Virus record (IMG/VR): IMGVR_UViG_3300009183_000283
Location: 1-28,770 of that record
From: a virus
Length of the DNA stretch: 28,770 nt
Direction: 5' to 3' (one strand)
Under the pieces are notes generated by a model that had not been told where the DNA came from, ran no database searches, and worked only from the letters and a program-made list of their open reading frames with translations. Shown in pieces: positions 1-28,770 of this stretch (its first letter is position 1; the number at the start of each line of letters is the position of its first letter). The translations under genes were made by a program, and so were the position numbers.

Positions 1-423
1 GTCGTGGACTGCAATCGTGTGCTCTGAATCAAACATTTTTTCTGGCACTTCGGGCAGTTGGTTAATGTACTTGGATTCAACTGAGAATCCAACGCCAGTT
101 CCGCAGAGCAAAATGAACATGGCCTCGTCAAAGGACTTGACGTCGTCCACTGGGAGATACGAGCAATTATAGACGCAAGTATTGTCACGATCGGCACTCT
201 TTCCTGCCGTCATCATGGCACGCATGGACGGCATCAATTCAAGTTTAACAATAGAGTTATATAACTCATTTTTTAATTCTTTATTTTCTGTAATAGCTGG
301 GGTACGACTAAAAATATATTCTACAAATCTTGTTACTGTTTCCGGCCAACTCTCACGACGACCTTTGTCATCTTGGTAACGGGCATAACGGCTGGCGGCA
401 ATGTACTCTTGATACTGGTCCAT
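1..423 (-). CDS. nrdJ: Adenosylcobalamin-dependent (class II) ribonucleoside-triphosphate reductase, N-terminal part
   Basis: Partial gene running off the left edge; 141 N-terminal codons are present without a stop. The enzyme reduces ribonucleotides to deoxyribonucleotides for phage DNA synthesis using a B12 radical. Visible family signatures are SMRAMMTAG, the cysteine-containing NCSYLPVDD and ILLCGTGVGFSVE, typical of the monomeric class II NTP reductase rather than class I NrdA. The catalytic cysteine loop and B12 site lie outside the window. The ATG at 423 follows a terminator hairpin (452-487), so the gene may be expressed by read-through or from a promoter I cannot identify. Family call is from motif recognition; class II is favoured over class I by the motif string. 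Confidence 0.88.
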   Translation of the reverse strand, partial: MDQYQEYIAASRYARYQDDKGRRESWPETVTRFVEYIFSRTPAITENKELKNELYNSIVKLELMPSMRAMMTAGKSADRDNTCVYNCSYLPVDDVKSFDEAMFILLCGTGVGFSVESKYINQLPEVPEKMFDSEHTIAVHD

Positions 424-451
424 TTATTATTCTCTATTGTTATATGGTTGA

Positions 452-487
452 TAAAAAAGGGAGGCCACAGTTTCTATGGACACTCCC
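452..487 (-). terminator. Rho-independent terminator after the SSB gene
   Basis: On the minus strand GGGAG (483-487) pairs with CTCCC (459-463) and an inner CCA/TGG pair extends the stem; a run of six T follows (complement of 453-458). It lies between the SSB stop codon and the reductase start. Confidence 0.6.
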
Positions 488-507
488 CGTACTACAAACT
501 ACAAAAA

Positions 508-1026
508 TTAAACTGCAAAGTCTGCTGCTGCGGAAGTTGTCCCACCAAACTTCTCGCCGTCTTCTAACTTCTGCACGTTGTTTAAACCTGCAGCAATTCC
601 CTTGGAGCCGCTTGTATCGTACGGATACAATGTGATCGAAGCGCGACCATAGCAACCAGAGTAGAACTCGCTGGTGTCAATGATTGGGTTTAAATCAGCG
701 TCAACAATGCCGGGACGCTCGTTAGAGCTGGCGTTAATAAAGTAATGACCTGCATAAGCTGCGTCATCTTTCTCTGCATCACCATCACGCAAACCACCTT
801 TAAGAACCTTAGGAACTGAACCACCCCATGTCGCAGCGTTAGCTACCTTGGTGTCCTCAAATGCTTTCTTAAAACGGTCCACGGTCTCCTTGTCAGACTT
901 AGGGATCAAGATTGAAACTGAATACTTCAGTGTGCCGTTCGGTGTCTCAGCTGGTGCAAACACGTTAGCGTAAGAAAAACGAACTTTACCAGTTACAAAC
1001 TTGGTTTTGATTGATTTTGATGCCAT
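508..1026 (-). CDS. Single-stranded DNA-binding protein, DUF2815 family
   Basis: A 172-residue protein beginning MASKSIKTKFVTGKVRFSY, with the phrase VSILIPKSDKETVDRFKKAFED and the YPYDTSGSKGIAAGLNNVQ block typical of the DUF2815 phage SSB family, an OB-fold group functionally like T7 gp2.5. It should coat single-stranded DNA during replication and recombination. It has a good Shine-Dalgarno (AAGGAA, about 9 nt before ATG). The gene is preceded by a promoter motif at 1084-1105 and a structured 61-nt leader. A DUF2800-type nuclease lies two genes upstream, a pairing often seen in phage replication/recombination modules. Family assignment is recognition from sequence; biochemical role is inferred. 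Confidence 0.82.
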   Translation of the reverse strand: MASKSIKTKFVTGKVRFSYANVFAPAETPNGTLKYSVSILIPKSDKETVDRFKKAFEDTKVANAATWGGSVPKVLKGGLRDGDAEKDDAAYAGHYFINASSNERPGIVDADLNPIIDTSEFYSGCYGRASITLYPYDTSGSKGIAAGLNNVQKLEDGEKFGGTTSAAADFAV

Positions 1027-1051
1027 GATAGTAATTCCTTTTTAACATAAA

Positions 1052-1076
1052 GATTGGACTTCAGTCGGGGCCAATC
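1052..1076 (-). other. Hairpin in the SSB mRNA leader
   Basis: GATTG and CAATC enclose an inner GACT-GA-AGTC stem with a one-sided GCCCC bulge. It lies 26 nt upstream of the SSB start codon, inside the leader predicted from promoter 1084-1105. Possible translational control site or stability element. Confidence 0.5.
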
Positions 1077-1083
1077 TGTCTAC

Positions 1084-1105
1084 CCGTACACATAATAATG
1101 CAAAA
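1084..1105 (-). promoter_or_regulatory. Phage promoter motif, copy a (SSB operon)
   Basis: Minus strand reads TTTTGCATTATTATGTGTAC then GG. Counting G of GCATTATT as 1, the invariant A is position 15 (base 1087) and the invariant G position 17. It gives a predicted 61-nt leader before the SSB start at 1026. A dyad (1121-1137) is centred about 41 bp upstream of the A. Confidence 0.75.
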
Positions 1106-1120
1106 TCTGACTGCCTTTTA

Positions 1121-1137
1121 TTTCACAATGTGAGATA
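1121..1137 (-). promoter_or_regulatory. Putative activator/operator dyad upstream of the SSB promoter
   Basis: TTTCACAATGTGAGATA contains the dyad TCACA-A-TGTGA. A near-identical site (TTTCATATTGTGAGATA) occurs at the same distance upstream of the primase promoter, and a third at 20525. Centre is about -41 relative to the invariant A of promoter a. Confidence 0.6.
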
Positions 1138-1138
1138 G

Positions 1139-1396
1139 TTAGGAGTCATGCAAAATACCTAACTCTGCCATTGCCTCTTGCATTGCCAGTGCCCTTACAA
1201 AGTCGGATAGATACTCCTTCTCATGCAAAATTTCTGGCTCTTCTGATACAACGTCTAGTATATCATCAATTGCATTACGCAACTGCATTACGCTCTCTCG
1301 CTGCCCACTTCCGGGCAACCCTTCAAAATCTTTTACGAATTTATCAATTAAAAATTCTGGTATATCAAACTCTGAACCATAACATTCTACCAGCAT
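1139..1396 (-). CDS. Hypothetical acidic protein, 85 aa
   Basis: Begins MLVECYGSEFDIPEFLIDKF, acidic and predicted largely helical, with no membrane segment or recognisable domain. It lies 10 bp after the small membrane-protein gene and in the same transcription direction, between the DUF2800 nuclease and the SSB, so it is probably co-transcribed with the nuclease from the promoter at 2706-2727. No function is assigned. Confidence 0.7.
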   Translation of the reverse strand: MLVECYGSEFDIPEFLIDKFVKDFEGLPGSGQRESVMQLRNAIDDILDVVSEEPEILHEKEYLSDFVRALAMQEAMAELGILHDS

Positions 1397-1406
1397 TTTA
1401 TATTCC

Positions 1407-1550
1407 CTATTTTGCCACCATCACCAACCCTACGTTGCCCATGGCGTAACCTAAAAACATAATGCCCGTGCCAACACCGCCCTTATAAAACTGGTCACAG
1501 GCGACTATAAAATAAACCACTCCCATCGCGGCAATTAACCATGTACTCAT
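1407..1550 (-). CDS. Small membrane protein, 47 aa
   Basis: Translates as MSTWLIAAMGVVYFIVACDQ followed by a Gly-rich turn and a second hydrophobic stretch, so two predicted transmembrane helices (about 3-18 and 28-46). The ATG overlaps the TGA of the upstream nuclease gene (ATGA), supporting translational coupling. It resembles the tiny inner-membrane proteins common in phage early regions; no specific role can be assigned. Confidence 0.65.
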   Translation of the reverse strand: MSTWLIAAMGVVYFIVACDQFYKGGVGTGIMFLGYAMGNVGLVMVAK

Positions 1551-2683
1551 GCAAAGTCCTCCTTGGCGTCGACCTCTTTGGCCTTAACCAACTTAGGTGA
1601 TCCCTCGGGCTTTTGTACTAGGTCTCCAAGCCACGACACTACCTGACCCTTTGGACCTAACTTTTCTAATACAGAAATAGATTTGAGCTTGGGCGGTTCC
1701 CAAATAACTTCTGGGCTCATACCCTTTTCAACTAATACCGTTGCCGCTAGTTGTGTGTCGCTAATCCTGCGGTGCGTTATTGTTGTGCCTAACTTAAATC
1801 CCGGTGGCACAATGTCTTGTTCTACTGCTCTGGTTAGCGCGTACTCTTCAACATCATTTACCCAAGTCTTTAAGTTTTGGGCTTTGACGAGGACTTCGCT
1901 GACTTCTTCTTGACTGAGGAGGGCCGGAGTTTTGAACTCTTGCTTGGCGAGTTCCGTGTTGTAGTCGCTCCGGGCGCGGCACTGCGCCTTTGCGCGGCAG
2001 AATTGACACCAGTCTCCGGGGAGGAATTCGCCGCTGCCACTCCACGCTTTCTTGGCCTTGGGTTTGACGAAGTAGTTGGCCCAGTCGACCAATTTACTGA
2101 CGGTGGTACCATCGGTACTGATACTGTCAAGTCGGGGCTGATGTATCGTATAACTGACTTCTTTAAGCTCGGGGTATTCGTCTTTGAACTTGGAGTACGC
2201 ACCGAGCGCGTAGAGCCTGAGCTGCGGGTTGTCTTGCGCGTGGATGGGGATGCCCTTTCCGAACTTGAGGTCGATGACGCGAATGGCGTGCTTAGAAAGT
2301 ATAACCACATCGGCTGTACCAAAGCCGTCAGGCACCCAGTCACTGAAGTCCACACGCTGTTCAAATAGTGGGGTATCGCCCTCACCGATTTGGCTACGGA
2401 CATATAGAACGTAGCTATCAACGTGAGCCTCGAAATCGTCGTTGTAGTAGGGTGTTGCCTTGATGATTGCTTCTTCATGCTGATACTCCTCAATTCCAAT
2501 CTGATTGTAATAGTGTCTTAGTTTGGCTTCTGCCAGTGAGTGGGCCATAGTACCCTCTTGACTAAAGTCAAAAGAATTACTACCTCGTTTTTGTTCTGGG
2601 AGTGTGGCCTCTAATTTGGCTGACGGTGTGCAGGATAGCCACCGCTTCGAGCCTGAGGCACTTAAGAGTGCATGAGCTGTCAT
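1547..2683 (-). CDS. DUF2800 family PD-(D/E)XK nuclease with Fe-S cysteines (RecB/Cas4-like)
   Basis: A 378-residue protein. The RecB-type motifs are visible: QEGTMAHSLAE near residues 42-52 (G...H motif), GTADVV with D125, and VIDLKFGKG with D138 and K140, followed by a QLRLYALGA helix. A C-x2-C-x5-C set near residues 223-232 plus an early Cys (about 18) matches the four-cysteine iron-sulfur arrangement of AddB/Cas4-like nucleases. It should degrade or resect DNA in replication/recombination, and is encoded in the same block as the DUF2815 SSB. Preceded by a terminator-promoter cassette (2706-2752). The ribosome binding site is weak (AAAGA). Confidence 0.82.
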   Translation of the reverse strand: MTAHALLSASGSKRWLSCTPSAKLEATLPEQKRGSNSFDFSQEGTMAHSLAEAKLRHYYNQIGIEEYQHEEAIIKATPYYNDDFEAHVDSYVLYVRSQIGEGDTPLFEQRVDFSDWVPDGFGTADVVILSKHAIRVIDLKFGKGIPIHAQDNPQLRLYALGAYSKFKDEYPELKEVSYTIHQPRLDSISTDGTTVSKLVDWANYFVKPKAKKAWSGSGEFLPGDWCQFCRAKAQCRARSDYNTELAKQEFKTPALLSQEEVSEVLVKAQNLKTWVNDVEEYALTRAVEQDIVPPGFKLGTTITHRRISDTQLAATVLVEKGMSPEVIWEPPKLKSISVLEKLGPKGQVVSWLGDLVQKPEGSPKLVKAKEVDAKEDFA

Positions 2684-2705
2684 CTTTGTCTTTCAAGTCT
2701 GTTTA

Positions 2706-2727
2706 TCGTACATACAATAATGCAAAA
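2706..2727 (-). promoter_or_regulatory. Phage promoter motif, copy b (nuclease operon)
   Basis: Minus strand reads TTTTGCATTATTGTATGTAC then GA. The invariant A is base 2709, giving a 26-nt leader before the nuclease ATG at 2683. The T-run at the motif's upstream edge is shared with the terminator hairpin at 2724-2752. Confidence 0.78.
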
Positions 2728-2752
2728 AGCGAGCCATTTAGACTCGCTTTTT
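2724..2752. terminator. Bidirectional hairpin terminator
   Basis: AAAAAGCGAG (2724-2733) and CTCGCTTTTT (2743-2752) form a 10 bp stem with a 9-nt loop, T-tracts on both strands. On the minus strand it ends the small-terminase operon directly before promoter b. Confidence 0.75.
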
Positions 2753-2776
2753 TGTGTTTATTGCAAAAATAAATAG

Positions 2777-3163
2777 TTAAGTCTTTAGGGCGGCGAGCAG
2801 TTCATTAATCTCTTTTTGATAATCAACCTTAATTTCTGCTTTTAAATCAATTTTTGTTTCGCGTGTTTCGCGGTAGTCTTGTTGAAACTGGCCACGTAGG
2901 GCAATCTCCACCAAGCGGCTGTTAAAGTTTTTATTCTCAACGTTAGCTAGTAGCTGTGTTTCCCAGTACGACTGGGCGTGCACCAAGGCAATTTCTAAAG
3001 CCTCACCAAAGTCAGGATATTTTTTCTTCCATGTCTCTGCAGTTGTTTTGGAGATACCAAGTTGGCTCCACATCATTTTTTGAGAAGCGCCTTCCTTGCC
3101 CATGGCAATCATCTGATCGCACATAGCTGGTTCAAACTTAGGTACTAGCTTTTTAGTTGCCAC
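2777..3163 (-). CDS. terS: Terminase small subunit (putative)
   Basis: A 128-residue protein with an N-terminal helix-turn-helix-like segment (KEGASQKMMWSQLGISKTTA, then ETWKKKYPDF) followed by helical HAQSYWETQLLANVENKNFN and RLVEIALRGQF, and a charged coiled C-terminus. This is the layout of phage small terminases, which recognise the packaging site and load the large subunit. It overlaps the preceding DUF6321 gene by 11 bp. It is encoded on the strand opposite to the large terminase and about 19 kb away. A generic HTH DNA-binding protein is the alternative. Confidence 0.72.
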   Translation of the reverse strand: MATKKLVPKFEPAMCDQMIAMGKEGASQKMMWSQLGISKTTAETWKKKYPDFGEALEIALVHAQSYWETQLLANVENKNFNSRLVEIALRGQFQQDYRETRETKIDLKAEIKVDYQKEINELLAALKT

Positions 3164-3419
3164 ATTTCCACCTTTTTAGTGCCGCGGCTTTGCGGGTTGG
3201 TTTACCATTCTCGTCCTTCATCGGACCTTTAACGCCACTCATACGAGCGCAGAATGAGTCCTTACGTGCACCACCTTCTGGCTGTGGTGCCTTTAAATTT
3301 GATCCGGTCGCGGCATTATACTTAGCCCGACCTTTTGCCGTTAAGCCTGCGCCCTGTGACGCCGGTAATTTTTCACCGCGCCCAATTGCAAGGGATGGAG
3401 CTTTTTTCTTTGTTGCCAT
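3153..3419 (-). CDS. DUF6321-like conserved phage protein, 88 aa
   Basis: Basic protein with the recognisable strings GLTAKGRAKYNAATGSNLKA, PEGGARKDSFCARMSGVKGP and a C-terminal RKAAALKRWKC. I recognise this as the DUF6321 type of short phage proteins, function unknown; its charge suggests nucleic-acid or capsid association. Its ATG shares one base with the stop of the upstream 49-aa gene (TAATG) and its end overlaps terS, so the three are translated together. Confidence 0.75.
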   Translation of the reverse strand: MATKKKAPSLAIGRGEKLPASQGAGLTAKGRAKYNAATGSNLKAPQPEGGARKDSFCARMSGVKGPMKDENGKPTRKAAALKRWKCGN

Positions 3420-3568
3420 TATTTCTTAGCGGTCTTTGCAGATTGTTTAAATGCGTCTGCAGTAGGAGCACCCTTGGCGCCGGGCTTACGCATCTTTTCG
3501 CCTGAGCCCGCTGCGATACGTTCTCTCTTTTTTTGGATATTTGCGTACAAACCGGGTTTAGCTGCCAT
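3419..3568 (-). CDS. Small basic phage protein, 49 aa
   Basis: Starts MAAKPGLYANIQKKRERIAA, continues GSGEKMRKPGAKGAPTADAF and ends in a Lys-rich tail. The GSGEKMRKPG phrase resembles one in the neighbouring DUF6321 protein (IGRGEKLP), and such pairs occur together in other phages. Strong coupling to the next gene through TAATG. Shine-Dalgarno AGGAA lies about 14 nt upstream of ATG, and a 14-bp direct repeat brackets the start region. Function unknown. Confidence 0.65.
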   Translation of the reverse strand: MAAKPGLYANIQKKRERIAAGSGEKMRKPGAKGAPTADAFKQSAKTAKK

Positions 3569-3601
3569 GATTGTAAAGTTTTCCTAAATGATTGTAAAGT
3601 T
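3567..3601. repeat. 14-bp direct repeat, 21 bp apart
   Basis: ATGATTGTAAAGTT occurs at 3567-3580 and 3588-3601. The 21 bp period equals two helical turns. It overlaps the start codon of the 49-aa gene; could be an operator or a chance duplication. Confidence 0.5.
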
Positions 3602-3619
3602 CTAGGGCTTCCACCTAGA
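3601..3619 (-). terminator. Short hairpin between genes
   Basis: TCTAGG (3601-3606) pairs with CCTAGA (3614-3619), loop of 7. The following minus-strand sequence ACTTTAC is only weakly T-rich, so termination is uncertain. Confidence 0.3.
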
Positions 3620-3662
3620 CCCTCTTCGCTTTAGCGCCTGCGAGTCCAAGGCGACTAATTGT

Positions 3663-3923
3663 TTAGAATATGACTGAAACGCCTGCCAATTTCTTAGCCA
3701 CGGTTGCTAGTTCTTTGGTTGTCTGGCCGCTGATAAAGGTATTGATTTCAATGGCCTTGTCAATGATCTCTTCAGTTGTTGGGAACTTTGGAGCCAGATC
3801 AGCTGCTTCTTTAGACGTCTTGTTGATCACTTCCCACGCCGCCAAGTTGGCTTCGTGCTGCTTGACCATGAGGTCTTTAGCTGTGTTAAAAATGGAAAAG
3901 CGTAGTTCAAATGGGTTCATCAT
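3663..3923 (-). CDS. Hypothetical helical phage protein, 86 aa
   Basis: Begins MMNPFELRFSIFNTAKDLMV, an amphipathic helix-rich protein ending KKLAGVSVIF. The pattern of alternating helices is loosely like phasins, but I would not assign that. First gene after promoter copy c, with a 122-nt structured leader, and so possibly specifically regulated. Two adjacent ATGs are possible starts (3923 or 3920); AGGAAATTACA precedes them. The frame after its TAA remains coding-like for 14 codons (see findings). Confidence 0.7.
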   Translation of the reverse strand: MMNPFELRFSIFNTAKDLMVKQHEANLAAWEVINKTSKEAADLAPKFPTTEEIIDKAIEINTFISGQTTKELATVAKKLAGVSVIF

Positions 3924-3958
3924 TGTAATTTCCTATGTATGTTGTGTGTGATGTGTAT

Positions 3959-4013
3959 AAAAAATGCCGGATTCTATGCAGGTGCCCGGCAACCTGTGGC
4001 TTTATTTACAGCC
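3959..4013 (-). promoter_or_regulatory. Attenuator-like leader with mutually exclusive hairpins
   Basis: On the minus strand, TGCCGG (3986-3991) pairs with CCGGCA (3965-3970) and is followed by TTTTTT: a terminator within the leader. Just upstream CAGGT (3992-3996) can pair with ACCTG (3979-3983), which traps the 5' arm TGCCGG in its loop. A further GGCT/AGCC stem lies at 3998-4013. The arrangement is that of an attenuator. Confidence 0.45.
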
Positions 4014-4021
4014 TAGGGGGA

Positions 4022-4073
4022 TTGGAGCGTCTCCCGACGTGTCCTATATACAATAATGCAAATAACGCTCCAA
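4022..4073. repeat. 9-bp inverted repeat bracketing promoter c
   Basis: TTGGAGCGT (4022-4030) and ACGCTCCAA (4065-4073) flank the promoter motif. As RNA or cruciform this would place the whole promoter in a loop of 34 nt; it may also end the upstream operon. Confidence 0.5.
4042..4063 (-). promoter_or_regulatory. Phage promoter motif, copy c
   Basis: Minus strand reads ATTTGCATTATTGTATATAG then GA; invariant A at 4045, 122 nt before the start of the 86-aa gene. Confidence 0.72.
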
Positions 4074-4081
4074 ATCCGCCC

Positions 4082-4327
4082 CTACTCGTCACCCGGGATA
4101 ATAATCTTCCTAATGGGCTTTTCTTCAGCCTTTTTATCACTTTCCATCTTTTTTCTGATCATGGGCATCATGTCATTAACAAACTGCTTAGTCATGGCCT
4201 CTGCCAGCATGCGGTGCTTCATTTCCTGCTCTTCTGTTATCTTGGCAGTCTTTTCATCAACCGCCTTTTGAATGTCAACACTAAAGCCGCGGTGCCTTAA
4301 AAAGTTACGTATGAAGTTATCTGTCAA
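4082..4327 (-). CDS. Hypothetical charged protein, 81 aa
   Basis: Begins MTDNFIRNFLRHRGFSVDIQ; predicted helical and Met/Lys/Glu-rich, with a short C-terminal IRKIIIPGDE. No domain recognised. Last gene of a run of ATGA-coupled genes that starts with the gene at 5975; it overlaps its upstream neighbour by 4 bp. Its end is followed by the inverted repeat around promoter c. Confidence 0.68.
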   Translation of the reverse strand: MTDNFIRNFLRHRGFSVDIQKAVDEKTAKITEEQEMKHRMLAEAMTKQFVNDMMPMIRKKMESDKKAEEKPIRKIIIPGDE

Positions 4328-4566
4328 TTCTTTTCCTCCAAATCTTTCGGTACTCCGTCAGCGTTGAGCACGGCCTCTAGTCCAGCTTTTGCCTTTTCAA
4401 CTTGCGGTAGTGCCTGCATTTGAATGGCGTTGATAAAGTTTACCAAGGTTACCGCGGGTACTTGAATTGGCATATTCAAAATGTTTAACAGCGCATTTAT
4501 TTCTTTTACTGAAAACTCTAACGTAACCACAAAATCATCTAATGCCGCTTCTACTTTTTCTTTCAT
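4324..4566 (-). CDS. Conserved small phage protein, 80 aa
   Basis: Starts MKEKVEAALDDFVVTLEFSV, with KEINALLNILNMPIQVPAVT and a helical end (QVEKAKAGLEAVLNADG). I recognise the general pattern from many phage genomes near structural or replication genes, but no function is established to my knowledge. Four-base overlaps at both ends tie it to its neighbours. Confidence 0.7.
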   Translation of the reverse strand: MKEKVEAALDDFVVTLEFSVKEINALLNILNMPIQVPAVTLVNFINAIQMQALPQVEKAKAGLEAVLNADGVPKDLEEKN

Positions 4567-4874
4567 TTTTTACTTCCTTTCTTCTTTTTGTTTAAATAGG
4601 CTTCTACATCGCCAAACATATCATCTCTTACTGCTAACTTCTTTGGATCGGTACAGTACTGGTTTAATTCAAACACCCTGCAGTGCATATCTTGAAGATG
4701 CCAAATACGCATGTCATGCAACACCTTTAAGCCTAACAGAGCGTTAGCTATTTCATCTTCTGTCATCGGTATAGAAACATCACCATGGTACCTGAAGAAT
4801 AGCTCTAAGTCATCACTGGTCTGCCACACTTGTTGTATTGCGTTTTCTAAATCACCAGCTGTATATTTTTTCAT
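4563..4874 (-). CDS. Hypothetical protein, 103 aa
   Basis: Begins MKKYTAGDLENAIQQVWQTS and ends in a Lys-rich tail (KKKKGSKK). It contains a HDMRIWHLQDMHCRVFELNQ segment that looks helical. No known domain recognised. Coupled by 4-bp overlaps on both sides. The basic tail hints at nucleic-acid contact, which is only inference. Confidence 0.7.
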   Translation of the reverse strand: MKKYTAGDLENAIQQVWQTSDDLELFFRYHGDVSIPMTEDEIANALLGLKVLHDMRIWHLQDMHCRVFELNQYCTDPKKLAVRDDMFGDVEAYLNKKKKGSKK

Positions 4875-5089
4875 TTTTTCTTTTTAGCCTTTTTAATTTC
4901 TTTATCAAAGTCAACACTGTACCAACCACCAACTAACTTAATTGCTGGTAATAGTTCTTTCCAAGAGGCAACATCATCTTCATGCCAGCTATCTCCATCT
5001 TTTAACATCTTAGATACTGATACGTAGCTTTCTGCTAAATTAACTACTGTAATATCATCTGTAAAATCATCTTCAAGTTCTAATATCAT
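4871..5089 (-). CDS. Hypothetical protein, 72 aa
   Basis: Acidic N-terminal part (MILELEDDFTDDITVVNLAE) and a basic end (KKAKKKK), with a WHEDDVASWKELLPAIKLVG segment between. No known domain. It overlaps the genes on both sides by 4 bp in the same operon; in pattern it resembles a small accessory protein. Confidence 0.65.
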   Translation of the reverse strand: MILELEDDFTDDITVVNLAESYVSVSKMLKDGDSWHEDDVASWKELLPAIKLVGGWYSVDFDKEIKKAKKKK

Positions 5090-5274
5090 GTCTGTACTCT
5101 TTCATTAAAGGGCATACATTGGGCCGCGGCCAAGGTTACATCAGGGTTAAATTTATTAGCTAAAAATTCTTGTTTAACTGCGTTACATTTGTTTTCTGTA
5201 ACAGGTTCTTTGCTAGTAAAAAATGTACAGGCATTGGCCATACAGATCACGCTTACAAATATAAATGAGCTCAT
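5086..5274 (-). CDS. Small exported protein or lipoprotein, 62 aa
   Basis: The ATG at 5274 is chosen because it overlaps the upstream stop (ATGA) and has AAGGAG 8 nt before it; a GTG nine bases upstream is in frame but has no such signal. The product starts MSSFIFVSVICMANACTFFT: a signal peptide ending A-N-A just before a cysteine, possibly a weak lipobox. Two more cysteines follow in the mature part. Likely periplasmic or lipid-anchored; role unknown, spanin-like or exclusion functions possible but unproven. Confidence 0.62.
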   Translation of the reverse strand: MSSFIFVSVICMANACTFFTSKEPVTENKCNAVKQEFLANKFNPDVTLAAAQCMPFNERVQT

Positions 5275-5492
5275 CTTCCACACTCCTTATCAGCTTGACG
5301 CTTGGCAATTTCGCGCTGGATATACCAGACTGCCTTGTTTAAATCCTCGACGGCGTCTTTTTTTAAATCACAACGCCAAATATACTTTAACGCGTTACCA
5401 AGGTTAAAGCTCATGTGCTCTGTAATCTGAATACACTCAACACCGGATGGGTGGTCGGTGTAATGCTTAGGACGGTTGACTGGATCGTGCAT
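5271..5492 (-). CDS. DUF3310 family protein
   Basis: A 73-residue protein with the family hallmarks: N-terminal DPVNRPKHYTDHPSGVECIQ, then NLGNALKYIWRC and DLNKAVWYIQREI. DUF3310 is common in tailed phages and is often labelled nucleotide kinase without proof. AGGAG lies 8 nt before the ATG. It sits in the middle of the coupled operon 4082-5975 and overlaps both neighbours. Confidence 0.88.
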   Translation of the reverse strand: MHDPVNRPKHYTDHPSGVECIQITEHMSFNLGNALKYIWRCDLKKDAVEDLNKAVWYIQREIAKRQADKECGR

Positions 5493-5661
5493 GTCTCATC
5501 TCCTGTAATTCTTTTTCCATGGCCCTAGTTTCTTCAACAGATTCACATACCCAGACACCAATCAAATCCTTGTACATACTCATGTCAATATCTTCCACAC
5601 CGGCAATAGTTTCCATAACGTAATTGCCCTTGATGCGATGTTCAACAATAAAAGTGCTCAT
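5467..5661 (-). CDS. Hypothetical protein, 64 aa
   Basis: Starts MSTFIVEHRIKGNYVMETIA and ends in a helix with EETRAMEKELQEM. No domain recognised. Its ATG overlaps the stop of the gene at 5658-5975, and its end overlaps the DUF3310 gene by 26 bp. Confidence 0.66.
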   Translation of the reverse strand: MSTFIVEHRIKGNYVMETIAGVEDIDMSMYKDLIGVWVCESVEETRAMEKELQEMRHARSSQPS

Positions 5662-5975
5662 AGCTGCAGTTCCTTTTTAATAAACTCGACACCCTTAGAA
5701 AAGTGGTATCTCCAATATTTTTCTGTTACCCCAACGTCTACATAATTTAAACCATCTAAAAATGCTTCAACTACAAACTGTTGTTTTTGCGGCATCTTTT
5801 CGTTAATTAACCGTTTAATATCAATAATGTCTTCCGGGTCCCAAGGAAGCCAACCCTCAACAATTTGAGAAGATACTGTATCCATGTCATCTTGCTCGAT
5901 TGGATCAATATCCTCGTCGGATAATCGGGGCGCGACAGCGCATACTTTGTGCTTTGTTTTAGTTTTTAGCTTCAT
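5658..5975 (-). CDS. Hypothetical protein, 105 aa, predicted leaderless mRNA
   Basis: Begins MKLKTKTKHKVCAVAPRLSD, then an acidic segment and a C-terminal part (QKQQFVVEAFLDGLNYVDVG) that could be a helix-turn-helix-like fold, followed by TEKYWRYHFSKGVEFIKKEL. This resembles sigma/regulatory C-terminal helices only weakly. The A of its ATG (5975) is exactly the invariant A of promoter copy d, and there is no Shine-Dalgarno, so the transcript is predicted to begin at the start codon. An internal Met (about residue 31) is the alternative start. Confidence 0.7.
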   Translation of the reverse strand: MKLKTKTKHKVCAVAPRLSDEDIDPIEQDDMDTVSSQIVEGWLPWDPEDIIDIKRLINEKMPQKQQFVVEAFLDGLNYVDVGVTEKYWRYHFSKGVEFIKKELQL

Positions 5976-5993
5976 GCTTATAATAATGCAAAA
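5972..5993 (-). promoter_or_regulatory. Phage promoter motif, copy d
   Basis: Minus strand reads TTTTGCATTATTATAAGCAT then GA. The motif overlaps the last codons of the helicase gene (NFALL, stop) and its invariant A is the A of the next gene's ATG. Confidence 0.72.
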
Positions 5994-7321
5994 TTTAGGG
6001 ACTCTAACAGGGCTTCTTGTAAATTTATTTTGCCGTCTAGTACTTTGACTACTTGCTGATCAATACTATTAGACACCGTTAGATGGTGTATAATAACCGG
6101 TTTTTCTTGCCCTTGGCGGTAAATCCGTGCGTTGGCTTGGATGTAGTTCTCAGAGCTCCACGGGAGGTCAAACCACACCGTTTGTGCTGTGTCACCAACG
6201 TTGCACTGAAGATTGAGCCCGATACCCCCCGACTGGGGATGGGCAAGGAGCATACGAATCTCGCCGCGACGCCACGCTTCGATGTTGTCATCGTCCAAGA
6301 CCACAGCCTGCGGGAACTGAAGACGTAGTCTTTGGAGTGAATGCTTGAAATGGTAGAAGACCAGTGTGGGAGACGAAGATTCTTCCATGATCGACTCAAG
6401 GAATTCCAATTTGCTACGGTGTATCTCTTTTGTTTCTCCATCCGCTGTGTAAACTGCACCCGAGGTGAGTTGCAATAGCTTGTTCGCCAATGTTGCTGCT
6501 GTTGGAGCTGTGATCTTTTCCCGCCCGATCTCAGTGACCATATCTTTTCTAAGTTGCTCATACTGGTTCCTTGCCTGTTTGTCTATTTCAATCTTGTGAT
6601 ATAGCGAAGTGCAGCTTGGTAGCTGCAAATAATCTTCAGCCTTAAGACTAAAACATATATCTTCAATCTTATCTTTAATAATCTGATCTGCATTTGGTTG
6701 TAGTTTCCATGAATAAATTACCCTTGTATGCCTGTTCATTTGGTCGGGTTGCATATACTTATCCCTAAATCGGGTTAATGATGTCTCTAAACGTTGTCCT
6801 AAGTCCAATATACCCACCTGTGACCAGAGATCAGCCATGCCCTGAGGGGTAGGTGTACCAGTGAGGATTAAACGCCGTGAGAACCCCTTTAAATGCTTCT
6901 TAAGTGCCTTAAAACGTTTAGTGCTTGGGTCTTTAAAACGAGAAGACTCATCTATTACTAAGTTAGTAAACACTAACTTAGGTGAAAGCTCACAAAGCCA
7001 TGCTACGTTCTCAAGGTTAATTAGGTAGATGTCCGCCTCAGCGGTCAATCCAACCATACGCTGGGTGGAGCTGCCAATTATCTTGCTCACTTTCATTTGG
7101 TGCAGGTGTTCCCACTTCTTCACCTCTGTGTCCCAGACTGTCTCCGCCACGCGTTTGGGTGCGATAATCAGAGTCTTCCCCTGAAACTGTTCTTTGATAA
7201 TGGTCAAGGTCGTAGCCGTCTTCCCTAGTCCCGGCGGAAGAAAAAGTCCCAAGTTCGGGATAGATTTCGCTTTCTCGATGAGCTCCTGTTGATACTGATG
7301 AAGCTGTATTCTTTTTAACAT
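5978..7321 (-). CDS. SNF2-like superfamily 2 DNA helicase
   Basis: A 447-residue ATPase. Motifs in order: I PPGLGKT (29-35), II DESS (124-127, in VIDESSRFKD), III LTGTP (153-157), a RecA-2 domain with AHPQSGGIGLNLQ and motif VI QANARIYRQGQ near residue 400. The family remodels or translocates on DNA; in phages it often accompanies VRR-NUC and HNH genes and probably helps replication or recombination. The first 284 bp are overlapped by the HNH reading frame. Its stop codon lies inside promoter d. Confidence 0.9.
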   Translation of the reverse strand: MLKRIQLHQYQQELIEKAKSIPNLGLFLPPGLGKTATTLTIIKEQFQGKTLIIAPKRVAETVWDTEVKKWEHLHQMKVSKIIGSSTQRMVGLTAEADIYLINLENVAWLCELSPKLVFTNLVIDESSRFKDPSTKRFKALKKHLKGFSRRLILTGTPTPQGMADLWSQVGILDLGQRLETSLTRFRDKYMQPDQMNRHTRVIYSWKLQPNADQIIKDKIEDICFSLKAEDYLQLPSCTSLYHKIEIDKQARNQYEQLRKDMVTEIGREKITAPTAATLANKLLQLTSGAVYTADGETKEIHRSKLEFLESIMEESSSPTLVFYHFKHSLQRLRLQFPQAVVLDDDNIEAWRRGEIRMLLAHPQSGGIGLNLQCNVGDTAQTVWFDLPWSSENYIQANARIYRQGQEKPVIIHHLTVSNSIDQQVVKVLDGKINLQEALLESLNFALL

Positions 7322-7760
7322 TTTTTACTATCGCTTTAAAAATAGGAAACATAATTTTTTCACCGTATTCTGCCATTGCACAATTTACAGCCCACAATAC
7401 TAAACGAGAATTTTCTGGAGTGTAATCCGGATTTTGAGAATCTTTTCTATCTACAGAAGGGGCGCATGGTTGTCTTGTAAAATTAGCTTTTCCTTCATAG
7501 TTAAAAGTAATTCCAGTTAACTCACAAACGCCAAGATTTAATCTTTCTTCAATCCATTCTCTGGTAATTGTCAACGCACCACCAGATAAATTGGCCCTTC
7601 TTTTACAACTAGAAAAAAGTCTAGAAGACTTTCCTTTTATAGAAGAAACATAATCCTTCATACATATTTTGCATTCGCTACGCCTTCCATCTTTTTTTGT
7701 TTTGTTTTTACTAAATTCGTTTATAGGTTTATGAGTATTACATTTATAGCATAGCTTCAC
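7038..7760 (-). CDS. HNH homing-type endonuclease with zinc ribbon
   Basis: GTG at 7760 is chosen: GAGGA lies 8 nt upstream and the first residues give a CxxC directly (MKLCYKCNTHKPINEFSKNK); an upstream in-frame ATG at 7820 lies inside the VRR-NUC gene. A second CxxC (SECKIC) completes a zinc ribbon. The HNH-like core is CELTGITF followed by APSVDRKDSQNPDYTPENSR and LVLWAVN, the phage free-standing endonuclease pattern. The family-like part ends near base 7321; the last 95 codons read an alternate frame of the helicase gene and look like non-selected sequence. Confidence 0.8.
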   Translation of the reverse strand: MKLCYKCNTHKPINEFSKNKTKKDGRRSECKICMKDYVSSIKGKSSRLFSSCKRRANLSGGALTITREWIEERLNLGVCELTGITFNYEGKANFTRQPCAPSVDRKDSQNPDYTPENSRLVLWAVNCAMAEYGEKIMFPIFKAIVKNVKKNTASSVSTGAHRESEIYPELGTFSSAGTREDGYDLDHYQRTVSGEDSDYRTQTRGGDSLGHRGEEVGTPAPNESEQDNWQLHPAYGWIDR

Positions 7761-8016
7761 GGATAAAGTCCTCAATGTCGTCGTAGCTTCTAAGAATGTG
7801 AACGGGAAATCCCTGTTCACCTATTTGATCAAACACTAGGATTTGTCTGGGTGACAGTACTCCTGTTTGCGTCTTGAGTTCCACTAAGTGACACTGATTG
7901 TTCAGAAACACTATTCGGTCCGGCACTCCCGACACTGAGCTGATCCACTTGAACGTCAGCCCCTCCATCTCTTTTACTCGTCTTATTAGGTATTTTTCTA
8001 TTTGCTTTTCGAGCAT
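7744..8016 (-). CDS. VRR-NUC domain nuclease
   Basis: A compact 90-residue protein with the VRR-NUC fold signature: GVPDRIVFLNNQCHLVELKT with D33, E46 and K48, and Q58 in SPRQ. Members of this PD-(D/E)XK group act as structure-specific endonucleases. AAGGA lies 5 nt before the ATG. The gene begins inside the metallopeptidase ORF (188 bp overlap, different frame) and ends 17 bp into the HNH gene. Next to the SNF2 helicase, as commonly found in phages. Confidence 0.88.
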   Translation of the reverse strand: MLEKQIEKYLIRRVKEMEGLTFKWISSVSGVPDRIVFLNNQCHLVELKTQTGVLSPRQILVFDQIGEQGFPVHILRSYDDIEDFIREAML

Positions 8017-8413
8017 ACTTTTCCTTTTCGTGCATGCAGATTTTAAATATCTGTCCTGCTAAATGGCCAGAGAGGTAGGCCCGTGTTTCATGTACAAAGT
8101 TATCCTCTTCACCTATATGCTCCGCAAGGTGATCCACAGCATGACTAACTTCATGAGCAATGGTATCAACCAGCTCACCAAGGTTATCGTTAACAAGAGA
8201 CATATCAAAAACCAAAATAATGATTGCATCTTTTCCATCTCCAATGAGGTGGGTCTCCGCAATTCCGCAATCCAGTGCATTAGCTTTGAGTGTAACATCG
8301 TGGTCCTTTAGTATCTGTTGGAATACTTTATCATCAAAGCACAACTTCACAACATCAGGAAAGAACCCAACGTTGAGCTTGTAGTAGTTGTAGTTCTTTT
8401 TCTTCTTGACCAT
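7829..8413 (-). CDS. Phage metallopeptidase-like protein (HExxH)
   Basis: A 194-residue protein whose core is VDTIAHEVSHAVDHLAEHIG: the zinc motif HEVSH is at residues 87-91, and E109 in VHETRAYL is a candidate third ligand. Similar short HExxH proteins of unknown substrate occur in many phages. The last ~60 residues are Ser/Thr/Gln-rich and are encoded within the VRR-NUC gene in another frame. The start shares one base with the stop of the upstream gene (TAATG). Confidence 0.78.
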   Translation of the reverse strand: MVKKKKNYNYYKLNVGFFPDVVKLCFDDKVFQQILKDHDVTLKANALDCGIAETHLIGDGKDAIIILVFDMSLVNDNLGELVDTIAHEVSHAVDHLAEHIGEEDNFVHETRAYLSGHLAGQIFKICMHEKEKYARKANRKIPNKTSKRDGGADVQVDQLSVGSAGPNSVSEQSVSLSGTQDANRSTVTQTNPSV

Positions 8414-8640
8414 TAGTGTCTCGTATCTTTTGGCTTGTTGAGCTTTTCTACAATCTCCTGCTGCTCTTCTTCAGATAAATCTTCAAGGGCCATGGAGTCA
8501 GCTAGTATCTCTCCGGTCTCAACCATCTGCACTATGCCGCGCATCAGGGCGTTGAGCTCTTCTTGGGTAAAGGTGCCGTCGGCTAACAACTCGTCAGCCC
8601 AGCCCTCTTCAAACTCTACTGTTTTCTTTTTCTTAATCAT
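8413..8640 (-). CDS. Hypothetical acidic protein, 75 aa
   Basis: Starts MIKKKKTVEFEEGWADELLA with a short basic leader, then is strongly acidic and helical (EEEQQEIVEKLNK). No recognised domain. Couples PIG-L (ATGA overlap upstream) with the metallopeptidase (TAATG downstream). Confidence 0.68.
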   Translation of the reverse strand: MIKKKKTVEFEEGWADELLADGTFTQEELNALMRGIVQMVETGEILADSMALEDLSEEEQQEIVEKLNKPKDTRH

Positions 8641-9143
8641 TTCGTTTCTTCCTTGTAGTAAGACACGCCGGTGTTTGCGTGAATCAAAATTGATTCGTAA
8701 TGGCGTGGTAATTCTTTTAAAATAATATTAGTTGGATAAGACTTGTCATGTATATGCAATGAAAAGTAAACCTTTGGTACATTAAAATCTTTTACTGCAT
8801 TATGCACAACAACATGGTGTGGATGACCATACTCACCTTCTTCATTATGCGTCAATATAAAATCATAGTTAACCGCTACATTACGAATAGCTTTGATGGC
8901 TTCGTCTTCGCACCATGTCTTTAAACTAAATGAACCTAAGTCACGACCATGATCTTTAAACCCTAAGAACTTTGTGCTGATCTTACGGCGGCGCCAGTAT
9001 CTTGCTATCTCACGGGCCCGTTTGTTCCACCAATGGTGTGTCAGATAGACAATGCTCCAATCATAATCAGGATGGGCTTCCATGTAGGCGCTGGCAAAGA
9101 TTACGCAGTCATCGGGGTGAGCAACGGCGACAAGAGCTTTCAT
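8637..9143 (-). CDS. PIG-L family (LmbE-like) N-deacetylase
   Basis: A 168-residue protein with the zinc motif AHPDD at residues 8-12 near the N-terminus (MKALVAVAHPDD) and the second motif GEYGHPHHVVVHNAV with HPHH. These are the metal-binding and catalytic elements of PIG-L deacetylases, which remove N-acetyl groups from sugars such as N-acetylglucosaminyl lipids or thiol precursors. In a phage it could modify surface glycan, a nucleotide-linked sugar or a hypermodified base; the substrate cannot be read from sequence. TAATG-coupled to a 39-aa gene upstream. Confidence 0.88.
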   Translation of the reverse strand: MKALVAVAHPDDCVIFASAYMEAHPDYDWSIVYLTHHWWNKRAREIARYWRRRKISTKFLGFKDHGRDLGSFSLKTWCEDEAIKAIRNVAVNYDFILTHNEEGEYGHPHHVVVHNAVKDFNVPKVYFSLHIHDKSYPTNIILKELPRHYESILIHANTGVSYYKEETK

Positions 9144-9262
9144 TATGCGTTCCTATGGTATGCGTCATGGGGGTTATTAAGCATTGATTTAATAAGTTCT
9201 TCTGTATTAAAGAAGTATTGAATAACTTTCGTGCCGTCGTGTTGGTAAATGGTAAAGCTCAT
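9143..9262 (-). CDS. Small hypothetical protein, 39 aa
   Basis: Translates as MSFTIYQHDGTKVIQYFFNT followed by a short helix and ends HRNA. Its stop overlaps the PIG-L start (TAATG) and its start overlaps the preceding 21-codon ORF (ATGA); the double coupling supports it as a real gene. Function unknown. Confidence 0.55.
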   Translation of the reverse strand: MSFTIYQHDGTKVIQYFFNTEELIKSMLNNPHDAYHRNA

Positions 9263-9324
9263 TTTTTTAATGCTTTCAAGATTTCTTTTAGTAGTCTAAG
9301 AACTTCATCCTCGTATGCTGTCAT
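9259..9324 (-). CDS. Micro-ORF, 21 aa
   Basis: MTAYEDEVLRLLKEILKALK then K: an amphipathic helix. It starts inside the end of the coiled-coil gene and its TGA overlaps the next ATG. It could be a translation-coupling peptide or chance; low confidence. Confidence 0.35.
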   Translation of the reverse strand: MTAYEDEVLRLLKEILKALKK

Positions 9325-9640
9325 TTTTCTCTTTCCAATATTGGTGGTACTCTTTAAGTAACAAACGCATGTCTGCTTTCAACAAATCTATTTCAGCTTG
9401 GGCTAACTTTTTACCAGCTTCAACACCGCCAGCGTGTGCTTCTGCTTCCCAAAGGCTTGCTTTTTCTCTCATATACTCAATGCGTGCTTTCAACGCCTCT
9501 ATTTCAGCTTGTTGCTGGCGTAGCATGGTAGCAGACTTCATTTTTGTCCAAATATCAGTATCGTAATCTTCGTGGTTGCACTCGCCCCATGATACTAAGC
9601 AACACTTTTCTAATTTATCAGCTAATTCATTTGCGTTCAT
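9305..9640 (-). CDS. Coiled-coil phage protein, 111 aa
   Basis: N-terminal ELADKLEKCCLVSWGECNHE, then two long heptad-rich segments (AEIEALKARIEYMREKASLW and AEIDLLKADMRLLLKEYHQY) separated by a Gly-rich joint. Predicted coiled coil from about residue 42 to the end. Common pattern of accessory phage proteins without known function. Overlaps the 53-aa gene by 14 bp. Confidence 0.7.
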   Translation of the reverse strand: MNANELADKLEKCCLVSWGECNHEDYDTDIWTKMKSATMLRQQQAEIEALKARIEYMREKASLWEAEAHAGGVEAGKKLAQAEIDLLKADMRLLLKEYHQYWKEKNDSIRG

Positions 9641-9788
9641 TTTTAATTGCCTCCTCGACCTGTTTGAGTATCTTGTCCGCTAACGGGTTTGGCTTTTTGA
9701 AGATGGCATTCCAGTTAGCCTCAAACTGCTCCTTGGGTATAGTGAGTGGGCGTTGCTGGTCGCCCTTACCGCCGTCACGTTGATTCAT
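9627..9788 (-). CDS. Small protein, 53 aa
   Basis: Starts MNQRDGGKGDQQRPLTIPKE and contains FEANWNAIFKK; such GKGDxxRP starts recur in phage small proteins of unknown function. Its ATG overlaps the TGA/TAG region of the upstream membrane-protein gene by 4 bp and its end overlaps the coiled-coil gene, consistent with a coupled operon. Confidence 0.62.
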   Translation of the reverse strand: MNQRDGGKGDQQRPLTIPKEQFEANWNAIFKKPNPLADKILKQVEEAIKNERK

Positions 9789-9997
9789 TGAATAGCCCTC
9801 ACCTGACTAACTGGATACCATTCGCCTTGAACCTTGGTGTAACAAGTCTGTGCCACCATTTTAATTTCACGCCCTGTTGCCTCGTTGTATTTATTGCACT
9901 GGTATTCGTTTGAAGAGACCATAAGCATGCCGAGTCCTCCAAAAATAACTACAAGCACCGCAATCGAGCAAACAATTATTTTTAGTCCGTCGTTCAT
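9785..9997 (-). CDS. Small single-pass membrane protein, 70 aa
   Basis: Start at 9997 is preferred over upstream in-frame ATGs because it gives an ATGA overlap with the previous gene and has AAGGA 7 nt upstream. Translation begins MNDGLKIIVCSIAVLVVIFG, a clear transmembrane helix (about 6-26), followed by an outside domain with two cysteines. The neighbour at 9994 has a similar layout, and both end in an aromatic-basic segment (QGEWYPVSQVRA here, SGRWIRTCG there), so they may be related. Confidence 0.62.
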   Translation of the reverse strand: MNDGLKIIVCSIAVLVVIFGGLGMLMVSSNEYQCNKYNEATGREIKMVAQTCYTKVQGEWYPVSQVRAIQ

Positions 9998-10176
9998 CCG
10001 CATGTCCTTATCCATCGACCGCTTGCTTTTTGCATAACACAGCCACCAATTACTTGGTTTTGTTCGTACGGCTCTTTAACGCACTCTTTTGTTTCGGCAA
10101 CGGGTTGCGTCATGGGAAAATTAACTGATATAGCAAGAGCTAAAAACAATCCGAATATGATGAAGTTCTTAATCAT
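9994..10176 (-). CDS. Small exported or membrane-anchored protein, 60 aa
   Basis: MIKNFIIFGLFLALAISVNF is a signal or anchor sequence, followed by a short domain with three cysteines (KECVKEP, GGCVMQ, RTCG). ATGA overlap with the preceding gene. Similar in layout to its downstream neighbour; role unknown. Confidence 0.62.
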   Translation of the reverse strand: MIKNFIIFGLFLALAISVNFPMTQPVAETKECVKEPYEQNQVIGGCVMQKASGRWIRTCG

Positions 10177-10385
10177 TTTGTTTTCTTCTTTCCATCAATG
10201 TCAGATAGATAGTCTTCTAAACGCTTGATGCGCTTAGATTCAAAGTCTACCTGCGCCGTGTAGTACTCGGTGTGCGTCTTTGCCGCTAAGAATGCCTTGC
10301 GTGACTCTTCTAATTCCTTGCGGGCAATCTCAGTAGAGTCCGGTGCACCTAAGTATCTGTTGTAAATGTTTTTAATAAATTTCAT
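10173..10385 (-). CDS. Hypothetical helical protein, 70 aa
   Basis: Begins MKFIKNIYNRYLGAPDSTEI followed by a long charged helix (ARKELEESRKAFLAAKTHTE) and basic end. Predicted coiled coil or helical bundle. Its ATG overlaps the stop of the upstream 56-aa gene (TAATG) and its end overlaps the next gene. Confidence 0.66.
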   Translation of the reverse strand: MKFIKNIYNRYLGAPDSTEIARKELEESRKAFLAAKTHTEYYTAQVDFESKRIKRLEDYLSDIDGKKKTK

Positions 10386-10555
10386 TAGTGGTCCATCCCG
10401 TGATATTTTTCAAGCAGTTTATCGGCCAACTCAAGGGCGCGGTCGGTTGCCACGTCGTCCCATGTCTTATCTTTGATTTCAAACTTCCAATCACCTGCAC
10501 ACATGCCCTGCAAGATTGCTGTAGCTACACGCAAACGTATTGGGTTATTCATCAT
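10385..10555 (-). CDS. Small protein, 56 aa
   Basis: Translates MMNNPIRLRVATAILQGMCA, then DWKFEIKDKTWDDVATDRAL and a helical end. AAGGAA precedes the first of two adjacent ATGs. Similar small proteins with a Trp-Asp-Asp-x-Ala helix occur in other phages. Too short to name. Confidence 0.62.
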   Translation of the reverse strand: MMNNPIRLRVATAILQGMCAGDWKFEIKDKTWDDVATDRALELADKLLEKYHGMDH

Positions 10556-10697
10556 TTTTTTGTTCCTTGTAATTCATTGCAAAGTCGGCGTACTGCCACA
10601 TCTGTTCTGCCGTTGATGTTGGTGATTCGCCGCGGGCCACTAAGCCCATTAAAGCAAATGCTGCGTACATCATACGCTCATCATCTTTATCCATCAT
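10545..10697 (-). CDS. Small protein, 50 aa
   Basis: Translates MMDKDDERMMYAAFALMGLV and then TSTAEQMWQYADFAMNYKEQ. Its ATG overlaps the stop of the primase-helicase gene (TAATG), so its translation depends on ribosomes leaving that gene. The end overlaps the 56-aa gene by 11 bp. Function unknown. Confidence 0.62.
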   Translation of the reverse strand: MMDKDDERMMYAAFALMGLVARGESPTSTAEQMWQYADFAMNYKEQKNDE

Positions 10698-13006
10698 TAA
10701 AATACTCCTTCATTAAGTGTTTCGACACTGTCCAAATACTTTTGGGCCTTATTATTAAGTTTCACACCCATATAAACTTGAATGCGCTCCCCGTCAACCA
10801 TAATCTGTTCAGACTTTACATATCTTTCCTGAGTTGCCGCTAAAAACCTGCGCTTAAATGCCTGCTCGGTTCCGGGGCTCATTGACTTCCTAAGTGCCCA
10901 GTGCTTCCAACATGTAAACACGTCCTCTTTACGAGCATAAATTTTTGCATCAAACTCTAGTGCGTCATTAGAAAAAGGTTTGATTGGATTACCTAACTCT
11001 TCCATCAAATCCAAATACTCTTTGCCTGAAGATGGCTGTAAGAAATGGCCGCCGCGTATCAGTCTACGCTTTAAGCCTTCTACAGCCCAGTTAAAAATGC
11101 CGCTGAGTTCTTGGTCTAACTTGTGAGATAGATCGGTGTCCTCATTGTCAAAGAATGATTTTGTCATCTTAAACACAATCATGCGGCCTGTTAAAGCGTT
11201 TGAGTTTTCAGTTAACTGCAGAACCTCGTTTGAATAGATGACTATTCGCGTTGGGAGGTAGCCGTTCCAGCTTTCTTTGTTTTTTCTGTTGACAGTAATA
11301 GTATCTCCACCAACAATACGCAAAAGCTGAGACACAACAGCGCTACGGTTACGTTCAGGCGCCCGAGCATCAGTGAAAGAAGCGAGCAACTTGCCAAGCC
11401 AAGGTTGAAGACCGAATGTATCACAGAGCTCTCCTAGTTCTGGTGCCACCGTATTGTGCTGACCTAACAGCGACACTAGCACCTTGTTAATGGTTCCCTT
11501 ACCGGAACGGCGTGGGCCAATCAGGTTAAAGAATTTTTGTTGACGTGTGTCGCCAGAGATGATGTACCCCATCATTTCCTGCAGCGCATCTTTTGACTCT
11601 TGGTCATCGGGCCAGATGTCATTTAAGAATTTCATCCATGTTGGACATTGGGCTGACGGGTCATACGCAAATGGCAAACTATTTGGTGTAAAAAATCCTA
11701 GTGAGTGTGGTAACAAGATAGAGTCCTCAAGGTGAAAAATACCGTTCATTAAACTAATTAGCTTAGAGGCTGCCGGCTTAACGCTGGCGTAACCTTCTAA
11801 CCAAATTGGTGGCTTTGTGTTTGGGTGGTTTGCCAAGTGCACGACCGACTTAATTGCGTCGATCGCGGCACTTACGCTGGCAGGTGATGGGTTAAACGGC
11901 GCTAACGATCCCTGCTTGGCAGGCTTTTGGCACTTGTCTAAGAACGCATATACCTTGGCGCGAATGGTTGCCTCTTCAATCACCTCGTAGTGTGTGCCAA
12001 CGTAAATAAAGAAGTCATCGGCGTAATGCACAAGCGAGTAACCCTCCTCACTGGTGTAGTGGCTATCTAAAAATATCCGTGCGTGGTTCATTGCACCCGA
12101 GTCCAGCACGATTTCTCCTCGGGCGAGCGCCTCCTTTCTTACTTGCGCGTTCGCCATAAAAATTAACGAGCGTAGGGTGGCACCTGATCCCTTAAATGTT
12201 CCCCACTTGTAGTCACATGAGTATTCGCCTGTGGTGGCGTACTCACTGCTTTGTGAGCTCCACCTATCCCAGCACTCAAGTGCCTCTACGTCGGCGTGGA
12301 ACTGGTGGTGCAATATCTGACCGATTCTAAGCCACTCGTTGTAACCGCAGTCTGGGTTTAGTCTTGAGAGCAGCTCGGTCTCCACTTTGGTAATGTCCCA
12401 GCCCTCTAGTGGGGCCACGTAGTCACCAAACGCGTCGCCTGTCCTGCGCATAGTGCGCTCAGGTATGACGCTGGTAAGGTCTTGGGGGGCAACGGGCACG
12501 CTACCTGACAGGTGATGACCAGTCACTGTAAAATAACGCCCCGTCGCATAAGCCTCGAACCCAATCGAGTGATCCGCGTGTGACGCGAAGTGCTCGGCTC
12601 GGGTAAAAATCTTTACGCCTGTGCCTGATGGAGACACCTCCATGTAGCCTTCAATACTAGAGGCTAATTGCTGCATTGCAGCATTTGTGAAACCGATGTG
12701 TTGGTCATAGCAGTCATCAAGGTCGACGCCTACTAGGTTATCTTCGTTTGTAAACACAAAGCCGATCCCCGCAAACTTCTCGGGGTTGGACTGGTAGGCA
12801 TCTTGGACGTTGATAAAGTCCGTCCACGTCTCTGGGTTGGTCGATGAGGCAGCTAGTCCATTGGTCTGTGATGGCACCTTGGCCCAAGTGGTCTGTTCGC
12901 CCTCACCCTTTTCAAGCAGGCGCCACAGCACCCACCTTGGTATTTTCTTTAGTTCAATCGGTATGCTGCCAAATTCTACTGGCAGGCATGTTGGTTTTGC
13001 GGTCAT
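10697..13006 (-). CDS. Prim-pol primase / D5-type SF3 helicase
   Basis: A 769-residue replication protein. The N-terminal prim-pol domain shows the metal motif VGVDLDDC (about 92-99), SPSGTGVKI (125-133) and RYFTVTGHH (about 157-165). A PriCT-like segment (GYNEWLRIGQILHHQF) follows near 221. The C-terminal P4/D5 helicase has Walker A GPRRSGKGT (497-505), Walker B region LLASFTDARAP (540-550) and sensor-like VIYSNEVL. It should prime and unwind DNA at the replication fork. Promoter e lies 16 nt before the ATG with AAGGAAG as ribosome binding site. Confidence 0.9.
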   Translation of the reverse strand: MTAKPTCLPVEFGSIPIELKKIPRWVLWRLLEKGEGEQTTWAKVPSQTNGLAASSTNPETWTDFINVQDAYQSNPEKFAGIGFVFTNEDNLVGVDLDDCYDQHIGFTNAAMQQLASSIEGYMEVSPSGTGVKIFTRAEHFASHADHSIGFEAYATGRYFTVTGHHLSGSVPVAPQDLTSVIPERTMRRTGDAFGDYVAPLEGWDITKVETELLSRLNPDCGYNEWLRIGQILHHQFHADVEALECWDRWSSQSSEYATTGEYSCDYKWGTFKGSGATLRSLIFMANAQVRKEALARGEIVLDSGAMNHARIFLDSHYTSEEGYSLVHYADDFFIYVGTHYEVIEEATIRAKVYAFLDKCQKPAKQGSLAPFNPSPASVSAAIDAIKSVVHLANHPNTKPPIWLEGYASVKPAASKLISLMNGIFHLEDSILLPHSLGFFTPNSLPFAYDPSAQCPTWMKFLNDIWPDDQESKDALQEMMGYIISGDTRQQKFFNLIGPRRSGKGTINKVLVSLLGQHNTVAPELGELCDTFGLQPWLGKLLASFTDARAPERNRSAVVSQLLRIVGGDTITVNRKNKESWNGYLPTRIVIYSNEVLQLTENSNALTGRMIVFKMTKSFFDNEDTDLSHKLDQELSGIFNWAVEGLKRRLIRGGHFLQPSSGKEYLDLMEELGNPIKPFSNDALEFDAKIYARKEDVFTCWKHWALRKSMSPGTEQAFKRRFLAATQERYVKSEQIMVDGERIQVYMGVKLNNKAQKYLDSVETLNEGVF

Positions 13007-13018
13007 ATCTTCCTTTCG

Positions 13019-13040
13019 TCTTGCCTACAATAATGCAAAA
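13019..13040 (-). promoter_or_regulatory. Phage promoter motif, copy e (primase-helicase)
   Basis: Minus strand reads TTTTGCATTATTGTAGGCAA then GA; invariant A at 13022. Activator-like dyad (13057-13073) is centred about 42 bp upstream. The 118-bp inverted-arm element lies immediately behind. Confidence 0.76.
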
Positions 13041-13056
13041 TCTAGGCGGTCTTCCA

Positions 13057-13073
13057 TTTCATATTGTGAGATA
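13057..13073 (-). promoter_or_regulatory. Putative activator/operator dyad upstream of the primase promoter
   Basis: TTTCATATTGTGAGATA, 15 of 17 bases identical to the site at 1121-1137, at the same distance (centre about -42) from the promoter's invariant A. Confidence 0.6.
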
Positions 13074-13190
13074 TTACTTGGGTTACTAGGGTTACTAGGC
13101 TTATTTACTCATTTCCATAAATAAATTTATTCTTTTTAAATATTTTAAAAATAGTAAAAAGGGTCTGTAACCCTAGTAACCCTAGTAATT
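13073..13190. repeat. Inverted-arm element 1 (118 bp)
   Basis: Left arm 13073-13095 and right arm 13167-13190 are inverted copies (22 of 23 match), each made of 9-mers TTACTTGGG/TTACTAGGG. The 71-bp spacer is AT-rich. The same structure occurs at 20780-20899 with a 72-bp spacer. Confidence 0.8.
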
Positions 13191-13193
13191 GCA

Positions 13194-13298
13194 CTATATT
13201 GGTGCAAAAATATAATAAATCATGTGCCCAAGAAAATACATCGCGGCAAATAGTAAAAATAAACGAAACATCTGGTCTGATTTTTGGTGGTTGGTCAT
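13194..13298 (-). CDS. Tiny membrane protein, 34 aa
   Basis: Translates MTNHQKSDQMFRLFLLFAAM and a hydrophobic end (FLGHMIYYIFAPI): one transmembrane helix. ATGA overlap with the preceding gene's stop. The last gene of the sigma-factor operon, ending directly at inverted-arm element 1. Confidence 0.55.
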   Translation of the reverse strand: MTNHQKSDQMFRLFLLFAAMYFLGHMIYYIFAPI

Positions 13299-13492
13299 TT
13301 TAGTACCTCATAGTCCTTATTGCGTACAAAGTTATAAGCCCACTTGCGGAAGGCTTCACGGTTTTCACTGGTTTGCTCATCGGCTGGGTCCCACTGGGCA
13401 TCAATAATATGGTCCCCGCTCATGTCATGAAATTCAATTCGTAGCATGTCGCCATCTTTATCATATACATCCATTGGTATTGCTCTTTTCAT
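13295..13492 (-). CDS. Hypothetical protein, 65 aa
   Basis: Begins MKRAIPMDVYDKDGDMLRIE; mixed strand/helix, with REAFRKWAYNFVRNKDYEVL at the end. No domain recognised. 4-bp overlaps on both sides place it in the operon with the sigma factor. Confidence 0.66.
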   Translation of the reverse strand: MKRAIPMDVYDKDGDMLRIEFHDMSGDHIIDAQWDPADEQTSENREAFRKWAYNFVRNKDYEVLK

Positions 13493-13866
13493 TTATCTTC
13501 CTCCTTGATTACAGAAAATGTGTCACGGGTTACAGTTACTGCTTCTTCCCAGTTATCTGAATGGCCATAGTCGCCACGAATAGAGCTCATGCGCTCGTCC
13601 TTCCTAAACTCTGGCTCAATGCCCCACCACGCCATGCTTGCCTCCTTGTACTCTAACCATTCATCATTCGGTTCAAACAACGGGTGATTCATGCCGGCAA
13701 TGTCTACTGTACATACCACGTCAGCAAACCTTATCCAAGGATTTTTAGTAAACCCCTTAGACCTTACCAGACCAACGCGGTTACGCGCCTCTATAAATCG
13801 CTTGTACACCTTAAGCTGCTCTTCGGTTGCGCTGCTCGGCCATAGGATTACTTTTTGTATCGTCAT
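13489..13866 (-). CDS. Hypothetical protein, 125 aa
   Basis: Starts MTIQKVILWPSSATEEQLKV and has a Trp-rich middle (DEWLEYKEASMAWWGIEPEF). No domain I can name. It directly follows the sigma factor gene with an ATGA overlap, so the two are made together; a partner or regulator of the sigma factor is possible, which is only inference from position. Confidence 0.68.
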   Translation of the reverse strand: MTIQKVILWPSSATEEQLKVYKRFIEARNRVGLVRSKGFTKNPWIRFADVVCTVDIAGMNHPLFEPNDEWLEYKEASMAWWGIEPEFRKDERMSSIRGDYGHSDNWEEAVTVTRDTFSVIKEEDK

Positions 13867-14432
13867 TCTTCTGACTCCTCTTGTAGGTTTTCGTTGTTTA
13901 GGTTATCTAGGGAAATTGGCTCGCGGCTAATATAGCCTTTGAGTTGATGGATCCTTGTTGCCGTGGTGCCAACAATCGTTGCCAATTCGACAACAGTCGG
14001 TTTACGGCCAAGCACCTGTGAAAGTGCCTGCTCATTGTAATTCATGCGCTTGAGCTCTTCCATCACGTTGATGGGTAAGCGAATGATATTGGAGGTGTTA
14101 TCTAACTCTCTTCGCACGCCGCGCTCAATGAATGGCCGAGCGTATCCGGCAAATGGTACATTTTTATGGGGCTTCCAGCGGCGGCCGGCAAAGAATAACA
14201 TCTCATTACCAATGGCCAGTATGTCCTCTAGGGGCATCTTGCCGTGTTGCCACGCTGTCATTTTGGTAACCACGTGGGGCACAAAGCGAAGGTTATGGGT
14301 GACCAGCTTTTCTAAAGCCTGATCGTCACCTTGTGCTATTAACGCGGCAAGGCGGTGCTCTTCCTCGACTGATAGGGTTGGTATGCCATATAGGGATTGA
14401 AGGTAGTCTGTCTTAATATCATTTTCGCTCAC
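13863..14432 (-). CDS. Sigma-70 family RNA polymerase sigma factor lacking region 4
   Basis: A 189-residue protein with GTG start (GTGA overlap with the preceding stop). Region 1.2/2.1: LSVEEEHRLAALIAQGDDQA and LVTHNLRFVPHVV (20-55). Region 2.2-2.4: PLEDILAIGNEMLFFAGRRW, FAGYARPFIERGVRREL (67-110), then IIRLP (116-120). Region 3: QVLGRKPTVVELATIVGTTA (139-158), ending ISLD. No region 4 follows; only a Glu/Asn-rich tail of 15 residues. It should direct host RNA polymerase to phage promoters through the -10 region; absence of region 4 means no ordinary -35 contact, as in T4 gp55. Confidence 0.85.
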   Translation of the reverse strand: MSENDIKTDYLQSLYGIPTLSVEEEHRLAALIAQGDDQALEKLVTHNLRFVPHVVTKMTAWQHGKMPLEDILAIGNEMLFFAGRRWKPHKNVPFAGYARPFIERGVRRELDNTSNIIRLPINVMEELKRMNYNEQALSQVLGRKPTVVELATIVGTTATRIHQLKGYISREPISLDNLNNENLQEESEE

Positions 14433-14608
14433 AAAAGTGCCTCGGGTAGTTGTAATGACGCTATTATATACGGATTTTGTTTAGGAGTCTTTGGAAGGGC
14501 CTCTAAGCGCATTCCGGCGGTAAGGTAAGGCTGGGCCTCCAGCTTTGATGCAAACTTCCTGCAGGCCCCGCCAAACTCGTCTATGAGGATATACCTGTAT
14601 TGACTCAC
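14429..14608 (-). CDS. Small conserved phage protein, 59 aa (GTG start)
   Basis: Reads MSQYRYILIDEFGGACRKFA, then SKLEAQPYLTAGMRLEALPK. The IDEFGGxxRKF...EAxxYLTxGMxLxxLPK pattern recurs among short phage proteins. The GTG shares one base with the stop of the membrane-protein gene (TAGTG) and its TGA overlaps the sigma start. Function unknown. Confidence 0.65.
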   Translation of the reverse strand: MSQYRYILIDEFGGACRKFASKLEAQPYLTAGMRLEALPKTPKQNPYIIASLQLPEALL

Positions 14609-14778
14609 TACCTTTTGTCTCGGTGAATGTATCTTTCGGTATGTCCTAAATACTGCAGGATTTCACCACCGGCGCATAGAAGTATTCCAAAAATTAGCCA
14701 TCCTAAGGCACCTAAAGTAAACTGGTAGGAAAGGCTATTCCAATACACTAAAATGAGGATAAACCCGATTAGCTTCAT
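14608..14778 (-). CDS. Small membrane protein, 56 aa
   Basis: MKLIGFILILVYWNSLSYQF and a second hydrophobic stretch (GALGWLIFGILLCAGGEI) predict two transmembrane helices, then a basic cytoplasmic tail (HTERYIHRDKR). Overlaps the 101-aa gene upstream by 4 bp and the GTG-start gene downstream by one base. Confidence 0.62.
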   Translation of the reverse strand: MKLIGFILILVYWNSLSYQFTLGALGWLIFGILLCAGGEILQYLGHTERYIHRDKR

Positions 14779-15080
14779 AGTGATTTTACCACTACAGCAT
14801 CAACGGCCTTTACTTGGGTTACTTGGCGCACTAGCTCTTCATCGCACAATTCGCGCACAAGCAGGGGATTGATAGTAGAGCGGTCATAATGCTGCACTTC
14901 GGCAAAGTACTCCATGCCTTCGTACTTACCAACACCTTGGGCAATGAGCGCTTGCTTGATCTTACGTGCCTGTGCCTCTAGGTCTTTGATCTGCTTGTCT
15001 AAGCGGCCGAGCTCGTCTACTTGATTTGCTGATGATTGAAAAAAATCGTCTACTGCTTTAAGTGTAATTGCTTCTAACAT
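14775..15080 (-). CDS. Coiled-coil hypothetical protein, 101 aa
   Basis: Starts MLEAITLKAVDDFFQSSANQ, with a coiled coil (ELGRLDKQIKDLEAQARKIK) around residues 23-45 and a C-terminal mixed segment. The leader has a GC-rich hairpin (15102-15119) 22 nt before the start codon. AAGGAA lies about 9 nt before the ATG. First gene of the sigma operon. Function unknown. Confidence 0.7.
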   Translation of the reverse strand: MLEAITLKAVDDFFQSSANQVDELGRLDKQIKDLEAQARKIKQALIAQGVGKYEGMEYFAEVQHYDRSTINPLLVRELCDEELVRQVTQVKAVDAVVVKSL

Positions 15081-15101
15081 GGTCTATTTTCCTTTAAAAG
15101 T

Positions 15102-15119
15102 GGAGGGGTTGCCCCCTCC
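15102..15119. terminator. GC-rich hairpin between genes
   Basis: GGAGGGG (15102-15108) and CCCCTCC (15113-15119), 7 bp stem, tetraloop-size loop. On the minus strand it is followed by ACTTTT, on the plus strand by GGTTTTATTTT. Likely terminator for the gene at 15124-15414. Confidence 0.6.
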
Positions 15120-15123
15120 GGTT

Positions 15124-15414
15124 TTATTTTAATACATATTCATACTTCTTAATAAACTGCTTTAATGCTTTTACTTCTTTCTTTGCCTCTTTTGGATCGC
15201 CGTCTTCGCCAATTAACCACATGTTACGAATATGACCATCTTCATAAAAGGTTTTAAGTACATATACTGCCTCATCATAAATGTACCAGTCTTCTGCGTC
15301 ATGGATTTCTATGCCATCGTCACCACATATATTTTCGAGCGAATAAAGAAGCTCATAAATAGCAGTAGCGTCTTTGACAATAGGTCTGGACTCATCAATT
15401 AAATTGAATTTCAT
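15124..15414 (-). CDS. Hypothetical acidic protein, 96 aa
   Basis: ATG at 15414 is preferred over an upstream in-frame ATG at 15540, because GGAGG lies 9 nt before it and the upstream 42 codons are packed with hairpins. Begins MKFNLIDESRPIVKDATAIY and ends in a Lys-rich helix (KEVKALKQFIKKYEYVLK). No domain recognised. It has its own sigma-70-like promoter and a structured 5' leader (15415-15563). Confidence 0.66.
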   Translation of the reverse strand: MKFNLIDESRPIVKDATAIYELLYSLENICGDDGIEIHDAEDWYIYDEAVYVLKTFYEDGHIRNMWLIGEDGDPKEAKKEVKALKQFIKKYEYVLK

Positions 15415-15453
15415 CGTGCTTACTCCTCCGAATTGTTTAAAGAACATATAGGG

Positions 15454-15476
15454 GTTGCTTGACCCTATACTTCTAT
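15454..15476 (-). other. Leader hairpin before the 96-aa gene
   Basis: On the minus strand TATAGGG pairs with CCCTATA across a 9-nt loop (TCAAGCAAC), about 40 nt before the start codon. A second stem TAGGG-TTTC-CCCTA lies near 15511-15524. Possible regulatory leader. Confidence 0.45.
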
Positions 15477-15535
15477 TATCCTCCAATGGTAAATAAATAC
15501 TATTAGGGGAAACCCTAGCTTTGTAAACATTTTGT

Positions 15536-15563
15536 TTCATAATGTAAAATAATTTAATGTCAA
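15536..15563 (-). promoter_or_regulatory. Host-type sigma-70 promoter
   Basis: Minus strand: perfect -35 TTGACA (15558-15563), 16-bp spacer, -10 TATGAA (15536-15541, 4 of 6 matches). The predicted start is near 15529, giving a leader of about 115 nt. It is distinct from the phage motif. Confidence 0.55.
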
Positions 15564-15679
15564 TTGGGGTTTTCCCTTAGATGAATGGTTAAGTCTACTG
15601 GTAAAACTTCATAAAAGTTGTTTTCTAAAATCCATAATAACATCTCTTGGATACTGCTAAATGTAATTGTATGCTTCAT
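15560..15679 (-). CDS. Small hypothetical protein, 39 aa
   Basis: The ATG at 15679 has AAGGA 8 nt upstream and is preferred over an upstream in-frame start at 15751 that lies inside the neighbouring gene. Reads MKHTITFSSIQEMLLWILEN and ends TIHLRENPN. Function unknown. Its last codons overlap the -35 of the next promoter. Confidence 0.55.
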   Translation of the reverse strand: MKHTITFSSIQEMLLWILENNFYEVLPVDLTIHLRENPN

Positions 15680-15683
15680 TTTA

Positions 15684-15893
15684 TTATCCTTCAATTGACT
15701 CAGGCAAATAGCCATCGCCGTTATCTTTACCATCATGGTGATCGTGCGCATAATCGTATGCCATCCACGTTATGCCGCGCACGTCTTTTAGTACATCTAA
15801 TTTTGTAATTAGATCAGATACAACAAAACCATCTGACCATCTTACTTCGGTTTTGTCAATATTTTCATTGTAGTAAATGGTGCCTACTCTCAT
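15684..15893 (-). CDS. Hypothetical protein, 69 aa
   Basis: MRVGTIYYNENIDKTEVRWS then an Asp/His-rich end (AYDYAHDHHDGKDNGDGYLP) that might bind metal. AGGAGG 7 nt before the ATG and ATGA-type overlap with the previous gene. Function unknown. Confidence 0.64.
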   Translation of the reverse strand: MRVGTIYYNENIDKTEVRWSDGFVVSDLITKLDVLKDVRGITWMAYDYAHDHHDGKDNGDGYLPESIEG

Positions 15894-16060
15894 TGTATTA
15901 CCTCCTCAATTGAAATAATTCTATATTTTTCTTCGGGGTGCTCTTCGTCTTGCATACACTTGGTAGCTAGTAAGCTATCCCAAACACCAAACCCTTTTTG
16001 ATGGTGCATTTTTACCATGTCATCATCGGTATTCAAAATCATAATGTTGTAATGTCTCAC
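15890..16060 (-). CDS. Small protein, 56 aa (GTG start)
   Basis: GTG at 16060 has AGGAGG 7 nt upstream and shares a base with the preceding stop (TAGTG). Reads MRHYNIMILNTDDDMVKMHH and ends with an acidic helix (EEKYRIISIEEVIQ). No domain recognised. Confidence 0.6.
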   Translation of the reverse strand: MRHYNIMILNTDDDMVKMHHQKGFGVWDSLLATKCMQDEEHPEEKYRIISIEEVIQ

Positions 16061-16329
16061 TATATTGCCTCCTTGGCTTTAATAACATTAGTCTCAGCAA
16101 TGGGCACAAATACATAGCCGCCGCGCCCATGGTCACCTACTGCGAATTTATAGCTATCCCAATCTAAACTCATGGCCAAGTGCATGGCTACTGATTCATG
16201 CGCCTCTTTAGTACTAAGCCCATAATCGAATGCGTCTACAAGGGATATATCGCGGTGTGATACTGTGGCCTTGATACGTGCCCCTCGATTGTTTGTTGGT
16301 GATAAGTATTTAGTAGTGATCACATACAT
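16060..16329 (-). CDS. Hypothetical protein, 89 aa
   Basis: Begins MYVITTKYLSPTNNRGARIK, with HRDISLVDAFDYGLSTKEAH in the middle. The pattern of an N-terminal beta strand followed by Thr-Asn-Arg-Gly and a helix recurs in cyano- and freshwater phage small proteins. Coupled upstream through TAATG. Confidence 0.68.
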   Translation of the reverse strand: MYVITTKYLSPTNNRGARIKATVSHRDISLVDAFDYGLSTKEAHESVAMHLAMSLDWDSYKFAVGDHGRGGYVFVPIAETNVIKAKEAI

Positions 16330-16493
16330 TATTTAACCTCCGTTATGCCGTTGGTAAACTCTTCGGCCTCTACACATCTCCATTTACCGGATTGATCCCA
16401 AGCTGCTTCCTGCGCGGCCTCTTCGTTATCTGCCTCAACAATAAACTTCTGAGATAGATATTCAACGCGCGCCAATGTTATTTCGTATTTCAT
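16329..16493 (-). CDS. Small protein, 54 aa
   Basis: Translates MKYEITLARVEYLSQKFIVE, then ADNEEAAQEAAWDQSGKWRC and an acidic end. The shape (strand, Ala/Glu helix, Trp) is that of short phage beta-alpha proteins. Stop overlaps the next ATG. Function unknown. Confidence 0.62.
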   Translation of the reverse strand: MKYEITLARVEYLSQKFIVEADNEEAAQEAAWDQSGKWRCVEAEEFTNGITEVK

Positions 16494-16495
16494 GG

Positions 16496-16681
16496 TTACG
16501 CCTCCTCTGTTACTGGAAATAATCTGTCTTCCGCTTCAGCTAATTTATCGCGTGCGGTTTCTAAAAAATCCTTTTTGTTGTCATACCCCAAATCTTTATA
16601 TGTATTGCCGTATAGCAAATCGCATATATCAAAATAAACCATCTGAATTGCTTCTAGTGCTTTTTGTTCGTTATTAGTCAT
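16496..16681 (-). CDS. Hypothetical helical protein, 61 aa
   Basis: MTNNEQKALEAIQMVYFDIC then a helix-turn-helix of charged residues (ETARDKLAEAEDRLFPVTEE). GGAGG lies 7-8 nt before the ATG. No function assigned. Confidence 0.64.
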   Translation of the reverse strand: MTNNEQKALEAIQMVYFDICDLLYGNTYKDLGYDNKKDFLETARDKLAEAEDRLFPVTEEA

Positions 16682-16683
16682 GA

Positions 16684-16857
16684 TTAAGCCTCCAATTCTT
16701 TATAAATCAATTTAACTAGGGTTTGAATTTCTGCAAACATCGTATCGCATTCTTGATTAGGTTGACCATCAATAGCCTCTTCTACTGATGCCTCTACTAA
16801 ATTAGAGTACTGGTAATTAAGATCCGATACCATGGTTTTAATTTTTTCTGCATTCAT
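16684..16857 (-). CDS. Hypothetical helical protein, 57 aa
   Basis: Translates MNAEKIKTMVSDLNYQYSNL, then an acidic helix (VEEAIDGQPNQECD) and TLVKLIYKELEA. It may be related to its downstream neighbour in size and helix content. The start is 3 bp from the previous gene's end. Confidence 0.62.
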   Translation of the reverse strand: MNAEKIKTMVSDLNYQYSNLVEASVEEAIDGQPNQECDTMFAEIQTLVKLIYKELEA

Positions 16858-16859
16858 AA

Positions 16860-17168
16860 TTAAGCCTCCAACATTAGATCAGCCCATTCAAGGCCGGATT
16901 GTTTAACTACATATTGATAACTGCCCTTGGTGCCTTGCTGCACATCATCGCGGCTTGGTATCACGTTGCCGTAATAATCGCGGCATTGGTCGCGGCCGAG
17001 CATGCAATGCCCATGGGTTATGGCGTCCATCATGGCGCGGCCATAACTGCCTTGCATTGACCATGCCGAGCCGCTATTGATAGCACGTTGAAGGGCAAAA
17101 TAATGGTCTTCTGCGCTTTCATCATCGTATTCGTTTTCAATTGCATCTATGTCGTTAAGTGTAAGCAT
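16860..17168 (-). CDS. Conserved phage protein, 102 aa
   Basis: MLTLNDIDAIENEYDDESAE, then a distinctive core: WSMQGSYGRAMMDAITHGHC, MLGRDQCRDYYGNVIPSRDD and GTKGSYQYVVKQSGLEWADL. I recognise this pattern from other aquatic phage genomes, where it is of unknown function. GGAG is a few bases upstream of the ATG. Confidence 0.7.
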   Translation of the reverse strand: MLTLNDIDAIENEYDDESAEDHYFALQRAINSGSAWSMQGSYGRAMMDAITHGHCMLGRDQCRDYYGNVIPSRDDVQQGTKGSYQYVVKQSGLEWADLMLEA

Positions 17169-17171
17169 GGT

Positions 17172-17447
17172 TTACTCCTCAAAATTAAATGGTACAAGGG
17201 TTTCAGATAAAACATCTCCGGCCGAGTTAAATACAATCACATAAAACTTTTTATCTTCATTGTCTTGTTTTATATGCACATAGCCGCCGGTTTTAGTTAC
17301 TTGATCTTGGTCAGTATCAAATAAATCAAAATTGACCACAATCGAATCATCATCTAGTCTATCGGCGGTTAATTTGATCTCTTCGTACTCTTCAAGGTCA
17401 ATTTGATCCCAATTACCTTGATAGCCGTCTTCACATATATTTTGCAT
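17172..17447 (-). CDS. Hypothetical protein, 91 aa
   Basis: Starts MQNICEDGYQGNWDQIDLEE; acidic, predicted beta-rich in the second half (YVHIKQDNEDKKFYVIVFNS). AGAGGA precedes the ATG by about 10 nt. No domain recognised. Confidence 0.66.
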   Translation of the reverse strand: MQNICEDGYQGNWDQIDLEEYEEIKLTADRLDDDSIVVNFDLFDTDQDQVTKTGGYVHIKQDNEDKKFYVIVFNSAGDVLSETLVPFNFEE

Positions 17448-17450
17448 GAT

Positions 17451-17804
17451 CTATAATCCTCTTCTTTCTAACCATTCGCTTCGTGTCATTACTTCATAAA
17501 TGGAATTATCTAATAGCGGCAATAATTCCTCCGGTGATGCTGTTAATTTACGGCCAATAATCTCGACTAATTCATTAGGGAAAACTGTTCTTTTAGCCGC
17601 GCGCTCTTCAATAACTAAGCGCTCCCACAAGCGCCAATTTGCAATGGATCCGTAATCATCGCGAATGCCGCCGGCCTCACTCTCGTACCGGTTTTCTATC
17701 TTCATAGGGTCGCTATAAACATAATCGCCACAAGGCAAACCCTTGGCGCCGTTGATCTCATTATTGCGCTGTGACTGCGCGAGTATTGATTGAATTGATC
17801 TCAT
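17451..17804 (-). CDS. Hypothetical protein, 117 aa
   Basis: Begins MRSIQSILAQSQRNNEINGA, with DYVYSDPMKIENRYESEAGG and a helical C-terminus ending WLERRGL. Overlaps the preceding gene by 4 bp. The N-terminal basic helix could contact nucleic acid; inference only. Confidence 0.66.
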   Translation of the reverse strand: MRSIQSILAQSQRNNEINGAKGLPCGDYVYSDPMKIENRYESEAGGIRDDYGSIANWRLWERLVIEERAAKRTVFPNELVEIIGRKLTASPEELLPLLDNSIYEVMTRSEWLERRGL

Positions 17805-18097
17805 GATTTTCTACCTTTTAAAATGTTAATAACGCGCTCGGCGGCAATATGATTGTGGCCGCCAATATGCCAGTCAGTCACTCCCCAATATGGTTTGTTT
17901 TCTTTCCAGTCATATATAGTGGCCACTTGGCCGTCTTCAAATTGAATTGTCCATTCGGCCTGCACCTTGTCAAAATCGCCGGTTAAGGGTTTACCGAAAG
18001 CCTGTAGTATCTCGGTATAAGGTAAATCAATAGTATCAATTAAATGGGTACCATTGGCGTTGATTAAATCGTCTTGGTTATGGGTTTTATATTTCAT
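17801..18097 (-). CDS. Conserved phage protein, 98 aa
   Basis: Has a recurring phage pattern: ILQAFGKPLTGDFDKVQAEW, then IQFEDGQVATIYDWKENKPY and DWHIGGHNHIAAERVINIL. It is widespread in phages infecting diverse bacteria and its function is unknown to me. AGGAG lies 9 nt before the ATG; first gene of the 17.4-18.1 kb group. Confidence 0.74.
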   Translation of the reverse strand: MKYKTHNQDDLINANGTHLIDTIDLPYTEILQAFGKPLTGDFDKVQAEWTIQFEDGQVATIYDWKENKPYWGVTDWHIGGHNHIAAERVINILKGRKS

Positions 18098-18116
18098 GGG
18101 TATCGCTCCTTTTAAA

Positions 18117-18203
18117 TTAAACTACATCGAATAAAGCAAGTGTAAAGACTGCAAAAATAAAAACCATTAGGGCATACCCTAATAAATTGATAATTATTCT
18201 CAT
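18117..18203 (-). CDS. Tiny membrane protein, 28 aa
   Basis: Reads MRIIINLLGYALMVFIFAVF then TLALFDVV: a single transmembrane helix. GGGGC lies close upstream of the ATG. Too short for certainty, but the next ORF has the same design. Confidence 0.45.
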   Translation of the reverse strand: MRIIINLLGYALMVFIFAVFTLALFDVV

Positions 18204-18213
18204 ATTGTGCCCC

Positions 18214-18309
18214 TTATAAAAGAATAGTAAAGCCTAGGCCGTAAACCATGGCCATAGCAAAGTAAAACGCGGCAATGAAGGCCATAAGGCCGGCGGAAAA
18301 TGTAAACAT
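18214..18309 (-). CDS. Tiny membrane protein, 31 aa
   Basis: Reads MFTFSAGLMAFIAAFYFAMA then MVYGLGFTILL, an Ala/Phe-rich transmembrane helix. GGGGATTAATT upstream offers a weak ribosome binding site. One of two adjacent micro membrane proteins. Confidence 0.45.
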   Translation of the reverse strand: MFTFSAGLMAFIAAFYFAMAMVYGLGFTILL

Positions 18310-18311
18310 AA

Positions 18312-18506
18312 TTAATCCCCTATATGAATGAATTTAAAATGGTCATCAATAAATTGCTTATCTTGCTTATCTAATAGATTGACAAGGCGGCATTCAACGC
18401 GGCCGCCGGTTACGCGTGCAAATTGCTTGGCCGCTCGCATTGTAGGAAAACCCTTGGAATAATCTTGGCTATGGTGCCGGTAAAACACTATAAATGGCGC
18501 GCTCAT
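18312..18506 (-). CDS. Hypothetical protein, 64 aa
   Basis: ATG at 18506 is chosen (ATGA overlap with the previous gene and GGAGG 8 nt upstream) over an upstream in-frame start. Reads MSAPFIVFYRHHSQDYSKGF then PTMRAAKQFARVTGGRVECR, ending FKFIHIGD. The beta-alpha shape and basic helix are common in small phage proteins; function unknown. Confidence 0.62.
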   Translation of the reverse strand: MSAPFIVFYRHHSQDYSKGFPTMRAAKQFARVTGGRVECRLVNLLDKQDKQFIDDHFKFIHIGD

Positions 18507-18652
18507 GATACGGCCTCCCATTGTCGTGTATGTTGGTTCCAATACGCGCTCAATTCCTGCAATTTTGCCGCCGGATTAGCTCGCATAAATGCGGCAGCGG
18601 CCGCGTGACTATCAAACCAAAAAACACAATTGTTTAAATATACTTTAATCAT
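18503..18652 (-). CDS. Small protein, 49 aa
   Basis: Translates MIKVYLNNCVFWFDSHAAAA then AFMRANPAAKLQELSAYWNQ, ending RQWEAVS. Same strand-helix layout as the genes at 16329 and 18312, so these may be paralogous. Coupled downstream through ATGA. Confidence 0.6.
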   Translation of the reverse strand: MIKVYLNNCVFWFDSHAAAAAFMRANPAAKLQELSAYWNQHTRQWEAVS

Positions 18653-18655
18653 GGT

Positions 18656-18910
18656 TTAACCCTTTAATAATTGTTTTAATTCGGCTTTAAGCAATTGCGC
18701 TTCTATTCCCCTAAAGGTGGAAGCATTCGCCAAAAATCGGAGCACAATATCGCCGCCGCTCTCATAAATGTAATTATCGCGAATGCTATTTAATTGAAGC
18801 ATGGCCGCGAGATAAGGCCGCGCGGCAAAATTAACATTCGGCCAAGCGCGCTTAATATCGTGCGCAATATTTGAGAGCGGCCGCGCCGCGTTAATAGTGT
18901 TATTTTCCAT
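18656..18910 (-). CDS. Conserved phage protein, 84 aa
   Basis: ATG at 18910 is chosen because AAGGG precedes it; an in-frame TTG further upstream lacks a site. Begins MENNTINAARPLSNIAHDIK, then RAWPNVNFAARPYLAAMLQL and ends with a Lys/Leu-rich helix (AQLLKAELKQLLKG). I recognise the NAARPLSNIAxDI...AxPYLxAML pattern from many aquatic phage genomes; function unknown. Confidence 0.72.
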   Translation of the reverse strand: MENNTINAARPLSNIAHDIKRAWPNVNFAARPYLAAMLQLNSIRDNYIYESGGDIVLRFLANASTFRGIEAQLLKAELKQLLKG

Positions 18911-18931
18911 AGTGATAAACCCTTCCAATAG

Positions 18932-18955
18932 TTAAATGGCCGCACAATGCAAACC
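18932..18955 (-). promoter_or_regulatory. Candidate second-class promoter repeat, copy 1
   Basis: Minus strand reads GGTTTGCATTGTGCGGCC then ATTTAA, nearly identical to 20130-20153 (one-base indel) and equally placed, about 20 nt before a minus-strand start codon. An 18957-18986 hairpin is directly upstream. Confidence 0.5.
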
Positions 18956-18956
18956 C

Positions 18957-18986
18957 CTAAGCCGCCGCTATAGTGAAGCGGCTTAG
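18957..18986. terminator. Hairpin after the cysteine-rich gene
   Basis: CTAAGCCGC (18957-18965) and GCGGCTTAG (18978-18986), 9 bp stem, 12-nt loop. It lies between the stop at 18995 and the promoter-like repeat; no T-tract, so possibly a processing or insulation structure. Confidence 0.5.
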
Positions 18987-18994
18987 AGAATGCA

Positions 18995-19738
18995 CTAGGC
19001 CGCGATAATAGGAATAAAACGGCTTTTTAATGACCCATGCACAATAATTACCGGATCCGCGCGCTTAGAATGTAAGCCGCCGTCACAAGCGCCGCATTCG
19101 CCGCACAATTTGCGCTTGCCGCCTTCGGCGCTCGCGGGGCAAATAAATTCGCCGTCTTCAATTGCTTCATTCTCGCCGCGTACTCTAAAAGTGCGATATC
19201 CGGCGGCCTTGGCCGCGGCGCGCTCGGCGGCATTATCGGCGCTTGCCATACATAAGGCCATAATATCCGCGCCGGCCTTGCCATTTTGCCATTGGTGCGA
19301 ATATCCAGTATGGCCGGCCGCTTGTGCAATGAGCGCTTGCCATATATAAGCCGGTACGGCGGCCGGATCGCCATAAGTACCCAAGCGCACCATACGGCCG
19401 GCGCTCGCATTGGCCGCGGCCTGAATGCCGGCCGGATAATTACCCTTTAAATAGGCTTTATAAACTGCATTGGCGCCTTGGCCAATATTGACGTAACAAT
19501 CACGCAATTCGCCGGCATAGCGCCTATGCTTACAATCGCCGCATATAGATATATCCGCGCCGCTTTTAGCGCTTTCCAATGGTGTCATGCCGTTATCGGC
19601 CAAAATATAGGTTTGCACCATATTACCGGTTTTTACATTGGTTGATTTGATAATGGCAATGGCCACAATTGGCGCGCCGTCCAATAGTGACGCGCCGCGA
19701 TACAATACGAATCCGGAAGGTTTTTTAATAGATGTCAT
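18995..19738 (-). CDS. Cysteine-rich conserved phage protein (DUF7227-like?), 247 aa
   Basis: Start at 19738 chosen (GGGATC upstream); an upstream in-frame ATG at 19753 is possible. Has MTSIKKPSGFVLYRGASLLD, then cysteine clusters: ISICGDCKHRRYAGELRDCY early and CPASAEGG..LCGECGACDG late. The middle block GRMVRLGTYGDPAAVPAYIW and GHTGYSHQWQ is strongly conserved in my memory of similar phage proteins, tentatively the DUF7227 type. Seven or more cysteines suggest zinc or Fe-S binding. The sequence is rich in GGCC and GCGC words, unlike the rest of the arm. Confidence 0.66.
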   Translation of the reverse strand: MTSIKKPSGFVLYRGASLLDGAPIVAIAIIKSTNVKTGNMVQTYILADNGMTPLESAKSGADISICGDCKHRRYAGELRDCYVNIGQGANAVYKAYLKGNYPAGIQAAANASAGRMVRLGTYGDPAAVPAYIWQALIAQAAGHTGYSHQWQNGKAGADIMALCMASADNAAERAAAKAAGYRTFRVRGENEAIEDGEFICPASAEGGKRKLCGECGACDGGLHSKRADPVIIVHGSLKSRFIPIIAA

Positions 19739-19742
19739 GATA

Positions 19743-20111
19743 TTAGATCCCATTTTTAAATTTACGCAATGCCACAATAAATCCTTCGGTGAAGTTATCC
19801 GCCGCGATCGATATCTCGCGATCGCTTAGCGCTTGCAAATCTTCACTTTGCTCATATAGATCAAACCAAGCGGCTTCGGCCGCTCTACAGAATGGATGAT
19901 AATAGGGGAGCCGATTAGATGGATCATTGAAAGCCGCGATATCGTCCGGCAAAGTGGCCGCGCCGTACTCTTCAACGCCGTACTCATTGGCCGCTAATTG
20001 CGCGTCTTCAATTGTGGAAAAGGTTTGATAGCAAATAAGCGCGCCGTCCTTATTGCGCTCTACTTCGCAAATCTCGCCGCTTGGTTTATGGATCAAGCAA
20101 TATATACTCAT
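19743..20111 (-). CDS. Hypothetical protein, 122 aa
   Basis: ATG at 20111 chosen over upstream in-frame starts because AGAGGA lies 9 nt before it. Begins MSIYCLIHKPSGEICEVERN and contains LICYQTFSTIEDAQLAANEY and HPFCRAAEAAWFDLYEQSED. Acidic, no domain recognised. It is the first gene of the leftward arm, and is expressed from the repeat at 20130 if that is a promoter. Confidence 0.66.
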   Translation of the reverse strand: MSIYCLIHKPSGEICEVERNKDGALICYQTFSTIEDAQLAANEYGVEEYGAATLPDDIAAFNDPSNRLPYYHPFCRAAEAAWFDLYEQSEDLQALSDREISIAADNFTEGFIVALRKFKNGI

Positions 20112-20128
20112 GATGATAAATCCTCTCA

Positions 20129-20153
20129 TTAAATGGCCGCACAATTGCAAACC
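20129..20153 (-). promoter_or_regulatory. Candidate second-class promoter repeat, copy 2
   Basis: Minus strand GGTTTGCAATTGTGCGGCC then ATTTAA, about 18 nt before the first gene of the left arm. Directly upstream is the stem CGCTAT/ATAGCG (20158-20183), the same hairpin-then-repeat layout as copy 1. Confidence 0.5.
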
Positions 20154-20328
20154 ATTGCGCTATTTTCGCCGCTCTATATAGCGTGTCAAGAAATAAAAAC
20201 CCTAATAGGGTAAACCCTAATATGGGAGCGCGACCGCTCTATATTGTCGCGTTATCTCGGCGCACCTAGGCCAAGCCGCTCGCGTGCGCGTCATGCCGCC
20301 GCGCTTCCCCTCATTGCCGCCGCGCCCA

Positions 20329-20347
20329 ATGCACCAACATGGTGCAT
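20329..20347. repeat. Perfect 8-bp hairpin
   Basis: ATGCACCA and TGGTGCAT separated by ACA. It borders the iteron array. Confidence 0.6.
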
Positions 20348-20359
20348 AGCTCAACGCGC

Positions 20360-20506
20360 CTATGTGAGTGAGTGCTTACTAACCTATATGGCCGCGCTCT
20401 ATGTGAGTGAGTGCTTACTAACCTATATGGCCGCGCTCTATGTGAGTGAGTGCTTACTAACCTATGAGGCGCGCAGTCCTATGTGAGTGAGTGCTTACTA
20501 ACCTAT
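20360..20506. repeat. Four-copy iteron array
   Basis: A 28-bp core (CTATGTGAGTGAGTGCTTAC then TAACCTAT) occurs at 20360, 20399, 20438 and 20479, i.e. unit lengths of 39, 39 and 41 bp. The first two units are identical over 39 bp; spacers after that vary in length and sequence. Typical of replication-initiator or partition binding sites. Confidence 0.85.
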
Positions 20507-20524
20507 ATAGCGCATTGGCCTGCG

Positions 20525-20540
20525 TTTCACATAGTGAGAT
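20525..20540. promoter_or_regulatory. Third copy of the TTTCA...GTGAGAT dyad
   Basis: TTTCACATAGTGAGAT matches the sites at 1121 and 13057, 19 bp beyond the last iteron. No phage promoter motif lies at the expected distance, so it may have another role here. Confidence 0.45.
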
Positions 20541-20779
20541 TGTTTACCACAATGCGGAACAGGCCCCTTTTTCTATTAGGGTATACACCTATTTGGGTCC
20601 CGTAGAGAGAGGGAGGGGCGGGGGCCCCACAAAGCGCAAGCTCGTAAAACTCCCCAACTTTGCAAAAAGTCAACTTCCTAAAATTTTTTTTTTAATAAAA
20701 TCAAACACTTAAAACAATTACTTGGGAACAAATAAGAATCATTCTCATTGCCGCTATATGAATCAATGACTTACAGCAT

Positions 20780-20899
20780 AATTACTTGGGTTACTAGGGT
20801 TACACACCCTTTATACTCTTTTTAAAAAAAATTAAAAAAAATATATTTATATCTGGTAATGGTTAAAAAGGTCTAGTAACCCTAGTAACCCAAGTAATT
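20780..20899. repeat. Inverted-arm element 2 (120 bp)
   Basis: Arms 20780-20803 and 20876-20899 are perfect 24-bp inverted copies (AATTACTTGGGTTACTAGGG then TTAC), made of 9-mers TTACTTGGG and TTACTAGGG. The 72-bp spacer is nearly all A/T. A solitary TTACTTGGG is at 20718. Sister of element 1 at 13073. Confidence 0.85.
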
Positions 20900-20938
20900 T
20901 GCTTAAAATTTAGGCACTAAGGACGGCAATCGTGGTAT

Positions 20939-20960
20939 TTGTGCATTATTGTTTGTATGA
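20939..20960 (+). promoter_or_regulatory. Phage promoter motif, copy f (late arm)
   Basis: Reads TTGTGCATTATTGTTTGTAT then GA; invariant A at 20957 is the A of the first late ATG. It is the entry promoter of the rightward arm, 58 bp beyond inverted-arm element 2. Confidence 0.74.
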
Positions 20961-21265
20961 GTAAATATGTTTACCAAATTCAAGGTGCGCTGCAAAGCCC
21001 TATGGGGAAGTTCCTTGGCCTTCGAGTTCTGGTATGCAATGTAGACTTCTTGGATATGGTTGACGTACCTGTAGAGATACTGGACCATAACACCACCAAG
21101 TACCTGCAGTTTCGCTTAAGCATTACTTCTGAGGCGTTGGACATTCAGCGCCTACCTGTGGAAATACAAAATAGGATACGAGCGCCGTTAGGGCGTTGGC
21201 TGGACCACTGGGTCCTAGAAAACTTTTATGGCAATATTAGCAACCGAAAAGGTGTTAACCCTTGA
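20957..21265 (+). CDS. Hypothetical protein, 102 aa, predicted leaderless
   Basis: First gene of the late arm. The ATG at 20957 coincides with the invariant A of promoter f, and no Shine-Dalgarno is possible; an in-frame TTG 18 bp upstream lies in the promoter itself. Starts MSKYVYQIQGALQSPMGKFL and ends with SNRKGVNP. Mixed strands and helices, no recognised domain. Its last 38 bases overlap the intein-like gene. Position before the terminase suggests a packaging or regulatory role, unproven. Confidence 0.7.
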   Translation: MSKYVYQIQGALQSPMGKFLGLRVLVCNVDFLDMVDVPVEILDHNTTKYLQFRLSITSEALDIQRLPVEIQNRIRAPLGRWLDHWVLENFYGNISNRKGVNP

Positions 21266-22220
21266 CTGGTGGAAACCGGCCAGCAAACTAACAGTTGGAG
21301 ATTATGTGTTTGACAAGGACGGCAAAATTGTTCAGGTCAAACTTATCCAGCAGTACCATTCCGAGAACTGCAAGCGGGTTACCTTTAACGACCACCTCTC
21401 CGTGGCCGGGGACGATAAGCTCAACTTCATGGTTGAGGACCTTAAGTATCGCAACCGGCTGCATGAGTACATAGGTAAATACCGATTTCGTAGGCCACTA
21501 CAAAAAAAGTCAGTCACTGATATGCTTGAGGTGCCGCTTAGGGATAAGCGTAGCCGCCTTGTCTATTCGGTACCAACCACACGCCCCTTAGAACTCCCAC
21601 ACCAAACCCTCCCAGTACCACCATTTGTCTTTGGCCTCTGGTTTTTTAATAGAAAATCTAAAGGCCAGCTTGGCGTTGAGGCAAAATACCACGACGACGT
21701 TATCTTAAAATTAAAAGACTATGGGTATAAGGTAACACTGGGACGTAAACGCCAAGGTGGGCGCCAAGAGTTCACTATAAGCCCCACAATTGAATCACAG
21801 CTCGTACCCAACATCCCCAATAAGATCACCAACAACTACTTGCTTGCCTCTCCAGAGCAGCGATTAGAGTTATTGCAGGGCATCATGGTATCAAAACCTG
21901 CACAATACAACGAAAAAGAAGACCGATTTCGGTTTTCTTCTAAAAATTTCCCAACCGTCCTGCGAATTCAGTCGCTTGTGGAGTCACTTGGGTCTAAAAC
22001 ACGCATAGAACACTATGAATCAGACGGTACTTATATACTTTTTTTTAAAACTCGGTTAAAATTGGTGAGTAACCAACAATCTCCACCTGTAAAGGTGCAT
22101 TTAGGGCGTAGATATATCACCAACGTTAGCAAAATTCCGGCACAACTGTGTGTGCACGTTGAAACAACATCCCAAGATAGTACTATCTTAGTAGGAGAAG
22201 GTTTTATTCCATGTCGTTAA
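21228..22220 (+). CDS. Free-standing, degenerate intein-like (Hint / LAGLIDADG) protein
   Basis: A 330-residue protein with the sequence logic of an intein. Block A-like VLTLDWWKPASKLTVGDYVF (9-28), block B-like VTFNDHLSVAGDDK (51-64), a LAGLIDADG-1-like VPPFVFGLWFFNRK (130-142), a LAGLIDADG-2-like SPEQRLELLQGIMV (208-221) and a C-terminal HVETTSQDSTILVGEGFIPC (310-329) resembling blocks F/G. The essential N-terminal Cys/Ser and C-terminal His-Asn are absent (ends CR and stop), and the acidic catalytic Asp of both LAGLIDADG motifs is missing. It overlaps terL by 10 bp. Confidence 0.72.
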   Translation: MAILATEKVLTLDWWKPASKLTVGDYVFDKDGKIVQVKLIQQYHSENCKRVTFNDHLSVAGDDKLNFMVEDLKYRNRLHEYIGKYRFRRPLQKKSVTDMLEVPLRDKRSRLVYSVPTTRPLELPHQTLPVPPFVFGLWFFNRKSKGQLGVEAKYHDDVILKLKDYGYKVTLGRKRQGGRQEFTISPTIESQLVPNIPNKITNNYLLASPEQRLELLQGIMVSKPAQYNEKEDRFRFSSKNFPTVLRIQSLVESLGSKTRIEHYESDGTYILFFKTRLKLVSNQQSPPVKVHLGRRYITNVSKIPAQLCVHVETTSQDSTILVGEGFIPCR

Positions 22221-23656
22221 CCCCGCAAAATGAATTAGTACTCAAGAAATTCATTGAGTCCAAAAAACACTGGCCCAAACCCATGCTTGACCTGATGACT
22301 TGGCAGGCAAAGTGGAAACTACAGGCCCTAGAACACCAGAAAGAGCCAGAGGACGGTGAGTACGATACGTTCCTTATGTTAGCCGGTCGAGGATCTGGCA
22401 AGACGCACACCGCGTCCCACTGGATTGGCATTCGTGCCGCTACCTTTGACAATACAAGGTGGTTGGTAACGGCCCCCACCTCAAACGACATACGTGCAAC
22501 GTGTTTTGAGGGGGACTCCGGGCTTATGAACATTATCCCCTCGTCACTTATTAGGGACTACAACAAGTCCCTCTTTGAAATTACACTAATCAATGGGTCC
22601 ATCATCCAAGGCATCCCAGCATCCGAGCCAGAGCGTTACCGCGGTAAGCAATACCACGGGGCGTGGTTCGACGAGCTGTGTGCTTTTGATTACATCGACG
22701 AAGCGTATGACGGTGTGCAGTTTACCTTGCGTCTTAAGGACCCACGCATACCGCGGGTGCAGCAGATCATTACCACAACCCCTAAGCCTAAAGAACTTAT
22801 TGTTGATCTTAACGAGGGTAAGGTCGGTGGTGACGTTTATGTAGCCAACGCCTCGTCTTATGACAATAGGGCCAACTTATCAGAGACGTTCTTTAAACAG
22901 CTTGAGACGTATGATGGTACAGACATTGGTAGGCAAGAGATTTATGGTGAGATCCTTGACCCAGAAGCGTCGGGTATTATTAAACGCAAACAATTCCGCA
23001 TGTGGCCTGCAAACAAACCAACGCCAACACTAGAATATGTAATTGCCTCATACGATCCTGCCACCTCAGAGAAAACCATGAATGACCCAACCGCCTGTAC
23101 GGTATGGGGTGTGTTTGATAGAGAAGACGCTGGCACCTGTGTGATCTTACTAGACGCGTGGGATGCCCACCTGTCCTATCCAGAGTTGCGTAAGAAAGTT
23201 ATTGCCGATTTTAAGGAAGTAGTCTACGGCGCCGACAATGAGTTTGGTAAGGGCAAAAAGGCCGACCTCATATTAATGGAAGATAAGTCAGCTGGTATCT
23301 CATTGATCCAAGAACTACAGGGTGCTAACGTTCCCGTTAGAGGATATAACCCCGGACGTGCCGATAAGGTACAAAGGCTTAACATTGTGGCCCCACTGGT
23401 TGCCAAGGGTAAGGTGTTTATCCCAGAAGATTCCGAACAAAAGGGCGAATACGCCGCGTGGGCAAAACGGTTCCTGCGACAAGTATGCTCATTTCCTGAA
23501 GCTGGGGGCCACGATGACTATGTGGACTCACTATCCCAAGCGTTGCGTGTTTTGCGTGATTCTGGCTGGTTACAGCTTGATCCTTTGCCCGCACGGGACT
23601 ATGATTACGCAGATGATGACTACGCAAGGAAGTTTAACAACCCATATAGCCAATAA
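22211..23656 (+). CDS. terL: Terminase large subunit
   Basis: A 481-residue packaging motor and nuclease. ATPase: Walker A AGRGSGKT (58-65) and Walker B HGAWFDELCAF (149-159, FDEL). Nuclease half: ASYDPATSEKTMNDPTACTV (first Asp), ILMEDKSAGI (second acid) and HDDYVDSLSQALRVL (third). No insertion or intein interrupts these motifs. It packages DNA into the prohead with the portal and small terminase, whose putative gene is at 2777-3163 on the other strand. The start overlaps the intein-like gene. Confidence 0.95.
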   Translation: MSLTPQNELVLKKFIESKKHWPKPMLDLMTWQAKWKLQALEHQKEPEDGEYDTFLMLAGRGSGKTHTASHWIGIRAATFDNTRWLVTAPTSNDIRATCFEGDSGLMNIIPSSLIRDYNKSLFEITLINGSIIQGIPASEPERYRGKQYHGAWFDELCAFDYIDEAYDGVQFTLRLKDPRIPRVQQIITTTPKPKELIVDLNEGKVGGDVYVANASSYDNRANLSETFFKQLETYDGTDIGRQEIYGEILDPEASGIIKRKQFRMWPANKPTPTLEYVIASYDPATSEKTMNDPTACTVWGVFDREDAGTCVILLDAWDAHLSYPELRKKVIADFKEVVYGADNEFGKGKKADLILMEDKSAGISLIQELQGANVPVRGYNPGRADKVQRLNIVAPLVAKGKVFIPEDSEQKGEYAAWAKRFLRQVCSFPEAGGHDDYVDSLSQALRVLRDSGWLQLDPLPARDYDYADDDYARKFNNPYSQ

Positions 23657-23674
23657 GGGCGGAAACCCCTCCTT

Positions 23675-23696
23675 TATTGCATTATTATAATTAGGT
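23675..23696 (+). promoter_or_regulatory. Phage promoter motif, copy g (portal)
   Basis: Reads TATTGCATTATTATAATTAG then GT; invariant A at 23693, with G at position 17. A 20-codon ORF begins four bases later and the portal gene 76 bp later. Confidence 0.66.
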
Positions 23697-23759
23697 ATGA
23701 ACATTAATACCCCAAATTTCAATATGAAGAAGATTATTGCTTCTCATCCAAATATTTAA
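23697..23759 (+). CDS. Leader peptide-like ORF, 20 aa
   Basis: MNINTPNFNMKKIIASHPNI then stop, 9 bp before the portal ATG. It begins 4 nt after the predicted transcript start and is the only short ORF between promoter g and the portal gene, which has no Shine-Dalgarno (AAAAAAACTT). It may be a leader, or accidental. Confidence 0.35.
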   Translation: MNINTPNFNMKKIIASHPNI

Positions 23760-23768
23760 AAAAAACTT

Positions 23769-26633
23769 ATGGCAAATCCACAATTACCGATTCAAAATGG
23801 TGCTAACCTGCCGGGTCTTGACAATCAACAAGACCCAGAGGATTTAAAGGCGCATGACGAGGCAATGGATTATTATGAAGAAGCTCTTGGATTAAGTACT
23901 GAAGATGCTGAACAAGAGGTCATTGAATTAGAAGATGGTTCTGTTGTAATTAATTACATTCCCACTAAGAGCCCTAACGAAGCGCCAGAGTTCTATGCTA
24001 ACTTGGCAGAAGTGTTTGATGAAAGCACTTTGCAATCACTGGCCTCTGAGTACCTTGACCTTATTGAAGTTGATAAAGAGTCACGTAAGCAACGCGACAA
24101 ACAATACGAAGAAGGTCTTCGTAGAACTGGTTTAGGTAAAGACGCGCCCGGTGGTGCCACGTTTGACGGCGCCTCTAAAGTTGTCCACCCAGTAATGGCT
24201 GAGGCTTGCGTAGACTTTGCAGCCAGTGCATCAAAAGAATTATTACCCCCAGATGGTATTGTTAAGTCAAACATCAAGGGTAACGCTGACAGGCGAAAAG
24301 AAGAAACAGCTAATCGTAAAACTGATTTCTTAAACTGGCAGCTATCAGAACAAGTTCCAGAATACCGAGACGAGATGGAGCAGTTGCTGACCCAACTACC
24401 TCTCGGCGGTTCCCAATTCCTTAAGTGGCGCTTTGACTCAGAGCAAAAGCGTCCTACTTGCGAATGGGTAGCCATCGACAATATTTACCTTCCGTATGCC
24501 TCTACAAACTTTTACACGTCACCACGTGTAACTGAAGTACAAGACATTACAGAAGACACATTCTTACAACGCGTTGAAGCAGGTATCTACAAAGATATTG
24601 ATACAGAGTACACCTCTGATGCTCCGCTAACAGAACAAACCCGCGCCCAAGAAGCTAACGACAAAATTGAGGGCAAAGAAAACCCATCTAAGAACATTGA
24701 CGGTTTACGTCGTGTTTATGAGATTACCTGCTTTATGCGTCTTGATGACGATAGCGAGACCGATGGTCGCCGCGCACCGTACATCATGACCGTTGATGAA
24801 ACAACCAGCAAGGTAGTGGCGCTGTATCGTAACTGGGAGTGCAATGACGAAAAACTCGAGAAGCTCGACTGGTATGTTGAATTCAAGTTCATCCCTTGGC
24901 GTGGCGCTTATGCTATTGGCCTACCCCATCTTATTGGTGGCCTCGCTGCTGCTCTTACTGGTGCTCTCCGGGCTTTACTGGACGCTGCACACATTAATAA
25001 CAGCCAGACTTTACTTAAGCTCAAAGGTGGGCGAATTGGTGGTCAGTCTGACCGCATTGAGCCAACACAGGTAATTGAAATTGAAGGTGCGCCGGGAGTA
25101 GATGACGTACGTAAGTTGGCAATGGCTATGCCGTTTAACCAACCATCTTCTGTACTGTTTAACTTACTAGGTTGGTTAACAGACGCGGCTAAGGGTGTTG
25201 TAACGACATCTGAAGAGAAGATTGGCGAGGCTAACAACAACATGCCGGTTGGCACGGCACAGGCTTTAATTGAGCAGGGTGCTAAAGTATTCTCAGCAAT
25301 TCATGCTCGCCTGCATCGCAGCCAAGCTAAGTCATTAGCAATTATTTCTCGTCTAAATCATTGGTATTTAGATGAGATGGACAACCAGTCTGGTACTGAG
25401 GTTGAGGTTCGTGACTTCTCGTACAACAATGACGTGCGTCCAGTATCTGACCCTAACATTTTTTCTGAAACGCAACGCGTTGCACAAAACCAAGCCCTCT
25501 TACAGATGGCTACCTCAGCACCTCCGGGAATGTTTGACATTCGTGCCGTCTATCGTCGCGTTCTCGGTCAACTGAAGATCCCGGCAATTGATGAGGTGTT
25601 ACCAAACCCATTAGGTGCAAAAGAATCTAACCCCGCACTAGAAAACGTAGCGATGACCATGGGTCGTCCAGCTGCCGCCTACCCAGACCAAGATCATTTG
25701 GCCCACATTAAGATTCACTTAGAGTATGCCAATAACCCAGCGTATGGTGGTAACCCAGTTATCGGGCCAGTATTTGCACCAAACGCACTACAGCATATTA
25801 AGCAGCACTTAACGCTGCACTACTTGCAGTCTATGCGCTCTTATGTTGCTCAGGCCGAAGGTGGTCGTGATACCCTTGACTTACATTTAGAAAAACCATT
25901 GGATCTGGAGGCACAACAAGCCTTGGCCATTGCATCTCAGTTGGTTGGCAAGGAGTCACAACAAATCCTTGGACCTTACGTAGAACAGATTCAAGCGTTG
26001 GCCCAAAAAGTACAACAGGCTCAGCAGGCTCAGCAGCAACAGGCTGCTAATGCTGATCCTACTGCTCAGGTTATCCTTAAGACTCAAATGGCTGAAACTC
26101 AGCGCAAACAGCAAGAGTCACAGGCCCGCATGCAACTGGAGCAACAACAAGACCAGCAAGATTATCAGCTTAAGATTGCTGAATTGCAACAAAAGGTTAA
26201 TGAATTGCAAGCCAAGTACAGCACACAAACCACTGTTGACTCTAACCGTAATGCAACCCAAATTGCTATGGCAGACATCAACAATGCGTCACGTGAGCGT
26301 GTAGCTACAATTAATGCTAACGCCTCGTTAACTGCAGATCAGTTAGCAATGGCACACGAACAAAACCAAACAGCTATGGCAGCGTCAAATGCGGCGCAAC
26401 AAGAAATCCGCCAGCATGGAATAGAGATTGAGCAGCAGGCATTCCAAGCTCAGGCACAACAAGTTCAGCAACAAATTGCAGCACAACAGGCCCAACAACA
26501 AGCCGAACAGCAGGCAAACATTCAGGCGCAACAAACTGGATTAGAGCACCAAGCGGCCATAGAACAAGCAGCACAGCAACAACAACCAGTACTAGAACCA
26601 ACACCAACAACACCCCCAACAGGAGCAATATAA
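23769..26633 (+). CDS. Portal protein with long Gln-rich C-terminus
   Basis: A 954-residue head-tail connector. The portal core shows APGGATFDGASKVVHPVMAE, an early acidic part, and later FKFIPWRGAYAIGLPHLIGG, NNNMPVGTAQALIEQGAKVF and RNLVF-type helices typical of the dodecameric ring that serves as the DNA channel. From about residue 740 the sequence is a Gln/Ala-rich coiled coil (QQAQQAQQQQAANADPTAQV and similar), comparable in idea to the barrel extension of P22-like portals, though longer. No Shine-Dalgarno; the upstream leader is AT-rich. Stop overlaps the next ATG (TAATG). Confidence 0.88.
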   Translation: MANPQLPIQNGANLPGLDNQQDPEDLKAHDEAMDYYEEALGLSTEDAEQEVIELEDGSVVINYIPTKSPNEAPEFYANLAEVFDESTLQSLASEYLDLIEVDKESRKQRDKQYEEGLRRTGLGKDAPGGATFDGASKVVHPVMAEACVDFAASASKELLPPDGIVKSNIKGNADRRKEETANRKTDFLNWQLSEQVPEYRDEMEQLLTQLPLGGSQFLKWRFDSEQKRPTCEWVAIDNIYLPYASTNFYTSPRVTEVQDITEDTFLQRVEAGIYKDIDTEYTSDAPLTEQTRAQEANDKIEGKENPSKNIDGLRRVYEITCFMRLDDDSETDGRRAPYIMTVDETTSKVVALYRNWECNDEKLEKLDWYVEFKFIPWRGAYAIGLPHLIGGLAAALTGALRALLDAAHINNSQTLLKLKGGRIGGQSDRIEPTQVIEIEGAPGVDDVRKLAMAMPFNQPSSVLFNLLGWLTDAAKGVVTTSEEKIGEANNNMPVGTAQALIEQGAKVFSAIHARLHRSQAKSLAIISRLNHWYLDEMDNQSGTEVEVRDFSYNNDVRPVSDPNIFSETQRVAQNQALLQMATSAPPGMFDIRAVYRRVLGQLKIPAIDEVLPNPLGAKESNPALENVAMTMGRPAAAYPDQDHLAHIKIHLEYANNPAYGGNPVIGPVFAPNALQHIKQHLTLHYLQSMRSYVAQAEGGRDTLDLHLEKPLDLEAQQALAIASQLVGKESQQILGPYVEQIQALAQKVQQAQQAQQQQAANADPTAQVILKTQMAETQRKQQESQARMQLEQQQDQQDYQLKIAELQQKVNELQAKYSTQTTVDSNRNATQIAMADINNASRERVATINANASLTADQLAMAHEQNQTAMAASNAAQQEIRQHGIEIEQQAFQAQAQQVQQQIAAQQAQQQAEQQANIQAQQTGLEHQAAIEQAAQQQQPVLEPTPTTPPTGAI

Positions 26634-26842
26634 TGGCCGATAACAATTTACAAGGCTTTCGTCAAACATACCAAGAAACTGGTAAGCTGTCTTCAGGCGG
26701 TGGCCCAGAGGACAAAAAATTAGATGCGGGTCCATCTGGATCAAAGCGCCCTAACAACGCAGTTAAAGGTAAACCGGCCCGTTCTTCTAAAGTTGGTCCC
26801 GGTAAAAACCTAAAAGACATCGGCGGCGGCAACTTTTATTAA
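26633..26842 (+). CDS. Small basic low-complexity protein, 69 aa
   Basis: MADNNLQGFRQTYQETGKLS, then a Gly/Pro/Lys-rich disordered tail (GPSGSKRPNNAVKGKPARSS) ending GGGNFY. TAATG overlap with the portal stop implies coupled translation. Probably a disordered minor head or regulatory protein; no function assigned. Confidence 0.66.
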   Translation: MADNNLQGFRQTYQETGKLSSGGGPEDKKLDAGPSGSKRPNNAVKGKPARSSKVGPGKNLKDIGGGNFY

Positions 26843-26844
26843 TA

Positions 26845-26865
26845 TTTGGGGCGCCAAGCCCCGAA
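26845..26865 (+). terminator. Hairpin upstream of promoter h
   Basis: TTTGGGGC and GCCCCGAA form an 8-bp stem (one T-G wobble) with loop GCCAA, then a T-rich stretch that is also the promoter's upstream edge. Confidence 0.6.
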
Positions 26866-26866
26866 T

Positions 26867-26888
26867 GTTTGTATTATTGTTAGTATGA
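26867..26888 (+). promoter_or_regulatory. Phage promoter motif, copy h
   Basis: Reads GTTTGTATTATTGTTAGTAT then GA; invariant A at 26885 is the A of the next ATG. Position 2 is T instead of C. Confidence 0.68.
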
Positions 26889-27076
26889 GAGACTTTATTT
26901 CAGAAATTATTACGCGGACGCGTGATGAACAAACCAAATTGGCGGACACCCTCACCGCTGGAAATAATGTCAACACATTCGAAGACTATCAACGTTTAGT
27001 TGGTCGCTACGAAGGGTTTAAGCAAACCTTAGACATTATAAATGAAATTTTGAGGGAAGACGAAGAAGACCTGTAA
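26885..27076 (+). CDS. Hypothetical protein, 63 aa, predicted leaderless
   Basis: The ATG at 26885 coincides with the invariant A of promoter h. An upstream in-frame ATG at 26846 lies before the hairpin and gives an implausible N-terminus. Reads MRDFISEIITRTRDEQTKLA then a helical end (IINEILREDEEDL). Small acidic phage proteins of this pattern often lie between portal and scaffold genes; function unknown. Confidence 0.68.
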   Translation: MRDFISEIITRTRDEQTKLADTLTAGNNVNTFEDYQRLVGRYEGFKQTLDIINEILREDEEDL

Positions 27077-27097
27077 AGGTTATAGGAGCACTGAACA

Positions 27098-27538
27098 GTG
27101 TTTGATTTAAAGGGCAATGAAGAGCCGGATACACGATCAGAGGAAGAATGTTTTCCACCAATCGACACCGGTATTGAGGTAGCTGGGGACCGTGTTTTAG
27201 TGCAACTAAGACGCGAAAAGTCAACCAGTAAGGGCGGAATCATCTTAGTTGATGAGACCAGACAGACGTTACGATTTAATGAAACTGTAGCTAAAGTGGT
27301 GCAAGTTGGACCACTGGCATACCGTAACCTAGACACAGATTTATCCCCGTGGCCAGAAGGCCCTTGGTGTAAAGAAGGTGATCTAGTACGTACAATTAAG
27401 TATGGCGGCGATCGTTTTATTGTACAGCCAGACGACGAAGGATCACCTGTGGTCTTTATTACGTTGCAGGCACGTGAAGTCATTTCTCGCATTAAGTCGT
27501 TTGAATATGCGCAGAAAATGAAAGCGTTTGTAGATTAA
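27098..27538 (+). CDS. GroES-like co-chaperonin
   Basis: A 146-residue protein with GTG start (AGGAG 10 nt upstream). Core GroES elements: VAGDRVLVQLRREKSTSKGG (28-47), the mobile loop EKSTSKGGIILVDETRQ with hydrophobic IIL for GroEL binding, then NETVAKVVQVGPLAYRN and KEGDLVRTIKYGGDRFIVQP. Canonical GroES is about 95 residues; extra parts are a 25-residue N-terminal tail and an insertion after the GPLAYRN segment. It probably substitutes for host GroES to fold head proteins, analogous to T4 gp31. Immediately precedes the scaffold gene. Confidence 0.83.
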   Translation: MFDLKGNEEPDTRSEEECFPPIDTGIEVAGDRVLVQLRREKSTSKGGIILVDETRQTLRFNETVAKVVQVGPLAYRNLDTDLSPWPEGPWCKEGDLVRTIKYGGDRFIVQPDDEGSPVVFITLQAREVISRIKSFEYAQKMKAFVD

Positions 27539-27558
27539 CTTTTGTAGAAAAGAAAAAA

Positions 27559-28551
27559 ATGGCAGATAATGAAAAAGATGTTCCCATTAAGGAACAGCAA
27601 GACGGCTCAGTTCTAGCCCGTGTAGAAGAACCAGAAGGTTTTGACGACGAAGAGGACAAAGAGGACGGCAAGGTAGAAGCCTCCGAAGAAGATCATGCTG
27701 ATGACGAAGGCCAAGATGAAGAATCTGGCGATGAAGAGCAGGATGATGAAACAGAAGCAGAGCGAGAAGCAATACGTGAAGCGCGTCGTGAAGAGCGCAA
27801 GCTAAAGAAAGAATTATCTAAGCAACGTGAGGCATCCGCTAAGCACAAAATTAGTGCACTTGAAAAACGTAACGAAGATTTAGCCAGACGTTTGGCTGCA
27901 GTGGAAAACACGGCGGCATCTTACCAGTTTGCACAGCTCGATAAGTCTATTGAAGACGAAGCAACCAGAGTTGAGTACGCCAAAATGAAGATGTTGCAGG
28001 CGGCGCAGTCTGGCGACATGGAAGGTCAAGTTGAGTTTTTAGAACAACTAACTGACGCTAAGCAACGTTTAAATCAAGCGCAGCATTACAAGAAACAACA
28101 GCTCGAGCAGGCAAAGGCTCCCAAGCAAAACGTACCAAATGAAATGGCTGCTGAAGTACAGCAAAATGCTACCAAATGGTTAAAGAAAAATGCTTGGTTT
28201 GACCCACAGGCTCGAGATACAGATAGTAGAATTGCCAAGGTAGTAGATCAAGAGCTCGCCACAGATGGCTGGGATCCAAGTGATCCTGAATACTGGGAAG
28301 AGCTTGACAATCGTTTGCAGTCCCGCTTACCACACCGTTACACGGGCAAAGGTGGTAGCAACAGGCGTTCATCCGCGGGCCCAACGGCCTCTAGCAGGGT
28401 AGCTAACACAAGCAGTGTTAAGCCCGGCACAATCAGGTTAAGCCCTGAGCGTGTAAGTGCTATTAAAGACGCTGGTGCGTGGGATGATATTAACAAACGA
28501 AACAAAATGATCCGGGCGTATGCAAATTACGACCGCCAAAATAAAGGATAA
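27559..28551 (+). CDS. Scaffold-like capsid assembly protein
   Basis: A 330-residue protein with a highly acidic N-terminus (many Asp/Glu between residues 20 and 70), a long coiled coil (REERKLKKELSKQREASAKH onward, about 80-130), a helical middle, and a basic C-terminus (SNRRSSAGPTASSRVANTSS) typical of the capsid-binding end of scaffolding proteins. Position between portal and the next head gene fits that role. Scaffold proteins are poorly conserved, so this is a pattern-based call. Confidence 0.75.
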   Translation: MADNEKDVPIKEQQDGSVLARVEEPEGFDDEEDKEDGKVEASEEDHADDEGQDEESGDEEQDDETEAEREAIREARREERKLKKELSKQREASAKHKISALEKRNEDLARRLAAVENTAASYQFAQLDKSIEDEATRVEYAKMKMLQAAQSGDMEGQVEFLEQLTDAKQRLNQAQHYKKQQLEQAKAPKQNVPNEMAAEVQQNATKWLKKNAWFDPQARDTDSRIAKVVDQELATDGWDPSDPEYWEELDNRLQSRLPHRYTGKGGSNRRSSAGPTASSRVANTSSVKPGTIRLSPERVSAIKDAGAWDDINKRNKMIRAYANYDRQNKG

Positions 28552-28556
28552 CTAAA

Positions 28557-28770
28557 ATGGCAAATACAAGAATAAAACGGGACTTAGATGATCGCATGGC
28601 CGATCGTGCCCAAGAGGTGATTGAGCGCTCAAATGGCGCAGCACCGGATGACATTGCACGTCGTGAACGCCTTGATGCGTTTAGAGACAAGTGGGCAAAT
28701 AGTGCGTTGCCCGATCTTCCCGCGGGGATCATTCCCGGGATGCACTTGTGTTGGTTGTCAACAACCAATA
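28557..28770 (+). CDS. Conserved head-region protein, N-terminal part
   Basis: Starts MANTRIKRDLDDRMADRAQE six bases after the scaffold stop and continues to the window edge without a stop. It includes the string IIPGMHLCWLSTTN, which I recognise from short phage proteins located between scaffold and major capsid genes. Basic-acidic N-terminal helix. Function unknown; the major capsid gene is expected downstream. Confidence 0.7.
   Translation, partial: MANTRIKRDLDDRMADRAQEVIERSNGAAPDDIARRERLDAFRDKWANSALPDLPAGIIPGMHLCWLSTTN

Follow-up and report, generated by a model that had tools for sequence, protein, structure and literature searches.

What is the gene that immediately precedes the large terminase gene (terL) of this virus, and what could it be doing there? 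At this place the window, meaning the whole stretch of 28,770 nucleotides that was analysed, encodes a 330-aa protein, which an earlier note had read as an intein relic unable to splice or to cut DNA. Inteins are usually seen as selfish elements, at most as conditional splicing switches. Here a large group of uncultured phages appears to have given a dead intein a new use, because the chemistry of splicing and cutting has been lost and yet the gene is under strong selection. The locus comprises the following features.

20957–21265, plus strand: 'up' gene, 102 aa, co-occurring with the Hint gene and overlapping it by 38 bp
21228–22220, plus strand: the 'Hint' gene, almost certainly a stand-alone class 3 intein derivative; ATG start, 330 aa, order Hint-N, two LAGLIDADG segments, Hint-C
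22211–22220, plus strand: 10-bp overlap of the Hint gene and terL; the ATGTC of terL yields Cys329 of the family, at the would-be Thr-His-Asn end of the intein
22211–23656, plus strand: terL, 481 aa, complete, intein-free

The earlier description of a complete gene beside an intein-free terL is borne out. The open reading frame at 21228–22220 has its own start and stop and carries no exteins, the overlap is exactly 10 bp, and terL is a separate gene in another frame. The TerL protein of the window is complete by Pfam (Terminase_6N, E 2.4e-17; Terminase_6C, E 8.5e-07), and its Walker A/P-loop, GRGSGKT, is uninterrupted.

Kinship with class 3 inteins

The 330-aa protein matched a PHROG TerL profile (E 7.6e-13), and the match falls in the intein part of that profile. 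In tblastn searches, hundreds of phage inteins, those of TerL and DnaB among them, matched it over 95–99% of its length at 22–26% identity, with a best E value of 7e-16 to TerL/DnaB inteins. Judged by sequence, the likeness to inteins is beyond chance. Pfam and NCBIfam contained no meaningful match, and a sequence search of the PDB returned spurious repeat-protein matches only.

Nine annotated inteins and the inteins of loci L072–L083 were aligned with 25 diverse stand-alone members. All seventeen usable reference inteins display the class 3 pattern, with H-x-W in block B, C-I/V-x-V/I in block F, and a terminal T-H-N; the definition of this class includes the WCT triplet of Trp B12, the block F Cys, and Thr G5 (PMC3196547). 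In the alignment, the stand-alone protein consists of a Met followed by an intein from residue 1 onwards: Ala2 aligns with intein residue 1, and the initiator Met is the sole residue ahead of Hint block A. The order Hint-N, LAGLIDADG 1, LAGLIDADG 2, Hint-C, which had been recognized earlier from the letters, is seen in the alignment and in the AlphaFold model alike.

The model has a mean pLDDT of 90.9 and shows both folds on which the earlier reading depended, a Hint domain and a two-part LAGLIDADG domain. Among solved Hint folds, those of class 3 inteins come closest to it (6rix with Z 19.1 and an rmsd of 1.9 A over 128 aa; 6bs8 with Z 18.7). Full-length PI-SceI matched with Z 17.3 and an rmsd of 8.2 A over about 312 aa, and I-DmoI matched the middle of the model, the LAGLIDADG part. 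The fold matches to inteins cover residues 1–330, and the C-terminus is built of Hint-C strands, with no HTH.

In a maximum-likelihood tree, the stand-alone members form one group apart from the inteins (support 100/100). The earlier idea that the element may once have been inserted in terL gains no support from the tree: the family is akin to the P-loop inteins found in TerL and in helicases, but is joined to no single one of them as nearest. In a viral-protein structure library, the best match was to a distant protein (25% identity) of 293 aa from an uncultured phage, labelled 'DOD-type homing endonuclease'; because of this match, relatives can be said to be deposited in databases yet, as far as could be found, undescribed. 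The 330-aa protein is almost certainly a domesticated class 3 intein.

Catalytic residues

Class 3 splicing needs the B10 His and the C-terminal Asn, and in LAGLIDADG homing endonucleases an acidic residue ends each LAGLIDADG motif. These positions were read across 124 distinct members of the family.

21231–21335, plus strand: Hint block A; Ala2 is intein residue 1; no Cys1, as in class 3 inteins
21390–21452, plus strand: block B region; B10 His replaced by Leu65 and B12 Trp by Phe67, both lost in all 124
21618–21665, plus strand: LAGLIDADG motif 1; WLGDG replaced by WFFNR; Asp in no member, Glu in 2
21858–21905, plus strand: LAGLIDADG motif 2; GLMDTDG replaced by GIMVSKP; Asp replaced by Lys in 110/124
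22149–22151, plus strand: Cys308, block F position 4, the class 3 nucleophile; kept, 120 Cys and 4 Ser of 124

Residue 2, the equivalent of intein residue 1, is Ala in 119 members, Gly in 4, and Ser in 1. The earlier note had counted Cys1 among the losses; it is indeed absent, but this is normal for class 3 inteins, whose nucleophile persists here as Cys308. Because the relatives are class 3 inteins, which by definition are without an N-terminal nucleophile, its absence is ancestral and not a loss. His at position 65 and Trp at position 67 each occur in 0/124 members, the latter position being Phe or Leu, and the terminal (G7-position) Asn is absent in all 124. The window protein ends in P-C-R, as against the P-T-H-N of class 3 inteins, and the G5 Thr is gone.

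The first LAGLIDADG acid (D141) has become Asn in 84 members, Ala in 18, Ser in 9, and Arg in 7, with Glu in 2; the second (D223) has become Lys in 110 and Arg in 6 (Lys/Arg in 116/124), with Asp in 2. Both acids together occur in 0/124 members, and the window protein has N141 and K223. They were thus swapped for preferred residues, not randomly. Other residues are near-fixed in the stand-alone family yet not in inteins (e.g., A18, Q41, P186, E252), and the most divergent members (e.g., L182, L189, L071) show partly intermediate states. Going by what is established about how class 3 inteins splice and how LAGLIDADG enzymes cleave, the residues needed are lost, and every member should be inactive in both. 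The double inactivity proposed earlier for the window protein, from its missing terminal His-Asn and LAGLIDADG acids, would in this way extend to the family, and no homolog with restored catalytic residues was present among the 124.

Distribution, inheritance, and selection

A profile scan of viral contigs yielded 80 loci, and further scans were seeded with TerL. Most of the best loci of the 80-locus scan are stand-alone copies beside terL, 46–95% identical. Among TerL loci scoring at least 700 bits and having at least 1.1 kb upstream, the Hint gene lies upstream of terL in 181/181. It stands directly before terL save in a few loci with an HNH-like ORF inserted between them; in L129, L141, L147, and L037, an insert of about 450 nt with an HNH-endonuclease-like ORF breaks the overlap. 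Rfam gave no match in L249 and L141.

Among 84,980 prokaryote genomes scanned, three contigs only carried the gene, all in one betaproteobacterial MAG bin; as far as these collections show, it is therefore a gene of environmental phages and not of integrated prophages. These contigs (L155–L157) are three different Hint-clade phage contigs in the uncultured bin Umea2p1_bin-1447, which may be a weak hint of a host or a binning artefact. A prophage or host link was set aside, the three contigs of one bin being possibly a binning carry-over.

Pairwise dN/dS over codons 13–326, outside the overlaps, is 0.06–0.15 for the Hint gene, 0.02–0.05 for terL, and 0.04–0.14 for 'up'. Because of this ratio and its presence before terL in every locus counted, the Hint gene is under purifying selection and no decaying pseudogene. 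The 124 distinct intact members are mostly about 330 aa long, and the protein distances of Hint and TerL co-vary (Mantel rho 0.84, 0 of 500 permutations). The gene is not mobile, because it diversifies together with TerL and its occurrence is not patchy. The earlier view of a conserved gene in its own right thus stands, for the clade as a whole.

The C-terminus and the start of terL

22194–22201, plus strand: Shine-Dalgarno-like GGAGAAGG of terL, within the codons of the conserved V-G-E-G

Of 128 distinct tails, 94 have a Hint–terL overlap of 10 nt and 27 have one of 7 nt, and the terL start sits just where the Thr-His-Asn of an intein would fall. Conservation of 'VGEGFI.C' is largely a nucleotide constraint, because the ribosome-binding site and the start codon of terL are encoded there. 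The conserved 'VGEGFIPC' end pointed out in the earlier note is present but largely dictated by these signals. C329 and VGEG were accordingly rejected as functional residues: the Cys comes from the ATGT of terL, and Trp329 takes its place where terL begins ATGG.

The same arrangement could suit a decaying relic, kept only since its frame carries the ribosome-binding site and start of terL and couples translation. The Shine-Dalgarno sequence and ATG do lie inside the 3' end of the Hint gene, an in-frame stop interrupts the gene near codon 285 in one contig (L019/L090), and the frame looks broken in two contig-end fragments, although these may be errors or rare losses. Such a relic would account for the last ten or so codons only, whereas purifying selection extends over codons 13–326, the intact members share fixed internal residues, and retention is complete at 181/181; this explanation is very improbable.

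The terminase neighbourhood

2777–3163, minus strand: small terminase (TerS) homolog, 128 aa, phrog_309, in the minus-strand replication cluster, far from terL

Sister phages whose TerL is about 55% identical (L007/MW202545, L218–L317) carry TerS upstream of terL, without Hint and 'up'; in MW202545, this TerS is Sf6-type. The Sf6-type or sister TerS is absent from the Hint-clade loci and from four related Hint-clade contigs of 61–66 kb, which have the Hint gene in that place instead. This contrast strongly suggested that the Hint protein took over the small-terminase role, a LAGLIDADG-based recognition of the packaging site replacing TerS. The suggestion was then weakened by the other putative TerS of the window (phrog_309, E 2.5e-12; 33% identity to phiHSIC TerS), a type also encoded in the four long contigs. 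In the window and in the L039 contig it lies in the opposite-strand replication cluster, and it was not found in MW202545. Because the clade encodes a different TerS homolog elsewhere, Hint need not be TerS, and a takeover of that role is improbable. The 330-aa protein has no TerS match in PHROGs, Pfam, or NCBIfam. It was on one and the same stretch of the tree that the Hint clade switched the type and the place of its TerS and acquired Hint and 'up'.

The 'up' gene is present in 150 of the 168 loci able to show it, and a fold search of its product gave no usable match (best Z 4.0). Its interpretation as a remnant N-extein was rejected, as some members are without 'up' or have another small gene there, with Hint unchanged. 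Where 'up' is missing, a small gene of the pattern MKRxNPxT...RGDxRxDGxxFFAYT...DGxFKEIWLSP lies upstream of Hint in L182–L185, L192, L193, L201, L202, L207, and L217; a gene of the same MKRxNPxT pattern also occurs in L071, before 'up'. A truncated paralog of the TerL ATPase domain precedes the full terL in L249 and L008 (Caulobacter phage RLK gp097c). The earlier label 'packaging-associated' has gene position and the 181/181 linkage to terL as its sole basis.

Possible functions

The chances are about even that a phage lineage exapted a complete intein as a conserved, non-catalytic core protein of the terminase operon, both selfish activities being gone and the Hint-LAGLIDADG body serving as a site-specific DNA-binding or terminase-binding factor. 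Domestication of an intein is supported by the limits of the gene, which starts at intein residue 1 behind the Met and ends at the would-be splice junction. The best explanation of its function, held with slightly less assurance, is that the exapted intein performs no catalysis and probably serves the late/packaging operon as a factor that binds DNA or protein. As a tentative joint mode of action, the pseudo-symmetric, positively charged LAGLIDADG platform would bind a specific DNA site without cutting it, and the better-conserved Hint domain would contact a partner. The simplest candidate for this partner is TerL, whose gene the Hint gene always accompanies. Column entropy is 1.61 and 1.37 in the Hint halves and 2.05 and 1.82 in the LAGLIDADG halves, so that Hint varies less. 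The net charge of the LAGLIDADG part is +11.8 +/- 2.7 in the family; seven class 3 inteins, measured roughly alike, range from +2 to +15.

A positive LAGLIDADG charge is no proof of DNA binding, and the co-occurrence of Hint and terL may reflect vertical descent and overlapping genes, not interaction. The fast evolution of the protein, with a median pairwise aa distance of 0.50 versus 0.14 for TerL, counts against this mode of action. So does WhiA, whose degenerate LAGLIDADG domain is no longer the main DNA binder (PMC3781837), a precedent that would suit a purely structural or regulatory partner, in which Hint is a protein-protein scaffold (for TerL or 'up') and DNA binding has been lost altogether. 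The Hint halves, as the most conserved parts, fit such a scaffold, but nearly all members have kept the LAGLIDADG part at full length, with its basic charge and under selection, and the partner is putative only; we consider a scaffold of this kind unlikely.

The dead endonuclease might also still bind the P-loop region of terL, where its ancestors would have homed, and so shield this site from related active TerL inteins. Class 3 inteins do target TerL P-loops (PMC5050341), the terL of the Hint clade is intein-free, and changes that kill the nuclease and retain the platform fit occlusion. No protective effect is visible, however, because about 100 sister TerL genes without the Hint protein are equally free of this intein family, and the divergence of Hint, far above that of terL, is unlike that of a binder of a fixed target. 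Anti-homing is as improbable as the takeover of the TerS role. Counting against the preferred reading as a non-catalytic binding factor, no DNA target of the Hint protein was found among the repeats examined upstream of the late operon and the primase operon.

These repeats form two inverted arm pairs, 20780–20803/20876–20899 and 13080–13104/13167–13191, composed of 9-bp direct repeats (core GTAACCCTAGTAACCC, four perfect copies) and flanking AT-rich DNA upstream of the two operons. Three of the four long contigs have two such arm pairs each, with lineage-specific sequence; they are possibly promoters or origins with a co-evolving binder. As a DNA target of Hint they were rejected: the same design occurs in sister loci without Hint (L222, L230, L232, L234, L235), and because Hint-less sister phages share it, the repeats are no evidence for Hint. 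The strand-switch region also holds a 39-bp repeat, CTATGTGAGTGAGTGCTTACTAACCTATATGGCCGCGCT, in four tandem copies (20360–20517).

Comparison with known systems

The protein shares full-length homology with class 3 phage inteins (TerL of Mycobacterium phage Constella, CMP1, and Acidovorax phage ACF1; DnaB of Brevibacterium phage Rousseau), as well as their independence of Cys1, their block F Cys, and their Hint-LAGLIDADG architecture. Unlike them, it stands outside any host protein and is not mobile, and the B10 His, the B12 Trp, the terminal Asn, and the pair of LAGLIDADG acids are all absent from it. Compared with LAGLIDADG homing endonucleases, the two-fold domain is present in the model, and the motif-end acid pair and mobility are absent. 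The Arth_1007 intein of Arthrobacter FB24 is likewise an inactive class 3 intein without B10 His (PMC3196547), but it is a lone pseudogene in decay, in which 66 aa of exteins still flank the intein and the F4 Cys is missing, whereas the Hint gene is selected, clade-wide, and stand-alone, with the F4 Cys kept.

Yeast HO endonuclease and the WHO elements (PMC7282813) are also stand-alone and intein-derived, with no exteins and no splicing, and HO is domesticated. HO differs in its active nuclease and C-terminal zinc finger; the Hint protein is nuclease-dead by sequence and ends with Hint-C. WhiA (PMC3781837) is similarly a domesticated LAGLIDADG protein without metal-binding residues, but it lacks a Hint domain, and its DNA binding relies on an added C-terminal HTH, which the C-terminus of the Hint protein model does not contain. 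In a survey of mycobacteriophage inteins, TerL included (PMC5050341), the words stand-alone and freestanding are absent, and the open-licence papers searched contained no doubly inactive intein turned into a selected stand-alone gene.

A clade-wide gene of this kind shows that neither chemistry is needed for a Hint-LAGLIDADG body to be useful. The family offers more than 120 varied sequences in which the loss of catalysis and the gain of new conserved residues can be read, and, with its place beside terL fixed, a role of the gene in packaging or late expression can be tested directly. The case is also a warning that similarity searches, misled by the kinship with inteins, will label such genes as terminase or homing endonuclease. 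Already known are the nuclease-active, splice-inactive HO, the dead LAGLIDADG regulator WhiA, and one dead class 3 pseudogene; new, as far as the papers searched go, is a doubly dead, class 3-derived, terminase-linked gene under selection.
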